Positions 1 to 64,000 of a stretch of 64,000 nucleotides of DNA are shown piece by piece. The stretch covers positions 62,001 through 126,000 of the forward strand of contig OMSO01000001.1 of the NCBI GenBank assembly GCA_900313675.1, in the 5' to 3' direction. This DNA comes from an uncultured Fibrobacter sp. (lineage in GTDB: Bacteria > Fibrobacterota > Fibrobacteria > Fibrobacterales > Fibrobacteraceae). Each line of letters opens with the position of its first letter. Position 1 is the stretch's first letter. The notes beneath the pieces are model-generated. The model searched no databases, had not been told where the DNA came from, and saw only the letters and a list, made by a program, of their open reading frames with translations. The position numbers and the translations under genes are program-made.

Positions 1-65
1 ACCAGCTGAAAATTCTTTCTACCTTGCGCAAGCAAGGATTCTTTCCAAAGCTTCCAACCAAATGA
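1..65 (+). CDS. C-terminal end of an upstream gene (partial)
   Basis: One frame is open from the left edge and codes for about 20 residues, ending LPTK before a TGA at 63-65. This stop overlaps the ATG of the next gene as ATGA, the usual sign of translational coupling, so a coding gene probably ends here. Too little is present to name it. Because the next gene looks like maltokinase, a GlgE, TreS or other alpha-glucan enzyme is a plausible guess, but that is inference only. Confidence 0.5.
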   Translation, partial: QLKILSTLRKQGFFPKLPTK

Positions 66-1336
66 TAAACCTGCAGGACATCATCGGCAAGCGGTGGTAC
101 ATGGGCAAGGGCCGCACTCCCACCCACTTTGAACAAATTGACGAACTCACTATCGGCAACGCCTCCATATCCCTTGTATCCCTGCGATTTCGGGAAGGGG
201 AACCTGACCTTTACCTGCTCATCGAAAATGACGATTTTATTGGGCCCTTATTATACCGTGCCCTCGGGAAAACCGTAGGTTCCAAGAGTTTCAGAAGCAA
301 GAAAGGAATCTTTTCGTTTGTAACCTACAGCAAATTTGGGCGGGATGACCTTGAATCGCTGAAACCCATTTCTGCCGAACAGAGCAATTCTTCTTTTGTT
401 GCTCCAGGAAAAATTTTCTTCAAGATTTTCAGGCGCTTGCAGGCCGGAGCCCATCCCGAAGAAGAAGTTCTGCGTTTCTTGAACGAACAGGGCTATCAGG
501 GAAGCCCAGAACTGCTTGCCTCTTGCCACTACACCGGTGACAGCGGCAAGACCTTCGTTCTCGGGATTCTGGAAAAGCACATCCCCGGCGCCCAAAACGC
601 CTGGGATGTTTTCACCCGGGAACCAACCGCTGAAAAGGCTTACGAACTGGGGCGCGAGACCGCCCGCATGCACAATGCCCTGCGTGAAATGGACGGGTGC
701 GAAGCTCCTTCGGAAATGCCACCGATTGAAAAGCTGAGAAGGCTTTTGGAACAAAACGCTGCCAGATTCCGGGTCGGGGCCCGGAATGACGAGTCTGGAG
801 ACGCAAGTGGATTCCCGGACGCTGCCCGGAATGACGAGTTTAAAAGCGCTGCCGGAAATGACGAGTTGACTGCCGTTCAGGCCATCCTCCCCCGCCTACA
901 AAAAATCTGGACCGAAACAGCCCCGAACATAAGCGCCATTTTCAAGCCACAACGGATTCACGGGGACTTTCACCTAGGGCAGGTCCTGATGACACCCGAT
1001 GCACGATTCAAGATGATAGACTTCGAAGGAGAGCCTACCAGAAGTCTGGAATTCCGCCGTGGACTCCGGAGCCCCGCCGTAGATGTGGCTGGAATGATCC
1101 GCAGCTTCGCCTACGCCGAAGCCGTCAGCAAAAAAAACATGGACAATGTCCGTCAGGCATTTATCCAGGGCTATGCAAAAACAGCAAATGTTCCTGAAGA
1201 CGCCCTGCAGCAAGAACTAAAGCCCTACATTATGGCAAAGGCCATCTACGAGGCGTGTTATGAATTGGAATTCAGGCCGGACTGGTTCTGGATTCCGGCA
1301 AGGGCGTTAATCCAGCTCGCCAATCCAGGGGAATAG
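62..1336 (+). CDS. Maltokinase-like aminoglycoside-phosphotransferase-fold kinase
   Basis: Predicted to phosphorylate maltose to maltose-1-phosphate, the donor used by GlgE to extend alpha-glucans. The 424-residue protein opens with a maltokinase-type cap (GKRWYMGKGR near residue 9). The phosphotransferase core has the catalytic loop HGDFHLGQVL at 300-309 (catalytic Asp302) and the metal-binding DFE at 320-322. Length fits bacterial maltokinases. Its ATG overlaps the upstream stop, and its 3' end overlaps the convergent GH57 branching-enzyme gene by 30 bp, which supports a role in glycogen metabolism. Residues about 235-268 are odd: they are encoded by an intergenic-type repeat and spell NDE three times. 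The kinase fold is secure, but the sugar substrate is inferred from the cap and neighbours. Confidence 0.8.
   Translation: MINLQDIIGKRWYMGKGRTPTHFEQIDELTIGNASISLVSLRFREGEPDLYLLIENDDFIGPLLYRALGKTVGSKSFRSKKGIFSFVTYSKFGRDDLESLKPISAEQSNSSFVAPGKIFFKIFRRLQAGAHPEEEVLRFLNEQGYQGSPELLASCHYTGDSGKTFVLGILEKHIPGAQNAWDVFTREPTAEKAYELGRETARMHNALREMDGCEAPSEMPPIEKLRRLLEQNAARFRVGARNDESGDASGFPDAARNDEFKSAAGNDELTAVQAILPRLQKIWTETAPNISAIFKPQRIHGDFHLGQVLMTPDARFKMIDFEGEPTRSLEFRRGLRSPAVDVAGMIRSFAYAEAVSKKNMDNVRQAFIQGYAKTANVPEDALQQELKPYIMAKAIYEACYELEFRPDWFWIPARALIQLANPGE
764..870 (+). repeat. Intergenic-type palindromic repeat inside the kinase reading frame
   Basis: Three imperfect copies of a unit ending GGAATGACGAG lie in frame. 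Their AAT-GAC-GAG codons are at 785-793, 830-838 and 857-865. The first copy has an inverted half (ATTCCGGG / CCCGGAAT) and resembles repeats that elsewhere in this window sit between genes. It adds roughly 30 residues just before the catalytic core of the kinase. Confidence 0.65.
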
Positions 1337-2911
1337 ATTATCCTGTTTTTCCAGCTTCTCTAGAATGCTTTCGCCGGAGCGCTTGCGGCCAAGCATCAGC
1401 GCAGACGTAGCCGCCGCATAAAGGGCGCAGGCGTTCTTGTAGTGGGTATTCTGGCGGAACTTGGCGTAATCGGCGGCAGAGTTGTTGTGGATCATGAACG
1501 CCCAGTCCGAAGCCTGGAAAAGCACCAGTTCGCGGGCCACCTGGTCGTAACAGCGTTTCAAGAAAGATGCCATCGCCTTGGGAGCTTTGTTCTGCCTGAT
1601 TTTCAGGTCATTCATCATGCCCCGCATCTTGAAAAACAGTGGATAGGCCCAGCTCACCTCGTCGTTCATCCAGACTTCGCCAAAGCCGCCCTCGCCCCAA
1701 GATGAAAAGATGGGGTCATGAATATCTGGATCTGGAGAGCTTTGCATGGTGTCTTCTAGAGAGGCCATTTCCACTACGCGGGAACTGGCGGCCCGCTCGA
1801 ACAGTTTTTCGATGAACAGGGGACCTTCGAACCACCAGTGTCCAAAAAGTTCGGCGTCGTAAGGGCACAAGATGGAGACCTTGTTGCCATCCATCTGGGG
1901 CAAGAGTTCGGTAACGGTCGCTTCACGGTTCGCCACAAAGAGGCGGGCGTGATCTTCTACCAGGCGGAGCGCATTCCAGGGGCGGTAAATCTGCTTGTCT
2001 TCGCTGCCGGTAATGCGGTAATACTTCAGGCCCGTCTCTATGGGAGTCTTGCCCGCCATAAAGTAATCGCCCAGGTATTCGGGACTGCGTTCCTGGGAAA
2101 TATCCTTGAAGAATTCCCGGTATTCCGGATGCCCCGGGTAACCTGTCTTACGGCTCCAGACTTCCATAGAGCTGCTCTGCTCACGACCCATGCAATAAAG
2201 CCCCGCAGGGGTCTTTATTGGCGCAAATACTCCGTATTTGGGCGCGGGCTTTGCCAAAAGCACGCCATGGGTCTCCAAGAAGAAATACTTGAAGCCGAAT
2301 TCAGCAAGAATGAAATCCAGCCCCTGGAAATAACCGCACTCCGGCAACCAGAGCCCGCTGGGCTTGCGACCAAAAGCCTCTTCGAAGGCGCGAACGGTAA
2401 TGCCCAACTGCAGGCGGATTGCCTCTACATCCGACTGGTAGGCGGGCAAGAAGGGGTGGGTCCCCACGCAGGTAATGAGCGTCAGCTTGCCCCGTTCTTC
2501 CAGTTCCTTAAGCACCGGGACAATTTCCATATCGCAGGGGCCTTCCCAGGTGCTGATCAGAGCCAGCTGCCGACGGTAATAAAAATCCACCACCTCCGAC
2601 AAGGCTTCGTCACCACGGGCGCGAACACGCTCCTTTTCCAAAAGGTCCAGCTGCTTGTGCAAGTGACGGGTGAACTTTTCCAGCAGGAGCTTGTCGGTAA
2701 GCATGGCAAGCAGGGCCGAAGACACGCTCAGGTTCAGGGTGCCGGGCACGCCCTTCTCTTGCAGGCGCCAGAGCATCTGGATTAGGGGCAGGTAGGTTTC
2801 CGCCATAGCCTCGAAAAACCAGTTCTCTTCTAAGAATCGGTCAAATTCGGGCTCACGCACAAAAGGAAGGTGCGCGTGGAGCAGCAAGTGTATCTTGCCG
2901 GGAGCGGACAT
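1307..2911 (-). CDS. GH57 1,4-alpha-glucan branching enzyme
   Basis: Glycoside hydrolase family 57 protein, predicted to cut alpha-1,4-glucan and reattach it as alpha-1,6 branches in glycogen synthesis in the cytoplasm. Visible motifs are HAHLP at 12-16, WLPECGY at 188-194 with nucleophile Glu191, and PYDAELFGHWW at 350-360 with Asp352 as acid/base. The 534-residue length and long C-terminal helical region match bacterial GH57 branching enzymes better than the amylases. It is convergent with the maltokinase-like gene. It is followed in the upstream direction by a DUF4912 gene, a common partner of GH57 enzymes in other bacteria. The family is certain and the branching activity is likely. Confidence 0.88.
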   Translation of the reverse strand: MSAPGKIHLLLHAHLPFVREPEFDRFLEENWFFEAMAETYLPLIQMLWRLQEKGVPGTLNLSVSSALLAMLTDKLLLEKFTRHLHKQLDLLEKERVRARGDEALSEVVDFYYRRQLALISTWEGPCDMEIVPVLKELEERGKLTLITCVGTHPFLPAYQSDVEAIRLQLGITVRAFEEAFGRKPSGLWLPECGYFQGLDFILAEFGFKYFFLETHGVLLAKPAPKYGVFAPIKTPAGLYCMGREQSSSMEVWSRKTGYPGHPEYREFFKDISQERSPEYLGDYFMAGKTPIETGLKYYRITGSEDKQIYRPWNALRLVEDHARLFVANREATVTELLPQMDGNKVSILCPYDAELFGHWWFEGPLFIEKLFERAASSRVVEMASLEDTMQSSPDPDIHDPIFSSWGEGGFGEVWMNDEVSWAYPLFFKMRGMMNDLKIRQNKAPKAMASFLKRCYDQVARELVLFQASDWAFMIHNNSAADYAKFRQNTHYKNACALYAAATSALMLGRKRSGESILEKLEKQDNLFPWIGELD

Positions 2912-2944
2912 AGACGCCGGACCTTGGAGCGACCCTTGCGGGAA

Positions 2945-4123
2945 CTACTCCGTACGCTTCACCACGATAGGAACAATCGTCGTCGGGAAATCGCCATCCT
3001 TGTCGGTAGCGAACACCGGAATAATCTTCGTAGAATCGGGCAGGTCCTCTTCGAAGCTGAAGGTTCCGTCCGGATTCAGGGGGAACGGTTCGCCACGCAC
3101 CTGCAGGTGAGCGTCAGGACGGGTTCCGCCATAGACGATCAGGCGGGTCTTGACCCACAGGAAAAAGTCCTTGCCGTAGTTCACGGAATCCTTGGGGAGT
3201 TCCAGCTTGTTGCTCTTGAGGGCAGCGCTGGAAAGAGCGCCCGAGAACATCGAGCCCGAAGAACTGGAGAGGCTTTCAAGCCAATTCTTGGCAGACATGC
3301 TGGAAAGGCCCGAACTGCCGAACCCGCCGAGGGCGGCTCCGCCCAAAGAGGCCCGGACAAAGGCATCGTTCAGGTTCACTTCGGAACCGTCCGTAGAGTA
3401 GGCCTGCACAGGAGCAGATTCCACGAGAGGCATAAAGTTCTTGCCGGCGGCAAAGCCCAGCACGGCCACCGTCTTTTCGGAAGCCTTGTTCTCTACATAC
3501 CAGCTGCGGGCATCGGCCGGCACCTCGATATCGTGGAACTTGCGCTTCTTGTTGCGCTTGACCGTCAGGTCGCCAGAAATGTTGAACAGGCGGAGCACCA
3601 GCTTGCCCTTACCCTTGCGGGCACGCTTGATACGGTCTTCGGAAACATCCCAGAAGGCCTGCATCCAGTTGGGGTCCTTCTGCATGAGCACCAGGTATTC
3701 GGCGTCGTAGGACTGGGCCAAAGATGCCGTCTTTGTCACGGGCTTTGCAGAAGCCTTGACCGTGGAAACCTTTTCGGTTGCCTTCGCAGTCACCTTTGCT
3801 GCCGCTTTCGTAGCTTTCTTGGCCGTAATATTCTTGGATACGTCGGTCTGTTCAGAAGCCTTAGGAGCTGACTTTGCCACCTTGGCAAGGGCCTTTGCCG
3901 TTGCCTTCACAGCTTCGGCCACCTTCTTGATAGACTTGGACCTGTCCAGAGTCTTCTTGGCGGATTCCACCTTCTTTGTTGCCGTTTCCACAGCGGCCTT
4001 AGCCTTGGTCGCCGCAGTCTTTACGGTCTTTTCGACCTTCTTTTCTACAGCTTTTGCTGCAGTCTTGGCAGATGCCTTCGGGGCAGCCTTCTTTGCTACA
4101 GCAGTTGTTTTCTTGACAGCCAT
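2945..4123 (-). CDS. DUF4912 protein with histone-like basic tail
   Basis: This 392-residue protein has two parts. Residues 1 to about 135 are nearly all Ala, Lys, Thr and Val in KKAAPKA-like repeats resembling histone H1 or bacterial Hc1-type tails. From about 140 the sequence (YLVLMQKDPNWMQAFWDV) matches DUF4912, a domain often encoded beside GH57 branching enzymes, as it is here. The start is strongly supported by an AGGAGG site. It is 33 bp upstream of the GH57 gene on the same strand, so the two are probably co-transcribed. Its function is unknown. The basic tail could bind DNA, polyphosphate or an anionic surface, and a structural role in glycogen handling is a guess from the neighbours. 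Confidence 0.8.
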   Translation of the reverse strand: MAVKKTTAVAKKAAPKASAKTAAKAVEKKVEKTVKTAATKAKAAVETATKKVESAKKTLDRSKSIKKVAEAVKATAKALAKVAKSAPKASEQTDVSKNITAKKATKAAAKVTAKATEKVSTVKASAKPVTKTASLAQSYDAEYLVLMQKDPNWMQAFWDVSEDRIKRARKGKGKLVLRLFNISGDLTVKRNKKRKFHDIEVPADARSWYVENKASEKTVAVLGFAAGKNFMPLVESAPVQAYSTDGSEVNLNDAFVRASLGGAALGGFGSSGLSSMSAKNWLESLSSSSGSMFSGALSSAALKSNKLELPKDSVNYGKDFFLWVKTRLIVYGGTRPDAHLQVRGEPFPLNPDGTFSFEEDLPDSTKIIPVFATDKDGDFPTTIVPIVVKRTE

Positions 4124-4147
4124 TTTCAGCCTCCTTTAATAAAACTT

Positions 4148-5386
4148 CTAGCGGGTCTGACCCCAGTTGCCGACACCCATCAAGCCTATGCGGAACCCTA
4201 AAAAGATTTCATCCCACCCACGGCCAGAATCGGCAAAACGCTTTCCTCCCTGGAAAGACAAATCCAACGTTGTCCCCTTACGGCCCAGAGGGAATCCAGC
4301 ACCCAAAGAACCGCCCAGTTCATAAACATCCTTCACATACCAGGTCTTGTACCAACCTCCCAAACGGTAAGTGACGCGATCCAGGTACGGGTCATAGAAC
4401 ATGGGGCTTCCATCGCGCTGGAACCCCAAAGCCAGCAACATGTCCTTCTGGGTTTCCGTGACAGATTCCATGTTGAAACTGCCACCGATGTTTTCGATAT
4501 CCTTGTCCCATCCGCGAGCTGCAATGTCAAACATCACATTGTTCCGTTTCATAAAGCGGAAATTCATGCCCGCAGCAAGCATTGCAGGAACATCGATTTC
4601 CCTGGATCTCTTGGTCGGAGCCAAGGTATCCAGCTCGCTCATGCGGAAATTGTAGTCCAACTCGTTCAAAAGGGTATGGGGCGTAGTGTAAGAGAAGTAG
4701 AACGAGGACTGATGGCCGCGATACTGCAAGGCGGCCGTATAATATGCCGGATGGTTCTTGATTTCCCAAGTGCCATCTACGTAGTCAGAAATTTCGGCAT
4801 TGCTTACCGCCCAAGTATCTTCAGAAGAAAGCCCTTCCGTATTCGGGCCCATAGAAATTTTGCGCATGGAGTTGCCCATCACCACATGGGCCGACGCACC
4901 TACGGAGAAATTGCGGATGACCGGCAGGCGGAACGTGTAGCTCGGAACAATCTCGTAGACACTGCTCTGGTATTCGATGGTGGTTTCCAGCGAATTCTTA
5001 CCGTTGCTCACTTCTTCGTTCAAATTAGACGCATAGCTCTGCCACAGGGAAAGTCCCATGGCACCAAAGCCGCCCATAGGGAACGACAGGTTGAACGAGG
5101 GCATGGTGATGTTGTTCACCCCGAAATTATCCCCATGATTTTCCAGGGATACCATTTCTATCAAGAAATTGACATTGAAAACAACCTTGGTATCGAATGC
5201 ATTGCGGGCGGGGTTCAGCACAGAAAGGCCTTCGGCATCACCCGTCTTTGCACCGCCGGCATACCCGCGGCCCGCCGTAGACGCCATACCGCCGGCCACC
5301 TGCTCCTCGCCAAGAGCGTCAAGACCGATGACAGAGGCGAAACTGCAAACGGCTAAAGCAAAAAGAACAAGGATAATCTTTTTCAT
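4148..5386 (-). CDS. Putative outer-membrane beta-barrel protein
   Basis: A 412-residue exported protein with an N-terminal signal peptide (MKKIILVLFALAVCSFA). The body is Gly-rich and aromatic, with alternating-residue strands, as in FadL-like or PorV-like barrels. There is no enzyme motif. Its ATG overlaps the stop of the upstream lipoprotein gene as TAATG, indicating translational coupling and probably a joint envelope role. I recognise no named family. A transport or secretion-channel role would be speculation. Confidence 0.65.
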   Translation of the reverse strand: MKKIILVLFALAVCSFASVIGLDALGEEQVAGGMASTAGRGYAGGAKTGDAEGLSVLNPARNAFDTKVVFNVNFLIEMVSLENHGDNFGVNNITMPSFNLSFPMGGFGAMGLSLWQSYASNLNEEVSNGKNSLETTIEYQSSVYEIVPSYTFRLPVIRNFSVGASAHVVMGNSMRKISMGPNTEGLSSEDTWAVSNAEISDYVDGTWEIKNHPAYYTAALQYRGHQSSFYFSYTTPHTLLNELDYNFRMSELDTLAPTKRSREIDVPAMLAAGMNFRFMKRNNVMFDIAARGWDKDIENIGGSFNMESVTETQKDMLLALGFQRDGSPMFYDPYLDRVTYRLGGWYKTWYVKDVYELGGSLGAGFPLGRKGTTLDLSFQGGKRFADSGRGWDEIFLGFRIGLMGVGNWGQTR

Positions 5387-6780
5387 TACTTATCCCCCCT
5401 CTTGTTTGCAAGCCAGAGTTTCAAGGTCGAGGGCTGCTTCATGGCAGAACTGAAATCGTAGCGGGCATGGTCAAAATGGGAGAAGAACACGTAAGACGTA
5501 TCTTTCTTAGAGGTCACGTGGTCAGAATACGAGGAATCCTTCGGCTGCAAGACCGGGTAACCCAGACGCATCATCATCTTGAAGGTGCGGCCGTCGCGAG
5601 CACGGTTGATAAAGTCCCGAAGGCCGTAAGTCACCTGCAGAGTGAGAGAGTCCCCCTCATAGAAAACCATATTGGGGTGACCTTTGGACGCAATCAAAGA
5701 CTTGTTCAGCTTGTAGGCTTCCATCTGACGCACGCTTTTGCCTGCGCTATCCGTATAAGAACCTACCACAACCTGGATAGGCAGTCCAAGTTCGCTAGTT
5801 CCCTGGCTGTCATCTCTTGCAAAAGTCATCTGGGCAAGGACCACCGTCTGACGGACATCATCACCATCATCGGCCATATAAGGGAACTCATCACCATAAA
5901 AATCAGACAAGGCCTTCATAATGGGTGCACCTTCGTATTCCACAACCAGGGAATCGTAGACACCTCCATGGAGAACCAGACAATCGGAACAGGACTCCTT
6001 ATTTGAAACGATATGGGCCATGCGGAAGGGATCGTATTCACTGTAGCTTTTTTCCTTTGGGAAAGAAACCCAGAGTTTGGGGTACAGAGATGTTCCTGCT
6101 CCATAGAAACGATAAGTCCTTGCCGCCTCGGGAGCCGACAATCTCAGCTGCAGGTGGCAGGCCCGCGAAAGCTCTTTCATAGCTGTCAACAATGCCGAAG
6201 GAAGCGATATTTTCATCACCGAATCCTTAGCAGAAACAGAAATCGAAACAGTAGTGTCCACCGAAGAATCCGCTTTCCATTTGGACAAGCTAGACAGCCA
6301 CAAAGAATCCGAAATGTCACCGATGCTATCTACAAAAGACTTAGAAGCGCCCTTGTCCAATTTCCAGCTAATGTTCAAAGTCAAATCTTCTTTTAAAGGC
6401 AAAGAATCAGATGGATAAGACTTTGATGAGTAGAAAGGCGATAAAACGTACAGGGCCATGTACGCCGTCGCCGAATCAGACTTTTTGAGATCCGCAAAAA
6501 AAACGGAATCATAAAAGGCTATGTCAAAAACAAGATCATGGGAAATATTCGCTGCTTTACCAAGCACAGCCCTGTCGTTTGCTAGACTTGGGGCAGAGTC
6601 CAAAAAAACTTCTGACGATAGAGGCGTCAGGTTTTCGACACTCAATGTTTGGACACTATAGCCACCAGGAATCCCCTGGTCAGAAAGCCAACCAGCCATG
6701 ACCGTTTCATCGGAATCAAAAATACACGCAGACAAAACGAGCGTCAACAGCAACAAATAAGCAGCAAAAATCTTTTTCAC
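5386..6780 (-). CDS. Lipoprotein of unknown function
   Basis: A 464-residue predicted lipoprotein. The signal peptide ends in a lipobox (LSAC) with Cys19 as lipidation site, followed by IFDSDE. The rest is rich in Ser, Asp and Tyr and looks like an extracellular beta-sandwich. Segments such as FDIAFYDSVFF and LTLNISWKLDKG recall DNRLRE-type surface domains, but this is not firm. It is translationally coupled to the downstream barrel-like gene, suggesting a lipoprotein/porin pair in the outer membrane. No catalytic motif is seen. Confidence 0.65.
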   Translation of the reverse strand: MKKIFAAYLLLLTLVLSACIFDSDETVMAGWLSDQGIPGGYSVQTLSVENLTPLSSEVFLDSAPSLANDRAVLGKAANISHDLVFDIAFYDSVFFADLKKSDSATAYMALYVLSPFYSSKSYPSDSLPLKEDLTLNISWKLDKGASKSFVDSIGDISDSLWLSSLSKWKADSSVDTTVSISVSAKDSVMKISLPSALLTAMKELSRACHLQLRLSAPEAARTYRFYGAGTSLYPKLWVSFPKEKSYSEYDPFRMAHIVSNKESCSDCLVLHGGVYDSLVVEYEGAPIMKALSDFYGDEFPYMADDGDDVRQTVVLAQMTFARDDSQGTSELGLPIQVVVGSYTDSAGKSVRQMEAYKLNKSLIASKGHPNMVFYEGDSLTLQVTYGLRDFINRARDGRTFKMMMRLGYPVLQPKDSSYSDHVTSKKDTSYVFFSHFDHARYDFSSAMKQPSTLKLWLANKRGDK

Positions 6781-6864
6781 CCTGGTCTCCAGGTCAAGTT
6801 CTCAAATTCCGCGCATAATATAGAAAAATAGAAACCCGGACGCCCGAACAGAGATTTTGCAAGC

Positions 6865-7812
6865 CTAGAACTTTATCGGATAAAGCAAAAACCAGTGAAA
6901 TTCAGGATATACTTGCACAGCCGGTGCCGGCAGCTTGAAGTAGTTCAGGCTCTTTATCAGGGTGCGGGCCATGCGGCTCTGGGGGCGGAATGCCTCCAAG
7001 TCGTAGTCCAGGGCGATATACACTTCCCTGTGGGGGGTAATCTCCTTGTTGTGCAAAAAGACGCCATCGTCAATGCTTAAACCGGCCGCAACGGCAAGCC
7101 AGCTGGGGTAATAGCTGCGGACAGCCGCCGGCAACATACGGTAAATCTTGAAAGATGCCCAGAATGTCTGATTCACATAATCGTCGGTAAAGACACAGGT
7201 GTGATTCTTTCCGTCTATCTTGCCCTGATCGTAATAGGCCCTGCTGTTAATCCAGTAGCTCCACTTAAGGTCCACGTACTTGAACAGCGGCACGTAACGC
7301 TCTGCCATAGGCAAAAAACCGCCCAAAGTCCCAGACAACACATCAAAAATACTGAACCCCCACTTGGGGGAATAGGCATCCTTCACGTCGATGGCGATGT
7401 GGGTCATCATGGCAGAAAGCCCAGCAAACAAGTAGGACTGGAACTCCGTAGCACCGGCCCAGCGGTACCCCTCGTAAAAGAGTTCGCCCATGGCCACGCC
7501 CGAGGCAAAATGCCCGAACTTGTCCAGGTTCAGGGCGTAATCAAAGTCGTTCTCGAAATGGAAATGGTTGCCCTGTTCGTCCCACCAGCCCTTGTCAAAA
7601 ACAAGCCAGTAGGCAGCCCCGTAGGCAATGAGCGTCAGGGAGGCGACACCACCCACCTTGAGCCAGGAAACTTCTCCTGCCAGGTCCGTAGAATCTTCGC
7701 TGCGGTAATCCCAGGTGGAATCGCGCCAGGTGGGCGGATCGTAAGGAGCCGACAGCGAAGGCTGCACAAGGCACACCAGCGCAAGCACTAACACAGCGAG
7801 AATTTTTCGCAT
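6865..7812 (-). CDS. DUF2279 (YfiM-like) exported protein
   Basis: A 315-residue exported protein beginning with a signal peptide (MRKILAVLVLALVCLVQPSLSA). A GTG four codons earlier at 7824 is possible, but the ATG at 7812 gives a cleaner signal sequence. The motif NLDKFGHFASG, with following helices, matches DUF2279, a small membrane-associated family of unknown function. A promoter-like TATCTTTG lies at 7830-7837 on this strand, so the transcript has a very short leader. No neighbour suggests a specific job. The family assignment is fairly good and the function is unknown. Confidence 0.7.
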   Translation of the reverse strand: MRKILAVLVLALVCLVQPSLSAPYDPPTWRDSTWDYRSEDSTDLAGEVSWLKVGGVASLTLIAYGAAYWLVFDKGWWDEQGNHFHFENDFDYALNLDKFGHFASGVAMGELFYEGYRWAGATEFQSYLFAGLSAMMTHIAIDVKDAYSPKWGFSIFDVLSGTLGGFLPMAERYVPLFKYVDLKWSYWINSRAYYDQGKIDGKNHTCVFTDDYVNQTFWASFKIYRMLPAAVRSYYPSWLAVAAGLSIDDGVFLHNKEITPHREVYIALDYDLEAFRPQSRMARTLIKSLNYFKLPAPAVQVYPEFHWFLLYPIKF

Positions 7813-7845
7813 TGCAAAATTCACGCCAGCAAAGATAGAAAAATC

Positions 7846-7920
7846 TCAATTCAGAGTTCGGATTTCAGAATTCGGAATTATTTCTAGGCAATAAATTCCG
7901 AAATCCTAATTCCTAATTAA
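7846..7920. repeat. Degenerate 7-bp tandem repeat
   Basis: The gap between the DUF2279 promoter and the fabF stop consists of blocks readable in 7-base steps (GAGTTCG GATTTCA GAATTCG and so on). It is one of about ten such tracts in the window. No terminator or gene is seen in it. Confidence 0.55.
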
Positions 7921-7922
7921 GA

Positions 7923-9152
7923 TTAGTCGCGGGCCAAAAGCAGCACGCTGTTCTGGCCGCCAAAGCCGAAGCCGTCGGACAGGGCGTACTTGAAGTCGTG
8001 ACTGGTGTTCTTGTTGGCGCACACGTCCAGATGGATGCGTTCGTCCTGGTTGAACACGTTCCTCGTGGCATGAACCATCTGGTTCTGCAGGGACTTCACG
8101 GTAATGATAGCCTCAAGAGCGCCGGCGGCACCCAGGGCATGCCCGATCATGCACTTGGAGGAGTTCACCTTCAGGCTGTCGCGGGCGCCGAACACCTTTT
8201 CCAGGGCGGAACATTCAGCCACGTCGCCAAGAGGAGTAGAAGTGCCGTGGGTGTTCACGTAGCCCACGTCGTTCGGGGAAATTCCCGCATCGCGGAGCGC
8301 CATCTCGATAGCGAGACGCACACCTTCGCCGTCTTCGCGGGGAGCGGACATGTGGTGGGCATCAGCGCTCATGCCAACGCCTGCGATACGGGCCAGAATG
8401 TTGGCGCCGCGCTTCTTGGCGTGAGAGAGGCTTTCAAGCACCAGAATGCCGGAACCTTCGCCCATCACAAAGCCGTCGCGGTCCTTGTCGAAGGGGCGAG
8501 AGGCGGTGGACGGGTCGTCGTTGCGCTTGCTCAGGGCATGCATGTTGGTAAAGCCAGCCAAGGCCAGCGGGTTCACCGTCTCGTCGGTACCGCCAGCCAG
8601 CATGATGTCGGCACGGCCCAGACGGATAGCGTCGTAGGCGGCGGCGATGGAGTGGTTGGAGGTGGCACAGGCGGAAACAACTGCAAAGCAGGGGCCCATC
8701 CAACCGGTACGGTTAGAAACTTCGCCGGCGGGCATGTTCACGATGGCCATGGGGATAAAGAAGGGGGACACACGGCTAGGGCCGCGGTTGGCTAGCGTCA
8801 CGGCGCTATCCGAATACATGTTCATGCCGCCCACGCCGGCACCGATAATCACACCAGAGCGGCTGGGGTCTTCGGCCTTGGGGTCAATTCCTGCATTGGC
8901 CAGGGCCTTGTAGGCGGAATAGACGGCATACTGGATGCACTTGGAAAAACGGGACTGGTCGCGATTGCTGAAATATTCGGAACCGTCGAATTCCTTCACG
9001 GCGGCGGCAATCTTGATGGGGCATGCGCTTACGTCAAAGCGGTCAATGGTGGCAATGCCGGACTTTCCCTGCAAAAGATTATCCCAAAGGATATCGGGGG
9101 TGTTGCCAAGGGCCGAAACGCAGCCCATACCAGTGATTACGACTTCTTCCAT
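7923..9152 (-). CDS. fabF: Beta-ketoacyl-ACP synthase II
   Basis: Condensing enzyme of type II fatty-acid synthesis that extends acyl-ACP with malonyl-ACP in the cytoplasm. The 409-residue length is normal. The catalytic triad is visible: Cys162 in SACATSN, His302 in THGTSTP and His338 in IGHALGA, plus the FDKDRDGFVMGEG signature. A good AGGAG site precedes the ATG, and a promoter-like TATATTG lies at 9188-9194 on this strand. It stands alone, divergent from orn. A second FabF is encoded at 47.6 kb beside fabV, so the two may differ in chain-length preference or one may serve another pathway. Confidence 0.93.
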   Translation of the reverse strand: MEEVVITGMGCVSALGNTPDILWDNLLQGKSGIATIDRFDVSACPIKIAAAVKEFDGSEYFSNRDQSRFSKCIQYAVYSAYKALANAGIDPKAEDPSRSGVIIGAGVGGMNMYSDSAVTLANRGPSRVSPFFIPMAIVNMPAGEVSNRTGWMGPCFAVVSACATSNHSIAAAYDAIRLGRADIMLAGGTDETVNPLALAGFTNMHALSKRNDDPSTASRPFDKDRDGFVMGEGSGILVLESLSHAKKRGANILARIAGVGMSADAHHMSAPREDGEGVRLAIEMALRDAGISPNDVGYVNTHGTSTPLGDVAECSALEKVFGARDSLKVNSSKCMIGHALGAAGALEAIITVKSLQNQMVHATRNVFNQDERIHLDVCANKNTSHDFKYALSDGFGFGGQNSVLLLARD

Positions 9153-9357
9153 AATTGCTCCTATTGGTGTAACAAATTAACGCGGGCCAATATAGAAAAT
9201 AAAAAACTTACATTAAATAGTTTTATTTATCATTTGGCGAAAGTTGGCGACAAAAAGACACCACCGGTGAAAAACGGACAGAAAAATGCGATGAAAAGAT
9301 AACATTGGCAGAGACGGCGCTCTCAACTTTTTGAAAAAAACTAGATTTAGCACCGTT

Positions 9358-9912
9358 ATGGCAAAGATTAAAAGCGCACCGAACCTGGTGTGGATGGACC
9401 TGGAAATGTCGGGGCTCTTCCCCGAAAAAGACGTAATCCTCGAAGTGGCCACCATCGTGACCGACCCGAACCTGAACATTCTCGCCGAAGGCCCGGTGCT
9501 TGCCATCTACCAGACCGAAAACATCTTCAACGGCATGGACGAGTGGAATTCCAAGCACCACAAGCAGAGCGGGCTTATCGACCGTTGCCGCAAATCCCGC
9601 TTTTCCATTGCCGACGCCGACCAGATGACCCTGGACTTTATCAAGCCCTTCACCCAGGAGAAACTGAACGTGCTCTGCGGAAACTCCATCACGCAGGACC
9701 GCAGGTTCATGTACAAGTACATGCCCAAGGTAACGGGCTGGCTGAACTACAGGAACATCGACGTCAGCTCCATCAAGGAACTCACCTTCCGCTGGTACCC
9801 GAACCTGCCCGAATTCAAGAAGCAAGAGAAGCACCAGGCCCTGGACGACATCCGGGAAAGCATCGCCGAACTGGCCTACTACCGCAAGACCATCTTCAAG
9901 GAATCCCTTTAA
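9358..9912 (+). CDS. orn: Oligoribonuclease
   Basis: 3'-to-5' exoribonuclease that degrades the last di- to pentanucleotides of RNA decay and linear pGpG from cyclic-di-GMP turnover. The protein has the DEDDh pattern: WMDLEMSG (Asp14, Glu16), an internal aspartate and HQALDDIRES near the C-terminus. The ATG at 9358 is chosen because homologues start just before the DLEMSG motif; this gives 184 residues, the usual Orn size. A possible -10 (TAGATTT) lies only about 10 bp upstream. It starts a tight plus-strand run, with the PBP gene 3 bp downstream. Confidence 0.93.
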   Translation: MAKIKSAPNLVWMDLEMSGLFPEKDVILEVATIVTDPNLNILAEGPVLAIYQTENIFNGMDEWNSKHHKQSGLIDRCRKSRFSIADADQMTLDFIKPFTQEKLNVLCGNSITQDRRFMYKYMPKVTGWLNYRNIDVSSIKELTFRWYPNLPEFKKQEKHQALDDIRESIAELAYYRKTIFKESL

Positions 9913-9915
9913 CAG

Positions 9916-11307
9916 ATGCCCATTCAACCCCTGCCCTACGCCCAACGGCTCCGCAACCGCATTATCGCCCTAGGGATATTCGCGACCCTATGTTTCATGA
10001 TAGGCTCCTGCATTTTCGGAGGCGGCAAAAAAGAAGAAGTCGCAAAGCTCCCCGAAGCGCCGGAAGCACCCCTCGTTGCCGCCGACTCCGCGAGCGGCAC
10101 CTCCAGTAATCCAGTCAACGACAGCGTCGCAAGCGATTCCGGAGCAAGGGACATTGAAACCGCCATGGCCGAAGGTTCGCCCCTGACTCCCGCCGAGCAG
10201 AAGGCCGAAGACATGGCTAATGCCCAGGCCGCCATCACCGCGGCGGTCACGCCCGAGGTTCCCCCCGAAATCGAGGTCATAGACTCCACCCACATCAAGG
10301 CCCAAAAGAACGTGTTCCTGGCCGAAAAAATCGACAATATGCTCCGCCGTTTCAAGCCCATGTACGGCGTCATCTTGGTGGTGGACGTGCAGACCAACGA
10401 GATTATCGCCTGGGGCGAACGCAAAGACGAAAAGGTCCAGAGCACGCCGGACTTTTTCGTGAAGAACACCTTCCCCGCAGCCTCCCTGGCAAAGACTATT
10501 ACCATCGCCGCCGCCATGGACAGCAAGCGCTACTCCCTGAACACCCCCATCCCCATGATCGGCTCTTACCACACGCTTTACAAGAACCAGTTACGGGTCA
10601 AGGAAAACTACACGGGCCCCACCATCGAGCTGCAAGACGCCTATGCCATGTCCGCAAACCCGCCTCTCGCCCTCATAGGCCTGAACGTTGGCGCAGGCAG
10701 ACTGAAAGAAGCAGCCAAGAAACTGGGCTACAACACCAACTTCCCAAGCGGCATCCCGGGGCGTTCCAGCTACACGCCACCCGACAGCGGCTACGGACTT
10801 GCCGAAGTGAGCTGCGGCTTCACCGAATCCACCACCCTCACCCCGCTTTTGGCGGCGGCACAGGTCCGGGCGATTCTCGCAAAGAAACCTCTTGAAATTC
10901 CCTGGGCCGAAAACCTCGCGCCCTACGCTCCCAAGAACCGCATCGCCCTGAACGCAGGTTCCTTCAGCGAGAACACCTACTACGGGCTTAGGCAGGCCAT
11001 GATCCGCTCCATCACAAACGGAACGGCCCGCAAGCAAATTTCCACCCGGAACATGGCCCGCAAGAACTACAACGCCCTGGACATCGGCGGAAAGACCGGC
11101 TCCCTGGACGGGCACGACCCCTACGGACGCTACGAGTGGTTCAAGGGATTCGCCCAGTCCAAGGAAGACCCCAAGAAGGCCATCGTGGTGGTCATCTTGC
11201 AGATTCACGACCTGCAGAAGGTCCGCAGCCAACCCGCCACCCAGGTGGCCGCCATGATCATGAACTACTGGGCGCACCAGAATTTGAACACCAAGAAAGG
11301 AAAGTAA
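9916..11307 (+). CDS. Penicillin-binding protein transpeptidase
   Basis: A membrane-anchored 463-residue protein with a short cytoplasmic start, one membrane segment (about 15-32), an Ala/Ser/Pro-rich linker (about 40-130) and a transpeptidase domain. The active-site motifs are all present: SLAK at 190-193 (nucleophile Ser190), SAN at 246-248 and KTG at 393-395. It lacks the pedestal or glycosyltransferase domain of most class A/B PBPs, so it is a minimal D,D-transpeptidase acting in the periplasm on peptidoglycan stem peptides. It begins 3 bp after orn and ends 1 bp before lgt, indicating one operon. Confidence 0.85.
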   Translation: MPIQPLPYAQRLRNRIIALGIFATLCFMIGSCIFGGGKKEEVAKLPEAPEAPLVAADSASGTSSNPVNDSVASDSGARDIETAMAEGSPLTPAEQKAEDMANAQAAITAAVTPEVPPEIEVIDSTHIKAQKNVFLAEKIDNMLRRFKPMYGVILVVDVQTNEIIAWGERKDEKVQSTPDFFVKNTFPAASLAKTITIAAAMDSKRYSLNTPIPMIGSYHTLYKNQLRVKENYTGPTIELQDAYAMSANPPLALIGLNVGAGRLKEAAKKLGYNTNFPSGIPGRSSYTPPDSGYGLAEVSCGFTESTTLTPLLAAAQVRAILAKKPLEIPWAENLAPYAPKNRIALNAGSFSENTYYGLRQAMIRSITNGTARKQISTRNMARKNYNALDIGGKTGSLDGHDPYGRYEWFKGFAQSKEDPKKAIVVVILQIHDLQKVRSQPATQVAAMIMNYWAHQNLNTKKGK

Positions 11308-11308
11308 C

Positions 11309-12178
11309 ATGGATTTGTCCTGGTGGAACCTGATTCCCACGTATTTTGACGGAACCGCATTCACGCTGGGGAGTTTCCCCGTGCGCTGGTACGGCATCAT
11401 GTACATTTTCGCCTTCGTCACGGGCTACCTGACCCTGACCCACATCAACAAGAAAGAAAACCTGGGCTACACCAAGGAACAGTTCGACAGCCTTTTCACC
11501 TGGATTATCGCGGGCATCATCATCGGGGCGCGCCTTGGCTACGTGTTCTTCTACAAGGCGGACTACTACCTCGCTAACCCCACCGAAATCCTTATTCCCA
11601 TGAGCAACGGGCATTTCGTGGGCATTTCGGGCATGAGCTACCACGGGGGGCTAATCCTTGGCACCATCTTCACCATCATCGGCATCAAGCGCAACAAGAT
11701 GGACCTGTGGAAAACCCTGAACCTCTGCTTTCTGCTGGCGCCCCTCGCCTACACCTGGGGCCGCTGGGGAAACTTCATCAACGGGGAACTCTTTGGCGAA
11801 GTGACCACCAGCCCCATCGGCATGTGGTTCCCGCTGGCAAAGGACAGCCTGGTGAGCCCGCCGGTGCTCCACCACCCGAGCCAGCTCTACGAAATGCTTT
11901 TCGAAGGCGTTCTTTTGTTCGTAGCGCTCTACAACCTGCGCCGCATACCCCTACTCCACGACAAGATGCCCTGCCTGTACCTGATAGGCTACGGCACCGC
12001 ACGGTTCTTCATCGAGTTTTTCCGCATGCCCGACGCCCATATTGGACGCGTGGACTTGTTCGGCATGAGCCGCGGCCAGACGCTGTGCAGCCTCATGATT
12101 CTCACTGGACTTATTTGGCTGATCGTACTGATTGTAAAGCAGAAGAAAGCCGCAAAGACCGAGGAAGCGAAGTCCTAG
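11309..12178 (+). CDS. lgt: Prolipoprotein diacylglyceryl transferase
   Basis: Inner-membrane enzyme that moves the diacylglyceryl group of phosphatidylglycerol onto the lipobox cysteine of prolipoproteins, the first step of lipoprotein maturation. The 289-residue polytopic protein shows the Lgt signatures: PVRWYGIMY near the N-terminus, GISGMSYHGGLILG, WGRWGNFINGELFG, HPSQLYE and ARFFIEFFR. It begins one base after the PBP stop codon. Its substrates would include the several lipoproteins encoded in this window. The stop is followed almost directly by a repeat block. Confidence 0.95.
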   Translation: MDLSWWNLIPTYFDGTAFTLGSFPVRWYGIMYIFAFVTGYLTLTHINKKENLGYTKEQFDSLFTWIIAGIIIGARLGYVFFYKADYYLANPTEILIPMSNGHFVGISGMSYHGGLILGTIFTIIGIKRNKMDLWKTLNLCFLLAPLAYTWGRWGNFINGELFGEVTTSPIGMWFPLAKDSLVSPPVLHHPSQLYEMLFEGVLLFVALYNLRRIPLLHDKMPCLYLIGYGTARFFIEFFRMPDAHIGRVDLFGMSRGQTLCSLMILTGLIWLIVLIVKQKKAAKTEEAKS

Positions 12179-12186
12179 CGGTATAA

Positions 12187-12254
12187 AGGGGGAAGCCTCC
12201 CCCTCGTGGGCACTTCGTCGCCCCCTACCCCCTCTCCTAGGGGCTCCGCCCCTA
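12187..12254. repeat. Post-gene GC-rich repeat block, copy 1
   Basis: Starts 9 bp after the lgt stop. It contains a short hairpin (GGGGG-aagcct-CCCCC), then CCCCTCTCCTAGGGG and a CCCCTAAAACCCC tail. A second copy lies directly after mraY at 26104, where it is split by another repeat. From 12255 to 12353 the gap holds further GTCATCC-type palindromic fragments and no gene. Confidence 0.6.
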
Positions 12255-12353
12255 AAACCCCATCGCTCTTTCATTGTCATCCTCGCCCATTCGACCTTGC
12301 TCAGGGCAGGCTCCGGCGAGGAGCCGCTATCATTATGGTGGGTATGACCTTTA

Positions 12354-12559
12354 ACAAATCTCTCCCTCGATGTGAGCCTTCCCTCGTTCACAGGGACTCA
12401 TTTCATTCGACTGCTCTCTCGGGAAGCACACATCTCGGTCGAAAAATAAGCGGTTGGCTCGGGAAACAAATGTTTTTTTGTGGGCGAAATCCGCTTTAGC
12501 AGGTTTGGCTAGTTCCCGCAGGTGGAAACTCTTGTGACTGTTAGTCCCTGCGAGTTTCC
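12354..12559. repeat. Left arm of large inverted repeat around hicAB
   Basis: Matches the reverse complement of 13568-13768 in three blocks. Two are perfect: 12406-12440 against 13685-13719 (35 bp) and 12531-12559 against 13568-13596 (29 bp). Between this arm and the hicA promoter (12560-12745) there are several TGTCATNCCGG-type palindromes and no gene. Confidence 0.8.
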
Positions 12560-12746
12560 TTCAAGAAGTCTCCCCGGCTGTCATGCCGGGCCTGTCCTCT
12601 TGTCATACCGGACCTTCCCTCTTGTCATGCCCCGCTTGACGGGGCATCTCCCTTTCCATTCCATCGTAAAAAGTTTCTTTACAAGGCTTTTTCCGGCCTA
12701 CATCTCCGTCTTATATAGAGGACACCCTGAAAACGGAGGTATGATT

Positions 12747-12786
12747 AAATTTATTTATTGACAAATAAATAAATTTATTGTATTTT
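12747..12786 (+). promoter_or_regulatory. hicAB promoter with palindromic operator
   Basis: TTGACA at 12758-12763, a 17-bp spacer and TATTTT at 12781-12786 form a near-ideal sigma-70-type promoter. A perfect 13-bp inverted repeat (12747-12759 and 12764-12776, arms of A/T only) is centred on the -35 box, a good position for a repressing HicB antitoxin. The -10 ends 5 bp before the hicA ATG, so the transcript probably starts at or next to the start codon. Confidence 0.72.
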
Positions 12787-12791
12787 AATCT

Positions 12792-12968
12792 ATGAAGTTT
12801 AAAGAAATATGCAACTACGCCAAAGAAAGAGGCTGGATACTCGGACGGATAAACGGAGACCACCACATCTTCGTAAAACAAGGCAAGCGCCCAGTTCCGA
12901 TACAAAGGAACAAACACGAGATAGAAGGGGTCTATCTCAAGAGAATCTTGAAACAATTTGACCAGTAG
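12792..12968 (+). CDS. hicA: HicA-family mRNA interferase toxin
   Basis: A 58-residue protein (MKFKEICNYAKERGW...) with the HicA/YcfA double-stranded-RNA-binding-like fold signature: a central GDHHIFVKQG with the catalytic histidine and a basic C-terminal helix (YLKRILKQ). Family members cleave mRNA and halt translation when the antitoxin is lost. It is followed 8 bp later by hicB, the usual HicAB order. No ribosome-binding site precedes the ATG, and the promoter geometry implies a leaderless message. The gene is much more A-rich than its neighbours, which suggests transfer. Confidence 0.85.
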   Translation: MKFKEICNYAKERGWILGRINGDHHIFVKQGKRPVPIQRNKHEIEGVYLKRILKQFDQ

Positions 12969-12976
12969 AGGCAACC

Positions 12977-13396
12977 ATGAATTACGCAGCGAAAATTGAG
13001 AAAGACAAGGACATGGGTTTCGTGGTTTCGTTCCCCGACCTGCCCAACGTAAACGCCTTCGGCGACACGCAGGAAGAGGCTCTCAGGCAAGCGAAAGACG
13101 CCCTTGACGGCGCCATGGAATGCGACCTGGATCTAGGCAACACCATGATTTTACCCAAGACGACGCCCGACATCGACAAGGGGCTTTATGCGGTCGAACT
13201 TTCCCCGCGAATCGAGATTGCATACAAACTTTTTGAGGCCCGCAGAGGTCAAAAGAAAAGCGATGTGGCAAGGCGGGCAAACATAACCCCGCAGGCCTAT
13301 CAGCGTTTCGAAACACCCAAGGGATCACCGTCTGTAGAAACCCTCTACAAGCTAGCTCATGCCCTCGGCAAGCAACTCGTGGTAGAGTTCGTGTAG
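12977..13396 (+). CDS. hicB: HicB antitoxin with C-terminal HTH
   Basis: A 139-residue antitoxin expected to bind and neutralise HicA and to repress the pair's promoter. Residues 1-50 form the partly degraded RNase-H-like HicB domain (YAAKIEKDKDMGFVVSFPDLPNVNAFGDTQEEA, read in pieces). Residues about 80-135 form an XRE-type helix-turn-helix (KKSDVARRANITPQAYQRFE). An AGAGG site precedes the ATG. Its last codons (TTC GTG TAG) coincide with the start of a 50-bp sequence duplicated from the folC 3' end, so the gene abuts a recombination junction. Confidence 0.9.
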   Translation: MNYAAKIEKDKDMGFVVSFPDLPNVNAFGDTQEEALRQAKDALDGAMECDLDLGNTMILPKTTPDIDKGLYAVELSPRIEIAYKLFEARRGQKKSDVARRANITPQAYQRFETPKGSPSVETLYKLAHALGKQLVVEFV

Positions 13397-13437
13397 CCTG
13401 CTACCGGTGTTCATTGGTAGCTTTCGTGAGGCCACGG
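13388..13437 (-). pseudogene. Remnant of a second folC 3' end
   Basis: On the minus strand this 50-bp stretch encodes RGLTKATNEHR followed by TAG, exactly the C-terminus of the folC gene that ends at 13951. The corresponding original is 13938-13987. Only five bases differ: four are third-codon-position synonymous changes and one lies after the stop. The pattern points to a divergent allele's 3' end left by recombination or insertion and not to a recent local duplication. Confidence 0.7.
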
Positions 13438-13567
13438 CATTCGCCGAGGTGACAGGGGGAAAGGAAGGGAGATTCCCGACCAAGTCGGGGATGACAAGTA
13501 GGAGGGGCCGGGGTGACAATGGGAAGGGCAAGGAGATCCCCGACCAAGTCGGGGATGACATCTCGGG
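13438..13567. repeat. Palindromic GTCGGGGATGAC repeats
   Basis: Contains two copies of a palindrome of the form CCCCGACCAAGTCGGGG (around 13475 and 13537) linked by a GGTGACAATGGGAAGGGCAA spacer. The linker recurs at about 13867. These are typical dispersed intergenic repeats, and no gene is seen. Confidence 0.6.
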
Positions 13568-13768
13568 GGAAACTCGCAGGGACTAACAGTCACAAGAGTT
13601 CCCGCCTGTTGTAACTGCTCGGACCTATAGTAAATATTCTTACCCGAAAAAACACTTGTAGTCCAAAGCCAACGCTTATTTTTTGACCGAGATGTGTGCT
13701 TCCCGAGAGAGCAGTCGAACGAAGTGATTCTGCTCTCGAGGGAAGATACACATCGAGGGAAAGATTTG
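13568..13768. repeat. Right arm of large inverted repeat around hicAB
   Basis: Reverse complement of 12354-12559, with perfect blocks at 13568-13596 (29 bp) and 13685-13719 (35 bp). The arms enclose about 1 kb holding hicAB and repeat sequence. From 13769 to 13937 further GTCATCC/GGATGAC palindrome fragments follow, with no gene. Confidence 0.8.
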
Positions 13769-13950
13769 CTAAAAGAGTTCCCCGACCGAGAAGATAGCGG
13801 ATCCTCGCCTTGGTTCGACTTCGCTCACCACAGGTCGCGAGGATGACGAGGGAAGGATGCGAGGATGACAATGGGAAGGGCAAGGAGATCCCCGTGATTC
13901 TATCGCTGCGCTCCAGAATGACAGCGGGGATGACAAATTCGTGTAGCCCG

Positions 13951-15273
13951 CTACCGGTGTTCGTTGGTGGCTTTTGTGAGGCCGCGGAAAAAGGCGAGGG
14001 AGTCAAAGTCGTTTTTCAGGAGGTCGATGACCTCCCCTATCATGTAGAGGGAGCCTGTAACAAGCGTAGGTTGAGCACCCTGCGAGCCCGTTACTTTATC
14101 CAAAACATCTTTTGACAAAGGCCCCGTGGTGGCCACTTTCTGACCAAGCCTCTCAAGAATAGCCGCAATTTCCTCAGGTTCCCGGAAACGCTCATAAGGG
14201 GTCCGCACCAGGTGCCACTCCGAAACGTAGGGCACAAGGAACCTGAGCATTTTCTCTACGTCCTTGTCCTTGAGGGCGCCAAACACGCAGGGGAACTTCT
14301 GCCCCGGAAAGTAGCGGTCCAGAGTTTCGGCCAGGCGTCTTGCCGCATGGGAATTGTGGGTGCCGTCCAGAATAAAGCGAAGCGTTCCTTTGGCGTCAAA
14401 AAGCTGCTGCATGCGCCCTGGCCAGGAGCGGGTCTTCAAGGTCTCCAGGGCAAGGCCATCGCTGTAGGGCTGTGCATCCGGAAAGTCCCCGCCCGCCTGC
14501 CGCAAGAACAGTTCCGCCGCCGCTAGGGAGAGGCTTGCGTTTTCCACATAATGCCGTCCCAAGTTGGGCAGTTCAATGTCTTCGCGGATTTCGGGAACCA
14601 GAATTTCCGCCTCGACCGCGGCGGCGAAATCTTTTGCCTCCTGCAGCAGTTCCAGAGAAAGGCCGCCCACGATGAAGGTCTTGGCCTGCGTTGTCCCATC
14701 AGGCCCTTGTGCCGTCCCTTGCGGCATCACCCCCATTTTCTCCCGCAGAATGGCGCTTTCGGTGGCACCCAGGACTTCGGTATGTTCCAGCCCGATGCTG
14801 GTGACAACGGCAATGTTCCCGCGGGCGACGGCGGTAGAATCCAGACGGCCGCCCATGCCCGCTTCCAAAACCGCCACCTGCACGCCCTGCTCCCTGTAGT
14901 AGAGGAAGGCGGCCACGGTAACCACCTCGAAGAACGTAGGCTCTACTCGGGCAGCTTCGGCGGCAGCCTTCACCTGCAAAAAGAGCCGATCCAAGTCGGC
15001 ATCAGATACGGGCACATCGTTCACCCGAATCCGCTCCCGCAGGCTTATGAGATGCGGGCTTGTGTAGAGTCCGGTCTTGATTCCGTGGGCCTGCAACACC
15101 CCCGAAAGGTAATAACTGCAGGAGCCCTTGCCGTTGGTGCCCACCACATGGATAGTGCGGAAAGATTCTTGTGGGTTACCCAAGGTCTCACAAATCTTGA
15201 AGGTGGATTCCAGCCCGGGAACCATCCCGAACATCAGCCTCGACTCCAGATATTGCATGCCTGCGGAATTCAT
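13951..15273 (-). CDS. folC: Bifunctional folylpolyglutamate/dihydrofolate synthase
   Basis: Adds glutamate to dihydropteroate and to folates in the cytoplasm. The 440-residue protein has the Mur-ligase-type P-loop HVVGTNGKGS (about 42-51) and the later YTSPHL, LEAGMGGRLD and LDGTHN signatures. The ATG at 15273 is preferred over one at 15441, because family proteins begin about 40 residues before the P-loop and the upstream extension reads through repeat-like sequence. Its last ten codons exist again, with silent changes only, next to hicB. Confidence 0.92.
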   Translation of the reverse strand: MNSAGMQYLESRLMFGMVPGLESTFKICETLGNPQESFRTIHVVGTNGKGSCSYYLSGVLQAHGIKTGLYTSPHLISLRERIRVNDVPVSDADLDRLFLQVKAAAEAARVEPTFFEVVTVAAFLYYREQGVQVAVLEAGMGGRLDSTAVARGNIAVVTSIGLEHTEVLGATESAILREKMGVMPQGTAQGPDGTTQAKTFIVGGLSLELLQEAKDFAAAVEAEILVPEIREDIELPNLGRHYVENASLSLAAAELFLRQAGGDFPDAQPYSDGLALETLKTRSWPGRMQQLFDAKGTLRFILDGTHNSHAARRLAETLDRYFPGQKFPCVFGALKDKDVEKMLRFLVPYVSEWHLVRTPYERFREPEEIAAILERLGQKVATTGPLSKDVLDKVTGSQGAQPTLVTGSLYMIGEVIDLLKNDFDSLAFFRGLTKATNEHR

Positions 15274-15487
15274 GGGCACAAATGTAGTTTTTTTATTGCA
15301 AGGGGGCGTTGCGGGGGTGTCCCCCGCAGAAGGGGTGGCGAGCAATGTAATGCGAGCCAGGGGAAGGCTTTCCCCTACCAACCACTCGAGAATAATGCTC
15401 TGTTTAAGGAACCTTGGGCCTGGATTCCTCCCCTGAAACAAGTTCAGGGTCGGAATGACGTGTTTTTATTATATTCGGATTGTACCC

Positions 15488-16261
15488 ATGTTTTTTATTT
15501 CCACATTCCGAAAGGCGGCGCGGCACTTCCCTGTAATGCGGCGTGCCCTTGCGCTTACCGCCATCGCGATTTCCTTTTCCCTTGCCGCCGTAGACAAGGA
15601 GCCGCCTCCGCAGCACTACAACTACCGGGGCGCTGGCCAGCAGATGAAGCGGATTTACTACGGCGACCTGCAAGAGACCCTCTATTGCGGCTGCAAGTAC
15701 AACGACAAGAAGAAGGTGGACTACAGCACCTGCAACTTCAGGCCCAGGGAAAATCCACGGCGCAAGAGTTTCAAGCGGGCTGAAACCGTGGAATGGGAAC
15801 ACATCGTCACCGCCCACAACATGGGGCACTTTATGCCCTGCTGGAGGGACGGCGGCCGCAAGAACTGCAGTGCCAACGACACTTTGTTCAAAATCCTGGA
15901 AGGGGACTTGCATAACCTCTACCCCGCCATCGGCGAAATCAACGGGGACCGGAGCAACTTCATGTATTCCCAGTGGACCAACAATCCGGAACCTATGTAT
16001 GGGGAGTGCGAGACCATCGTGGATTTCAAGCTGAAAAAGGCCCAGCCGAGAAAAGAGGTCCGCGGGCTTATCGCACGAGTGCATTTCTACATGGAAAAGA
16101 CCTACGGCATCAAGCTCTCTAGCCAGGACCGCAAGCTGTTCGAGGCCTGGGACAAGATGTACCCCGTCACCGAAAGGGAATGCGAGCGGGACCGCCGTAT
16201 TTTCAAGGTCCAGGGGGACCACAACCCCTTCGTGTACGAAAAGTGCGAAGACAAGCCCTAG
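15488..16261 (+). CDS. Secreted endonuclease I family DNase
   Basis: Periplasmic or secreted non-specific DNase of the EndA/Dns type. Visible family features are EWEHIVTAHNMG with the His-Me-finger-like catalytic region, GDLHNLYPAIGEINGDRSNF and a terminal Cys-containing segment; several cysteines suggest disulfides. The start is uncertain. ATG at 15488 gives a long N-terminus, while ATG at 15536 gives a standard signal peptide (MRRALALTAIAISFSLAA). Neither has a good ribosome-binding site. It could scavenge nucleotides or degrade incoming DNA in competence. Confidence 0.83.
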   Translation: MFFISTFRKAARHFPVMRRALALTAIAISFSLAAVDKEPPPQHYNYRGAGQQMKRIYYGDLQETLYCGCKYNDKKKVDYSTCNFRPRENPRRKSFKRAETVEWEHIVTAHNMGHFMPCWRDGGRKNCSANDTLFKILEGDLHNLYPAIGEINGDRSNFMYSQWTNNPEPMYGECETIVDFKLKKAQPRKEVRGLIARVHFYMEKTYGIKLSSQDRKLFEAWDKMYPVTERECERDRRIFKVQGDHNPFVYEKCEDKP

Positions 16262-16295
16262 AACAGGGGCTTTTCAAGGCAAGCGTTTCCAAAAA

Positions 16296-16324
16296 ACGCC
16301 CTTAAAAACTTAATTTTAGGGCGT
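16296..16324 (+). promoter_or_regulatory. Promoter-like motif between short inverted repeats
   Basis: ACGCCCT at 16296-16302 and AGGGCGT at 16318-16324 form a perfect 7-bp inverted repeat flanking TAATTTTAG (16311-16319), which resembles the TAnnTTTG element seen before many genes here. It lies 15 bp before the ATG of the large beta-helix gene. It could be an operator or a weak terminator for the upstream nuclease gene, although no T-run follows. Confidence 0.35.
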
Positions 16325-16338
16325 ATAACGAGGTTTTC

Positions 16339-19300
16339 ATGTTTCGTGTTTTTTCGTTTTGTCTTGTCCTGATTTTAAGCGTGACCACCACGGCATTTTC
16401 CCAGGTGACGTTCCCTCTGGGTTCCAACGTCGTCGACGTGACCAAGGCCCCCTATAGCGCCAAGGCCGACGGAAAGACCGACGACACCGAGGCTATCCAG
16501 AAAGCACTGAACGACCACCCCGATGGCGACTACATTATATACCTGCCCCATGGCATCTACAAGGTGACCAACACCCTGACCTGGCCCGCCAGCGAAAAGC
16601 CGGAACAGGCCTACAGCCGCACTATTTTGCAGGGGCAAAGCATTGGCGGCACCATTATCGCCCTGGCCGACGAATGCCAGGGGTTCACCAATCCCGATTT
16701 CCCGGCCCCGGTGCTGTTTACCGGCGAGGGCCCGGGACTCAAGCCCAGGAACTCCATCCGCGACATCACCATCCGCACGGGTAAAAAGAACGCCGGTGCC
16801 GTAGGTATCCGTTTCAACGCCGCCCAGCAGGGCACCATCAAGAACGTGAAGGTCTATTCCGGCGACAGCCTGGGCATTTACGGCATTGACCTGGGGCACA
16901 CCGAAAATATCGGCCCCCTTCTTCTCGAAAACGTAGAAATCCAGGGCTTTGAAACCGGCGTCTATGTTGCCGGCAAGACCAACAGCGTCACCCTGGAACA
17001 CGTGACCCTGGGCGGCCAAAAGAAGTACGGCCTGGAAAACGACGGTCAGGTAGTGTCCAGCCGCGGACTCCGCTTCAAGGGAGACGTGCCGGCAGTGTTC
17101 AACCACGGCGACGGAGCCTCCATGGTCCTGGTGGATGCCACCCTGGAATACAACCGTGTCAACAAGTCCAAGCCTGCGGCAGCCATCGAGAACGAAGGCA
17201 TGCTGTTTGCCCGTTCTGTAAATACCAGCCGTTTCGAGGAAAAAATCAAGAGCACCCCCAAGGCCGTTACCGAAACCTACGTCGGAAACGAGATCGTGGA
17301 ATTCGTGACCCAGGCTTCTCACCAGCTTTGCCACAGCCCCAAGCAGTCCATGAGGCTTCCTGTGGCGGAGACCCCGAACCTGAATGACCAGAAATCCGAC
17401 TCCTGGATTACTATCGCCGGGGACTACGGAGGAAAGATGAACACCGGTTCCGACGATGCCAAGGCCATACAAGACGCTATCGACGACGGTGCCGAAACGA
17501 TTTATTTCCCGCCGGGAGGTCGCTGGACCATCAACCGCGACATTTACCTGCGGAACCGTATCCGCCGGATTCTCGGTACCGAAGGCCGCATCGACGGTAA
17601 GGGCAAGTTCATTATCGAAGACGGAGCCTTCAACGAAATCACTATCGAGCGTTTCTCTGAATTTGGAAACGGAATCATCCACAAGAGCAAGCGCGCCGTG
17701 CTCCTCAAGAACATGATGTTCAAGTCTTTCGAGACCAACGAGCTGGGCGTAGGCGACATCTACATGGAAGACGTTGCGGTAGGTTCTATCCAGATCAACC
17801 AGCAGCACCTGTGGGGCCGCCAGGTCTCCATGTTCTCCGACACCAAGGGCGCAAAAATCCAGAACAACGGTGGCGACATCTGGATTCTGGGGCTTACCTC
17901 CAAGGACGGAAACACCATCTTGCAGAACTTCAACGAAGGTTCCGCCGAACTCCTGGGCGTGCTGGTCATCGCAAGCGACAAGGCCAAGACCACCCCCATG
18001 TTCATCAACGACAACGGAAGCCTTTCCATCGAAGGCCTCAAGGAAGTCCTCACCCGCGGAAACCCCTACAAGAAGATTGTGGAAGAATCCCGCATGGGTT
18101 CTGCCATCTACGCCCTCACGGACGCCGACCTTGAAAAGAACAGCACCGGCGGCGTGAACATGGCCCTTTACACCGGTTACGCCCCTAAGCAGGGCCAGAA
18201 CGAGGCCCCGAAGGTCTCCTTCGCCGACGAGATGATCGTGGTGCAGCCCGGCAAGATCCATCTGGTAGGTTCCGTAGAAGACGACGGTCGCGGTAACGGT
18301 CTCTGTAGGGACCCGGTCCTTTGGAAAAAAGGTGTAGGCCCCGGCAAGGTCATCTTCTCCGATACCGCCGAATACGAGACCGACGTTTCCTTTACAGGAA
18401 GCGGACGCTACAACTTGATTTTCAAGGCCGACGACGGTACCAAGACCGGCGCTGACACCGGCAAGGTCTATGTATTCGACAAGAAATACACCACCTTGGA
18501 CAACTCCGGAGACGGGGCCCCCAGCGGCAAGGGCGTAGACACCTGGATCTCGTCCTTCGACAACTTTACACCTCACAATACGGACGCCGCCCTCAGGGTG
18601 GCAAACGACACCAACGACGCAGGCAAGATTTACCTGAAGTTCGACCTGTCCGCCCTGCCGGGGCCCCTCTTTGACGCAGGCCTCAAGCTGGAATACAATG
18701 CGGATTCTCTCAAGAAGCCTGTTCAATTCAACATATTCGGCCTAAAAGAAACCGCAAGGGAAATGAACTATGGCGAAGGCAAGCTGGGCGTAGACTGGCG
18801 AGGCGACGAACTGACCTGGGAAAACGCTCCTGCCAACTTGCCCCAGCCCGGTGGACACTTCAACATCCGCAAGAACTCCGGCGGTGGCGTCGACACCAAG
18901 CACGCCGACTTCTTGGGGCTCATCACCTTGAACCCCAAGGCCCCGTTGGGAGCTTTCCTGCGCACTCCGACCCTGACGGAGTTCTTCAAGAGGAAGCACC
19001 CCTCCAATATGTACACGCTGATTCTCACCGCCGTAGACCCGGGCGAGACCATCATCCATTCCCATAACCAGAACAGGTCTCTCGCACCGGCACTTTACGT
19101 AGGCTACTTTGACAACACCCGTTCCGTGAGCGGCGACGTGATGGAAGGCGGTTACACGCTGACCAAGGTGCACATCGACATTTACTCCCTGGAATGCGAT
19201 TTCGATTTGACGGTAGGTTATCCGCAATTTGTGCAGATTGAAATCGTAAACGAATTCGGGCGCCGCATGCTCATGGTTGCCGCCCGAGAACTTGCCGGAG

Positions 19301-19413
19301 AAAAGAAAACCCACTTCAAGTTCAAGGCCCACGAGTTCCCCACGGGCAAGTACACCTTGAAGGTCAACGGCGAAGCCTTTAGCGCAGAACAGAAGTTCTA
19401 CATCTTGAACTAG
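16339..19413 (+). CDS. Large secreted pectate-lyase-fold (beta-helix) protein
   Basis: A 1024-residue secreted protein with a signal peptide (MFRVFSFCLVLILSVTTTAFSQ). Two beta-helix regions each begin with the pectate-lyase-3/GH55-like opening: VTKAPYSAKADGKTDDTEAIQKAL near 33 and, shorter, GSDDAKAIQDAIDDGAETIYFPPG near 375. Around 720-860 there is a DNRLRE/CBM96-like region (TWISSFDNF, IYLKFDLSALPG, ELTWENAP). The last about 90 residues form a separate beta domain (FPTGKYTLKVNGE) that might be an export or anchoring signal. It is probably a polysaccharide-acting or polysaccharide-binding surface protein. No catalytic residues can be assigned with confidence. A lipoprotein gene follows 12 bp downstream. 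Confidence 0.75.
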   Translation: MFRVFSFCLVLILSVTTTAFSQVTFPLGSNVVDVTKAPYSAKADGKTDDTEAIQKALNDHPDGDYIIYLPHGIYKVTNTLTWPASEKPEQAYSRTILQGQSIGGTIIALADECQGFTNPDFPAPVLFTGEGPGLKPRNSIRDITIRTGKKNAGAVGIRFNAAQQGTIKNVKVYSGDSLGIYGIDLGHTENIGPLLLENVEIQGFETGVYVAGKTNSVTLEHVTLGGQKKYGLENDGQVVSSRGLRFKGDVPAVFNHGDGASMVLVDATLEYNRVNKSKPAAAIENEGMLFARSVNTSRFEEKIKSTPKAVTETYVGNEIVEFVTQASHQLCHSPKQSMRLPVAETPNLNDQKSDSWITIAGDYGGKMNTGSDDAKAIQDAIDDGAETIYFPPGGRWTINRDIYLRNRIRRILGTEGRIDGKGKFIIEDGAFNEITIERFSEFGNGIIHKSKRAVLLKNMMFKSFETNELGVGDIYMEDVAVGSIQINQQHLWGRQVSMFSDTKGAKIQNNGGDIWILGLTSKDGNTILQNFNEGSAELLGVLVIASDKAKTTPMFINDNGSLSIEGLKEVLTRGNPYKKIVEESRMGSAIYALTDADLEKNSTGGVNMALYTGYAPKQGQNEAPKVSFADEMIVVQPGKIHLVGSVEDDGRGNGLCRDPVLWKKGVGPGKVIFSDTAEYETDVSFTGSGRYNLIFKADDGTKTGADTGKVYVFDKKYTTLDNSGDGAPSGKGVDTWISSFDNFTPHNTDAALRVANDTNDAGKIYLKFDLSALPGPLFDAGLKLEYNADSLKKPVQFNIFGLKETAREMNYGEGKLGVDWRGDELTWENAPANLPQPGGHFNIRKNSGGGVDTKHADFLGLITLNPKAPLGAFLRTPTLTEFFKRKHPSNMYTLILTAVDPGETIIHSHNQNRSLAPALYVGYFDNTRSVSGDVMEGGYTLTKVHIDIYSLECDFDLTVGYPQFVQIEIVNEFGRRMLMVAARELAGEKKTHFKFKAHEFPTGKYTLKVNGEAFSAEQKFYILN

Positions 19414-19425
19414 GACGGCTCTACG

Positions 19426-21090
19426 ATGAAAAGATTGTTTTTTACCCTGCTTTCCGCAACAGCCCTGTCGCTCCTCGCCTGCAGCGAATCGAGCCACACC
19501 AACAATTCGGACATCAACAGCGGTGACGGCGAATACGCCGACAGTTCCTTTTATTCCAGTTCGGGCACCAGCAACCGTGCCGACATCGACTACGACGACG
19601 ATATCGTTTTGGATGACACCACCAACATCTATATCCAGCGGCCTGTGACGGATTCCACCGGCAAGGCGGAATGTCCCGAGAAGACTCTTTGCATTGATTC
19701 CCTGACAAAAGAAATTAACCTGTACCTTGGCAACCTGAAGAAGGGTGACCGCATAAGTATTTGGGCCGCCACCAGCGGCATGACAAACGACACCATGCGT
19801 GTGATGAGCGAACTGGGGCAGACCATGCACCCCATGCTTCCCAGGTGCGTTTCGGACAACTGCACCTTTGAATCTTTCGTGATTCCCGGTGACGGTGCCG
19901 ACATGGAAAAGAACCAGTTCGTGATTTTTGAAGACGGCTACTACTACGTGCATCTAGAGGCAACCTTCAGCGACATGGCTCACTGGCGCCTGTACACCCA
20001 TGTGGACAACGGCTACTACAAATACACCGGCGATACAAACAAGGTAAGCATCTCCCTAAAAGAGAACCTCCGAGGGATTCTCAAAATCGGGAACTCTCCC
20101 GACAGCATCAGGTTCAATTTTGCGGCAGCCATCGGCCACAGCGTCACCATCAAGGCTGAAGGCGAATGGATTAACAAGCTGGACCTGCGCCAAGAGGGCA
20201 AGTCCATCGCAAGCGAAAAGGACACACTGGACAGAACCATGCTCACCGACGATTCCACCCATTGGGAGTTGGTGATAGCCCCCGAAAAGATTTCCAACTA
20301 CCAGACAGGCCCCTATGCGAGCTTTACCATTCAGTCCAGCAACCGCAAGCTTTCTCAAGGCGAATACTTCGCACTCCCCGATTCCCTGGGCAAGGCCGGC
20401 GAGTTCCTGAAAAAGACCCGCGCAAAGATTGACGCCTTCGAACTAAGGCAAGACCAGTACGTGTGGCTTGGGGACTTCAAGAAGGGCGATACCCTGGTGG
20501 TGGAACACATGTTCAAGGGTTACGGCAAGCGTTCAACCAAGCCCTTCACCGTCATCGACTACAGTGTTCTCGGCAAGGGAGGCAAGTCCCTCAAGACCCT
20601 CTCTGAAGAAAACCTGGGATACAAGGTGGAAAGCGACGGCCCCGTCTATTTCCATTTCCAGATGGTCAACAGCCAGAACACACCCGACGCCAAGGAGCTG
20701 GAGCTGTACACCCTGCTTAAAAGGCCCGGCTCCCTTACCAAATTCAACTTCTATGACGCCTCGGCCAAAAAGGCGATAGACACACTGAAGGTAAGCGAAG
20801 ACCAGGAACTGAAGTTGGACGACATGGCGTTTGAATCGACCCCCACCAGCACAAAGAACGGGGCAGTGAACTGGATTATCCCCTGCGGGGACTGGATGGT
20901 GCTGGGCAACGTGAATTATGACAGTTGCGAGGGCAACACCAAGGGCGAACTGAAGGTGGAATCCACCGAAAATACCGGTGACGCCAAGATACTGATTGTA
21001 AGCGGAGGCTCCGGAAATTCGGCAAAACTCATCGCCGAAAGCCTTCTGGACCCCCAAAAGCGGGATACTTTGCACATCGTGGTGAAGTAG
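19426..21090 (+). CDS. Large lipoprotein of unknown function
   Basis: A 554-residue predicted lipoprotein with lipobox LLAC (Cys19). It is followed by a Ser/Asn/Asp-rich, disordered stretch to about residue 60 and then repeated beta-rich segments of similar character (LYLGNLKKGDRISIWA, AFELRQDQYVWLGDFKKGDTLVVEH). The repeated GxxKKGD turns suggest tandem pre-peptidase-like or C2-like domains. It lies 12 bp after the beta-helix gene, so the pair is probably one transcription unit acting at the cell surface. I do not recognise the family. Confidence 0.65.
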   Translation: MKRLFFTLLSATALSLLACSESSHTNNSDINSGDGEYADSSFYSSSGTSNRADIDYDDDIVLDDTTNIYIQRPVTDSTGKAECPEKTLCIDSLTKEINLYLGNLKKGDRISIWAATSGMTNDTMRVMSELGQTMHPMLPRCVSDNCTFESFVIPGDGADMEKNQFVIFEDGYYYVHLEATFSDMAHWRLYTHVDNGYYKYTGDTNKVSISLKENLRGILKIGNSPDSIRFNFAAAIGHSVTIKAEGEWINKLDLRQEGKSIASEKDTLDRTMLTDDSTHWELVIAPEKISNYQTGPYASFTIQSSNRKLSQGEYFALPDSLGKAGEFLKKTRAKIDAFELRQDQYVWLGDFKKGDTLVVEHMFKGYGKRSTKPFTVIDYSVLGKGGKSLKTLSEENLGYKVESDGPVYFHFQMVNSQNTPDAKELELYTLLKRPGSLTKFNFYDASAKKAIDTLKVSEDQELKLDDMAFESTPTSTKNGAVNWIIPCGDWMVLGNVNYDSCEGNTKGELKVESTENTGDAKILIVSGGSGNSAKLIAESLLDPQKRDTLHIVVK

Positions 21091-21116
21091 GCCCTTGAAA
21101 TTAAAGCCCCAAAATT

Positions 21117-21169
21117 CTATTATTGGGGCTCACTCTTGCAAGTCGCGCCAAGCTCTGCCAATTTGCAAG
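21117..21169 (+). promoter_or_regulatory. rpsD promoter region and leader hairpin
   Basis: A promoter-like TATTATTG lies within a GCCCCA/TGGGGC inverted repeat. Downstream, CTTGCAA (21135-21141) can pair with TTGCAAG (21163-21169) to give a leader hairpin ending about 32 bases before the rpsD ATG. S4 autoregulates its own message in several bacteria, so this is a candidate feedback element. That role is inference. Confidence 0.4.
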
Positions 21170-21201
21170 CATAACCAAAGAGCTTCCTTACGAGGTACAA
21201 T

Positions 21202-21807
21202 ATGTCGTCCTTCCGCGGACCTAAAGGTAAAGTCGCACGCTCTCTCGGCGTTGCCGTCTCCCAGAAAACTCAAAAGGCCCTTGACCGCCGTAACTTCGCT
21301 CCTGGCCAGCATGGTCAGAACCGCAAGAAGTCTGCTTCTGTGTACAAGCAGCAGTTGGTGGAAAAGCAGCGTCTCCGTTTCACCTACAACATTTCCGAAG
21401 CCCAGTTGGCCAAGGCTTACAAAGAAGCCAACCGTCGCGAAGGTTCTGCCGGTGACAACCTGATGATTCTTCTGGAAACCCGCCTTGACGCTCTCGTCTA
21501 TCGCATGGGTTTTGCCCGCACCATTTTCGCCGCCCGTCAGTATGTGGCCCACGGTCACTTCTCCGTGAACGGCGTCCGTAGCTTCTCCCCCAGCCGCCTG
21601 GTCAAGGCCGGCGACGTGATCGCCGTGCGCGAACGTTCCAAGGAACACGTGCAGATCAAGGAAGCTATCGCCAACGCTCCTGCCGCTCCGGAATACCTTT
21701 CCGTTGATGCCGGCAAGATGGAAGGCACCCTGGTGAAGCTCCCCCTCCGCGACCAGATTCCCGTTCAGCTCGAAGAACAGCTGGTGGTGGAATACTACTC
21801 CAGGTAG
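21202..21807 (+). CDS. rpsD: 30S ribosomal protein S4
   Basis: Primary rRNA-binding protein that starts assembly of the 30S body near the 5' domain of 16S rRNA. The 201-residue length, NFAPGQHGQ motif, central RLDALVYRMGFA and S4 RNA-binding domain (VNGVRSFSPSRLVKAGDVIAV, in pieces) are diagnostic. The N-terminal zinc-binding cysteines of some S4 proteins are absent, so this is the zinc-free form. It stands alone outside an alpha-operon-like cluster, with its own leader and a strong terminator. A GAGGT site precedes the ATG. Confidence 0.97.
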   Translation: MSSFRGPKGKVARSLGVAVSQKTQKALDRRNFAPGQHGQNRKKSASVYKQQLVEKQRLRFTYNISEAQLAKAYKEANRREGSAGDNLMILLETRLDALVYRMGFARTIFAARQYVAHGHFSVNGVRSFSPSRLVKAGDVIAVRERSKEHVQIKEAIANAPAAPEYLSVDAGKMEGTLVKLPLRDQIPVQLEEQLVVEYYSR

Positions 21808-21824
21808 TGAGAGTTGCAAGTTTA

Positions 21825-21855
21825 AAACGTCCGGCGCAAGTCGGGCGTTTTTTTT
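21825..21855 (+). terminator. rpsD terminator
   Basis: AACG-T-CCG pairs with CGG-G-CGTT around a GCGCAAGT-type loop and is followed by eight T residues. Confidence 0.85.
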
Positions 21856-21880
21856 ACGCCGATTTTTCTAAATTAGCGGC

Positions 21881-22210
21881 ATGACTCAGAGAAATTCCTT
21901 TGCACGCTTGTTGCTTTTTATCGTGCTCGGCCTGATTATCGGCGGAGTACTTGGTGAATGCCTAGGGCTCCTGTTCGGGGAACTGGGCGAACTGATGAAC
22001 GCCGGCGGATACGACAATATTGTCCGCAACTTCTTCGTGGCCTCTTTCGACCTGAATCTCGGATTCTTGGGCGACAAGGCGGACCCGGTGGTCATCGACC
22101 TCTACATGGTAAAATTTGCGCTTGGCCTCGGCCTCAAGATTAACGTCGTGAGCATCGTGGGCATGGTTCTCGCCATCTACATTATGAAATGGTCCGGAGG
22201 AAACAGGTAA
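21881..22210 (+). CDS. DUF4321 small membrane protein
   Basis: A 109-residue protein with an N-terminal membrane segment (LLLFIVLGLIIGGVLGECLG, about 10-29) and a second near the C-terminus (VSIVGMVLAIYIM). It matches the pattern of DUF4321, a two-helix family of unknown function often encoded beside gatA, as here. A TAAATT box ends 6 bp before the ATG, leaving no room for a ribosome-binding site, so the message may be leaderless. Its TAA overlaps the gatA ATG as TAATG, indicating coupled translation. Confidence 0.75.
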   Translation: MTQRNSFARLLLFIVLGLIIGGVLGECLGLLFGELGELMNAGGYDNIVRNFFVASFDLNLGFLGDKADPVVIDLYMVKFALGLGLKINVVSIVGMVLAIYIMKWSGGNR

Positions 22211-23628
22211 TGGATACCATCCAAGATTTACAGGAACAGCTGAAAAGCGGGAAGACGACAGCCGAAGGGCTGGTGCAGTCCGCCCTCAGCAAGATTGACG
22301 CTACCAAGGACTTGAACGCCTATATTTCTGTTCTTAACGAACGGGCGCTGGTCCGGGCCAAAGAAAGCGACAAGCGCCGCGCCGAAGGCAAGACCCTGGG
22401 TGCGCTGGACGGGATTCCCGTAGCCGTGAAGGACAACATGTGCATCGAAGGCACCCGCACTACGGCAGCCTCCAAGATTCTCGAAAACTTTGTAGCCCCC
22501 TACACCGCCACCGCCATCGAAAAGCTGGAAGCGGCAGGTGCCGTCATCGTGGGCAAGACCAACATGGACGAATTCGCCATGGGCTCTAGCAACGAGACCT
22601 CTTACTTCGGTCCTGTGAAGAACCCGCTGGACAGTTCCCGCGTACCGGGAGGTTCCTCCGGAGGCTCGGCCGTAGCCGTGGCCTCGGGCACGGTCCCCTG
22701 TGCTCTGGGCTCCGATACCGGCGGATCTATCCGTCAGCCTGCCGCCTGCACAGGGGTGGTGGGCCTTAAGCCCACCTACGGCCGCGTGTCCCGCTACGGT
22801 CTTCTGGCTTACGCCAGCAGCCTGGACCAGATCGGTCCCTTCGGTGCCACCGTCGCCGACTGCGCAACACTGCTTTCGGCCATCTGCGGAATCGACCCTC
22901 ACGACAACACCACCAGCGCAAGGCCTACCGAAGATTTCGGCGCAAAGCTTGACGCAGGCATCAAGGGCAAGGTCATCGGTGTTCCGAAGGAATACTTCGG
23001 CGAAGGCCTGGACAAGGACTGCAAGGCCGCCATCGAAGGCATGCTCAAGAAGATGGAAGCCGAAGGCGCCACCCTGAAAGAGGTGAGCCTCCCCCACATC
23101 AGCTACGCCGTGTCCAGCTACTACATCATCGCTACCGCCGAAGCCAGTTCCAACTTGAGCCGCTACGACGGCGTGCGCTACGGCTACCGGAGCAAGGATG
23201 CCCGCAAGCTGTTCGACCTTTACGCCAAGTCCAGAAGCGAAGGTTTCGGCAAGGAAGTCCAGCGCCGGATTCTGCTGGGCAGCTACGTGCTCAGCGCAGG
23301 CTTCTACGACGCCTACTACGTGCAAGCCCAGAAGGTGCGCCGCCTCATTACCGACGACTTCAACAAGGCCTTTGAAAGCTGCGACGTGATTGCAAGCCCC
23401 GCCATGCCTGGGCTTCCGCTGAAGTGCGGCATGAACGAATCCGACCCCATGGCCGTTTACCTCAGCGACATCTACACCGTGAGCCTGAACCTTGCTGGGC
23501 TTCCGGGCGTAACGGTTCCCTGCGGAATGGCAGGCGGGTTGCCTGTAGGCCTGCAGTGGATCGGCAAGCCCTTCATGGAAGCGGACCTGCTTTCCGTTGC
23601 CGCCGCAACGGAGCGTTTGAACAAGTAA
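22210..23628 (+). CDS. gatA: Asp-tRNA(Asn)/Glu-tRNA(Gln) amidotransferase subunit A
   Basis: Glutaminase subunit of GatCAB, which supplies ammonia to convert mischarged Glu-tRNA-Gln and Asp-tRNA-Asn. The 472-residue amidase-signature protein has Lys74 (VAVKDNM), cis-Ser149 (PGGSSGGS) and nucleophile Ser173 (SDTGGSIRQPAA). The 75- and 24-residue spacings are those of known GatA. The start at 22210 overlaps the preceding stop (TAATG); an in-frame ATG at 22189 would lie inside the DUF4321 gene. gatC is at 37.9 kb, and gatB is not in the window, so the complex is split over the genome. Confidence 0.95.
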   Translation: MDTIQDLQEQLKSGKTTAEGLVQSALSKIDATKDLNAYISVLNERALVRAKESDKRRAEGKTLGALDGIPVAVKDNMCIEGTRTTAASKILENFVAPYTATAIEKLEAAGAVIVGKTNMDEFAMGSSNETSYFGPVKNPLDSSRVPGGSSGGSAVAVASGTVPCALGSDTGGSIRQPAACTGVVGLKPTYGRVSRYGLLAYASSLDQIGPFGATVADCATLLSAICGIDPHDNTTSARPTEDFGAKLDAGIKGKVIGVPKEYFGEGLDKDCKAAIEGMLKKMEAEGATLKEVSLPHISYAVSSYYIIATAEASSNLSRYDGVRYGYRSKDARKLFDLYAKSRSEGFGKEVQRRILLGSYVLSAGFYDAYYVQAQKVRRLITDDFNKAFESCDVIASPAMPGLPLKCGMNESDPMAVYLSDIYTVSLNLAGLPGVTVPCGMAGGLPVGLQWIGKPFMEADLLSVAAATERLNK

Positions 23629-23649
23629 TCCGCTAAAAATATCGAAAAG

Positions 23650-23681
23650 AACTGTGCCGAACAAACGGTACAGTTTTTTTT
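23650..23681 (+). terminator. gatA terminator
   Basis: AACTGTGCCG pairs with CGGTACAGTT (one mismatch) around a short A-rich loop, followed by a run of T residues. Confidence 0.85.
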
Positions 23682-23687
23682 GCGCAT

Positions 23688-24332
23688 TTACAGCGCAAAC
23701 AGCGCGACGGCCATGAACAGGAATACCGCACCGGAGAACCAGTTCAGGTTGCGGTTCGCCTTGGGGCTGTTCAGCATGAACTTCTTGACCGCACCCGCCA
23801 GAAGCGCAACCGTTCCGAACACGATGAAGGTGGCCACCACGAATTCCGACCCGAGAATCAACATCTGGACCGACGGGCTCAAGGGGCTGTCCATCTTTAC
23901 CGCAGGCGGGATAAACGACAGCGCGAAAAGTATCGCCTTCGGGTTCGTGAGGTTCATGATGATGCCCCGCAAGTAGAGCCTGCGGGCCGACACCACTCCT
24001 ACACGCCTCTCGTCTGTAGGGCTCTGCCCGTTCTCTCGTCTCTCGTCTAAAGCAACTACCCCCGCTCGTACCTGAAAGCTCTTGTAGGCCAGATACACCA
24101 GGTAGGCAGCGCCCAAGCATTGGATCACGAAAAACGCCACAGGGCTTGCGGCAATCAGGGCAGACACGCCCACCACCAAAAGCCCCGTCTGCACCATTAT
24201 CCCCGTACACAGTCCGCAAATAATGCAAAAGCCGGCCTTGGCACCGTGAGTAGCGCTCTGGGCCAGCACAAACAAATTATCCGGCCCGGGAGCGAGGGCG
24301 ACAACGATGGCGGCGATGAAAAATTCCAGCAT
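23688..24332 (-). CDS. LysE/RhtB-family amino-acid exporter
   Basis: A six-helix inner-membrane exporter of 214 residues. The opening FFIAAIVVALAPGPDNLFVLAQS carries the PGPD signature of the family, and the second half has NLTNPKAILFALSFIPP. Substrates are typically lysine, arginine, homoserine or threonine, and the sequence does not decide which. An unusual hydrophilic stretch at about residues 96-122 (DERRENGQSP...DERRV) is encoded by a 7-bp tandem repeat (GACGAGA)n of the kind otherwise found between genes here. It falls in the cytoplasmic loop between the helical triplets, where an insertion may be tolerated. The gene is convergent with gatA. Confidence 0.85.
   Translation of the reverse strand: MLEFFIAAIVVALAPGPDNLFVLAQSATHGAKAGFCIICGLCTGIMVQTGLLVVGVSALIAASPVAFFVIQCLGAAYLVYLAYKSFQVRAGVVALDERRENGQSPTDERRVGVVSARRLYLRGIIMNLTNPKAILFALSFIPPAVKMDSPLSPSVQMLILGSEFVVATFIVFGTVALLAGAVKKFMLNSPKANRNLNWFSGAVFLFMAVALFAL
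24001..24053. repeat. Heptamer repeat inside the lysE-like gene
   Basis: CTCTCGT units (GACGAGA on the coding strand) recur in 7-base steps, most clearly at 24031-24050. The reading frame stays open through them. Confidence 0.5.
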
Positions 24333-24358
24333 AAAAAACAGCGGTAAGTGGACTTGGG

Positions 24359-24790
24359 CTACAAGCTTTCCAGGAACTTTTCGGCATCCATTTCGTCAAG
24401 GTCTTTCTGCAACTGCTCCAAAGCCTCGTCCGTAATGGCCACGGCCCTGCGGGCATCCCTGTCGCCGGCCGTTCCGCGACCATCGCCCCCACCGGACTGA
24501 CCGACACGCTCTTCTGCCAAGGCATTGGACGCATCCACCATACGGCGCAGCGAATCCGCCACCTCCTTCACCGAGGCGTCGTTACTCACCACCACGTCCA
24601 GCACCTTGGAAAGCCGCTTGCGAAGCCCTGCAAACTCGTCCCTGTCCAGCTCGGCGGTTTCTCCCCCGTAATACATCAACGGGGTCTTGCACCTGACGCA
24701 AGAAAACACCATCATGCTGGAAGGCTCGCCCTTCACCATGACCTGGAAAGAAGACCCGCAATGGGGGCAGTTGATATGCAGTTCGCTCAT
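24359..24790 (-). CDS. Zinc-ribbon protein of unknown function
   Basis: A 143-residue protein with an N-terminal C-x2-C ... C-x2-C zinc ribbon (Cys8, Cys11, Cys31, Cys34) of the MJ0042/DUF-type kind. A helical, charged region follows (about 45-100), then a Gly-rich linker (GQSGGGDGRG) and an acidic C-terminal helix. No enzymatic motif is visible. Such ribbons often bind nucleic acid or proteins. The promoter-like TACATTAT lies a few bases before the ATG, again implying a very short leader. Its partner is unknown. Confidence 0.65.
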   Translation of the reverse strand: MSELHINCPHCGSSFQVMVKGEPSSMMVFSCVRCKTPLMYYGGETAELDRDEFAGLRKRLSKVLDVVVSNDASVKEVADSLRRMVDASNALAEERVGQSGGGDGRGTAGDRDARRAVAITDEALEQLQKDLDEMDAEKFLESL

Positions 24791-24920
24791 GATCTATAAT
24801 GTAGAAATTTTAGATAACCCAAGCCAACGCCACTACATTATTTTATTTTTCTCTTGTCTGATGATTCAACATAAGGGAGATGTTCGCCTTCGCGGACATG
24901 ACAAACCAAACCTTTTCGAC

Positions 24921-24960
24921 TCTAACCTCTAGTTCCTAGATCCTAGCCACTATCAACTAC
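24921..24960. repeat. Degenerate 7-bp tandem repeat before mraY
   Basis: Reads CTAACCT CTAGTTC CTAGATC CTAGCCA CTATCAA in exact 7-base steps, running up to the mraY start codon. The rest of the gap (24791-24920) shows no gene. Confidence 0.65.
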
Positions 24961-24961
24961 T

Positions 24962-26107
24962 ATGCTCTGCCATTGGCTCTATCACATTACCAGTATTGAC
25001 CTTTTCGACGGCCGTCTGTTCCGCGCAGGTGTCGCCGCCATGCTCTCCATCGTCTTAGTCATGTGCCTCATGCCGGTCTATATCCGCAAGCTCCAGCGCC
25101 TTGACGCCACCTCCGATTTTGACAAGGACGGAGCCAAGAGCCCTCCCATCATGGGCGGTCTCCTTCTGGTAATCGTCGTCGAGATCGTCTCGCTCCTGGT
25201 CTGCAAGATGAACGGCTACAGCATTTCCACCCTGGTCATCCTGGCGGCATTCTCTGCCGTGGGCGCCATCGACGACATCGCGAAAGTCAAGGCCAAGCGC
25301 CTCATCAAGCTGGGCAAGCTCAAGGCCGCCGACTACATGGACAAGGCCGACGGCATCTCCAGCAGCCTCCGCCTGTTCCTCTATTTCCTGTTCAGCCTAG
25401 TGGTGGCCATCTTCTGCTACAAGTTCATTCCCGAACTCAAGGGCGACCTGACCATTCCCTTCCTCCCCATCGACGTGTTCCAACTGCACCTGCCCAACTG
25501 GATTTTTGTCGCCTTCATGACATTTGTCATCGCGGCCAGCGCCAACGGCACCAACTTCACCGACGGCCTGGACAGCCTCGTTTCGGTGCCGATCCTCACC
25601 AGCATGGTGTTCGTGGGTCTCGTGGCCTACGTCAGCGGAAACTTCATCTTCAGCCAGTACCTGAGCGTGCCCTACCTGCCGGGCTGCGACGAACTGTTCC
25701 CCATCGCCACGGCCATTGCAGGCGCACTGCTTGCCTACCTGTGGTTCAACAGTCCTCCCGCCGAAATCTACATGGGCGACGCGGGCTCCGTAGGCTTTGG
25801 CGCCGCCATCGGCATCATGTTCATCCTGGTGCAGGCGGGACTGTTCCTGCCCATCGTGTGCATCATCATCATCGCCGAAGCCTGCTCCGTGCTGCTCCAA
25901 ATTCTCTGGTTCAAGTTCACCCGCAAGACCACCGGCACCGGCAAGCGCCTGTTCCTCTGTGCGCCGCTGCACCACCACTACCAAAAGAAATGGGACGGCA
26001 AGTTCCCGAGCAAGCCCCTGATGAACTCCAAGATCGTGTGGCGCATGCACCTGGTGAGCATCTTCGCCCTCATCTTCAGCATGGTAGTGTTTTTTGGAAT
26101 TAGGTAG
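24962..26107 (+). CDS. mraY: Phospho-N-acetylmuramoyl-pentapeptide transferase
   Basis: Inner-membrane enzyme that transfers phospho-MurNAc-pentapeptide to undecaprenyl phosphate to form lipid I. The 381-residue, about ten-helix protein has the family signatures: KSPPIMGG near 60, ANGTNFTDGLDGL-like NGTNFTDGLDSL, the acidic MGDAGS motif and PLHHHYQKKW. Unusually, it is not in a dcw (mur/fts) cluster; its neighbours are a zinc-ribbon orphan and a UDP-sugar pyrophosphorylase. A heptamer repeat directly precedes the ATG with no clear ribosome-binding site, so the start could be a later in-frame codon. Confidence 0.93.
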   Translation: MLCHWLYHITSIDLFDGRLFRAGVAAMLSIVLVMCLMPVYIRKLQRLDATSDFDKDGAKSPPIMGGLLLVIVVEIVSLLVCKMNGYSISTLVILAAFSAVGAIDDIAKVKAKRLIKLGKLKAADYMDKADGISSSLRLFLYFLFSLVVAIFCYKFIPELKGDLTIPFLPIDVFQLHLPNWIFVAFMTFVIAASANGTNFTDGLDSLVSVPILTSMVFVGLVAYVSGNFIFSQYLSVPYLPGCDELFPIATAIAGALLAYLWFNSPPAEIYMGDAGSVGFGAAIGIMFILVQAGLFLPIVCIIIIAEACSVLLQILWFKFTRKTTGTGKRLFLCAPLHHHYQKKWDGKFPSKPLMNSKIVWRMHLVSIFALIFSMVVFFGIR

Positions 26108-26253
26108 GGGGAAGCCTCCCCCTCGTCAAAGCCTTGCCCCTTCTGTCACTCTGAAACAAACAATGTGTCATTCTGAGCGAAACGAAGTGGAGTCGAAAAA
26201 TCCAGGGCAAGTCTTTGCCTACCCCCTCTCCTAGGGGACACCCCTAAAACCCC
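26104..26253. repeat. Post-gene GC-rich repeat block, copy 2, split by a second repeat
   Basis: Begins within the mraY stop codon with the same GGGGGAAGCCTCCCCCTCGT as the block after lgt, and ends with the same CCCCTCTCCTAGGGG and CCCCTAAAACCCC. About 80 bp in the middle (26141-26218) is foreign to copy 1 and contains a GTCATTCTGAGCG element, a repeat style common in many genomes. From 26254 to 26293 the gap is A/T-rich with heptamer-like steps. Confidence 0.6.
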
Positions 26254-26293
26254 GGAACCAGAATTTAAAATTCAAAAATTTCAAGAGTCTCAA

Positions 26294-27634
26294 ATGAACG
26301 ACATAGTCAGCAAGTTGAACGCAGCGGGGCAGCAAGAGTTGGCCGCCCGCCTTGAATCGTTGAGCGGCGAGGCCCGCGAACTTCTGGAGCGAGATGTTTT
26401 ATCCCAGGACTGGGAAGAACTGAAAGCCCTCTACGCCGAAAAGTCCGCCGCCACCCTGGCAGACAACGTTTCCGCCGACCTCAAGCCCATGCCCTTCAAG
26501 ATTGCCGCCGACGACCTGCGCTACGACTTCTGGAAAGAAACCGGAGAAATCCTGCTCCAGAAAGGACAGGTGGCCGCCTTCCTGGTGGCGGGCGGACAGG
26601 GTTCCCGCCTGGGGTTCGATGGACCCAAGGGCATGTTCGACATCGGGCTCCCCAGCCACAAGAGTTTATTCCAGCTGCAAGCGGAACGACTTCAAAATTT
26701 GGCCGCACAGGTGGGCCACCCCATTCCCTGGTGCATCATGACCAGCCCCCTGAACCACGAGGCCACCGTCAACTTCTTTACCGAACACAAGTTTTTTGGC
26801 ATGGACCGGGACAACATCCGTTTCTTTGAACAGGGCACCATCTGCGCCCTCACTCCCGAAGGCAAGGCCGTGGTGGACGAGAACAACCGCCTGGCCCTTG
26901 TGCCCGACGGAAACGGCGGCTGCTTCCGCGCCCTGGCACAGAGCGGAACTCTGGCCTGGCTTGTAGAAAAGGGCGTGCAGTACGTGTTCCTCTACAGCGT
27001 AGATAACGCGCTGTGCCGCATTTGCGACCCGGCGTTCATCGGGGCTCTCGCCAGCGAAGGCCGTAGCATGTCGGCCTCCAAGGTGGTGCCCAAGGCGGGT
27101 CCAAACGAGAAGGTGGGCATATTCGCTCTGCAGAACGGCAAGCCCGGCGTGGTGGAATACAGCGACCTTCCCGAAAACTACCGCGACATGACCAACGCCG
27201 ACGGCAGCCTCACCTTCGACGGCGGGAACATCGCCATACACCTGTTCAAGCTGGCAGGGCTCCGCAAGCTGCAGACCAGCAGACTTCCGTGGCACACCGC
27301 CCGAAAGACCGTCTGCGGCATCGAGAAATGCTTCAAGTTCGAGCAGTTCCTCTTTGACGCCTTCCCGCTGCTGGGTTCCATGCTTCCCTTCGGAGTGGTC
27401 CGCGAAGAAGAGTTCAGCCCCGTCAAGAACGCCGACGGAAACGATTCTCCCAAGACCGCCCGCAACATGATCGGACGTCTCCACCGCGAGTGGCTCCGCA
27501 AGGCCCACGTGGAGGTAAACCCGAATAAGCTCTACGAAATCTCGCCTACCATCAGCTACGCCGGCGAAGGACTTTCCCGCAGGCTGTTCGTGCGGGAGTT
27601 CGGACGCGGCATCTTGGAGTTTGACGAAGAATAA
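26294..27634 (+). CDS. UDPGP-family UTP--sugar-1-phosphate uridylyltransferase
   Basis: A eukaryote-like UDP-sugar pyrophosphorylase of 446 residues. The nucleotide-binding motif LVAGGQGSRLGFDGPKGMFDIG (about 97-118, in two parts) is typical. Later motifs such as GNGGCFRAL, VDNALCRICDP, VEYSDLP and FDGGNIAIHLF fit the AGX1-like UDP-GlcNAc pyrophosphorylase branch better than the UDP-glucose branch. It would supply UDP-GlcNAc for peptidoglycan and LPS, which fits mraY upstream and the acyltransferase downstream. Substrate specificity remains open between GlcNAc-1-P and glucose-1-P. Confidence 0.85.
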   Translation: MNDIVSKLNAAGQQELAARLESLSGEARELLERDVLSQDWEELKALYAEKSAATLADNVSADLKPMPFKIAADDLRYDFWKETGEILLQKGQVAAFLVAGGQGSRLGFDGPKGMFDIGLPSHKSLFQLQAERLQNLAAQVGHPIPWCIMTSPLNHEATVNFFTEHKFFGMDRDNIRFFEQGTICALTPEGKAVVDENNRLALVPDGNGGCFRALAQSGTLAWLVEKGVQYVFLYSVDNALCRICDPAFIGALASEGRSMSASKVVPKAGPNEKVGIFALQNGKPGVVEYSDLPENYRDMTNADGSLTFDGGNIAIHLFKLAGLRKLQTSRLPWHTARKTVCGIEKCFKFEQFLFDAFPLLGSMLPFGVVREEEFSPVKNADGNDSPKTARNMIGRLHREWLRKAHVEVNPNKLYEISPTISYAGEGLSRRLFVREFGRGILEFDEE

Positions 27635-27640
27635 AAAACT

Positions 27641-27674
27641 AATGTGAAATGTGAAGTGTGTGATGTGGAATTAA
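27641..27674. repeat. Degenerate 7-bp tandem repeat
   Basis: AATGTGA AATGTGA AGTGTGT GATGTGG fills the short gap between the pyrophosphorylase and acyltransferase genes. Confidence 0.55.
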
Positions 27675-27698
27675 ACATTCTATGTGCTAAGCTCTAAA

Positions 27699-28586
27699 AT
27701 GCTCAAGGCAAAATTCGTCATATACAAAGCTACACTTCACGCGTTGCTGCGGTTGCCGGACGCCTTCTTTGCGCTGCTGTTCAAGATTGCGTACCCTATC
27801 TACAAGGCGCTCCATACCAAGCGGGCCTACGGCCGCGTTGAACGGCTCCTGCAAGAAACGGGTTTCTACGGAAAGAACGCCACACGCAAGCACAAGATTA
27901 CACCGAAAGACGTATTCGAAAGCATCTACTGGAACGGCATCGACAGCTACCGCCTGCTGGCCCGGATTCCCTCTGCCACGGCACGGGTCCGGTTCGAGAA
28001 CGAATTTATTATGCAAGATGCCGCCAAGGCCGAAACCGTGGTGGGCATGAGCATCCACCAGGGCGCCTTCGAGAACATGCACCGAATTCTCTGCCGCTAC
28101 GGCAAGCCGGTACACCTCATTACCGATTCTGCAGGGGATGCCGCCATGCGCAAGTGCCTAGAAGACCTGCGTAGCGACCCGAACCTTACCGAATACCACC
28201 CCGACAAGCTCCAGAGCCTTATCCGTAACCTGTTCAAGACCCAGGGAATCCTTGCCATGGTGGTGGACCAGGGCCGTAACACCAAGGGCAACACCGTCTC
28301 CCTTTTCGGGAAAAAGAACACCCTTTATTTGCGGCTTCCTGTCAAGGTAAACCAGATGGGGGCAAGCATCGTCACCTTCCGCACCTACAGCGAAACAGTT
28401 GTCAAGCAGGGCAAAAAAATCCGGGAGCACGTCATCCGGTTCGAGCACTACTACCCACCCAAGATGGCCGCCACTCCCGAAGGCGAGGCGGAGTTGGTCA
28501 ACTCCATAGCCGCCGACGTGGAACGCTGGATCGAGGACCACCCCGAGCAGTGGACCTGGAACTACCACAAGAACTTCAAGGTATAA
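27699..28586 (+). CDS. LpxL/HtrB-like lipid A acyltransferase
   Basis: A membrane-associated acyltransferase of the LPLAT superfamily, predicted to add a secondary acyl chain to lipid A precursor. The catalytic H-x4-E is present as HQGAFE (His120, Glu125). VDQGRNTKGN and the C-terminal HPEQWTWNYHKNF are characteristic of LpxL/LpxM proteins. The ATG at 27699 is preferred to a GTG at 27684, giving 295 residues, the usual size. It ends 1 bp before the Smr-domain gene, so the two are probably co-transcribed. Confidence 0.87.
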   Translation: MLKAKFVIYKATLHALLRLPDAFFALLFKIAYPIYKALHTKRAYGRVERLLQETGFYGKNATRKHKITPKDVFESIYWNGIDSYRLLARIPSATARVRFENEFIMQDAAKAETVVGMSIHQGAFENMHRILCRYGKPVHLITDSAGDAAMRKCLEDLRSDPNLTEYHPDKLQSLIRNLFKTQGILAMVVDQGRNTKGNTVSLFGKKNTLYLRLPVKVNQMGASIVTFRTYSETVVKQGKKIREHVIRFEHYYPPKMAATPEGEAELVNSIAADVERWIEDHPEQWTWNYHKNFKV

Positions 28587-28587
28587 A

Positions 28588-29025
28588 ATGGCTTTCAACG
28601 AAGAAGAACTTTTCCAGCTGGAGTGGATCAAGAACCACCACATGGAAGACAAGGACAAGGCCCTGGATGCAGAGAAGGCCGACGTCCCGACCGAGAAAAA
28701 AGTTTTCAAGGGGAAAAAAGTCCGGAATCCTGCCTCCTGGGGCACACCGCTACCCGAAGACGAGATCGACCTCCACGGTATGACCGCCGACGAGGCGGCG
28801 GAGGCGGTGGAACGCCGCATGTCCCAAATGTCCATCGCTGGACTCAGCGTGCTCCGGGTCATCCACGGGGGCGGGAACCCCGCCTACGGCAACGTCAAGA
28901 AGATTATCGACCGCAAGGTCCGCTCCGAATGGCGAAACCGGGTGGTTTTCTACCGCACCGAAATCGAAAACGCCGGTTCCAGCATCCTCAAAATCGGAAA
29001 ACCCGCCCCAAAAGCGAAAAAATAA
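28588..29025 (+). CDS. Smr-domain protein
   Basis: A 145-residue protein with a C-terminal Smr (small MutS-related) domain. The DLHGMTADEA motif is near residue 57 and IHGGGNP near 89, the two loops that form the nuclease or nucleic-acid-binding site. The N-terminal 50 residues are charged and probably disordered. Stand-alone Smr proteins can nick DNA or cleave RNA, including stalled-ribosome mRNA. A translation-quality role is only suggested by the nearby tRNA gene. The start directly follows the acyltransferase stop. Confidence 0.87.
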   Translation: MAFNEEELFQLEWIKNHHMEDKDKALDAEKADVPTEKKVFKGKKVRNPASWGTPLPEDEIDLHGMTADEAAEAVERRMSQMSIAGLSVLRVIHGGGNPAYGNVKKIIDRKVRSEWRNRVVFYRTEIENAGSSILKIGKPAPKAKK

Positions 29026-29044
29026 CCGCATTGAGCCACAAAAC

Positions 29045-29103
29045 CGGAATATAGCTCAGCCTGATAGAGCGCTTGCTTCGGGAGCAAGAGGTCGTGAGTT
29101 CGA
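29045..29103 (+). pseudogene. tRNA-Pro(CGG) copy disrupted in the T loop
   Basis: Bases 29045-29103 match the intact downstream tRNA-Pro from the acceptor 5' strand through GTGAGTTCGA of the T arm, with one change in the D loop (GATA for GGTA). There the copy is interrupted by a 100-bp insert (29104-29203). It resumes as ATCTCGCTA (29204-29212), and the acceptor 3' strand is lost to A residues. A functional tRNA cannot form. Confidence 0.85.
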
Positions 29104-29203
29104 CTGAAACGGCGATGAACGAAGTGAATACAGCCGATTCAGAGATTAAGCCAAAGGCTTAACCCGTAGGGCAAAAACCGTAACAAAGTTAGGTTTTTGT
29201 CTC
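29104..29203. repeat. 100-bp hairpin module, copy 1 (inside disrupted tRNA)
   Basis: Carries hairpins centred on GCCGATTCAG, TTAAGCC/GGCTTAA and AAAAACC/GGTTTTT. It is diverged from copies 2 and 3 but has the same length of 100 bp and the same flanks, TTCGA on the left and ATCTCGC on the right. Confidence 0.8.
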
Positions 29204-29253
29204 ATCTCGCTAAAAAATTTGCATTTGACCTTTAATTTTTCGTCTTTTTTAAC

Positions 29254-29261
29254 TATCTTTG
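29254..29261 (+). promoter_or_regulatory. tRNA-Pro promoter element
   Basis: TATCTTTG, identical to the Bacteroidota -7 consensus TAnnTTTG, ends 11 bp before the intact tRNA. A TTTGACC lies at 29225-29231 at about the -33 region. Confidence 0.6.
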
Positions 29262-29272
29262 AGCCACCAAAC

Positions 29273-29346
29273 CGGAATATAGCTCAGCCTGGTAGAGCGC
29301 TTGCTTCGGGAGCAAGAGGTCGTGAGTTCGAATCTCGCTATTCCGA
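29273..29346 (+). tRNA. tRNA-Pro (anticodon CGG)
   Basis: A full cloverleaf can be drawn. The acceptor is CGGAATA with TATTCCG and discriminator A, the D stem is GCTC/GAGC, the anticodon stem is CTTGC/GCAAG around loop TTCGGGA, the variable loop has five bases, and the T arm is GTGAG-TTCGAAT-CTCGC. The anticodon CGG reads CCG proline codons. The 3' CCA is not encoded. A terminator follows at 29351. Confidence 0.96.
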
Positions 29347-29350
29347 TAAA

Positions 29351-29390
29351 AACGAAAAAAGGACCCCTCAAGGGGCCCTTTTCGTTTTTT
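29351..29390 (+). terminator. tRNA-Pro terminator
   Basis: AACGAAAA with GGACCCC pairs with GGGGCCC and TTTTCGTT around TCAA, followed by T residues. It is nested in a larger inverted repeat of the tRNA T arm (29322-29340 with 29403-29422). Confidence 0.85.
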
Positions 29391-29434
29391 ATTCGGGATA
29401 ACAAGCGAGATGAGAACTCACGAAGTGAGTTCAA

Positions 29435-29534
29435 CTGAATCGGCGATGAACAAAGTGAATACAGCCGATTCAGGGATTAAGCCGCAGGCTTAACCCGTAG
29501 GGCAAGAACTGAAGCATAGCGAAGTTCTTGTCCA
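29435..29534. repeat. 100-bp hairpin module, copy 2
   Basis: Flanked by GTGAGTTCAA and ATCTCGCTATTCCG, that is, by T-arm and acceptor sequence of the tRNA. It contains CTGAATCGGC/GCCGATTCAG, TTAAGCC-gca-GGCTTAA and CAAGAACT/AGTTCTTG hairpins. It differs from copy 3 at two of 100 bases. Confidence 0.88.
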
Positions 29535-29553
29535 ATCTCGCTATTCCGATAAA

Positions 29554-29592
29554 AACGAGAAAGACCCCATATAGGGGTCTTTTCGTTTTTTT
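29554..29592 (+). terminator. Second copy of the tRNA-type terminator
   Basis: AACGAGAAAGACCCC pairs with GGGGTCTTTTCGTT around ATATA and ends in seven T residues. It follows the tRNA 3' tail of copy 2, and its arms differ from the first terminator by changes that keep the pairing. Confidence 0.8.
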
Positions 29593-29636
29593 ATTCGGGA
29601 TAACAAGCGAGATGAGAACTCACGAAGTGAGTTCGA

Positions 29637-29840
29637 CTACCGCGGAGCGGAACGAAGTGAAACGCGACGCGGGAGGCCTTGACCGTGCAAAGCACGGCAA
29701 GCCCGAAGGGCAAAAGTTGAACAAAGTGAAACTTTTGGCACTGAATCGGCGATGAACGAAGTGAATATAGCCGATTCAGGGATTAAGCCGCAGGCTTAAC
29801 CCGTAGGGCAAGAACTGAAGCATAGCGAAGTTCTTGTCCA
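29637..29840. repeat. Hairpin array copy 3, with a 104-bp extra block
   Basis: After GTGAGTTCGA there is an extra 104 bp with its own hairpins (ACCGTGC-aaa-GCACGG, GCCC-gaa-GGGC, AAAAGTT/AACTTTT). The standard 100-bp module follows at 29741-29840 and then ATCTCGCTATTCC. The remaining gap to the next gene (29855-29892) holds a CCCCGC palindrome. Confidence 0.85.
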
Positions 29841-29892
29841 ATCTCGCTATTCCAACCAGCAAGCAGATCCCCGCCTGCGCGGGGATGACATC

Positions 29893-30711
29893 CTACCCCC
29901 ACCTTCGTTCCGGTTCGGGGCAATGGTCCTCGTGACCGTCGGGCCAGACCCATACCTCGTCGGCAAAAGGGCACTCCGGCGATTTTCCGTTGCAATCCTT
30001 ACCAGACACAGCACAAGAACCGCCTCGGACTTCGAAATACAGACTTCCTTCGCAACGAACCCTGTCGGAGTGCAGATCTTTCCGTAGCCGTTCCACGGCA
30101 CCTTCGGGCAAGGCAAACCGTTCCCGCAATTCTCGTGACGCACAGCCCAAAAACACCACCGGATTCCACTTGATCCGACTAATGCCGACTCGTTCCGCCC
30201 ATCGCAAAAGTTCCGACGCAGAATCCGCGTTTTCGCGGTGAAGCGTCACCTGCAGTGAAACAGCGGCCACAGCCTGCGAACTATCGCCCTCCAGCAACAG
30301 CCTACGAACATCCAGCAGTTTTTCCACATTGGCTTTCCACTCGTCTTCGGGCAATCCACCCGTCTCGTAAGAAAGGGTACTCACCTTGATGTCACTGCAG
30401 GCAAGCAGCAGGCTTTTCAGTCCTTCGTCACTTCCCCACTTTTTAGGAAAACTCCCGTTGGTAGTCAAGTTCAAAGGAGTCCCGCGACTCATGCACGATT
30501 CCAGCAGTTCTTCGAAATGGGAATAAAGTAAAGGCTCTCCCATGGTGGAGGGAATCACCTCCCGTACTCCCGCATATTTTTCAATGGAACGCCGAGCCAC
30601 TTCTATGGGCATCTCGCCAAGACCGGTCGGCACTCCCCGCTGGTTCAAAAAGCACAGCGGGCAGCGTAAATTACAAGTGTCCGGATTGGTCAGTAAAGTC
30701 AGACGGCGCAT
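29893..30711 (-). CDS. Radical SAM protein of unknown substrate
   Basis: The Fe4S4 motif C-x3-C-x2-C is present as CNLRCPLC (about residues 14-21), with the GE motif (MGEPLLYSHF) after it, as in radical SAM enzymes. The 272-residue protein has extra cysteines near the C-terminus (CAVSGKDCNGKSPEC ... DHC) that could bind an auxiliary cluster, SPASM-like. The ATG at 30711 is preferred because the in-frame extension to 30765 reads through a heptamer-type repeat. It is the last gene of a minus-strand run after the thioredoxin-reductase-like gene. Substrate and pathway are unknown. Confidence 0.8.
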   Translation of the reverse strand: MRRLTLLTNPDTCNLRCPLCFLNQRGVPTGLGEMPIEVARRSIEKYAGVREVIPSTMGEPLLYSHFEELLESCMSRGTPLNLTTNGSFPKKWGSDEGLKSLLLACSDIKVSTLSYETGGLPEDEWKANVEKLLDVRRLLLEGDSSQAVAAVSLQVTLHRENADSASELLRWAERVGISRIKWNPVVFLGCASRELRERFALPEGAVERLRKDLHSDRVRCEGSLYFEVRGGSCAVSGKDCNGKSPECPFADEVWVWPDGHEDHCPEPERRWG

Positions 30712-30715
30712 GGGA

Positions 30716-30780
30716 TAATTCTGATTTCTGACTCCAGATTTCGGAGTTATAATTCCGAACTCCAAAATCCAAATTCTGAA
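30716..30780. repeat. Degenerate 7-bp tandem repeat
   Basis: AATTCTG ATTTCTG ACTCCAG ATTTCGG and further 7-base steps separate the radical SAM gene from the reductase gene. Confidence 0.6.
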
Positions 30781-31656
30781 TTATTTGTTCTCTCTCAGGT
30801 ACTTAATCGCCGCAAGAGCCGCCTTGGCGCCTTCGCCTACAGCTACAGACACCTGCAAGATACCGCCGGTACAGTCCCCCGCCGCATAGAGGCCCGGAAG
30901 GGTCGTTTGCAAATCACCGTCCAGCACAAGCTTTCCCTGGTCAAAGGCGGCACCCGCCTTCAATGCCAAATCCGTAGCGTTGGCGCTACCTAGGGCCACA
31001 AACAAGCCGTCGAAGTTTTCTTCAGTACCGTCTTCGTAGCGCACGCCCTGAAAAGCACCTTCGCCTACCAGGCCCTGCAAATGCCGCTTTTCGATGCGGA
31101 CCTTGTCTGGGAATTTTGCAGAAACTTCTGCACCGTTGGTCAAAAGCGTTGCGGAACCCACCACCTGCAAAAGCTCTTCGGTTTCATGAAGGGCATATTC
31201 GCCGTTTCCTAGCACGGCCACGTTCTTGCCCTTGTAAAAGAAGGAATCGCAGACAGCGCAATAACTGACCCCGTGGCCTTCCATCTCGGCCATTCCAGGC
31301 AGCGGGTGCTTTTTGCGAGCAGCGCCGGTAGCCATGATGCAAACCTTGCCATGATAAGATGCCGTAAGCCCCTTGGCCACAAACTGCGAACCGTCGAACA
31401 TCAGGTCCATCACTTCGTCATCGACAATCTGTGCGCCAAGATCCAAGGCCTGTTTCTTGCCCACCTGCAAAAGTTCTTCGCCGGTCAGGGGCTTTTCTAG
31501 GCCGTAATAGTTCTGGATAGCATGGGCTTTAGAAAGCGCACCGCCATCCTTGCCCACCAACAGCACATCGAGCCCCGCACGGAGCCCGTACAACGCCGCA
31601 GAAACACCAGCAGGACCATATCCCAGAATCAAGATATCCGCTTCAAAGTTATCCAT
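30781..31656 (-). CDS. Thioredoxin-reductase-like FAD oxidoreductase
   Basis: A 291-residue pyridine-nucleotide disulfide oxidoreductase. The FAD-binding LILGYGPAGVSAALY is near 9, the redox-active CAVC (Cys133, Cys136) sits in the NADPH domain as in TrxB, VAVLGNGEYALHE is the second dinucleotide motif, and LYAAGDCTGG is the final FAD motif. Typical NADPH-specific residues cannot be confirmed by eye. It may reduce thioredoxin or another small redox protein. It lies 17 bp after the PfkB gene in the same direction. Confidence 0.88.
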   Translation of the reverse strand: MDNFEADILILGYGPAGVSAALYGLRAGLDVLLVGKDGGALSKAHAIQNYYGLEKPLTGEELLQVGKKQALDLGAQIVDDEVMDLMFDGSQFVAKGLTASYHGKVCIMATGAARKKHPLPGMAEMEGHGVSYCAVCDSFFYKGKNVAVLGNGEYALHETEELLQVVGSATLLTNGAEVSAKFPDKVRIEKRHLQGLVGEGAFQGVRYEDGTEENFDGLFVALGSANATDLALKAGAAFDQGKLVLDGDLQTTLPGLYAAGDCTGGILQVSVAVGEGAKAALAAIKYLRENK

Positions 31657-31673
31657 CTCAGCCTCCTAAAAGA

Positions 31674-32636
31674 TTACGCCATCGTTTCCTTGATGCGGGC
31701 CCATCCGTCTTCGGGAATCTGGGCGCCCATCACCTGCACTACTTCGTTAGAAACAAGGCTTCCCAGGTTACCGGAGCGTTCCATGTCCCAGCCGTTCATG
31801 TAGCCATACAAGAATCCCGAAGCCCACAGGTCGCCTGCACCGGTGGTATCAATGGCCTTTGCAGAACCAGCCTGCACGCGGGTCGCCACGCCATCTTTGG
31901 CAATCAAAGCGCCACGCTTACCGATTTTTACCACGGCCACCTTCGCCTTCTTGGCAAGCACATCCAGAGCCGCCTCTTCCTTGACGCCGGCATAGGCAAA
32001 GGCTTCGTCTTCGTTGGCGATAATGATGTCAATCATCTTTTCTTCGAAAAGTTCATCGAACAGTTTGCGGCAGGCATCCACCACACCGAAACTGCTAAAG
32101 TCCAGAGCCGTTTCTACGCCCAGACTACGGGCAAGGGTAAAGGCCTTCTTGAAACACTCCCCATTGAAGGCACGGTAACCTTCGGCGTAAAGCAGGCCCA
32201 CGTCGTCATAGAGGGCGGGCACAAAGTCATCACTCCCTAAAAAGTCAGAAGCCCCAAGGTAAGTCCACATGGAACGCTGGGCATCGGGAGTCACCGCCGA
32301 AAACACACAGCCCGTAGCCGCACCGGAAAGTCCCAACTTGGATTCCACGCCGTTTCGTTCCAGGTGTTTCTGGAAAATTTTTCCCAAGTCGTCGTCACCG
32401 ATTTTAGAAATAAAGGCGGCCCTGCCTCCCAGACGCGAAAGTCCCACCATGGTATTGCAGGTAGAGCCACCAGGCACACGCACAGGATTCTTCAGCGACA
32501 GCAGGAACTTTTCCATCTGAGGCCAGTCCACCATGTTCATGCCGCCCTTCTGCACTCCCTGGGATTCAATCCAAGCGTCATCTACGTTGGCCAAAATATC
32601 CACCAGGGCTGCGCCCATTCCCAAAACCTTTTTCAT
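31674..32636 (-). CDS. PfkB-family (adenosine-kinase-like) sugar kinase
   Basis: A 320-residue carbohydrate kinase of the ribokinase fold. Features are the GGSTCNTMVGLSRLGG glycine-rich lid region (about 52-67), the GASDF segment and the C-terminal ATP and catalytic-base motif DTTGAGDLWASGF with the catalytic aspartate. The overall pattern resembles bacterial and eukaryotic adenosine kinases, but ribose, fructose-derived or other substrates cannot be excluded. Its ATG overlaps the rhomboid gene's stop as TGATG. Confidence 0.85.
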   Translation of the reverse strand: MKKVLGMGAALVDILANVDDAWIESQGVQKGGMNMVDWPQMEKFLLSLKNPVRVPGGSTCNTMVGLSRLGGRAAFISKIGDDDLGKIFQKHLERNGVESKLGLSGAATGCVFSAVTPDAQRSMWTYLGASDFLGSDDFVPALYDDVGLLYAEGYRAFNGECFKKAFTLARSLGVETALDFSSFGVVDACRKLFDELFEEKMIDIIIANEDEAFAYAGVKEEAALDVLAKKAKVAVVKIGKRGALIAKDGVATRVQAGSAKAIDTTGAGDLWASGFLYGYMNGWDMERSGNLGSLVSNEVVQVMGAQIPEDGWARIKETMA

Positions 32637-33574
32637 CAGTAACCTCTCCTACGGCGCAGCCTTTCGCTGGCCTTCAACAAAAACTGTCGTTCAGATTCCG
32701 TCAACGACTGGATTCCTTCTGCATTGACTTTTTTCAGGATTTCATCCATCCGCTTCTGTTCGTCCATGTAAAAGACTTCGCCTTCCAGAACTTCGGGTTC
32801 TTCAACTTGACTGTCAGCCCTCTCTCCCTGCCCATCCCGATTTTCGGTATCAAAGGGATTGTTCCATTTTTTATAGCGGCCGGGGTGTTTGGAGAACAAG
32901 CGGAAAAATCCGGACAAGGGCGAATTGTAAAGAATACTAGAGCTCTTGGTAAACACATTCTGGTACAAGGCCATATAAATAAAGCCCGCCACCACACCAC
33001 CCAAGTGGGCGAAGTGGGCAATGGCATCGCCGGTATTTGCAAACATGATATCAAAGGCAACCATCACCCACATGGCGTGCTTGATTTTCATGGGGATAAA
33101 AAAGAACATCAGAATTCGGCGTTCCGGGAAAAACTTGTAGTAGGCGACAAACACGCCCATCAAGGCACCGGAGGCTCCGATAATGGGATTATGGGTGAGT
33201 CCCAGAATACTCATGGCAACACTGAAGATAGCCGCAAATATTCCACAGAAGAAATACATGAAGGCAAAATGCTTGGTACCCATCCATTCCCCGACCTCTG
33301 CACCGAACATCCAGAGCATCAGCATATTGAAAAAGAAATGCATAAAATCTACATGGATAAACATGTAGGTTACGTAGCGCCAAGCCTCAAAGGGAGCCGT
33401 AGGCAAAAAGGCTCCGAAGTAGAGGATATATTCCTGAAGCGAGCCATATCCAACACCAGGCAGGTTCAAATGCAGCCCCAGCATACCGCCCACGATAGCC
33501 GCAATCGCAAACACCACAGCGTTTGAAATCAGCAGGACTCGAATAACCTTGGGTAAGAATCGAAAGGGCGTCAT
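32636..33574 (-). CDS. Rhomboid intramembrane serine protease
   Basis: A polytopic membrane protease of 312 residues that cleaves transmembrane helices. The catalytic dyad is visible: Ser135 in GASGALMG and His190 in HFAHLGGVVAG, plus the loop motif W-R (EAWRYVTYMFIH) and helix HFFFNMLMLW. The C-terminal about 70 residues are soluble, charged and family-specific. It sits between coaD (2 bp upstream) and the PfkB gene, with overlaps typical of an operon. Confidence 0.92.
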   Translation of the reverse strand: MTPFRFLPKVIRVLLISNAVVFAIAAIVGGMLGLHLNLPGVGYGSLQEYILYFGAFLPTAPFEAWRYVTYMFIHVDFMHFFFNMLMLWMFGAEVGEWMGTKHFAFMYFFCGIFAAIFSVAMSILGLTHNPIIGASGALMGVFVAYYKFFPERRILMFFFIPMKIKHAMWVMVAFDIMFANTGDAIAHFAHLGGVVAGFIYMALYQNVFTKSSSILYNSPLSGFFRLFSKHPGRYKKWNNPFDTENRDGQGERADSQVEEPEVLEGEVFYMDEQKRMDEILKKVNAEGIQSLTESERQFLLKASERLRRRRGY

Positions 33575-33576
33575 AC

Positions 33577-34080
33577 TTAACGGCTATTTTTCAACAACAA
33601 GGGAATGACTTCGACATGGACATAGTTCGAGAGTAATTCTCGACCGTCCACCGTATCCGAAACGCCGGCCTTCAAGAGTTCGCGAACCACGGAACTGCTT
33701 AACGACAAGTGTTCCGAAGCGCTGGAGAAAATAACCGTTTCGCATTCGGGATAAAGGGTCCGATTGTTCCAGGCGATGGACTGTTCATATTCAACATCCA
33801 TAGCACCGCGCACGCCCCGGACCAAAAACTTCGAACCGACGCTTTTCATAAAATCCACAGTCAGTCCATCATAAGATGTCACTTTCACGTTCGGGATTCC
33901 GGCAACGGACATGTTTATGAAGGTCAGGCGGTCCGATTCCGAAAACATGTTTTTCTTGGAGGCGTTTACGGCAAGCACAACCCACAGCTCATCGAAAAGG
34001 GCGGCGGCCCTTTTGACGATATCCAAATGCCCCAAGGTAAACGGATCAAAAGACCCTGCAAATACAGCAATTCTTTCCAT
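33577..34080 (-). CDS. coaD: Phosphopantetheine adenylyltransferase
   Basis: Fourth enzyme of coenzyme A synthesis, which makes dephospho-CoA from 4'-phosphopantetheine and ATP. The 167-residue protein has the nucleotidyltransferase motif GSFDPFTLGHLDIVKRA (His at the catalytic site), VRGVRGAMDVEYEQ and the SSSVVRE motif near the C-terminus. It is first in the minus-strand coaD-rhomboid-PfkB-reductase-radical SAM run. A TATATTTA box sits just upstream of the ATG in a telomere-like heptamer tract. Confidence 0.95.
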   Translation of the reverse strand: MERIAVFAGSFDPFTLGHLDIVKRAAALFDELWVVLAVNASKKNMFSESDRLTFINMSVAGIPNVKVTSYDGLTVDFMKSVGSKFLVRGVRGAMDVEYEQSIAWNNRTLYPECETVIFSSASEHLSLSSSVVRELLKAGVSDTVDGRELLSNYVHVEVIPLLLKNSR

Positions 34081-34096
34081 GCTGTAAATATAGTCA

Positions 34097-34145
34097 ATAG
34101 GGGTTAGGTTTTAGGGGTTAGGGGTTAGGATTTAGGGGGGGGGGG
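34097..34145. repeat. 7-bp tandem repeat with G-tract
   Basis: TAGGGGT TAGGTTT TAGGGGT TAGGGGT TAGGATT TAGGGGG ends in an uninterrupted G-run of more than ten bases. It superficially resembles telomeric DNA and may form a G-quadruplex. Confidence 0.65.
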
Positions 34146-34166
34146 AGCGTTGTGAGGATGACGTTC

Positions 34167-34715
34167 CTACGACCTATAAATCACCAACGAGGATTCCCCA
34201 TAGCGGCGGACCTGAACCAGTCCAGCGTCGGAGGCCTCTTTAATCCATGCGGGTAAGTTTCGACTGGGCGCCTCGAACACGGCCACACCATTAGGATTCA
34301 GCCACTGCCAGAAAGAGCGCAAGTCAGGATATTCCATATCCTTGAATGGCGGATCTGCATATATCAAATCAAAGCCGCCTTCGGCACACAGTTCCTCTTT
34401 TTCCAAAGTCAAGGCGTTCTTTTCGTACAAAGTAAGTTTCTTTTCCAAAGACAACGCCTTGTACCCCTGCAGCAAGAGATGTGCTTGGGAACGAACCATT
34501 TCCACAGCCACTACATGGGCCGCCCCGCGACTCAAGGCTTCGATTCCCATAATGCCCGAACCGGCAAACAGGTCCAGCATGCGGAATCCATCAACGCTTT
34601 GCAAAATGTTAAAAAGAGCCTCACGGGTCCTCGAACCCGTTGGCCTAGTTTTCATGCTGGGAGGAGAAGGGACCATCCGTCCACGAAGGTCCCCGCCCGT
34701 AATGCGAATAGGCAT
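34167..34715 (-). CDS. rsmD: 16S rRNA (guanine-N2-)-methyltransferase RsmD
   Basis: S-adenosylmethionine-dependent enzyme that methylates G966 of 16S rRNA. The 182-residue protein shows LDLFAGSGIMGIEALSRGA (SAM site), YADPPF (catalytic DPPF) and the N-terminal ITGGDLRGR typical of RsmD. It begins directly at the stop of the pilN-like gene, so it is the last member of the gatC-kdsB-comEA-pilM run. RsmD next to coaD is a widespread bacterial arrangement and is kept here apart from an 86-bp repeat-filled gap. Confidence 0.94.
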   Translation of the reverse strand: MPIRITGGDLRGRMVPSPPSMKTRPTGSRTREALFNILQSVDGFRMLDLFAGSGIMGIEALSRGAAHVVAVEMVRSQAHLLLQGYKALSLEKKLTLYEKNALTLEKEELCAEGGFDLIYADPPFKDMEYPDLRSFWQWLNPNGVAVFEAPSRNLPAWIKEASDAGLVQVRRYGESSLVIYRS

Positions 34716-35726
34716 TTAAGGAACCACGAACATCACGAACTGCATTGAGCTCTGGATGTCATGCTTGGCAAAAAACATTTCCATCTTCGTGACGCCTACA
34801 CGAACTGGAGATTCCAGCAGAGCAGAAGCAAAATTCTGCAGTTCCGGAAAATCCGAATTGGCAGACACCGTGTAAGAGTAGCGTTTGTACACGCCAAAAT
34901 CCTCTACGGCAGGCTTTTCGAGCCCCTTGAAATTCAGTTTGGCATTGGTTGCAAGAGCCTTCAACGCCTTGAGTTCTTCTGCAACTTCGGCAGTCTTCAC
35001 AAAGTTCTTAACAGCTGTCAAGTTCGGCGAGGAAACATTAAACAAGCCAAAAGCGGTAATGTCCGTAGCTGGAGCATTTTCCGGCAGCGGAGGAGTTCTG
35101 AAATCGGTACTAACCGCCTTCACCCTTTCCAAAAAGCTCCGCTGGGAAGTGGGTTTGGCGGCCACACCACGAATATAGTAGTAGTTAGGCGTTTGGAAAA
35201 TACAATCCGAAAAGCCCACATCATCGGGAGTTGCCGTTGCAAGGAAGGTAAGGAACTGAGCACTAGCCGCTTTCTGGTAAGAAATTTTTTCTAGCGGCAA
35301 GTAAGACTCATAACTCTTCCGGCTATTATTGTACAATGCCTGGGGATTGATTTCTGCAACCACCTGTTTTACAGACATTCCCTCACGCATCTTAAGCACA
35401 GCACGTTCGGCAGCAGCTTCCGCCTCCAACAGCCCACCGGCTGTGGTGGTCTGTCCGGCACCCAAGGTCAAGGCTTGGCTCGGGTCCTCTGCCCCTATCA
35501 AGGACAGATAGGCTTCAGGCAACGCTCCTTGCAGGGGAGTTGGAACGCCAAACACACTCAAGAAACAGCTGAACGCGACAAAGACAAAGGCCGCAGCCAA
35601 ACCTGCAGTCAGCAACTTGGACTTAGAAGACTTTCTTGCAGCGCGGACATCGGTCACATGGACCGGGTTCACATTCTCCATCAGGGAGGAACGCTCAGCA
35701 GCCTCAATAAGGTTCAAGTGAATCAT
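34716..35726 (-). CDS. PilN/PilO-like type IV pilus assembly component (tentative)
   Basis: A 336-residue bitopic inner-membrane protein with a cytoplasmic N-terminus of about 37 residues, one membrane helix (LTAGLAAAFVFVAFSCFLSVFG) and a periplasmic remainder with a helical segment followed by two mixed alpha/beta halves. No close family signature is seen. The call rests on topology and context: its ATG overlaps the pilM-like stop as ATGA, and PilM normally binds the N-terminus of PilN (INLL-like motif; here MIHLNLIEAA fits well). It may combine PilN and PilO roles. Confidence 0.6.
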   Translation of the reverse strand: MIHLNLIEAAERSSLMENVNPVHVTDVRAARKSSKSKLLTAGLAAAFVFVAFSCFLSVFGVPTPLQGALPEAYLSLIGAEDPSQALTLGAGQTTTAGGLLEAEAAAERAVLKMREGMSVKQVVAEINPQALYNNSRKSYESYLPLEKISYQKAASAQFLTFLATATPDDVGFSDCIFQTPNYYYIRGVAAKPTSQRSFLERVKAVSTDFRTPPLPENAPATDITAFGLFNVSSPNLTAVKNFVKTAEVAEELKALKALATNAKLNFKGLEKPAVEDFGVYKRYSYTVSANSDFPELQNFASALLESPVRVGVTKMEMFFAKHDIQSSMQFVMFVVP

Positions 35727-36637
35727 ACTTCCTCCATAAGGTTCAAGGCCGCGCCAATAGCACCAGCACAGCTAAGAACCGCAGCAGAGTCTTCTTCTTC
35801 CACCGGAAGTCTTAGACTGGAGAAGGAGTCCATCAAAACAATCTGGTATTCAGGAAGAACACCCTGCAGACTCTTCATAAACAAGGGATCCGTCGCTAGT
35901 TCGCCACATAGGTGTATTTGCTTGACATCAAAAGAAACGTCATCTTCTTTGGCAAAATCAATCTGTTCACGAATGCCGTTGGCCAGGAATCCGTACGCCT
36001 CTTCAGCGGACTTGTCCACAAGGGAAAGGGTTGAAACACAACGCAAATCCTGGAGTCGATCCTTGGAAATCCACATCATTGTAACGCCAGCGAAATCAGC
36101 CTTGATTACACATTCCAATCCGTCAATATGGTCTGCGGCATCCATCAAGTTTAGTAACGAGAGTACATCCACTTCCATAGTCTTAGGCGCTAACGCCTTG
36201 TTGCGGAAGCCTTTACGAACGCCATCCACCCATTCTCGACGAACCGCAATCAACAGAACGGTTTCGCCAACGGTAGCATCACCGCACAGGACTTGATAGT
36301 CCATGATATAGGAGCCCTTTTCGGCGTTGGTAATGAGCCCCAAATACCATTCCAGGTATTCTTCACGGTTGGCGCAAGCCTCAGCAGGTACATACACCTG
36401 CCTTATAACTGAGCGGAATGCCGGAATAGAAAGAGACACTGCCTCTACGGATTCCTGCTGAACGGACTCCAACCAAGCCTGGAGGACCGTTTCAAAAGTG
36501 TAAACGTCATCCAAGGGACTGGTGCCAGTCTGGAGAATTGCCGTGCGCAAAACCCGCTTTTCGGCGGAGTCCAACAGGGCCACTTTTAGGGAAGCATCCC
36601 CAACCTCAATACCTAGATAAATCTTCGTATCACTCAT
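35723..36637 (-). CDS. pilM: PilM-like actin-fold pilus assembly protein
   Basis: A 304-residue actin/FtsA-fold protein with the opening IYLGIEVGDASLKVALLD (phosphate-1-like loop) and a later CAGAIGAALNL (phosphate-2-like) at the C-terminus. PilM is a cytoplasmic ring component that links the pilus ATPases to the PilN/PilO inner-membrane complex. Coupled translation with the PilN-like gene supports the call. It could also be a GspL cytoplasmic half in a type II secretion setting. Confidence 0.72.
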   Translation of the reverse strand: MSDTKIYLGIEVGDASLKVALLDSAEKRVLRTAILQTGTSPLDDVYTFETVLQAWLESVQQESVEAVSLSIPAFRSVIRQVYVPAEACANREEYLEWYLGLITNAEKGSYIMDYQVLCGDATVGETVLLIAVRREWVDGVRKGFRNKALAPKTMEVDVLSLLNLMDAADHIDGLECVIKADFAGVTMMWISKDRLQDLRCVSTLSLVDKSAEEAYGFLANGIREQIDFAKEDDVSFDVKQIHLCGELATDPLFMKSLQGVLPEYQIVLMDSFSSLRLPVEEEDSAAVLSCAGAIGAALNLMEEV

Positions 36638-36672
36638 ATACTCAACGACTTATGAAAACGTACACCCTAAAA

Positions 36673-37134
36673 CTAATCAAAAATCACCCCCTGTAGGAGG
36701 CCTTCCAGTTTTTTCTTGCCGATTCCGGGCACTTTTTCCAAATCCTGAGGGCCTGAAAAGGGGCCGTTTTGAACGCGAAACGCCAAAATTTTCTCGGCAA
36801 GCTTGGGTCCAACCCCCTTCAAGGCACACAATTCCTCTACCCCGGCAGAATTGACATGTATGGGCAAATTCGGCTTTTTTTGCTTGTTTTTCGCATTTTT
36901 TTGTTTTTTACCCTTGTATTCAGACGAATCGGCGTTTGTTACTTTGTTCATAATTGTATCGGAATCGGGTCCGGACTTTTTCGAGATATAATCCCTTTCA
37001 GCGACATATTCCAAATTGGAGTATTCGTCCACCTGCCCGATGGCGGGTATGCCCCAGGGTAGATAGCGGAAAACCAGCCCAAGTACCAAAAAGACCAGGG
37101 CCATACGGAGGATCTGTTTTTCGGGAGCGTTCAT
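36673..37134 (-). CDS. comEA: ComEA-like helix-hairpin-helix DNA-binding protein
   Basis: A 153-residue membrane-anchored protein: an N-terminal hydrophobic segment (MALVFLVLGLVFRYL), a charged linker rich in Lys/Asn, and a C-terminal tandem helix-hairpin-helix (IHVNSAGVEELCALKGVGPKLAEKIL, then LEKVPGIGKKKLEGL). ComEA binds double-stranded DNA in the periplasm during natural transformation. The ATG at 37134 is preferred, although a GTG at 37143 is possible. It is adjacent to pilM and pilN-like genes, consistent with a DNA-uptake pilus. Confidence 0.85.
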   Translation of the reverse strand: MNAPEKQILRMALVFLVLGLVFRYLPWGIPAIGQVDEYSNLEYVAERDYISKKSGPDSDTIMNKVTNADSSEYKGKKQKNAKNKQKKPNLPIHVNSAGVEELCALKGVGPKLAEKILAFRVQNGPFSGPQDLEKVPGIGKKKLEGLLQGVIFD

Positions 37135-37143
37135 CAAGAGCAC

Positions 37144-37896
37144 CTACGGACTACGCAGGGGCTCCTTAAATCGTCCGTCCGGCAGCCCCTGCTTTTTTTG
37201 TTCATGTAGCAAGGCTTCGACGGCATTCGCGTCAGAAGGCACATCCACGGAGATGCTCTCATAGGGACTCTGGACCATACGGATAGGGCGCACGCCCATA
37301 ATCCGCATCTGCTCCAGGGAGCGTTCCAGTTCAAGCTTACTCTGGGACAAAGAAGTAAATTCATCGCGGGACCTGCGGGAATAGGCATAGATTCCCTGGT
37401 GCTGGAACCACCGGCCAGCTTCGCCTGCAGGAATTTCCCGGCGAAAATCGACGGCAAAACCGTCCTTGACCAAGACCTTCACCACCGTCTTCAAGGGAAC
37501 GTCTTCCGGCTTAAGCGGGCAGGCCACCGTCACCCAGCAGTCCGGGTTTTCGGCAAGAGTCCGGGCGACATCCCACAAGACCGAAGGCTCTACCAAGGGT
37601 TCGTCACCCTGCAGGTTCACCACCAGGTCAAGGTCCAGGGCGCGGGCGGCCTCCGCCACCCGGTCAGAACCGGTAGCCGCCTCTCCCGTCAACAAGAATT
37701 CGAATCCGGCACGGGAAACCACCTCGGCAATCTCGTCGCTGTCGGTAGCACAGACGATGCGGTCAAAGCATTCTGCAAGGGCCGCCCGCTCCAGGGTGCG
37801 GACAATCATCTCCTTGCCGCACAACTTGAAAAGCGGCTTCCCGGGAAACCGGGAAGACCCCATGCGGGCAGGAACAATGCAGGATACAGGAGACAT
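37144..37896 (-). CDS. kdsB: CMP-KDO synthetase
   Basis: 3-deoxy-manno-octulosonate cytidylyltransferase, which activates KDO with CTP for LPS inner-core assembly. The 250-residue protein has CIVPARMGSSRFPGKPL (nucleotide site), VNLQGDEPLV and the WFQHQGIYAYSR and SVDVPSD motifs of KdsB. It lies 20 bp after gatC and 9 bp before comEA. Together with the LpxL-like gene it shows that the organism makes lipopolysaccharide. Confidence 0.95.
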   Translation of the reverse strand: MSPVSCIVPARMGSSRFPGKPLFKLCGKEMIVRTLERAALAECFDRIVCATDSDEIAEVVSRAGFEFLLTGEAATGSDRVAEAARALDLDLVVNLQGDEPLVEPSVLWDVARTLAENPDCWVTVACPLKPEDVPLKTVVKVLVKDGFAVDFRREIPAGEAGRWFQHQGIYAYSRRSRDEFTSLSQSKLELERSLEQMRIMGVRPIRMVQSPYESISVDVPSDANAVEALLHEQKKQGLPDGRFKEPLRSP

Positions 37897-37916
37897 AGTC
37901 CAGGCAAAGGAGGCTT

Positions 37917-38204
37917 CTAGCCGCCAATGACCTTGGGAATGGCAAAGTGGTCGTTTTCCACCGCCGGCGCATTTGCAAAAGCCTGCTCTAGGGTAAATCC
38001 CTGTACAGGTACGTCTTCGCGAAGAACCGTCTCGCCGGTTTCGACGGCGGTCATAGGTTCTACATTGGAAAGGTCCAGAGCCTTCAGCGCTTCCAGATGA
38101 TTGAGCATCTTGTCCAGGTGGCCCTTGACGGCAGGAATTTCCTCTTCGGAAATGCTCAGGCGGGACAATTTGGCCAATTTCAGGACTTCATCGTTTTCAA
38201 GCAT
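37917..38204 (-). CDS. gatC: Amidotransferase subunit C
   Basis: A 95-residue GatC, the linker that stabilises GatA and GatB in the tRNA-dependent amidotransferase. The sequence VLKLAKLSRLSISEEE, LDKMLNHLEAL, DLSNVEPM and the C-terminal AVENDHFAIPKVI are the family's signature. The ATG at 38204 has a GGAGAG site. It starts the minus-strand run through rsmD and has a TATATTA box just upstream. Confidence 0.93.
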   Translation of the reverse strand: MLENDEVLKLAKLSRLSISEEEIPAVKGHLDKMLNHLEALKALDLSNVEPMTAVETGETVLREDVPVQGFTLEQAFANAPAVENDHFAIPKVIGG

Positions 38205-38260
38205 AGGACTCTCCAATCTTTACGAGGGGTAATATAGAAAAATTTGGAATGAAAGGCAAA

Positions 38261-38380
38261 TGAGTTGTGAGTTGTGAGTTGTGAGTAGTGAGTGGTGAGT
38301 GGTGAGTGGTGAGTTATGAGTTATGAGTTATGAGTTATGAGTTGCGAGTTATGGGTTGTGAGGTGTGAGGTGTGAAATTA
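38261..38380. repeat. Longest 7-bp tandem repeat tract
   Basis: About sixteen consecutive 7-base units of TGAGTTG, TGAGTGG, TGAGTTA and close variants. Neighbouring units are the most alike, as expected from slippage. Confidence 0.85.
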
Positions 38381-38394
38381 GTCCATTTTCGTCA

Positions 38395-38526
38395 TGTTCG
38401 CGAAAGCGAACATCTGCTTGCATCCCTCAAGCGGATCCTCGCCTTCGCGAGGATGACACCTCTCGAAACCGGCTATCCTAACCACTAATCACTAACCCCT
38501 AGCCCCTAGATCCTAACCCCTATCCA
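38395..38526. repeat. Palindromes and a second heptamer tract
   Basis: Holds GTTCGCGAAAGCGAAC and GATCCTCGCCTTCGCGAGGA palindromes. From 38477 a 7-base series follows (CTAACCA CTAATCA CTAACCC CTAGCCC CTAGATC CTAACCC CTATCCA), running into the uvrD stop region. No gene is present. Confidence 0.65.
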
Positions 38527-41001
38527 CTACCCCACCACCTGCAGGGCGGCATATTTCAAGATAATGGTACGCAGGTTTCCATCGCCAAAACGGACATCTA
38601 CACGGGCGTTGTCCCCTTCGCCGTAACAGCGGGTAACAGTCCCGACTCCGTACTTGATGTGCCGCACCTTTGCTCCCGGATGGAAAGGATTCTCGCTATA
38701 CTCATCATAGACAATGCGAGGGCCCGACGTATCCACAGAACTAGTGGTCGGCGCCACCTTTATGGGATTGCGATAGACGATACGCCGGTCGTTCTTGCGG
38801 ACCGAATCCGGAACGGAACCCCTGGAACCTCCGAACCGAGACCCGCCCGAAATGCCCGACGAACTCGAGCCCGAAGTTCCGGAGCCAAAGCTCCGGTTGC
38901 GAACAAAAGACGGGGCGCTATTGTAACGGGGCTTTTCGGGAGCATCAGGCGTCCAGCCCGAAAAGGCGGGCCGTTCATCTATGCAGGGCGTAAATTCTAC
39001 GACAGAAGGATCCAGTTCCTTCAAGAACCGAGACGGCGCAAAAGGCCGGATAGTCCCCTGGAAAAAGCGACGTTCCGCATGGTACAGGTAAAGCTTCTTT
39101 TCGGCACGGGTACAGCCTACGTAGAACAGGCGACGTTCCTCTTCAAGCTGGTCGTTGGCCTCCTTGACGCTCAGCATAGAGCTTTCCCGAATCAGCGGGA
39201 AAATGCCATCGTCACAGCCGGCAATGTGCACCGTATTGAATTCTAGACCCTTCGCCATGTGGATGGTCATAAGAGTTACATGGCCCTTGGAATCGTCCAC
39301 CTTCTTGTCGGCGTCGGTCAAGAGGGAAATATCCTGCAAGAAGGCGTCTAACGTGGCCCCCGGATGTTCTTCGTCGAATTCACGGATAGCGTTAATCATT
39401 TCATCGACGTTGCCTATCCGTTCGTCTGCAGAAAGTTCGTCGTCTTTCCGCAAGAATTCCTTGTAGGCGACATCGTTTACAATCCGTTCTGCCAGGAGCG
39501 GGAGCGGAGTCTCTCCGGCGGCCACCAGTTCTTTCCAGGACTGGATCAAGTCCACAAAGCCTTTCAGCTTGGGAGCGGAACGGGACACACCGCTAGCCTC
39601 GGCCACAAGCATCTGCCAGAAGGTTCCTTCGCCATTTCGAACGCGGGCAAGGACATTCTCTACTGAAGTCTTGCCGATGGCACGGGGCGGCGTGTTGATG
39701 ACCCGCAGGTGGGCGGCATCGTCCTTTTCATTTGAAAGAAGACGCAGATACGAAAGGATATCCCGGACTTCCTTGCGGTCCCAGAACCGCGTACCACCAA
39801 AAATCACTGAAGGAATGCGGTTGTCATTCAAGGCTTTTTCTATCACGCGGGACTGGGCATTGGTGCGGTAAAACACCGCCGTCTTGGAGTAATTCGCCTC
39901 ACCCGCCACGGCAATCAAATCCGCTATCTGCTGGGCTTCGCTGCGATCGTCCATCGTGTGCCGTACCCGGATGGGGTCGCCGGCCTCTTCCTTGGAATAC
40001 ACCACCTTCTGCATTTCCAGGGGGCGCACGTTGTGGGCTATTACGGAGCCCGCCCCCTTCACGATATTCGACGTAGAGCGGTAGTTCCGTTCCAATTTCA
40101 CAATAGTCACCGGGGCAAAATCCCTATGGAAATTGCGGATAATCTTGATGTTCGCCCCACGCCAGCCGTAAATGCTCTGGTCGTCGTCGCCCACCACCGT
40201 CACGTTTTTCTGCTCGTTAATGAGCAACTTCAAAAGCTCATACTGCACGTCGTTGGTATCTTGATATTCATCTACCACCACGTACTTGTAGCGTTCCGCC
40301 AGCTGGTCTGCCAAGTGGGGTACTTTCTGGAGCATGAGCACCGTATTGAACAGCAGGTCATCAAAGTCCATGGCGTTGGATTCCTTGAGGCGCTTCTGGT
40401 ATTCCCCGTAAAGTCTTGCCATTCTCTCCTGGTCGGCAAATTCAGCCCGCATCATGGCGATTTCCGGCGTCTGCAAAACAGCTTCGCCGTTGGTATATAG
40501 AATGGTGTTCTTGTACCGAGAAATGGCTCCGTGAAGTTTTTTTACTTCGGACGCATCGTAATTTTCGCCCAGTTCTTCCTTGAGGATTTCTTTCAGAATC
40601 CGTTTCTGGTCATCGTCGTCATAGATGGAGAAATTGTTGTCGTACCAGGAGCCGCCCATGGTGTGAATCACAAAATCTTTGGTCAGGCAAAGCCTCAAAA
40701 GTTTCAGGCACACGGAATGGAAGGTGCCCATCCAGTTGAAGGCCAGGCGAACCTGCAAAAGTTTCTGGATACGCTCTTTCATTTCGCGGGCAGCCTTGTT
40801 GGTAAACGTCACCGCCAGAATCCGGTCCGCCTCCACCTGATGGAACGACACCAGATGGGCAATCTTGTAGGTGATGGCACGCGTCTTGCCCGAACCCGCC
40901 CCGGCCAAAATCAGCATAGGGCCGTCAATCTTCTTGGCAGCCGCCGCCTGTTCCGGGTTCAGTTCCTTGTCTAAAACACTACCATCAACAATATTAGCCA
41001 T
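38527..41001 (-). CDS. UvrD/PcrA-type DNA helicase
   Basis: An 824-residue superfamily 1A 3'-to-5' helicase for repair and replication-fork processing. Motifs in order: LNPEQAAAAKK (Q), AGAGSGKT (I, Walker A, about 34-41), TFTNKAAREM (Ia), VVDEYQDTN (II), GDDDQSIYGWRG (III), LERNYRS (IV), VTLMTIHMAKGLEF (V) and LFYVGCTRAEKKL (VI). The C-terminal end has a Gly/Ser-rich linker and a small domain (VRHIKYGVGTVTRCYGEGDN) like the Tudor domain of PcrA that contacts RNA polymerase. Confidence 0.94.
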   Translation of the reverse strand: MANIVDGSVLDKELNPEQAAAAKKIDGPMLILAGAGSGKTRAITYKIAHLVSFHQVEADRILAVTFTNKAAREMKERIQKLLQVRLAFNWMGTFHSVCLKLLRLCLTKDFVIHTMGGSWYDNNFSIYDDDDQKRILKEILKEELGENYDASEVKKLHGAISRYKNTILYTNGEAVLQTPEIAMMRAEFADQERMARLYGEYQKRLKESNAMDFDDLLFNTVLMLQKVPHLADQLAERYKYVVVDEYQDTNDVQYELLKLLINEQKNVTVVGDDDQSIYGWRGANIKIIRNFHRDFAPVTIVKLERNYRSTSNIVKGAGSVIAHNVRPLEMQKVVYSKEEAGDPIRVRHTMDDRSEAQQIADLIAVAGEANYSKTAVFYRTNAQSRVIEKALNDNRIPSVIFGGTRFWDRKEVRDILSYLRLLSNEKDDAAHLRVINTPPRAIGKTSVENVLARVRNGEGTFWQMLVAEASGVSRSAPKLKGFVDLIQSWKELVAAGETPLPLLAERIVNDVAYKEFLRKDDELSADERIGNVDEMINAIREFDEEHPGATLDAFLQDISLLTDADKKVDDSKGHVTLMTIHMAKGLEFNTVHIAGCDDGIFPLIRESSMLSVKEANDQLEEERRLFYVGCTRAEKKLYLYHAERRFFQGTIRPFAPSRFLKELDPSVVEFTPCIDERPAFSGWTPDAPEKPRYNSAPSFVRNRSFGSGTSGSSSSGISGGSRFGGSRGSVPDSVRKNDRRIVYRNPIKVAPTTSSVDTSGPRIVYDEYSENPFHPGAKVRHIKYGVGTVTRCYGEGDNARVDVRFGDGNLRTIILKYAALQVVG

Positions 41002-41070
41002 CTAAAGCCCCTGATTCTACACAAATGTGCAATATAGAAACTTTTCCCATCTATCGGGGAAACAAAAAAA

Positions 41071-41106
41071 AGAATTAAAAATGAAACAGGTCATTTTTAA
41101 TTCTTC
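41071..41106 (-). terminator. Terminator of the thiL-gspE transcript
   Basis: On the minus strand AATTAAAAATGA pairs with TCATTTTTAATT around a six-base loop, followed by eight T residues. Confidence 0.8.
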
Positions 41107-41130
41107 ATTCTTACTATTTCATTTATCTGA

Positions 41131-43065
41131 CTAATCGTCGGCAGCGGAGGCACCCACCGCCTGTTCCAGCGTGGTGTGACCGTCCAAGGCCTTCTGGATA
41201 CCGTCCATACGGAGCGTAATCATGTCGCATTCCTGCATGGCGGCGCGCTTGATGACGTCACCAGAAGAACGTTTGATAATCAGGTTACGCACGGTTTCGT
41301 TGGGCACCAAGAACTCATAGATGCCGCAACGGCCCTTGTAACCAGAACCGTCGCACTTTTCGCACCCCTTGCCATGGTAGAACTGCATGTCGGGAGACAG
41401 GTGGAGTTCTTCGCGGAGGGACGGAGATATTTCTACAGGTTCTTTGCAGTACTTGCAGATGCGGCGCACCAGACGCTGGGCAAGCACGCCCTTGATGGCG
41501 GTGGACACCAGGAAGGGTTCCAGACCCATTTCCAGCAGACGGGGGAATGCACCGGCAGCATCGTTGGTATGGAGCGTACTGAAGACCAAGTGACCCGTCA
41601 GAGCGGCTTCGATAGCCATGGACGACGTCTCCTGGTCACGCATTTCACCGATCATAATCACATCCGGGTCCTGACGGAGCAGGGCGCGAATGCCCGCGGC
41701 GAAGGTAAAGCCCGCCGCGTTGTTGATTTGACCTTGGTTCACACCGTCAATATTAAGTTCCACAGGGTCTTCCATCGTAGAGATGTTGATGGTGGAATCC
41801 AAAATTTCTCGAATAGAAGCGTAAAGCGTGGTAGACTTACCGGAACCCGTAGGACCGGTCACAAGCACAATACCGTTAGGAGCGTTAATAGCATCAATGA
41901 ACTGTTTGAGCACACGGGGGTCAAAGCCCATGTCCTTCAAGGGGAACTGACCCGAGTTCGGGTCCAAGATACGCATAACGATCTTTTCACAAACACCGCG
42001 CTTACGGAGCGAAATCGGGAAAGAGCTCACACGAAGGTCAACCTCGGAACCCTTGTAACGCACCGTGAAACGACCGTCCAAGGGTTTACGCTTTTCGGCG
42101 ATGTCCATCTTGGAAAGAAGCTTGATACGGGAAAGAATCTGGGGCATCAAGCGGGCAGGAATGGGTGACATGACCTGTAGGTCACCATCGATACGGTAAC
42201 GGAGCTTGAGGAAGGTTTCCTGGGGTTCCAGGTGAATATCAGAGGCGTGACGGGCAATGGCTTCGTGAATCAGCGTGGTCACGATTCGCACCACCTGGCG
42301 GCCTTCTTCGTCGGTCAGTTCCGGTTCGTCGCTGTTTCCCTGACCCCGTTCCACGGTTTCCAGTTCTTCGCCATCCTTGGTCTCACCAATCAGCTCCGCC
42401 AAGGATTCTTCGGAAGTGCTACGCCCCGCGAACACGCGGTCGATAGTCTTGACCACATCTGCGTCGGAGGCCATGACGATGTCCACTTCCATCTTCACCT
42501 TGAACTTCACGATGTTGATCACACGCATGTTGGTGGGATCAGTCATTGCGATGGTCAGGGCTTCACGCTGGACACGGCGGTCATCTTCACCCTTGGAAAC
42601 AAACAGGGGCACCACCTTGTAAGTCCTGCACAAGTCTTCGGGCAAGTAGGTGTAGGCCTCGGGGTCGATAGCAAAATTTTCAAGCCTTACATAGGGAACT
42701 TCGAACTGCTTGGAGAGAATCTCCACCAGGCGTTCTTCGGGCATGAACTTCAAGTCCACCAAAGTACGGCCAAGGCGCTTGCCGGTCTTCTTCTGCTCTT
42801 CCAGAGCCTGGTCCAGCTGTTCCTGGGTGATGTACTTCTGGGCGAGCAACATCTCGCCGATACGCATCTTGGTTGTGGACTGCATCTGCACACCCAAGAT
42901 GCTCGTAAGGGTATCTTCGCTGACCATGCCCAGGCGGATGAGAATCTTCGCCAGAGGGATTCCGGTACGCTTGTGTTCGGAGGTGGCATGAGCCAGCTGG
43001 TCTTCGTCCAGGACACCCTGACGAATCAGCAATTGGCCCAAGTTCATTTTTGTGTTACTTATCAT
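41131..43065 (-). CDS. PilB/GspE-type assembly ATPase
   Basis: A hexameric ATPase powering type IV pilus extension or type II secretion, 644 residues. The N-terminus has two MshEN-type repeats (LGQLLIRQGVLDEDQL and IGEMLLAQKYITQEQL), which in relatives bind cyclic-di-GMP. A GspE N-domain and the ATPase follow: GPTGSGKSTTLY (Walker A), the Asp-box region, MIGEMRDQETSS (Walker B), the His-box region HLVFSTLHTND, and a zinc-binding tetracysteine (CKYC ... CEKC). The ATG at 43065 overlaps the thiL stop as ATGA; a TTG at 43077 is the less likely start. Confidence 0.92.
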   Translation of the reverse strand: MISNTKMNLGQLLIRQGVLDEDQLAHATSEHKRTGIPLAKILIRLGMVSEDTLTSILGVQMQSTTKMRIGEMLLAQKYITQEQLDQALEEQKKTGKRLGRTLVDLKFMPEERLVEILSKQFEVPYVRLENFAIDPEAYTYLPEDLCRTYKVVPLFVSKGEDDRRVQREALTIAMTDPTNMRVINIVKFKVKMEVDIVMASDADVVKTIDRVFAGRSTSEESLAELIGETKDGEELETVERGQGNSDEPELTDEEGRQVVRIVTTLIHEAIARHASDIHLEPQETFLKLRYRIDGDLQVMSPIPARLMPQILSRIKLLSKMDIAEKRKPLDGRFTVRYKGSEVDLRVSSFPISLRKRGVCEKIVMRILDPNSGQFPLKDMGFDPRVLKQFIDAINAPNGIVLVTGPTGSGKSTTLYASIREILDSTINISTMEDPVELNIDGVNQGQINNAAGFTFAAGIRALLRQDPDVIMIGEMRDQETSSMAIEAALTGHLVFSTLHTNDAAGAFPRLLEMGLEPFLVSTAIKGVLAQRLVRRICKYCKEPVEISPSLREELHLSPDMQFYHGKGCEKCDGSGYKGRCGIYEFLVPNETVRNLIIKRSSGDVIKRAAMQECDMITLRMDGIQKALDGHTTLEQAVGASAADD

Positions 43066-44039
43066 AAATGCGACCAAGCCTGAGCTTTAACAATCTTCTT
43101 TTTCCCCTCTTCGAGCATGTAGACGCCGGTTCCTTCTTGAACCGAGCCAATCTCGTATACCCCGTCGGGGAAACCTTTTACTGAAAATATATCATTTTTG
43201 GCAGAAACGGTAAATAAAAGCACGTATTCTTCACCGCCATCCATCACAAAATCCATAGGATTTAGGCCATATCGGCTGCACATTTCCGAAACCCGAGGGT
43301 CTACGGGAATCCGATTGGCCTCCACCTCCAAGGAAACCGCAGATGACAGGGCCAAATGGTTCAGTTCCGAAGAAAGTCCGTCGCTGATGTCCAAAGCACC
43401 GTGGCAAACGCCCGTAGAGGCGAGACGTGCGCCGAAGTCCTCCCGGATGGAGGGGCTCAAGTGGTACTGAATCAGGTCCTGAAATTCCTCGAAACCGGCG
43501 GGGCGGTTCTGCAACAGCCAGAGCCCTGCGGCAGAGCGCCCGAGAGATCCCGAGACGAACAGCCTGTCGCCCGCCCTAGCGCCACTCCGGAGCAGGCGGG
43601 TCTTGGACACCTGTTCGCCTATGAGGGTCGTAGAGAACATCCCCACTTCGCCGGAAACGGTATCGCCCCCGATAAGGGAGATGTTCCTTTTCGCAAAGCC
43701 TTCCGCCACCGCAGCGGACACTCGACGCACCGTGTCTTCTCTCCAACTTTTACCGACGCACAGGCCGAACAAGGCCAGCCGTGGCCTGCCTCCCATGGCC
43801 GAAATGTCCGAGACGTTGGAAACGATGTGCTTTTCCACGGCCTGCTCCGGCGTGGACCAGTCCAGGCGGAAGTGTGTCCCTTCTACGGACAGATCCTTGG
43901 TGGCAAGCCAACCGTCAAACTCGGCGGAATCGTCGCCTACGGGGAGCCAGTCCCGAAATTCGGGGGCTTCTTTTTCTAGGGGCAACGACTTTTCCAGAAT
44001 ACCGTTTATCAGTCTGAATTCGCCAAGGTCGGGAAACAT
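43062..44039 (-). CDS. thiL: Thiamine-monophosphate kinase
   Basis: Final step of thiamine pyrophosphate synthesis, phosphorylating TMP with ATP. The 325-residue protein has VGDDSAEF (metal-binding aspartates), SVEGTHFRLDW, NVSDISAMGG, IGGDTVSG and LDISDGLSSEL, all standard ThiL motifs. It is the first gene of a two-gene unit with the pilus ATPase, coupled by ATGA. The functional link is not obvious. Convenience coupling or shared control is possible. Confidence 0.94.
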   Translation of the reverse strand: MFPDLGEFRLINGILEKSLPLEKEAPEFRDWLPVGDDSAEFDGWLATKDLSVEGTHFRLDWSTPEQAVEKHIVSNVSDISAMGGRPRLALFGLCVGKSWREDTVRRVSAAVAEGFAKRNISLIGGDTVSGEVGMFSTTLIGEQVSKTRLLRSGARAGDRLFVSGSLGRSAAGLWLLQNRPAGFEEFQDLIQYHLSPSIREDFGARLASTGVCHGALDISDGLSSELNHLALSSAVSLEVEANRIPVDPRVSEMCSRYGLNPMDFVMDGGEEYVLLFTVSAKNDIFSVKGFPDGVYEIGSVQEGTGVYMLEEGKKKIVKAQAWSHL

Positions 44040-44160
44040 GTGCGTTAATTGTTGATTAATGTTTGATATGTTTTTCCTATCTCAAAAATAATAGATTTCT
44101 CTCCAAAATTGCCCTTTTTGACCCTAAAAAAGGGCTTTCAATCTTTCTATACTTTAGGCC

Positions 44161-44580
44161 GTGGGACATATATTCTTCATAGCCCCTTCTTCGCCGGGCA
44201 GCTTGGACCGCCTGAGCCAGTGGACTCTCCGCTGGCTTCTGGAAAATGACATGGCCGAAGATTCCACCATGTACACCTGCAACACCATCGAAGAAGCGGC
44301 AAACATCCTGGAGACGGCGCTCATTACGGGAGATTCCCCGGCGCTTATCATCTTCGACCACGCCGACAGGCCCACCGACATGAACATCGCCTTCAGCAAG
44401 AGGCTCCGCAACAGCATTCCCGAATCCTGGATTGTGGAAATTGTCCCGGATACCATGCCCATCGAAAAAGAAGATGAGGGGTTGTACTGGATACGCAGGC
44501 CCCTTACCGAAGACGAATGGCGGGAGACCCTGGACCAGGTGCTGCGGAAGACCCCCACACCGCAGTGGGCAGAAAACTAA
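44161..44580 (+). CDS. Small orphan with receiver-like fold (tentative)
   Basis: A 139-residue protein starting at GTG. Its beta-alpha pattern (HIFFIAPSS, TMYTCNTIEEAANILETALITGDSPALIIFDHADRP, WIVEIVPD, YWIRRPLTEDEWRETLDQVL, read in pieces) resembles a response-regulator receiver domain. The phospho-acceptor aspartate pattern is not convincing, and no output domain follows. A TATACTTT box ends 5 bp before the GTG, suggesting a leaderless message. I do not recognise it. It may be a degenerate receiver or a lineage-specific protein. Confidence 0.6.
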   Translation: MGHIFFIAPSSPGSLDRLSQWTLRWLLENDMAEDSTMYTCNTIEEAANILETALITGDSPALIIFDHADRPTDMNIAFSKRLRNSIPESWIVEIVPDTMPIEKEDEGLYWIRRPLTEDEWRETLDQVLRKTPTPQWAEN

Positions 44581-44686
44581 TGAGTTATCAGTTATGAGTT
44601 ATCAGTTATGAGTATGTAACTTGGCGCCAAGGGCGCGATTATAAGGACTCACAACTCACTACTCACCACTCATTACTCCTAAGTTC
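44581..44686. repeat. Paired heptamer tracts in opposite orientation
   Basis: TGAGTTA TCAGTTA TGAGTTA TCAGTTA at 44581-44608 is followed by ACTCACA ACTCACT ACTCACC ACTCATT ACTCCTA at 44648-44682. The two tracts are near reverse complements of each other and could fold. TATATTG at 44687-44693 follows as a promoter box for the next gene. Confidence 0.65.
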
Positions 44687-44700
44687 TATATTGAGCCTGT

Positions 44701-45675
44701 ATGATTAAAGGCGTCAGTTATTTTGGCGTACGCACGCCAAGGCATGCACTAGCCGACATGCACGACATCAAGGCGGCGGGTTTCAACGCCGTGCTCCACA
44801 CCTGGAGCGAAGAAGACCAACAGTATTACTACGACACAATGCGTGAAATCGTGGACCGGACCGCCGAGCTAGGTCTAACGGTCTATGTGAACCCCTGGGG
44901 GGTGGGTCGGGTGTTCGGTGGCGAAGCCTATTCCGAACTGACCGCCCGTAACCACGACCTGTGCCAGGTGGCACTGGACGGCAAGCCCAAGGTGGCCGCC
45001 TGCCCCAACCATCCGGAATTTCGGGCCTATATGCATCGCTGGATTGAATCCGTCTGTGCGACCAAAGTAAGCACCATCTTCTGGGACGAACCTCATTTTT
45101 ACTTTGAGAAAGGTGGACTTAGCAACTGGAGTTGCAGGTGTGAAAAGTGCCGCGGGCTTTTCCGCGCTCGCTTCGGGTACGAGATGCCCGCCGAACTCAC
45201 CGAAGACGTGTTGAAGTTCCGCGAAGACAGCCTGATTGACTTTCTGAAAGAAATGACTGAAGATGTTCATGCTCGCGGCAAGCGCAATTGCGTGTGCATG
45301 TTGCCGCCCTGGTTCCCGGCGGGCCTCGACGACTGGAGCCGCGTGGCATGCCTCGATAGCGTTGACGAAATTGCATCCGACCCTTACTGGGAACGGGGCG
45401 CCACCGAAGAATGGGTCCGGGAAAAGTACGCCGAGACCGCAAACAAGCTCGTGACCGTGGCCGCCAAATACGGCAAGGCCGTGCAGATGTGGGTGAAGGC
45501 GTACCAGATTGAAGCGGGCCGCGAAAAAGACCTAGCCATCGCCGTCGAGGAAAGTCGCGCCGCAGGTATCGACAACATCTTCGCCTGGAGCTACCGCGGT
45601 ACCGAGACCCTCAGCTGGCTGAAAAGCGAAAATCCGGACAGAGTAGCTGAAGTATTCCGCAAAGCTATCAGATAA
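44701..45675 (+). CDS. TIM-barrel protein resembling a glycoside hydrolase
   Basis: A 324-residue cytoplasmic protein without signal peptide. Its pattern is that of a (beta/alpha)8 hydrolase: GVSYFGVRTPRHALADMHDIKAAGFNAVLHTW, VYVNPWGVGR, TIFWDEPHFYF with a candidate acid Glu/Asp pair, VCMLPPW and IDNIFAWSYRG (read in pieces). A C-x2-C (CRCEKC near 143) suggests a bound metal. It is not assigned to a known family. A putative carbohydrate-related role is inferred from the fold pattern only. Its message begins a few bases before the ATG, judging by the TATATTG box. Confidence 0.65.
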   Translation: MIKGVSYFGVRTPRHALADMHDIKAAGFNAVLHTWSEEDQQYYYDTMREIVDRTAELGLTVYVNPWGVGRVFGGEAYSELTARNHDLCQVALDGKPKVAACPNHPEFRAYMHRWIESVCATKVSTIFWDEPHFYFEKGGLSNWSCRCEKCRGLFRARFGYEMPAELTEDVLKFREDSLIDFLKEMTEDVHARGKRNCVCMLPPWFPAGLDDWSRVACLDSVDEIASDPYWERGATEEWVREKYAETANKLVTVAAKYGKAVQMWVKAYQIEAGREKDLAIAVEESRAAGIDNIFAWSYRGTETLSWLKSENPDRVAEVFRKAIR

Positions 45676-45689
45676 TAAGCTATTTCCCG

Positions 45690-45836
45690 TGAGCAACAAA
45701 GCCCCAGTTATTAAACTGGGGTGGTTGCGACCTTTGGACACTTGGCAACTAGAATTGCCATGGCAATTCGTTGCCTTAGTGTACATGGCCACCTTTAGGT
45801 GGGAGTGAGCGCCAGCCCTGTACTTGTTGTCCAGAG
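45690..45836. ncRNA. Candidate structured RNA with three-way junction
   Basis: Nested pairings are seen on either strand. One hairpin has GCAAC/GTTGC closing CCCCAGTT/AACTGGGG (45702-45721). A long closing stem CTTTGGACA (45732-45740) pairs with TGTCCAGAG (45828-45836) and encloses two arms. Arm 1 is GGCAAC plus a perfect 18-bp palindrome at 45752-45769 plus GTTGCC. Arm 2 is GTACA...TGTAC closing a CCACCT/AGGTGG hairpin. No ORF or T-run is present. It lies 3' of both flanking genes, so it is not a riboswitch for either. Strand and identity are unknown. Confidence 0.45.
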
Positions 45837-45856
45837 TCTAGCGCGAACGGTCGTTT

Positions 45857-46441
45857 TTACTTAGCGCGTTCGAGATAAGAACCGTCGCGGGTATCCACGC
45901 GGATCTTGGTGTTGTTTTCGATGAACAGCGGAATCATCACCTTGGCGCCGGTTTCGAGAGTGGCTTCGCGCATCACGTTGCCGCTGGTGTTGCCCTGCAC
46001 GGCCGGAGGAGCGTCCACGATCATCAGGTCAACGAAGGTAGGCGGAATCACTTCGATAGGAAGCGTAGCGCCGGACTTCGGGTCCTTCCACCAGGTCACT
46101 TCTACGGTAGCGCCGTCCAGGAGCCAGACTTCGCAGCCGTTCAGAGCTTCCTTGGAAATTTCCTCGGTTTCCTGGGATTCGTTGTTCAAGAAGTACCAAG
46201 TAGAACCATCATTGTAGAGGTAGGTCATTTCGGTGAAGGTCACGTCGGCTTCTTCCACCGTATCGCCACTCTTCCAGGTGCGTTCCAGGGTGCGGCCGGT
46301 CACCAGGTTCTTGATACGAACGCGGTTGAAGGCCTGGCCCTTACCCGGCTTCACGAACTGGTTTTCGATGATTTCGTACGGCTGATCATCAACCATGATT
46401 TTAAGTTTCTTGCGGAATTCGTTGGTGCTTACAGTACCCAT
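45857..46441 (-). CDS. efp: Elongation factor P
   Basis: Three-domain translation factor that relieves ribosome stalling at polyproline. The 194-residue protein begins TNEFRKKLKI and carries VKPGKGQAF with Lys34 at the tip of the first domain. This is the lysine that is beta-lysylated in enterobacteria, with the same PGKGQ context as E. coli EF-P. The adjacent divergent gene is an EpmB-like lysine 2,3-aminomutase, which supports this modification. Promoter boxes for both genes overlap in the 40-bp gap. Confidence 0.95.
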   Translation of the reverse strand: MGTVSTNEFRKKLKIMVDDQPYEIIENQFVKPGKGQAFNRVRIKNLVTGRTLERTWKSGDTVEEADVTFTEMTYLYNDGSTWYFLNNESQETEEISKEALNGCEVWLLDGATVEVTWWKDPKSGATLPIEVIPPTFVDLMIVDAPPAVQGNTSGNVMREATLETGAKVMIPLFIENNTKIRVDTRDGSYLERAK

Positions 46442-46481
46442 ATTATCCTCTTGTTGATTTTGAAGCTAAATTTAGTATATA

Positions 46482-47453
46482 ATGGAAAACCCAGGGACTG
46501 TTTTTACACAAATTTCAGACTTTTTAGACTATTTGGGAAGTGATTTTTCTGGCACCATCTCAAAGTTAAGCAAAGACGGACTCGACCTTTCGCCCAAATT
46601 TCCATTCCTTTGTTCAAGGCATTTCGCCGACTTGATAAAAAAGTCTAGCCACCCCGAAGCACTCCTTCGCGAGGTTCTGCCCCTTACCGTAGAACGGGAA
46701 AAGGTTCCCGGATTCGTTGACGACCCGGTAGGAGACCTGCCCGCAGGCAAATCCGACTGCGTTATCCAAAAATACGACCGGCGAGCCCTGATTGTCTCGA
46801 CCGCCACCTGCGGTGTCCGTTGCCGCTTCTGCTTCCGCAAGAACTATCCCTTCCAGAATGGACCCGACGTGGCCCGCGAAGTCAGCAACTGGCTCGACAC
46901 CCACAGCGACGTATGGGAGGTCATCCTCTCCGGAGGCGACCCCATCACGCTTTCGCCCGGAGCGTTTCGCGACCTGGTGGAATCCATCGCAGCCCACCCC
47001 CCGGTTACAACGCTTCGCATCCACACAAGACTCCCCGTAATGCGTCCGGACCTTGTAATGCAGCATTTTGAACTGTTGCGCGAACTGCCCACCCGATTCA
47101 GCTGCGTTCTTGTGTCACACGTGAACCATGCCGACGAACTGGACGATGAATCAGCCGCCCTGTTTGCCCACCTCAAAATTTGCGGTTGGACTCTACTCAA
47201 CCAGAGCGTTCTTTTGAAAGGCGTAAACGACAGTCCAGATAAATTAACAGCTCTCTGTCGCAAGCTTTTTGAACAGGGAGTTCTCCCCTACTACCTGCAC
47301 CAGCTGGACCACGCCAACGGGGTTGCCCACTTCGAGGTTTCCGATGAACGGGCGCGCGAACTGATTGCAGAAATCCGCACCAAGTTGCCTGGCTACTTGG
47401 TCCCAAAACTCGTCCGGGAAATCGCCGGCGAAAAAAGCAAGACTCCGATTTGA
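46482..47453 (+). CDS. epmB: EpmB-like lysine 2,3-aminomutase
   Basis: A radical SAM and PLP enzyme that converts lysine to beta-lysine for attachment to EF-P. The 323-residue protein has the cluster motif CGVRCRFC (Cys110, Cys114, Cys117), LSGGDP, RIHTRLPV and a C-terminal YYLHQLDHANG, typical of the KamA/EpmB family and of EpmB's shorter length. It is divergent from efp with 40 bp between them. A C-terminal lysine for PLP cannot be pinpointed by eye. The partner ligase EpmA is not in the window. Confidence 0.9.
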   Translation: MENPGTVFTQISDFLDYLGSDFSGTISKLSKDGLDLSPKFPFLCSRHFADLIKKSSHPEALLREVLPLTVEREKVPGFVDDPVGDLPAGKSDCVIQKYDRRALIVSTATCGVRCRFCFRKNYPFQNGPDVAREVSNWLDTHSDVWEVILSGGDPITLSPGAFRDLVESIAAHPPVTTLRIHTRLPVMRPDLVMQHFELLRELPTRFSCVLVSHVNHADELDDESAALFAHLKICGWTLLNQSVLLKGVNDSPDKLTALCRKLFEQGVLPYYLHQLDHANGVAHFEVSDERARELIAEIRTKLPGYLVPKLVREIAGEKSKTPI

Positions 47454-47590
47454 TTCGCCAAGCGCTTACAAAAACATTCCTTTTTCCTTATTTCGGCTTT
47501 TTGATAAATTTCGTCAAATCATTTTCCACAAAAAACGGTGTGAAAACCGTATAAAATAAGCTATCTTTGGGCGCAAAAAAAGGGGATTCC

Positions 47591-48841
47591 ATGAGCAAGA
47601 GAAGAATCGTCATTACCGGCATCGGTGCCGTAACTCCCGTCGGAAAGAATGTAGCCGACATGTGGCAATCCATCAAGCTGGGAAAGAGCGGTATCGCCCC
47701 CATAACCCTTTTTGACGCCTCCAATTGCTCCGTAAAAATCGCCGCCGAAATCAAGGATTTCAAGCCCGAAGAACACGGAATCGACCCCAAGGAAGCCCGC
47801 CGTATGGCCCGCTTCACCCAGTTCCTGGTAGGAGCCGCCAACGAAGCCGTCAAGGACGCGGGCCTTAGCCGCGAACAGCTGGCCGAAGACACCACGGGAA
47901 TCGTGGCCGGAAATGGCCTTTCGGGAATGGACGTGCTTGACGAGACCTACAACAAGTACATCGAAGGCGGCAAGCGGAGGGTATCGCCTCTCGCCATGCC
48001 GGAACTGATTCCCAACGAGGCCTGCGCCAACGTTTCCATCGCTCTGGGTATCACGGGCCTAGCCCATACGGTGTGCACCGCCTGTGCCTCCGGCACCGAC
48101 GCCATCGGGGTCGCCCTGGACTCCATCCGGTCCGGTCGTCTGGACGTGTGCCTAGCTGGTGGTTCCGAAAGCGGCATTACGGAATATTCCATCAAGAGCT
48201 TTGCGGGCATGCACGCCCTTACCGACAAGTTCAACGACGACCCCGAGAAGGCGTCCCGCCCATTCGACAAAGACCGCAGCGGCTTTGTCATGGGCGAAGG
48301 CGGTGCCGTGATGGTCCTGGAAGAACTGGAACACGCCAAGGCCCGCGGCGCCAAGATTTATGCGGAACTGGCCGGCTACGGTGCCTCTGCCGACGCCTAC
48401 CACATTACCAGCCCCCGCCCGGGTGGAGAGACCTGCGCCAAGGCCATGAGCCGCGCCCTGAAAGATGCGGGCATTGCGCCTACCGACGTGGACTACTACA
48501 ACGCCCACGGCACCTCTACCCACCTGAACGACATTACCGAAACCGAGATGCTGAAAATCGTGCTGGGCGAACACGCCTACAAGATCAAGGTTTCCAGCAC
48601 CAAGAGCATGACCGGCCACTGCGTCGGCGCCGCGGGCGTCATCGAGGCCATCATCTCCACCCTCGCCATCCGCGACTCCTTCTACCCCGCCACCCTGAAC
48701 CTGGACAACCCCGACGAGGGCTGTGACCTGGATTACGTGCCGAAGGTAGGCGTCGAAGGAAACATCGACGTGGCCGTTTCCGCATCCCTCGGTTTTGGCG
48801 GTCACAACGGCGTAGTCGTCATCAAGAAATTTAATGGCTAA
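47591..48841 (+). CDS. fabF: Beta-ketoacyl-ACP synthase II (second copy)
   Basis: A 416-residue elongating condensing enzyme with catalytic Cys165 (CTACASGTD), His306 (NAHGTST) and His343 (TGHCVGA) and the FDKDRSGFVMGEG motif. The ATG at 47591 has a GGGGA site; the in-frame start at 47567 would fall inside the TATCTTTG promoter box. The fabV reductase follows 25 bp downstream, so the pair supplies condensation and the final reduction of the same cycle. It is clearly distinct in sequence from the fabF at 7.9 kb. Confidence 0.94.
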   Translation: MSKRRIVITGIGAVTPVGKNVADMWQSIKLGKSGIAPITLFDASNCSVKIAAEIKDFKPEEHGIDPKEARRMARFTQFLVGAANEAVKDAGLSREQLAEDTTGIVAGNGLSGMDVLDETYNKYIEGGKRRVSPLAMPELIPNEACANVSIALGITGLAHTVCTACASGTDAIGVALDSIRSGRLDVCLAGGSESGITEYSIKSFAGMHALTDKFNDDPEKASRPFDKDRSGFVMGEGGAVMVLEELEHAKARGAKIYAELAGYGASADAYHITSPRPGGETCAKAMSRALKDAGIAPTDVDYYNAHGTSTHLNDITETEMLKIVLGEHAYKIKVSSTKSMTGHCVGAAGVIEAIISTLAIRDSFYPATLNLDNPDEGCDLDYVPKVGVEGNIDVAVSASLGFGGHNGVVVIKKFNG

Positions 48842-48866
48842 CAAGCCAAATCAAAAAAGGAATACA

Positions 48867-50063
48867 ATGATTATCCAACCCATGATTCGTAGCAACATGT
48901 GCATCAACGCCCACCCCAAGGGCTGCGCTGCCGACGTCGTTCGTCAAATCAAGTATGTGCAAAAGAAAAAGGCCGAAAGGGGTAACCTCAAGGGTGAACC
49001 CAAGACCGTGCTGGTAGTGGGATGCTCCACCGGTTACGGGCTTGCCAGCCGCATTTCTGCCGCCTTTGAATATGGTGCCGACACCATCGGCATTTCCTTC
49101 GAAAAAGAAGGCTCCGAACAAAAATCCGGCACGCCGGGCTGGTACAACAACATGGCCTTCGACCGCGAAGCCAAGGCCGCAGGCCTCCAGTCCGTCACTT
49201 TCAACGGCGACGCCTTCTCCCACGACATGCGTAAGAAGGTCATCGAAACCGTAAAGCAGATGGACAAGAAGATTGACCTGATTATCTACAGCGTGGCCTC
49301 TGCCGTCCGCGTGGACCCGGACACGGGCGTCATGTACCGCAGCGTGCTGAAGCCCATCGGAGAAACCTTCTCTGGCGAGACTATCGATTGCATGACCGGC
49401 AAGATTAGCACCATCAGTGCCGAACCCGCCACCGCCGAAGAAGCGGAAAACTCCGTGAAAGTCATGGGCGGTGAGGACTGGGCTCTCTGGATTCGCCAGC
49501 TGGCCGCCGCAGGCGTTCTTGCCGAAGGCGTAAAGACGGTAGCCTACTCCTACATCGGACCGAGCCTTTCCCACCCCATCTACCGCGACGGCACCATCGG
49601 TGGCGCCAAGAAGCACCTGGAAAAGACCGCCAAGGAACTCCACGCCGAACTCCAGGCAAGCCTCAAGGGCGAAGCCTACGTGTCCGTGAACAAGGGCCTG
49701 GTGACACGCTCCAGCGCCGTCATCCCCATTATCCCGCTGTACCTGTCCGTGCTGTTCAAGGTCATGAAAGAACAGGGCACCCACGAAGGCTGCATCGAGC
49801 AGATGGAACGCCTGTTTGCCGAAAGGCTTTACACCGGGTCTGCCGTGCCTACCGACGAGAACCACCTTATCCGTATCGACGACCTGGAAATGGATCCCAA
49901 GGTCCAGGAAGAAGTCAAGAAGCGCATGGCCACCATCACCCAGGATAACTTCGCCCAGGTAGGCGACCTGGAAGGCTACCGCCACGACTTTTTGGCCACC
50001 AACGGTTTCGACGTAGAAGGTGTGGACTACAACGCCGACGTAGCCACCATGGCGACGATCTAG
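48867..50063 (+). CDS. fabV: FabV-type enoyl-ACP/CoA reductase
   Basis: NADH-dependent trans-2-enoyl reductase that completes each fatty-acid elongation cycle and is naturally insensitive to triclosan. The 398-residue length (longer than FabI), VVGCSTGYGLASRI dinucleotide site and active-site Tyr239-x8-Lys248 (YRDGTIGGAK) identify FabV. The ATG at 48867 with an AAAGGA site is preferred over 48834, which overlaps fabF. It ends with a strong terminator at 50106. No fabI or fabK is in the window. Confidence 0.95.
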   Translation: MIIQPMIRSNMCINAHPKGCAADVVRQIKYVQKKKAERGNLKGEPKTVLVVGCSTGYGLASRISAAFEYGADTIGISFEKEGSEQKSGTPGWYNNMAFDREAKAAGLQSVTFNGDAFSHDMRKKVIETVKQMDKKIDLIIYSVASAVRVDPDTGVMYRSVLKPIGETFSGETIDCMTGKISTISAEPATAEEAENSVKVMGGEDWALWIRQLAAAGVLAEGVKTVAYSYIGPSLSHPIYRDGTIGGAKKHLEKTAKELHAELQASLKGEAYVSVNKGLVTRSSAVIPIIPLYLSVLFKVMKEQGTHEGCIEQMERLFAERLYTGSAVPTDENHLIRIDDLEMDPKVQEEVKKRMATITQDNFAQVGDLEGYRHDFLATNGFDVEGVDYNADVATMATI

Positions 50064-50100
50064 GCTAGGGCCTAGGAACTAGGGTCTAGGATCTAGTGTA
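50061..50100. repeat. Degenerate 7-bp tandem repeat after fabV
   Basis: CTAGGGC CTAGGAA CTAGGGT CTAGGAT CTAGTG directly follows the fabV stop codon. Confidence 0.65.
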
Positions 50101-50105
50101 ATGCT

Positions 50106-50137
50106 AATGCCCGATCTCGGTCGGGCATTTTCATTTT
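50106..50137 (+). terminator. fabV terminator
   Basis: AATGCCCGA pairs with TCGGGCATT around TCTCGG, followed by a broken T-run. Confidence 0.8.
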
Positions 50138-50149
50138 ACCGCTTTTTTG

Positions 50150-50157
50150 TATCTTTA
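50150..50157 (+). promoter_or_regulatory. Promoter box for the 50-54 kb gene run
   Basis: TATCTTTA matches the TAnnTTTG-like element and lies 29 bp before the ATG of the 44-residue membrane protein, leaving room for its TAGGAG site. Confidence 0.5.
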
Positions 50158-50186
50158 GAGAGAACAAATTAGTATAGGAGCATGCT

Positions 50187-50321
50187 ATGTCCGATTGGCT
50201 GTTCAAATCATGGATCAAGGTTTCCGTCGTGACGGTCATCCTTTTCTTTTTCTACCACCTTTTCATCTCCCTGAAACTGGAACAGGAAGATTGCAAGAAC
50301 AATTCCAACGACCAAGGGTAG
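50187..50321 (+). CDS. 44-residue single-helix membrane protein
   Basis: A small ORF (MSDWLFKSWIKVSVVTVILF...) with one hydrophobic helix (about 11-29) and a polar, Asn/Asp-rich tail containing one cysteine. A good TAGGAG ribosome-binding site lies 6 bp before the ATG, and a promoter-like TATCTTTA lies just upstream, so expression is plausible. It precedes the deacetylase-like gene by 9 bp and is probably co-transcribed with it, the acyl-CoA synthetase and the OFA transporter. Function is unknown; it may be an accessory subunit of a neighbouring membrane protein. Confidence 0.6.
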   Translation: MSDWLFKSWIKVSVVTVILFFFYHLFISLKLEQEDCKNNSNDQG

Positions 50322-50330
50322 GCTCACCTT

Positions 50331-51101
50331 ATGGAACAAAACAAGGACATTGCCGACATCCAGGCCGCCGAAGCGGTATTCCACAAGAAGAAAAAGTTCA
50401 TTTTGTGCTATCACAGCTTTAGCGTCATGAATTTCAAGAAGGCCCGTGTGCAAATCCGCAAGATTGCAGAAGCCGCAGGCTCCCCCATCAGTATCGCCGT
50501 GGTGCCCGCCTTTGGCGCCGCTCCAGAATCGGAAGCCGAAGAATTCCGTGAAGAACTGGAAAAGTTCGTGCAGGAAGGCTACGAAATCATGCTCCACGGG
50601 GCACGCCACCGGGCAGACCTTTCCCTGAAGCGCAGCCTCCAGGGCAAGCTCGCCCTGCTGATTTCCAACAACGAGGCCGAATTTGCCGGTCTGAACGAAC
50701 GTCTCACCCAGGCGCTTCTCAAGCGTAGCCTCGCCCTGTGGAAGGCCCACGGCACAGGCAAGCCCTCCGGATTCATCCCGCCCATCTGGTTCGGGAACAA
50801 GTTCCTCAAGCAGCAAGCCCTAGAAATCTTCGACTACTACGAAGATTACCACGGCATCTACAAGAAGATCGGTGACAAGATCAAGAAAACCTATTCCAAG
50901 ACCCTCAGCTTTTCCATTATTCCAAACGCGCTCCTGGGTCTTGCCCAGACCTACGCCTGCCTCCGCATGCTCCTGCCGGGCGGCACGCACCGTCTGGTAT
51001 TCCACGAAAAGGATTTCAGAACCATCGGCGAGAAACGCATCTTGAACATGGTGCGCTACACCTCCACCATGCGCGAAAAAATCATGTACAAGGATCTGTA
51101 A
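50331..51101 (+). CDS. DUF2334/polysaccharide-deacetylase-like protein
   Basis: A 256-residue protein with the outline of DUF2334 deacetylases. It has FILCYHSFSVMNFKKA at the start, a VVPAFGAAPE strand, EGYEIMLHGARHR (a metal-site-like HGxxH) and PSGFIPPIWFGN later. There is no signal peptide, so it may act in the cytoplasm or be exported differently. The typical first catalytic Asp is not obvious, so activity is uncertain. It lies 24 bp before the acyl-CoA synthetase gene and shares its transcript. Confidence 0.7.
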   Translation: MEQNKDIADIQAAEAVFHKKKKFILCYHSFSVMNFKKARVQIRKIAEAAGSPISIAVVPAFGAAPESEAEEFREELEKFVQEGYEIMLHGARHRADLSLKRSLQGKLALLISNNEAEFAGLNERLTQALLKRSLALWKAHGTGKPSGFIPPIWFGNKFLKQQALEIFDYYEDYHGIYKKIGDKIKKTYSKTLSFSIIPNALLGLAQTYACLRMLLPGGTHRLVFHEKDFRTIGEKRILNMVRYTSTMREKIMYKDL

Positions 51102-51125
51102 GGTCAGAATCTCGGGAATCAAAAT

Positions 51126-52859
51126 ATGATGCTCAACAAGTTTCTCTCCCGGACGGAATACAGTTCTTACGACGACCTTTACAAGAACTTCAAGATTTCC
51201 ATTCCGGAAAATTTCAACTTCGCCTACGATGTGGTAGATAAATACGCCAAGGAAGAACCCAAGCGCGAAGCCCTGGTCTGGTGTGACGACGAAGACGAGA
51301 GCCACGTCTTTACCTTCAAGGACCTGTCGCTGGCCTCCCAGCGCACGGCCAACTTCTTGGTAGAACAGGGAATCGTCAAGGGTGACCGAGTGATGCTCAT
51401 CCTCCGACGCCGTTACGAATTCTGGTTTTTCCTCTTGGCACTGCACCGCATTGGCGCCATCGCCATCCCGGCCACCAACATGCTGGCCGCCGAAGATCTG
51501 GAATACCGTTTCAAGGCCGCCGACGTGAAGATGGTGGTGACCTACGACGAGCCCACCCTCCAAAAAGAGGTGGACAAGGCAAAATCCAAGTGCCCCTCCG
51601 TAGAAAAGCTGGTGACCGTGGGCCAGACCGCCCGCCAGAACTGGATCAGTTTCTACGACGACTACGAAATCTTCCCGGCCAGTTTCCCACGGCCCACGGG
51701 AGACGCCGCCACCCATAACGACGACATCATGGTGGTGTACTTTACCAGCGGCACAAGTTCCAACCCCAAGATGGTGGCCCACACCTACACCTACCCTCTG
51801 GGCCATATCGTCACCGCCAAGTACTGGCAGCACGTGATTGAGGGAGGCCGCCACCTGACGGTTGCCGAAACCGGCTGGGCCAAGGCCCTCTGGGGAAAAA
51901 TCTACGGCCAGTGGATTGCGGGCTCTGCCGTGTTCACCTACGACATGAAGGTATTCATTCCGGGAAAACTCCTGGAGAAAATGGCCGAATACAAGGTCAC
52001 TACCTTCTGCGCACCGCCTACCGTGTACCGCTACATTCTGCACCACGGCCTTTCCAAGTACGACCTTTCCAGCCTCAAGTACTGCACCACTGCAGGCGAG
52101 GCTTTGAACCTGGACATCTACAACCAGTTCTTCGAGCAGACGGGCATCCGCCTGCAAGAAGGTTACGGCCAGACGGAACTGACCCTCACCACCGGAAACT
52201 TCGGCTGGGATATCCCGAAGCCGGGCTCCATCGGCAAGCCTTCGCCGGGCTACCGCATGGAAATCGTCAACGCCGAAGGGGAACCCTGCGGAGTAGACGA
52301 GGTGGGCGAACTGATTATCCGGATTGACCAGGGCAAGCCCTTTGGCATGTTCGGCGGTTACTACCGCGACGAGGAACGCACGGAGAAAGTTTTCGCAGGC
52401 GGAGTTTACCACACCGGCGACACCGCCACCCGGGACAAGGACGGCTATTTCTGGTTCGTGGGCCGCACTGACGACCTGATCAAGAGTTCCGGATACCGTA
52501 TCAGCCCCTTCGAAGTGGAAGAAGTGCTCCACAAGCACCCCGCCGTGCTGGAAGTGGCCGTCACGGGCATCGAGGACAAGGACCGTGGCCAGGCCGTGAA
52601 GGCCACCATCGTGCTCCAGAAGGGCTACGAGGCCTCCAAGGAACTGTCCAAGGAAATCCAGCTTTTCGCGAAGAAGATTGCCGCCAGCTACAAGAGCCCC
52701 CGCATTATCGACTTCGTGACGGAGCTGCCCAAGACCATCAGCGGAAAGATCCGCCGGGCCACCATCCGCGACAAGGATGCTTCGGCACAGGCCGCTGAAA
52801 AAGCCGAAGCACAGGCTGGCGAAAGCACCGAAACCTCGTCCGAAAAATCAGAAAACTAA
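51126..52859 (+). CDS. Acyl-CoA synthetase (AMP-forming)
   Basis: A 577-residue ANL-superfamily enzyme that activates a carboxylic acid as acyl-AMP and then acyl-CoA. Motifs: the P-loop YFTSGTSSNPK, GEALNLD, EGYGQTE, YHTGD, GRTDDLIKSSGYRI and the C-terminal catalytic lysine in TISGKIRR. The sequence resembles the medium-chain or benzoate-CoA branch (ACSM-like) more than acetyl-CoA synthetase. An Ala/Glu-rich tail follows (about 550-577). The OFA-family transporter gene is 21 bp downstream, suggesting uptake and activation of the same short or branched carboxylate. Confidence 0.9.
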   Translation: MMLNKFLSRTEYSSYDDLYKNFKISIPENFNFAYDVVDKYAKEEPKREALVWCDDEDESHVFTFKDLSLASQRTANFLVEQGIVKGDRVMLILRRRYEFWFFLLALHRIGAIAIPATNMLAAEDLEYRFKAADVKMVVTYDEPTLQKEVDKAKSKCPSVEKLVTVGQTARQNWISFYDDYEIFPASFPRPTGDAATHNDDIMVVYFTSGTSSNPKMVAHTYTYPLGHIVTAKYWQHVIEGGRHLTVAETGWAKALWGKIYGQWIAGSAVFTYDMKVFIPGKLLEKMAEYKVTTFCAPPTVYRYILHHGLSKYDLSSLKYCTTAGEALNLDIYNQFFEQTGIRLQEGYGQTELTLTTGNFGWDIPKPGSIGKPSPGYRMEIVNAEGEPCGVDEVGELIIRIDQGKPFGMFGGYYRDEERTEKVFAGGVYHTGDTATRDKDGYFWFVGRTDDLIKSSGYRISPFEVEEVLHKHPAVLEVAVTGIEDKDRGQAVKATIVLQKGYEASKELSKEIQLFAKKIAASYKSPRIIDFVTELPKTISGKIRRATIRDKDASAQAAEKAEAQAGESTETSSEKSEN

Positions 52860-52880
52860 CGGCATTCCCGGAGGTATGTC

Positions 52881-54047
52881 ATGAGCAACCGCGTCCTCAA
52901 CATCCTCGTTCCGGGAATCGGGCTCCCCCTTTCCCTGGGTACCGTCTATAACTACTCCCAGTACTCCGTCAACATCATGGAGTGCTTCGGCATTTCAAAG
53001 TTCCAGGCGGACATCGGGTTCACCCTGATTATCTTCTTCTTGGGGATGTGCGCCGCTACCTTCGGGCGCATGGTGGAACTGAACCCGAAACGGATGTCGG
53101 TGGTTTCCACCACCTTGTTCGCCATCGGCATGTTCACCCTCTTTGCCGCCACCAAGTTCGGTATACTCCCGCTGTATTACATCGGCTGCTCCTTCATGGG
53201 GGCGGGCACAGGCATCGGCTACGTGTGCCCCATCAAGCAGTTGCTTTCCAACTTCAGCGACCACAAGGGCCTGGCCTCGGGCCTTGCCATCACGGGCTTT
53301 GGGGCAGGCAAGTTCGTGGCCGCCCCCGCTATCGAGTACCTGCTGGCAAACTTTGAACTGCCCTACCTGTTCCTGATTCTCGGATGCGCCTTCCTTACGG
53401 TCATGTCCGTATGTTCCTGGCTGTTCAGGCCCAATCCCGCCTTTATCATGACCAAGAAGACGGCCATCCCATTCAAGGACTTGGTTCACACCAAGTTTCT
53501 CACCATGGAATACGTGTCCATCTGGGTCATGTTCTGCATCAACATCTCCTGCGGCCTTGCCCTGATTGCCCAGGAAAAGAGCTTGCTGAAATACCTGGGA
53601 TTCAAGGAAATCGCCCTCATCATGGCCCTTACCGCCGTGTTCAACGTGCTGGGCCGTTTCGGCATGAGCACTCTTTCTGACTACATCGGCCGAAAGGGCG
53701 CCTACCACTACGTTTGCTCCCTCAGTATCTTGGCAGCGTTCCTCTGCTATACAGAGCAGGCCTGGCTTGCCATTTGCGGTATCATGATGGTGGAATTCGC
53801 CTATGGCGGAAACTTCTCCGTGCTGCCGAGCCTTTTGGCCAAGCGCTTCGGAACCTCCTGCGTTTCCACGGTTCACGCCATGACCCTTTCGGGCTGGGGA
53901 ATCGCAGGCATCATCGGTCCTACCCTCGGAAACATCTTTACAGGAAACAACCTGTTCCTGGTGCTAGGCGGGCTTTACCTGTTCGGATTCACCATGATGG
54001 AAATCTTCGTGAAGAAGGATTCCCACCAGGAGATTAAGGGAGTTTAA
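52881..54047 (+). CDS. OFA-family MFS carboxylate transporter
   Basis: A 12-helix major-facilitator protein of 388 residues. The start [24 protein letters not shown] and the segments [15 protein letters not shown] and [16 protein letters not shown] are characteristic of the oxalate/formate antiporter family, which also carries other monocarboxylates. A GGAGG site precedes the ATG. It is last in the run with the acyl-CoA synthetase and overlaps the convergent hemL by 4 bp. The substrate is inferred from its neighbour. Confidence 0.87.
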
Positions 54048-55330
54048 AGAGTTTTAAATACTTTCCTGGCGGCATCGACGGTACGGTCGATGTCGTTTTC
54101 TGTATGGGCGGCACTCACGAAGATGGCTTCGAACTGGCTTGGCGCCAGATAGATTCCCTGGTCTAGCATTCCCAAGAAATACCTGCGGAACAGTTCCAGG
54201 TCGGACTTTTGCACATCGGCAAAACACGTGACCGGGCCTTCGGTAAAGAAGATACAGCCCATGGAGCCTACCTGGTTTGTAGAAATGGCGAGCCCTGCAG
54301 AGGCGGCTGCGTCCTTGAGGCCTTCGAGCAGGCGCTTGGTCATGGCTTCGGCGTGAGCGTAATATTCCGGGTGACTATGCAGTTCGCGCATAGTGGAAAG
54401 TCCTGCCGCCATGGCCACCGGATTCCCTGAAAGGGTTCCCGCCTGGTAGATTCCGCCCAAGGGGGCAATCTGCTGCATCACGTCCAGTCGGCCACCGTAG
54501 GCACCTACCGGCATGCCTCCGCCGATAATCTTTCCGAAGGTGGTCAGGTCCGGCTTGATGCCGTACAGCCCCTGGGCACAGTGAATCCCTACTCGGAAAC
54601 CCGTCATCACCTCGTCCACAATCAAAAGGGCGCCGTGTTTCTTGGTCTCTTCGGAAAGGGCCAGCAGGAATTCCGGCTTGGCAGGCACTACCCCCATGTT
54701 CCCAGCCACAGGCTCCACGATCACGCCGGCGATTTCGTCGCCAATCTTGTCGAACAGTTCCTTCACTCCTGCAACGTCGTTGTACTGTAGCGTAAGCGTG
54801 TATTTCGCGAGATCGGCAGGCACGCCCTTGCTGCTGGGCTTGCCCGTAGTAAGCATTCCCGAACCTGCCTTGATGAGTAGGCTATCGCTATGGCCGTGAT
54901 AACAGCCCTCGAACTTCACAATCTTGTCACGACTGGTAAACCCTCGGGCCGCACGGATGGCACTCATGGTAGCCTCGGTCCCGCTGTTCACCATGCGAAT
55001 CATTTCCACGCTGGGCACAAGGCTCATCACCAGCTTGGCCAGTTCCGATTCCAGGCCGCAGGGCGCCCCGAAACTGAGACCGTTCTGGGCCGTTTCTGCC
55101 ACCGCCTTGATGACGCTGTCGTGGGCGTGTCCCAGAAGCATGGGGCCCCAGCTGCCCACGTAGTCGATGTAGTCGTTTCCGTCCACGTCATAGATGTGGC
55201 TTCCCTTGGCGCGGGCAATAAAAGGCGGCGTGGCCCCCACGTTGCTGTATGCACGGACGGGGCTGTTCACGCCGCCGGGCATCAGGGTCTTGGCTTCGGT
55301 AAAGAGTTTTTCGCTAATGGAGTGATTCAT
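54044..55330 (-). CDS. hemL: Glutamate-1-semialdehyde 2,1-aminomutase
   Basis: PLP enzyme making 5-aminolevulinate from glutamate-1-semialdehyde in the C5 pathway of tetrapyrrole synthesis. The 428-residue protein has [10 protein letters not shown] near the N-terminus, [24 protein letters not shown] and the PLP lysine in [10 protein letters not shown] (Lys267). The ATG at 55330 is preferred over a TTG at 55339. hemB is about 1 kb away on the same strand, with two lipoprotein genes in between that have their own terminators. Confidence 0.95.
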
Positions 55331-55345
55331 AGACCCCAAAATAGA

Positions 55346-55370
55346 AAATCCAGCCCGAAGGCTGGACTTT
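55346..55370 (-). terminator. Terminator of lipoprotein gene 1
   Basis: On the minus strand AGTCCAGCC-TTCG-GGCTGGATTTT. It is identical in stem and loop to the terminator at 55793-55821. Confidence 0.8.
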
Positions 55371-55393
55371 CCGCTAATTTAATTAGGCAGGGA

Positions 55394-55747
55394 TTACTTG
55401 AGGTTCTTGTCCATTTCTGCCCACATTTCCTCTGTTTCCTTGCAGGACTTTTCTGCATCGGCCTTCAAGGTTTCCACAGTCTGGTCTCCCTTGGGGTAAA
55501 CAAACTCTTTGCCATTTGTTGTATCTACAGCAGGGCCTTCCATGGTATGGACAATGCTGTCACCCCGGACAATCCAAACAGCCGTGGTGGTTTCGCCGTA
55601 CACGGTCACCTGAGTCACGGAACTGTCAGTGGCGGTCACGGTGCAGCTTTCATCACCACCGTTGGCGGCAGAAGAGGAAGAATCATCGCTGCAGGCGGCA
55701 AAGTAGGCTGCGGTGCCAAGAGCGGCAAGAATCATGAGTTTTTTCAT
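55394..55747 (-). CDS. Small lipoprotein, twin 1
   Basis: A 117-residue predicted lipoprotein: MKKLMILAALGTAAYFAAC with Cys19, then SDDSSSS, the serine-rich start common to Fibrobacter lipoproteins. One beta-rich domain follows with Cys residues (about 34 and 103) that could pair. Its neighbour at 55845 has the same layout, similar size, WxVxGD and SLK-type strands and a C-terminal charged helix, so the two are paralogues. The ATG at 55747 is chosen because MKK begins the signal peptide. Function is unknown. Confidence 0.75.
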   Translation of the reverse strand: MKKLMILAALGTAAYFAACSDDSSSSAANGGDESCTVTATDSSVTQVTVYGETTTAVWIVRGDSIVHTMEGPAVDTTNGKEFVYPKGDQTVETLKADAEKSCKETEEMWAEMDKNLK

Positions 55748-55792
55748 TTTTATCTCCATTGATGTTTATGAGTCCAAATGTAATAATAATTA

Positions 55793-55821
55793 AAAATCCA
55801 GCCCGAAGGCTGGACTTTTTT
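55793..55821 (-). terminator. Terminator of lipoprotein gene 2
   Basis: On the minus strand AGTCCAGCC-TTCG-GGCTGGATTTTT, flanked by T/A runs on both sides, so it could work in both directions. Confidence 0.83.
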
Positions 55822-55844
55822 AAATGTATCCGTTTTTTAAACGA

Positions 55845-56183
55845 TTACTTGGCTGCATTCTTGTCTTCTTCGTACATCTTGATTGCAGTTTCGCAACCCT
55901 TCTTGGCAAATTCCTCAATGAAAGCGAGGTCTTCACCTTCCATGAGTGCCCTCGTCATAGTGGTATCTGCGGTTTCAATCTTCAGAGAGTCGCCCACGAT
56001 AGTGTAAACGTCCTTGGTTTTCACGCCTTCGACGTTCCATTCGGTGGTAACGGACTTAGCATCCGCATCAGCACTCACATCGCAGCTATAGGTTCCTGCC
56101 TTAGCAGAAGAAGAAGAGTCATCGCCACAAGCGGTGAAGATAGCGGCAGCGCCGAGAGCGGCAACAAGCATGAGTTTTTTCAT
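55845..56183 (-). CDS. Small lipoprotein, twin 2
   Basis: A 112-residue predicted lipoprotein: MKKLMLVAALGAAAIFTAC with Cys19, then GDDSSSS. The domain layout matches twin 1 downstream: an early Cys, a central VYTIVGDSLKIE strand pair, and a late Cys in a charged C-terminal helix (KKGCETAIKMYEEDK). Each twin has its own terminator. They probably arose by tandem duplication that included the terminator. Both ATGs are preceded by purine-rich sites. Function is unknown. Confidence 0.75.
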   Translation of the reverse strand: MKKLMLVAALGAAAIFTACGDDSSSSAKAGTYSCDVSADADAKSVTTEWNVEGVKTKDVYTIVGDSLKIETADTTMTRALMEGEDLAFIEEFAKKGCETAIKMYEEDKNAAK

Positions 56184-56243
56184 TTTTTTCTCCATATAGA
56201 TAAGGTTTATGTTGTTTAAAATTATAGTAAAAAAGACGAGAAA

Positions 56244-57209
56244 TTACAACAAATTTCTCTCCAAAGCCTCTTTTGCGTGATAGGTAATGATAATATCCGC
56301 CCCAGCGCGCTTAAAAGCCACCAAATTTTCATGAATAATGGCATCTTCGTCGATAAGGCCAAGGTTTGCGGCGGCCTTCACCATGGCGTATTCACCGCTC
56401 ACGTTGTAAACCGCCACCGGCACGTCACTGATTTCGGCGGTCTGGCGGAGCACATCCAAGAATGCAAGACCCGGCTTCACCATCACGATGTCTGCACCTT
56501 CTTCCAGGTCCAATTCCACTTCGCGCAAGGCCTCACGACCGTTACGCACATCCATCTGATAGCCCTTGCGGTTGCCGCACTGGGGAGCAGAACCGGCCGC
56601 CTCGCGGAAGGGTCCGTAATAGGCGCTGGCAAACTTGGCACTGTAAGACATGATCGGAGTGTTCTTGAAACCGTTCTCGTCCAGTTTTTCGCGGATAGCC
56701 GCCACGCGGCCGTCCATCATGTCGCTGGGAGCCACCATGTCGGCACCGGCAATGGCATGAGACAGGGCGGTTTTCGCCAAAAGTTCCAAAGTAGCGTCGT
56801 TATCCACTTCGCCGTCCTTCAGGATGCCGCAATGACCGTGGCTCATGTATTCGCAGAGGCACACGTCAGTAATCACGTACAACTCAGGGAATCTCGCCTT
56901 CAAGGCCCGGACCGCGCGCTGGATAACACCGTCATCGTCGTAGGCGGAACTCGCCATTTCGTCTTTCATGTCGGGAATGCCGAACAGCAAGATAGACTTG
57001 AGCCCCAGGGCAGCATAACCGTCCACCTCTTTCAGAAGCTCATCAATAGAAAAACGGAACTGTCCCGGCATAGACGGAATTTCTTCCTTGATTCCCGAAC
57101 CTTCCTTTACAAACAGCGGGTACACCAGGGATGCCGGATTCACGGCGGTTTCGGCAACCATGTTTCTGATGGTTTCGTTCTTGCGCAAGCGACGGGGACG
57201 TTTAATCAT
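56244..57209 (-). CDS. hemB: Delta-aminolevulinic acid dehydratase
   Basis: Porphobilinogen synthase, condensing two 5-aminolevulinates. The 321-residue protein has both active-site lysines (Lys192 in SYSAKFASAYYGPFR and Lys245 in VMVKPGL) and the zinc-type cysteine cluster DVCLCEYMSHGHCG (Cys117, Cys119, Cys127), so it should be a zinc enzyme and not the magnesium type. The ATG at 57209 starts the conserved KRPRRLRKN; an upstream in-frame extension is not conserved-looking. It pairs functionally with hemL nearby. Confidence 0.96.
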   Translation of the reverse strand: MIKRPRRLRKNETIRNMVAETAVNPASLVYPLFVKEGSGIKEEIPSMPGQFRFSIDELLKEVDGYAALGLKSILLFGIPDMKDEMASSAYDDDGVIQRAVRALKARFPELYVITDVCLCEYMSHGHCGILKDGEVDNDATLELLAKTALSHAIAGADMVAPSDMMDGRVAAIREKLDENGFKNTPIMSYSAKFASAYYGPFREAAGSAPQCGNRKGYQMDVRNGREALREVELDLEEGADIVMVKPGLAFLDVLRQTAEISDVPVAVYNVSGEYAMVKAAANLGLIDEDAIIHENLVAFKRAGADIIITYHAKEALERNLL

Positions 57210-57282
57210 TTTCAGGCCTTGGGTTTTCTGAATTACACAAAACTGTCTAGCGTCCAATATAAAAAAACAGACGCATCCAAGC

Positions 57283-57314
57283 AAAAAAAAAGACGGCCAA
57301 AGCCGTCTTTTTTT
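57283..57314 (-). terminator. Terminator of the DUF3078 gene
   Basis: AAAGACGGC-TTTG-GCCGTCTTT with long A and T runs on both sides. It is symmetrical enough to act in both directions. Confidence 0.85.
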
Positions 57315-57334
57315 CGCGTCGATTAGCCGCTAAA

Positions 57335-58231
57335 CTAGAACCAGCGCCAGGTCAAGCCAAAGAGCACCATGGTCTTGTACTGGGCATCCTCGTCCCTGTC
57401 GTAGTCGTAGGCCATGTCGTAACCCACCTGGACTTCGATAAGGGGAGCGATCATAATGGAGAGCATGTTTTCCCATAGTCCATCAATCTGCTCGACCCCT
57501 TCAAAGTTGCAGAATGCCCAGAGACGGGTCTTGAAGGTTACGATGTCGGAGAGGTTGTACTTGAACTCGGTAATGGATTCGAGACCGGGTTCGTCCCTAA
57601 ATTCCTTGATTTGGTCCTTACGCCCGGCAGCAACCTTTTCGTCGTAATGGACATCGGCATAGCCGTAACCCTTGGAGATTGTCATGCGGTTTGCAAAGCC
57701 CAGGCGCTGGGAGAAGTTGTCATTAGGAATGTAGGCAAGGCCTGCCACCTGAGTTTCGTAAGCGGGGTCCATGAAGCTGGACACGGCCTTCTTTACCTCA
57801 TCACCGTTCTCGTCTTCGCTGTAGGCATAGCCTGCCATCATCTGTGTTTCGAACCGGTTTCCGATGTAGGGCTTCAAAACCTCGGTCATGTTGAAGTCCA
57901 GCATGGACTCCCAGAACAGTCTGTCTGCCGACTTGCGCTTGCCTAGACCTTTGGTCCAGGTTTGTCCCAAATCGATATCTATCAAGTTGCGCCAGTTGGC
58001 CACCTTCCACTTTCCCTGCACGTCGGCATCGTAGGTAATGAGCCAGTTGTAATTGGATGTCCCGTCCTGCTGCCAATTGTTGTAGCTATAGAAATTGTAC
58101 CTGACAGCAGCCACCACGTCAGCGGTCCAGTTTTCGGGCAAAGCTCCTTCGAACATGCCACCTTCGGCATGAGCGGTTGTTGCAGATGTCAAGGCAGCAA
58201 GGCCAAACAGAATCAATGATTTCAGTTTCAT
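57335..58231 (-). CDS. DUF3078 outer-membrane protein
   Basis: A 298-residue exported protein with signal peptide MKLKSLILFGLAALTSATTAHA. The mature part has strand patterns of a beta-barrel, NWTADVVAAVRYNFYSYNNWQQDGTSNYNWL as the DUF3078 core, and a C-terminal aromatic residue (WRWF) as expected for BAM-dependent barrels. DUF3078 proteins are found mainly in Bacteroidota-type envelopes and have no known function. A TATCTTTG box lies at 58252-58259 on this strand, shortly before the ATG. It is monocistronic, with its own terminator. Confidence 0.8.
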   Translation of the reverse strand: MKLKSLILFGLAALTSATTAHAEGGMFEGALPENWTADVVAAVRYNFYSYNNWQQDGTSNYNWLITYDADVQGKWKVANWRNLIDIDLGQTWTKGLGKRKSADRLFWESMLDFNMTEVLKPYIGNRFETQMMAGYAYSEDENGDEVKKAVSSFMDPAYETQVAGLAYIPNDNFSQRLGFANRMTISKGYGYADVHYDEKVAAGRKDQIKEFRDEPGLESITEFKYNLSDIVTFKTRLWAFCNFEGVEQIDGLWENMLSIMIAPLIEVQVGYDMAYDYDRDEDAQYKTMVLFGLTWRWF

Positions 58232-58302
58232 AGTTTTCCTCTCTATAGCACCAAAGATAGAATATTTGCGCCGAAATGCAACGGCTTTGCTATTATTGTG
58301 AC

Positions 58303-58830
58303 ATGTTTAACGGAAGTTCAATTAAGCAGATTGCGCTTTTGCTTGCCCTGCTTGCGAGCCTTTCTTTTGGGGAACCCTCGCCTTCAAGCAGTCCTATACG
58401 CGTTGCAGCAGGGGCCTCCGTCGGCAGGCTGACTCCCGTTATGGCGACCTTCGGCCTTGGCTACCGAAATGCCATCCTATACGTGGAAGGCATGGGAGTC
58501 CACAAAAACGACAATGACTTCTGGTGTGGCCTGCGGGGCGCTATCGCCTGGACCCTATTTTGGGGCAAGCCTTTCAGTTTGGACCTGGGAGCAAGCGGCG
58601 GCTACGAATATGCTCGGTCACCCAACAGGGTGCACCAGGCACTGAACAAGGCGAATGACCTTACGGTGGTTTTCCCGTACAACTACAAGGAATCCCTTGA
58701 CATCGGTGTAGAAATCCGGGCTCACCTTTACGGTTTTTACAGCCAGGTGGGCTACCCCCTCCATCATTTCCGCAAGCACGACGCCCCTACCCTCACCTGG
58801 AGGATGGGCTATATGGTTCATCTACTTTAG
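58303..58830 (+). CDS. Exported protein, probable small beta-barrel
   Basis: A 175-residue protein with a signal peptide (SIKQIALLLALLASLSFG). Mature strands alternate hydrophobic and polar residues (LYVEGMGVHKND, FSLDLGASGGYEYA, LDIGVEIRAHLYGFYSQVGYPLHHF) and end TWRMGYMVHLL, consistent with an eight-stranded outer-membrane barrel. The ATG at 58303 is preferred over one at 58276. Nothing shows its role, and its neighbours on both sides are unrelated. Confidence 0.6.
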   Translation: MFNGSSIKQIALLLALLASLSFGEPSPSSSPIRVAAGASVGRLTPVMATFGLGYRNAILYVEGMGVHKNDNDFWCGLRGAIAWTLFWGKPFSLDLGASGGYEYARSPNRVHQALNKANDLTVVFPYNYKESLDIGVEIRAHLYGFYSQVGYPLHHFRKHDAPTLTWRMGYMVHLL

Positions 58831-58933
58831 GGCATAACAGCACTGACTAGCCTTTTTTAAAACAGATGCATTTTTGTACACTATTTTTCAAGATGTCATG
58901 TTTTGACACGGCATTTTAGTTATATTAGTGCAC

Positions 58934-60328
58934 ATGGTAGCAGTAGTCAAAAACAAGTCTAAAAAAGAGCTGGTGTACCTTTGCACCGAATGCGGCAATA
59001 CCACTCCCAAGTGGGCGGGCAAGTGCCCATTCTGCGGAGCCTGGAGCACCCTGAAAGAACATTCCGTCGAAATCACGCCGGAGGGCGTCCGTTCTGGCCG
59101 GGGGCTAGGTGGGCCCGTACATCAGGTGGTGGCCCTGAAAGATGTGGCCGCCGAAGACACCCGGCGGCTCAGTACCGCCAACAGCGAGCTGGACCGGGTC
59201 CTGGGGGGCGGTTTTGCTCCCGGCTCCCTGGTGCTTATCGGCGGCGACCCGGGCATCGGAAAGTCCACGCTGGTGCTTTCCACCCTGGCGGTGATGAACG
59301 CCGCCGGAGTCAAGAGCCTGTATGTGAGCGGCGAAGAGAGCGCCGTCCAGGTGAAGCTCCGGAGCGAACGGCTGAACGTGGCCGGTAGCGACATGCTTTT
59401 GCTGTGCGAGACCAGCCTAGAAAAAATCCTGGACGAGGCCCAAAAGGTCAAGCCCCAGATTCTGGTCATCGACTCCATCCAAACGGTCTACAAGCAGGAC
59501 CTTTCCGGCACGCCGGGCTCCATGTCCCAGCTCCGGGAATGCACCCTGGACCTGATGGTTTTTGCCAAGAACACGGGCTGCATTACCGTGCTCATCGGGC
59601 ACGTGACCAAGGACGGCCAGATTGCAGGCCCCCGCATCCTGGAGCACATGGTAGATACGGTCATCTACTTCGAGGGCGACCGGAATCACCAGTACCGCAT
59701 TATCCGCTCCATCAAGAACCGCTTTGGCGCCACCGACGAAATCGGCGTGCTGGAAATGACGGGCCACGGCCTCACTCCCGTGCTGAACCCGAGCCTCGTG
59801 TTCCTGCAGCAGGGCACACCCCCTACCCCAGGCAACGTGGTGTGCTGTACCATGGAAGGTACCCGGGCCATGCTTTTCGAGACACAGGCCCTTGTGAGCC
59901 AGACCAGTTTTGCCGTACCCCAGCGGGTGGCGGCGGGCATCGATCCCAAGCGGCTCACCATCATCCTCGCCCTGCTAGAGAAATTCGGCGGCATTTCCAT
60001 CGGGGCCTCCGACGTGTTTGCCAGCATCGCGGGCGGCATGAAGGTGAACGACACTTCTTCGGACTTGGCCCTCGCCCTCGCCATCGTGAGTAACCATCTG
60101 GGAATTCCCGTGCCGAGGCAGACCATCGCCATGGGAGAACTAGGGCTTTCCGGCGAAATCCGCAGCGTCCACCTTCTGGAGCAGCGGCTGAAAGAGGCCA
60201 AACGACTGGGGATGAACCAGGCCCTGATTCCCGGAAACGGAAAACTCCCCGAAAGCATTCAGGGAGTTGAAATCGTGAAAGTCAGCACCATCGCCGACGC
60301 CGTCAAGTGGGTTATGGACCGCAAGTAA
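58934..60328 (+). CDS. radA: DNA repair protein RadA
   Basis: A RecA-family branch-migration ATPase for recombination and DNA repair. The 464-residue protein has a C4 zinc finger (CTECG ... CPFCG; Cys17, Cys20, Cys32, Cys35), Walker A GGDPGIGKSTL, the RadA-specific KNRFGATDEIG motif and a Lon-protease-like C-terminal domain (SSDLALALAIVSNHLG and after). The ATG at 58934 follows TATATTAG (58921-58928) by only 5 bp, so the message is probably leaderless; a GTG at 58928 overlaps that box. Confidence 0.95.
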   Translation: MVAVVKNKSKKELVYLCTECGNTTPKWAGKCPFCGAWSTLKEHSVEITPEGVRSGRGLGGPVHQVVALKDVAAEDTRRLSTANSELDRVLGGGFAPGSLVLIGGDPGIGKSTLVLSTLAVMNAAGVKSLYVSGEESAVQVKLRSERLNVAGSDMLLLCETSLEKILDEAQKVKPQILVIDSIQTVYKQDLSGTPGSMSQLRECTLDLMVFAKNTGCITVLIGHVTKDGQIAGPRILEHMVDTVIYFEGDRNHQYRIIRSIKNRFGATDEIGVLEMTGHGLTPVLNPSLVFLQQGTPPTPGNVVCCTMEGTRAMLFETQALVSQTSFAVPQRVAAGIDPKRLTIILALLEKFGGISIGASDVFASIAGGMKVNDTSSDLALALAIVSNHLGIPVPRQTIAMGELGLSGEIRSVHLLEQRLKEAKRLGMNQALIPGNGKLPESIQGVEIVKVSTIADAVKWVMDRK

Positions 60329-60346
60329 CGGCACCGTTACGCGGGT

Positions 60347-60907
60347 CTATTCCTTCGGCTTAGAGACCACAGGGCGCAGGCGCTTGCCGCAGAGGGTCAC
60401 CACGATGCCCGCCTGGGCGAACATGTAGTAGGCCGTGTCGCGGCTGTTGTTCAGCGTAGACTTTGGGTCGTAATCGTCCTTGGTCACGAACACCTCGGCC
60501 ACGCCCGAAAGGCTCACATCCAGGGCGCAGCGCTCACAGGGGAAGCCAATCACGTACAGCTTGGAGCCAGGGGGAACTTTCCCGCGGGCGTAATGCAGGG
60601 CATTGATTTCGGCATGAACCATGAAGGGGTACTTGTTGGCCTCGAACTCGTGATGGCTCAGCAGTTCGCCGGAATCCGCATCCAGAATGTCGTAGGCCAG
60701 TTTCTGCTTTTCGCGGGTGTAGGGCACCGTCTCATCGTCAAAGCCCGCCGGGGCCCCGTTGTAGCCGGTACTGATAACGCGACCCTCGGCAGAGACGAGT
60801 ACCGCCCCCATCTGGGTGTTCTGATCCTTGGAGAGGCGCGCCTGGGCGCACATCATCTGGGTATATACTTCGTCACGAAGCTTGCTGCGTGTAGAGGAAT
60901 TGTTCAT
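60347..60907 (-). CDS. Deoxycytidylate-deaminase-family protein
   Basis: A zinc-dependent nucleotide deaminase of 186 residues with the HAE motif (His98, Glu100) and PCERC (Cys124, Cys127), plus a YNGAPAG substrate loop. It resembles ComE/ComEB-type dCMP deaminases, which make dUMP for thymidylate synthesis. An inserted segment (about 56-90) separates the substrate loop from the HAE motif. It is convergent with radA, with 18 bp between the stops. A TATATTCC box lies before the start. Confidence 0.88.
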   Translation of the reverse strand: MNNSSTRSKLRDEVYTQMMCAQARLSKDQNTQMGAVLVSAEGRVISTGYNGAPAGFDDETVPYTREKQKLAYDILDADSGELLSHHEFEANKYPFMVHAEINALHYARGKVPPGSKLYVIGFPCERCALDVSLSGVAEVFVTKDDYDPKSTLNNSRDTAYYMFAQAGIVVTLCGKRLRPVVSKPKE

Positions 60908-60926
60908 GGTAGGGAATATAGTTAAT

Positions 60927-60994
60927 AGAGATTAGGATTTAGGATCTAGGGGATAGGGATTAACTCATTACTAATCACACATTCCACATTTGTC
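60927..60994. repeat. Degenerate 7-bp tandem repeat
   Basis: TTAGGAT TTAGGAT CTAGGGG ATAGGGA changes into ACTCATT ACTAATC ACACATT CCACATT, still in 7-base register, between two minus-strand genes. Confidence 0.62.
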
Positions 60995-61003
60995 TCAGTT
61001 TGC

Positions 61004-62125
61004 CTACTTCTCGGCGTTATCAAACCCTTCGGCCTCTTCGGGTTCTTCTACCGTCCAGTCGCGAATCCTTTGCGCCAGGGCCTTCTGGCCGTCTTTTTCC
61101 AGGGCGTCGGAAATTTCGTTCAGGTCCTGGGCGTCCTGCACGGTAAGTTCCTTCTCGAACATGTCCAGGTATTCTTCCAGCACGGTGTAGGCCTTCAGGC
61201 TCACCAGCAGCTGCATAAAGTCCATCTCCAGGCCGTTCCCGCTGCGGAAGCGGGCGTATTCCTGCAAAAGACTTGTGGCCTCCTGTGCCGACACGAACGC
61301 GCAGAGGCGGCCCAGGTTCACCACCTTCGGGAACTTCTCGTACAGGGCGTGGGCCATCTTGATGCAGTCGGACTTGCGGCCTTCCCTGTCGGCGATGGCC
61401 GCCTGCAAATCCAGATAGGCCTCCTCGTCTTCGGCGCCGGGATTCCGCACGTCGCCAAGCCACTGCTTGGACAGTTCCAGGTTCCCCGCCATAAACTGGG
61501 CGTTGGCGATATCGATTAGCGTGGCGTTGCTCTTGTCGGGATCCTTCAGCAGGGCTGCCTTGGCAAAAATGGTCGCATCCTTGATGGAATCCGCCATGTC
61601 GCAAATGGCATCCAGGATGTCTTCCCGGTTGCCCTGGTCCACTTCCGTCACGGCATCCAGAAGTTCTGCCAGCAGGGCCTGAGCCCGTTCCTTAGGCAAA
61701 AACTCTTCTACACTCAGGAAAACTACCGAGCGACCCTCGCCCCCCACATGCCTTAGCGCAAGGTCATGGACCAGGTCCGCCACGTAATCCTTGTCGGTAT
61801 ACTGGGAGGCCAGTTCCACAAAGAAGGTTCCCGCATCGTAGAAGAGGGCATCCCAGCCTTCCTTCTCCTCGTCGGTGTCCGCCTTGAAGGCGATAAAGTC
61901 CGCCCGCAGGGTCCAGGCCAAAAGTTCCAGCTGTTCCCGAGGGTCCTTGAAGGTTTCGATGTCGTCGAGACCGTCCGCCAACATTTCGTACAAATCTTCG
62001 GGGCGGTTCAACAAACGGCTCTGGCCGTTCACCACCTGAACAAGATTTTCACGCAGGCGCTGTTCCCTGCTGCGGTTCGCCTGGGAAAGGGCCGCCGACT
62101 TAAAAACTTTTTTCTTCTTTGCCAT
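61004..62125 (-). CDS. Helical-repeat orphan protein
   Basis: A 373-residue cytoplasmic protein, almost entirely alpha-helical and acidic after a basic start (MAKKKKVFK). Segments such as ATLIDIANAQFMAGNLELSKQWL and AYLDLQAAIADREGRKSDCIKMAHALYEKFP look like TPR-type helix pairs. No catalytic motif is visible. It may be a scaffold or adaptor. It is monocistronic with repeat-filled flanks. I do not recognise a named family. Confidence 0.6.
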   Translation of the reverse strand: MAKKKKVFKSAALSQANRSREQRLRENLVQVVNGQSRLLNRPEDLYEMLADGLDDIETFKDPREQLELLAWTLRADFIAFKADTDEEKEGWDALFYDAGTFFVELASQYTDKDYVADLVHDLALRHVGGEGRSVVFLSVEEFLPKERAQALLAELLDAVTEVDQGNREDILDAICDMADSIKDATIFAKAALLKDPDKSNATLIDIANAQFMAGNLELSKQWLGDVRNPGAEDEEAYLDLQAAIADREGRKSDCIKMAHALYEKFPKVVNLGRLCAFVSAQEATSLLQEYARFRSGNGLEMDFMQLLVSLKAYTVLEEYLDMFEKELTVQDAQDLNEISDALEKDGQKALAQRIRDWTVEEPEEAEGFDNAEK

Positions 62126-62156
62126 GGGGACAAATGTAGCAAAGGTTTTACCATAA

Positions 62157-62193
62157 AGAAAGCCCTCCCGCCAGGTTACTGCGAGAGGGTTTC
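62157..62193 (-). terminator. Probable terminator of the 34-residue gene
   Basis: On the minus strand GAAACCCTCTCGC pairs with GCGGGAGGGCTTTC around an AGTAACCTG loop and is followed by CTTTCTTT-type T-rich sequence. Confidence 0.5.
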
Positions 62194-62247
62194 ACCCTAA
62201 ATACGCAAGGGGCGGGTTTAAACCGCAATCCCTTCAAAAACCGGGAA

Positions 62248-62352
62248 CTATACCATATAAGAAACGAGAGCCAAAACGACGCCGGAAAAAGCCAGCATAA
62301 AATTCGTCATGAAACGATTGGTGGCGAGGTCTTTCATTATCTTATCCTTCAT
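62248..62352 (-). CDS. 34-residue membrane microprotein
   Basis: A small ORF (MKDKIMKDLATNRFMTNFML...) with a basic, amphipathic first half and one hydrophobic helix (about 16-33) ending LVSYMV. An AAAGGAA ribosome-binding site sits about 9 bp before the ATG, and a terminator-like hairpin lies downstream. It is alone in a 450-bp gap otherwise free of genes on this strand. Function is unknown. It has the general form of a stress-related small membrane protein or a type I toxin, but nothing decides this. Confidence 0.5.
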   Translation of the reverse strand: MKDKIMKDLATNRFMTNFMLAFSGVVLALVSYMV

Positions 62353-62490
62353 GGCTAGGGTTCCTTTGTACCACAAAGTTATATATAAAGGACCAAAAAT
62401 CAAAGTAACGAAAATCACATTGCGATTTTCGTCACACTAACAGAAGTTTACAAAAGAGACCTTCCCTAACGCCCCGACAACGCAAATTTG

Positions 62491-62554
62491 TATATTACCT
62501 CCTGTCCTAGCATAAAGCAGGGACTTTTCGGTTTAGGAACCTAAGCCCTTTTTC
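62491..62554 (+). ncRNA. Candidate small RNA
   Basis: TATATT at 62491-62496 is followed by about 25 bases containing CCTGTC...GCAGGG. A terminator hairpin GGTTTAGG/CCTAAGCC (62530-62547) and five T residues come next. The expected transcript is about 50 nt. It could instead be the leader of the ORF at 62580, with the hairpin acting as an attenuator. The stretch 62353-62490 shows nothing else. Confidence 0.35.
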
Positions 62555-62579
62555 ATATCCACATAAAATAACTTGGCAT

Positions 62580-63149
62580 ATGAACAAGGGGCACCTAGAC
62601 TCCCTGTCCAGCAAACCACTGACAGCAGAAGAAAAACTGCACCTCGCTAAACAGCGATGCGTTTACAGCGAGTACGAACTACCAATCAACAAAAACAAAC
62701 AAAACAGGCATATTTTAGGGAGCAAGGAGTTCACTTACTTTGACTCAAAATCAAAAAAAGACGGAAAGGCAGGTTATTCCTTCTTTTTCCCAGATTTCAA
62801 CATTCTTGAAGTCTTGCCAAATCTGATAGGAACCGGCATACAAGAATTTGAAAATGGACACATCAGAAGTGAACTTGTCAAATGCTCATGCAATATTGGA
62901 CTTGGCGGTCGAGACGCTCTAGTTGTTACTGACGTCCTATCCATACGATACTCATCCACAGGAATCCACGCGTTTCCCGTTCATCCGAACGTATATGACG
63001 ACGCCATAAAGGCATTAAAAAAGAAAAACCGACAAGCCCGTTTTACGGCATCGCGCCGTAGCGTACTCATCGGTTTCATTCATAATATACAATCTTTTTT
63101 GGGAAAAATCAAGAAAATTTTCTACTTCTTTTCCCGGATGCGCTTGTAA
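62580..63149 (+). CDS. Orphan protein of unknown function
   Basis: A 189-residue ORF with a charged, low-GC start and a central part resembling a mixed alpha/beta domain (FFFPDFNILEVLPNLIGTGIQEF, LGGRDALVVTDVLSIRYS). Codon use is more A-rich than the surroundings, as in the hicA region, which hints at transfer. The last about 45 codons overlap a minus-strand small-RNA candidate and the end of the convergent TPR gene, so the true C-terminus may have been shorter before a frameshift or read-through. No family is recognised. Confidence 0.5.
   Translation: MNKGHLDSLSSKPLTAEEKLHLAKQRCVYSEYELPINKNKQNRHILGSKEFTYFDSKSKKDGKAGYSFFFPDFNILEVLPNLIGTGIQEFENGHIRSELVKCSCNIGLGGRDALVVTDVLSIRYSSTGIHAFPVHPNVYDDAIKALKKKNRQARFTASRRSVLIGFIHNIQSFLGKIKKIFYFFSRMRL
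63015..63078 (-). ncRNA. Candidate small RNA on the minus strand
   Basis: On the minus strand, TATATT (63084-63089) is followed by a stem-loop: AAACCGA/TCGGTTT (63070-63076 with 63026-63032) enclosing TACGGC/GCCGTA (63044-63049 with 63055-63060). The minus strand then has an 11-base pyrimidine/T-run (63017-63028). The whole looks like a short RNA with an intrinsic terminator, antisense to the end of the orphan at 62580. A 22-codon ORF within it (MNETDEYATARC...) is an alternative reading. Confidence 0.45.
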
Positions 63150-64000
63150 AGGCTTTCGGCCTTTTCGGTATCGCCGGCGTTGGAATACACGTGGCCCACG
63201 TTCTCGGCGCCGATACGACCCTGGGAATTTCCGGCAAGCCAGGCCTTCATGTAGCATTCGAAGGCTTCGTCGTATCGTTTCTGGCTAAAGTAAATCTGTC
63301 CCAAATCCAGGTTCAGGTCGCCCTTGCCCTTCTTGTGGCGGAGTCCCTCTTCCAAGGTGAAAATCGCCATCCAGGGGGAATTGTTCTGCACATACATCTG
63401 GGCCAGGTAGCGCCTGGCAGAAACGTTTTCTGGGTCCATCAGCAGACCGTTTTCCATTTCGTTCAGGGAAAGCCTGGTGGAATCCATGCTGCGGTAGTAG
63501 TAGGCCAGCGTAAAGTGGACATCGGCCCCGGCGGTGGCGGTCATCTGCAGAGCGTTCTGCAGGGTCTTGATGGCGTATTCGTAATCGCCCAACTTCTCGT
63601 AGACTTCGGCAAGGCCGTACCAGGCGTCCATGCGGTCGGGATTCAGGGCCAGCGCCCGCTCGAAGTTCTTCTGGGCCAAAGTCCAGTCGCGCCCCTTCAG
63701 GTAGCATTCCGCCAGGGCAAAGTGCACGTGGTCCGATTCCACCCCAAGTTCAATGGCCCGGTTATAAGACGCGATGGCCTCCCCCACGTCTCCACTCAGG
63801 TAATAGAGGTCCCCCATGAGCATCCAGGCCTTCTCGAAGGTGGGCAGCAGTTCCACGGTGCGCTTGTAGGCCACCAGGGCCACCTGCTTGCGGTCCAGTT
63901 GGACCATGGCGTTCCCTAAATTGAACCAGGCGAAGGGTTCGTAACGGCCCTCGTCGATAGCGGCACGGTACAGCGGCACCGCCTCCTTGAATTTTCCCTG
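63122..64000 (-). CDS. TPR-repeat protein (partial, N-terminus outside window)
   Basis: At least eight tetratricopeptide-type helix pairs run from the window edge to the stop, for example AWFNLGNAMVQLDRKQVALVAYKRTVELLPTF and AWYGLAEVYEKLGDYEYAIKTLQNALQM (each with the TPR W/G/Y/A/P pattern). The frame stays open past the right edge of the window (GKFKEAVPLYRAA), so the start is missing. Such proteins scaffold complexes, and the partner is not evident. Confidence 0.82.
   Translation of the reverse strand, partial: QGKFKEAVPLYRAAIDEGRYEPFAWFNLGNAMVQLDRKQVALVAYKRTVELLPTFEKAWMLMGDLYYLSGDVGEAIASYNRAIELGVESDHVHFALAECYLKGRDWTLAQKNFERALALNPDRMDAWYGLAEVYEKLGDYEYAIKTLQNALQMTATAGADVHFTLAYYYRSMDSTRLSLNEMENGLLMDPENVSARRYLAQMYVQNNSPWMAIFTLEEGLRHKKGKGDLNLDLGQIYFSQKRYDEAFECYMKAWLAGNSQGRIGAENVGHVYSNAGDTEKAESLYKRIREKK

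Follow-up and report, generated by a model that had tools for sequence, protein, structure and literature searches.

What interrupts copies of a tRNA gene at one and the same position in a Fibrobacter genome, and is it recognised as DNA or as RNA? Three modules of 100 nt raise this question in the window, by which we mean the whole 64,000-nt stretch analysed, part of contig C49 of a 2.4 Mb assembly (78 contigs, 81% complete). The original prediction took the modules for a non-coding element targeted to the T loop of tRNA-Pro, or else for a structured RNA maintained beside that tRNA. Their placement at 29104-29203, 29435-29534 and 29741-29840 proved correct, since the same bounds were recovered by a covariance model of the module, hereafter core A (model R1). 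The identities also agreed, with copies 2 and 3 at 98% identity and copy 1 at 86%.

Architecture of the tRNA-Pro(CGG) locus

The anchor gene is an intact tRNA-Pro(CGG) at 29273-29346 (ARAGORN; Rfam, 68.2 bits), the sole RNA that ARAGORN and Rfam recognised in the region. This and the other features lie on the + strand, the terminators being listed without strand. Core A copy 1 (29104-29203; R1, 92.8 bits) is inserted at TTCGA|ATCTCGC upstream of this gene. As had been predicted, it is preceded by the first 59 nt of a truncated tRNA-Pro copy (29045-29103, by sequence comparison), comprising the 5' part up to TTCGA in the T loop and displaying 98% identity to the intact tRNA across those 59 nt in the tRNA search. 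The similarity between the two is visible as 97% identity of 29031-29103 to 29259-29331, and Rfam gave a tRNA match below threshold at 29045-29112. The sequence of the T-stem 3' strand ATCTCGCTA closes copy 1 at 29204-29212, the acceptor 3' strand having been lost. Upstream copies equivalent to copy 1 were found in four further genomes of the genus (L043, L051, L092 and L108).

The original reading of 100 bp as the full extent of the element did not hold. Copies 2 and 3 each occupy the interior of a larger fold that had been overlooked, a multi-hairpin unit of ~155 nt located directly 3' of the tRNA-Pro(CGG) terminator. After this terminator the unit presents the reverse-complemented tRNA 3' end, a hairpin that we call hairpin 0, the module, and the T-stem 3' strand with the acceptor, copied in forward orientation. 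In unit 1, which follows the palindromic terminator (29347-29391; stem at 29356-29383 on the minus strand, from sequence), the outer 5' arm (29394-29411; fold and inverted repeat) corresponds to the reverse-complemented tRNA 3' end and is predicted to pair with the outer 3' arm ATCTCGCTATTCCG (29535-29548; sequence and fold), a copy of the T-stem 3' strand plus the acceptor 3' strand. Enclosed by this outer stem are the separate hairpin 0 (29414-29432; fold and loop survey) and core A copy 2 (29435-29534; comparison, alignment and R1). Hairpin 0 reads GAACTCAC-GAA-GTGAGTTC, a copied T-stem 5' strand joined to its complement by a GNA loop, while the core comprises three hairpins plus a short CCC-GTA-GGG alternative. 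A terminator scan identified the unit's own terminator at 29559-29583, a diverged copy of that of the tRNA.

Unit 2 displays the same plan, with an outer 5' arm (29597-29613) and a GAA-looped hairpin 0 (29616-29634), both from folding, core A copy 3 (29741-29840; comparison and R1) and an outer 3' arm ATCTCGCTATTCC (29841-29853; sequence and fold). It differs by an extra related module, core B (29637-29740; R1, 34.9 bits), which stands in tandem with core A and immediately before it; closely resembling B cores are present in other genomes. The claim about the flanks was thus upheld on one side only. All three modules have ATCTCGCTA, from the 3' side of the T stem and acceptor of tRNA-Pro(CGG), after them, but GTGAGTTCGA does not directly precede copy 3, because core B lies between this copy and its left flank and it is core B that GAGTTCGA precedes.

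Units 1 and 2 are each predicted to form a single closed multi-branch fold, with z-scores of -10.0 and -10.4 in RNA folding; folded as DNA, the unit z-score is -7.9. Copy 1 together with its truncated tRNA, which is without the outer stem, reaches only -2.1 in RNA folding. At five loci (L037, L049, L083, L085 and L172) a separate hairpin insertion of ~115 nt (AAGAGTCAGCTTTCG...GTGTCACGAG) was observed in the loop of hairpin 0.

Distribution and attachment to tRNA genes

The tRNA query had a match in all 80 genomes of the genus, with a near-complete tRNA at 99% identity or more in about 70. A DNA similarity search detected the unit in 26 of the 37 genus genomes searched and in none of 24 others. 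Meanwhile, R1 matched in 75 of the 80 genus genomes and in 7 genomes from 4 other genera of the same family, with no match outside this family in a search of 168 genomes of the phylum at E <= 0.001. This genus-wide and family-wide distribution rules out a tandem amplification peculiar to one strain. Furthermore, a T-arm copy or remnant is kept at all 67 tRNA-Pro(CGG) loci with sufficient downstream sequence (at L071 and L097 the remnant alone was recognised).

The targeting of tRNA T loops was borne out when loci were fetched by R1 score alone. All 40 of these lay at T-arm sequence of tRNA-Ser(CGA), tRNA-Pro(UGG) or tRNA-Pro(CGG), including two at a contig end where the T-arm sequence alone remained; the module is thus not one that occurs mostly away from tRNAs. 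Likewise, of 147 R1 matches at 100 loci, practically all had T-arm sequence beside the core block. Among these matches, two or more cores can stand in tandem between the T-stem strands, and a small number of copies are truncated. The exact cognate T-stem 3' strand was found in 125 of the 142 R1 matches with a same-strand tRNA. All 10 bases of the 5' flank were found in 96 of the 142, the remainder being mostly one-base offsets or tandem cores in which another core stands between.

Specificity for tRNA-Pro, as originally proposed, was not upheld, as the core A fold is also found behind tRNA-Pro(UGG) and tRNA-Ser(CGA), and related cassettes are found behind tRNA-Gly and tRNA-Arg. Among ~46 tRNA kinds checked in one near-complete genome (G081), elements stood behind Pro(CGG) (three units), Pro(UGG), Ser(CGA), Gly(CCC) and Arg(UCU). 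The tRNAs used in other genera are Pro(CGG), Pro(UGG), Ser(CGA) and Gly(GCC). Whichever tRNA an element neighbours, the flanks are copies of that tRNA's T arm, and changes in tRNA sequence between genera are mirrored in them: genus g19, for instance, has GTGGGTCCGA-ATCCCGC both in the tRNA T arm and in the element flanks. Each unit is delimited by direct copies of the tRNA 3' end, forming a junction with a regenerated 3' end. Cores A and B were seen at tRNA T arms only. At L154, L166, L168 and L178 we also observed a tRNA-Ser-like copy 5' of an intact tRNA-Ser, with an altered anticodon loop and a core in its T loop; in L178 the changed acceptor strands of this copy still look complementary.

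The loci are modular. Behind tRNA-Pro(CGG), one and the same left flank and terminator lead into core A, core B or a third type, core C, depending on the genome, so that the three cores are exchanged at one fixed boundary. Tandem arrays reach up to five or six units (L090), and units of 162 nt are repeated in L006/L108. Upstream genes are conserved at 69 of 69 loci, and downstream genes are variable. L085 and L120 have gene-bearing segments interposed between consecutive ATCTCGCTATTCC T-stem 3' copies 0-4 kb behind tRNA-Pro(CGG), with core blocks at several segment boundaries. They contain a secreted-protein-like ORF and ORFs that we take to be FISUMP-like. These two related loci are the only ones with gene-bearing segments between the repeats. 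The occurrence of FISUMP-like proteins in the vicinity of related loci fits the genus name Fibrobacter. Among the tRNA-linked copies, no freshly mobile one with a matched empty site was caught.

Restriction to tRNAs does not extend to every core, as the related core C is a dispersed repeat found mostly away from them. Its covariance model (R2) matched in all 80 genus genomes, with at least 57 copies in the top genome among the matches listed. The contexts are varied, and for many copies no tRNA lies nearby, as was the case at each of the 14 non-array loci scanned. In the priA gene of G020 (L359:3001-3082), core C forms a precise in-frame insertion of 28 aa, and the G010 orthologue (L364) is uninterrupted; this is one clear case, and it concerns core C only. 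Several core C copies sit in duplicated 3' fragments of the upstream gene, an arrangement that resembles the tRNA case. For carB, core C was observed inside a second copy of the gene's 3' end just behind the intact gene (L327, L323, L322 and L325), and in L325 the two carB 3' copies can differ at synonymous positions. A composite repeat was also observed, consisting of a left flank ending TTCGCAA or TTCGCAG, core C and CTCCGAGCTGGGGCCCC, in many unrelated contexts (L334, L341, L343, L337, L346, L348, L349, L351-L355 and L358); the three copies scanned had no Rfam match.

Covariation, loop types and transcription

The compensatory changes expected of a maintained structure were found. We aligned 51 distinct core A sequences from tRNA-Pro(CGG) loci and applied the covariation test to a 16-sequence subset, in which 19 of 32 pairs displayed changes on both sides and 98.0% of cells were paired. 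Double changes occurred in 84 cells, against 24.3 expected by shuffling. Slid-structure controls were 22-47% paired, and shuffled controls were far lower except in the number of pair types. Across 132 distinct cores, all types included, there were 3725 Watson-Crick pairs, with 43 G.T against 17 A.C once one near-constant G.U pair is excluded. That G.U pair is present in all 51 sequences of the tRNA-Pro(CGG) core A set and in 106 of the 132 over all types. Palindrome correction by template switching was considered as the sole cause of the covariation and judged unlikely, given the constancy of the GNA loops, the unpaired GATT/AACCC positions and one G.U pair in core A at tRNA-Pro(CGG).

Alternatively, the units may be functional structured RNAs, transcribed from a promoter that escaped notice or through read-through of the tRNA, and would then act on the cognate tRNA via the T-arm complement. 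The inverted T-arm copy might, for example, alternate between pairing with its own 3' arm and pairing with the tRNA. This is the main rival to a DNA element, yet we regard it as unlikely. The strength of the compensatory change, the very stable fold, the element or remnant at every evaluable tRNA-Pro(CGG) locus (67/67) and the potential of the inverted T-arm copy to pair with the tRNA all speak for it. The invariant G.U pair and the excess of G.U over A.C are compatible with RNA as well, and mildly favour it over DNA. The cores have a covarying secondary structure in common with the structured RNAs of Rfam, but searches at gathering and relaxed thresholds returned tRNA only, with no other family at threshold.

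The hairpin loops argue for DNA. GNA loops were counted in 112 of ~123 cases for stem 1, in 118 of 119 for CCC/GGG and in 82 of 84 for hairpin 0. Among 39 distinct adjacent terminators, a GNA or GNNA loop occurred in one (Fisher p = 3e-35, stem-1 and CCC/GGG loops versus terminators). The loops of stem 2 and stem 4 are less uniform, stem 2 above all at tRNA-Ser. C(GNA)G is an extraordinarily stable type of DNA mini-hairpin, of which GCGAAGC is the classic case, and GNA loops are possible in RNA too. Such DNA mini-hairpins are discussed in PMC10527192. That the core hairpins are mostly closed by loops of the C(GNA)G type points to a folded DNA strand, and folded single-stranded DNA is probably the level at which the cores are recognised.

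The surroundings of the units also weigh against RNA. No promoter-like site was found for them, and only a few bases separate terminator and unit, leaving little room on the + strand, which makes a dedicated transcript unlikely. In addition, the final unit of an array is usually without a terminator of its own, the core types are interchangeable, the outer stem is poorly preserved in several genomes, and the loops are GNA triloops instead of the usual RNA tetraloops. Hence, the structured-RNA half of the original prediction could not be established, as no promoter-like site was found and loops of this kind lend stability to hairpins of DNA.

Recombinases, related systems and the nature of the elements

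No dedicated enzyme common to the carriers was found beyond XerC/XerD. Families of non-Xer tyrosine recombinases are present, but they are patchy or not integron-like. One of 351 aa (L284, L285 and L288, from G081, G000 and G029, respectively) is 98-100% identical in ~10 of the 80 species of the genus and 33-55% identical or absent in the others; it is probably a recently spread mobile element. The Y1 transposase (PF01797) occurs in 27 of the 80 genus genomes, with no match in near-complete array-bearing genomes such as G081 and G083. The lack of a shared enzyme beyond XerC/XerD, together with the unlikelihood of a dedicated transcript, leads us to favour the explanation that the modules are Fibrobacteraceae-specific, non-autonomous palindromic DNA elements whose T-loop lineage is maintained by tandem recombination. 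We hold this explanation with about even confidence. The cassettes look like small mobile or recombining hairpin elements, not like ordinary genes.

Under this explanation, members of the family would be gene-less elements of ~80-105 nt with several hairpins mostly closed by C(GNA)G. Cores A and B would form a lineage confined to TTCGA|ATC in the T loop, within second copies of the 3' end that a few tRNA genes possess. A working unit would read [tRNA 3' end - terminator - inverted T-arm copy - T-stem 5' strand - core - T-stem 3' strand], and the tRNA itself would stay intact because the interruption hits the duplicate only. Recombination across the repeated tRNA 3' end and terminator could allow tandem units to be gained, lost and exchanged. 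The same recombination might match the flanks to the resident tRNA and swap cores A, B and C at the fixed boundary. We infer that such homogenisation causes the tracking of tRNA sequence by the flanks, and that transposition or recombination is carried out by a host or foreign enzyme. Near-universal retention at tRNA-Pro(CGG) and the use of the same tRNAs across genera are not what one usually sees in a selfish repeat, and they may point to a function for the host.

The boldest alternative is a tRNA-based integron-like platform, in which the cores would correspond to attC sites (folded strands used by a tyrosine recombinase), the T loop would correspond to attI, and most cassettes would be gene-less. 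The attC sites of integrons are recognised by their fold, not their sequence (PMC2727003), and the likeness would lie in tandem cassettes at one anchor site, which here are predicted to fold. The fixed cassette boundary, the hairpins of single-stranded DNA type, the variable downstream genes and the gene-bearing segments of L085 and L120, with core blocks adjoining their boundaries, would fit such a platform. However, no integron integrase was found, the candidates scoring 44-73 bits (best 72.9) against the TIGR02249 cut-off of 265, and no recombinase besides XerC/XerD appears universal. Neither was a conserved attC core sequence recognised, the anchor is a tRNA T arm, and the cassettes normally lack genes, which were found in two related cases only. 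We consider this platform rather improbable. More doubtful still is a variant in which tRNA-anchored cassettes of single-stranded DNA, occasionally gene-bearing, are inserted at and exchanged on the T arms of particular tRNA genes by a non-IntI recombinase, perhaps XerC/XerD. If true, the tRNA-anchored cassette system would be another kind of integron-like platform, independent of the first and based on tRNA genes.

Least probable, and very unlikely in our judgement, is that the units are relics of tRNA-integrating mobile elements (collapsed attL/attR, with the hairpins as arm sites for an integrase since lost): crossover in the T loop and restoration of the tRNA 3' end are typical of integrases (Ms6; PMC1762012), and the direct repeats of the tRNA 3' end and the hotspot-like variable downstream region agree with it, yet relics should decay, whereas a covarying structure is conserved across the genus and recognisable across the family, one fold occurs with differing tRNA flanks (Pro and Ser) and related folds occur at Gly and Arg, and interior cargo is absent in nearly all cases. 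Islands and phages in tRNA T loops, such as mycobacteriophage Ms6 in those of tRNA-Ala (PMC1762012), share the T-loop position and the duplicated tRNA 3' end with our units. Unlike them, the units have no linked integrase or cargo, possess a conserved folded core and stand in tandem.

For the favoured explanation, palindromic DNA elements, the nearest kind that we found is the small palindromic repeat. REP/BIME sequences with their RAYT (Y1) transposases are dispersed palindromes thought to move as single-stranded DNA hairpins; in contrast, most of our element-bearing genomes have no Y1 match, and T-loop specificity is a feature of the elements described here. Rickettsia palindromic elements (RPE) are gene-less hairpins of 80-150 nt, present in many copies and several families and found in frame within protein genes. 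The RPE families are named in PMC2694212. The likeness to RPE concerns core C, not cores A and B: it is short, palindromic, gene-less and dispersed, and its insertion in priA is in frame. Unlike RPE, the Fibrobacteraceae elements are multi-hairpin structures with GNA loops, from a different phylum and probably unlike in sequence, and their cores A and B are locked to T-arm copies that track the resident tRNA.

The claim that no equivalent has been described held in Rfam and in the literature searched, where no Fibrobacter repeat of this kind was found. As far as we found, tRNA anchoring with host-tracking flanks is undescribed. Under the favoured explanation, the findings would bear on how tRNA genes turn into recombination hotspots, and on the use of covariation as proof of RNA function. 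If the structured-RNA alternative were true, the units would represent a new class of tRNA-paired structured RNA. If, on the other hand, the palindromic DNA element explanation is right, 80 species, several tRNAs and three core types would provide a naturally replicated system for the study of how folded DNA elements that lack an enzyme of their own move. It would also mean that, across an entire rumen-type family of bacteria, one repeat lineage docks permanently at tRNA genes, with borders kept the same as the host tRNA in each case.
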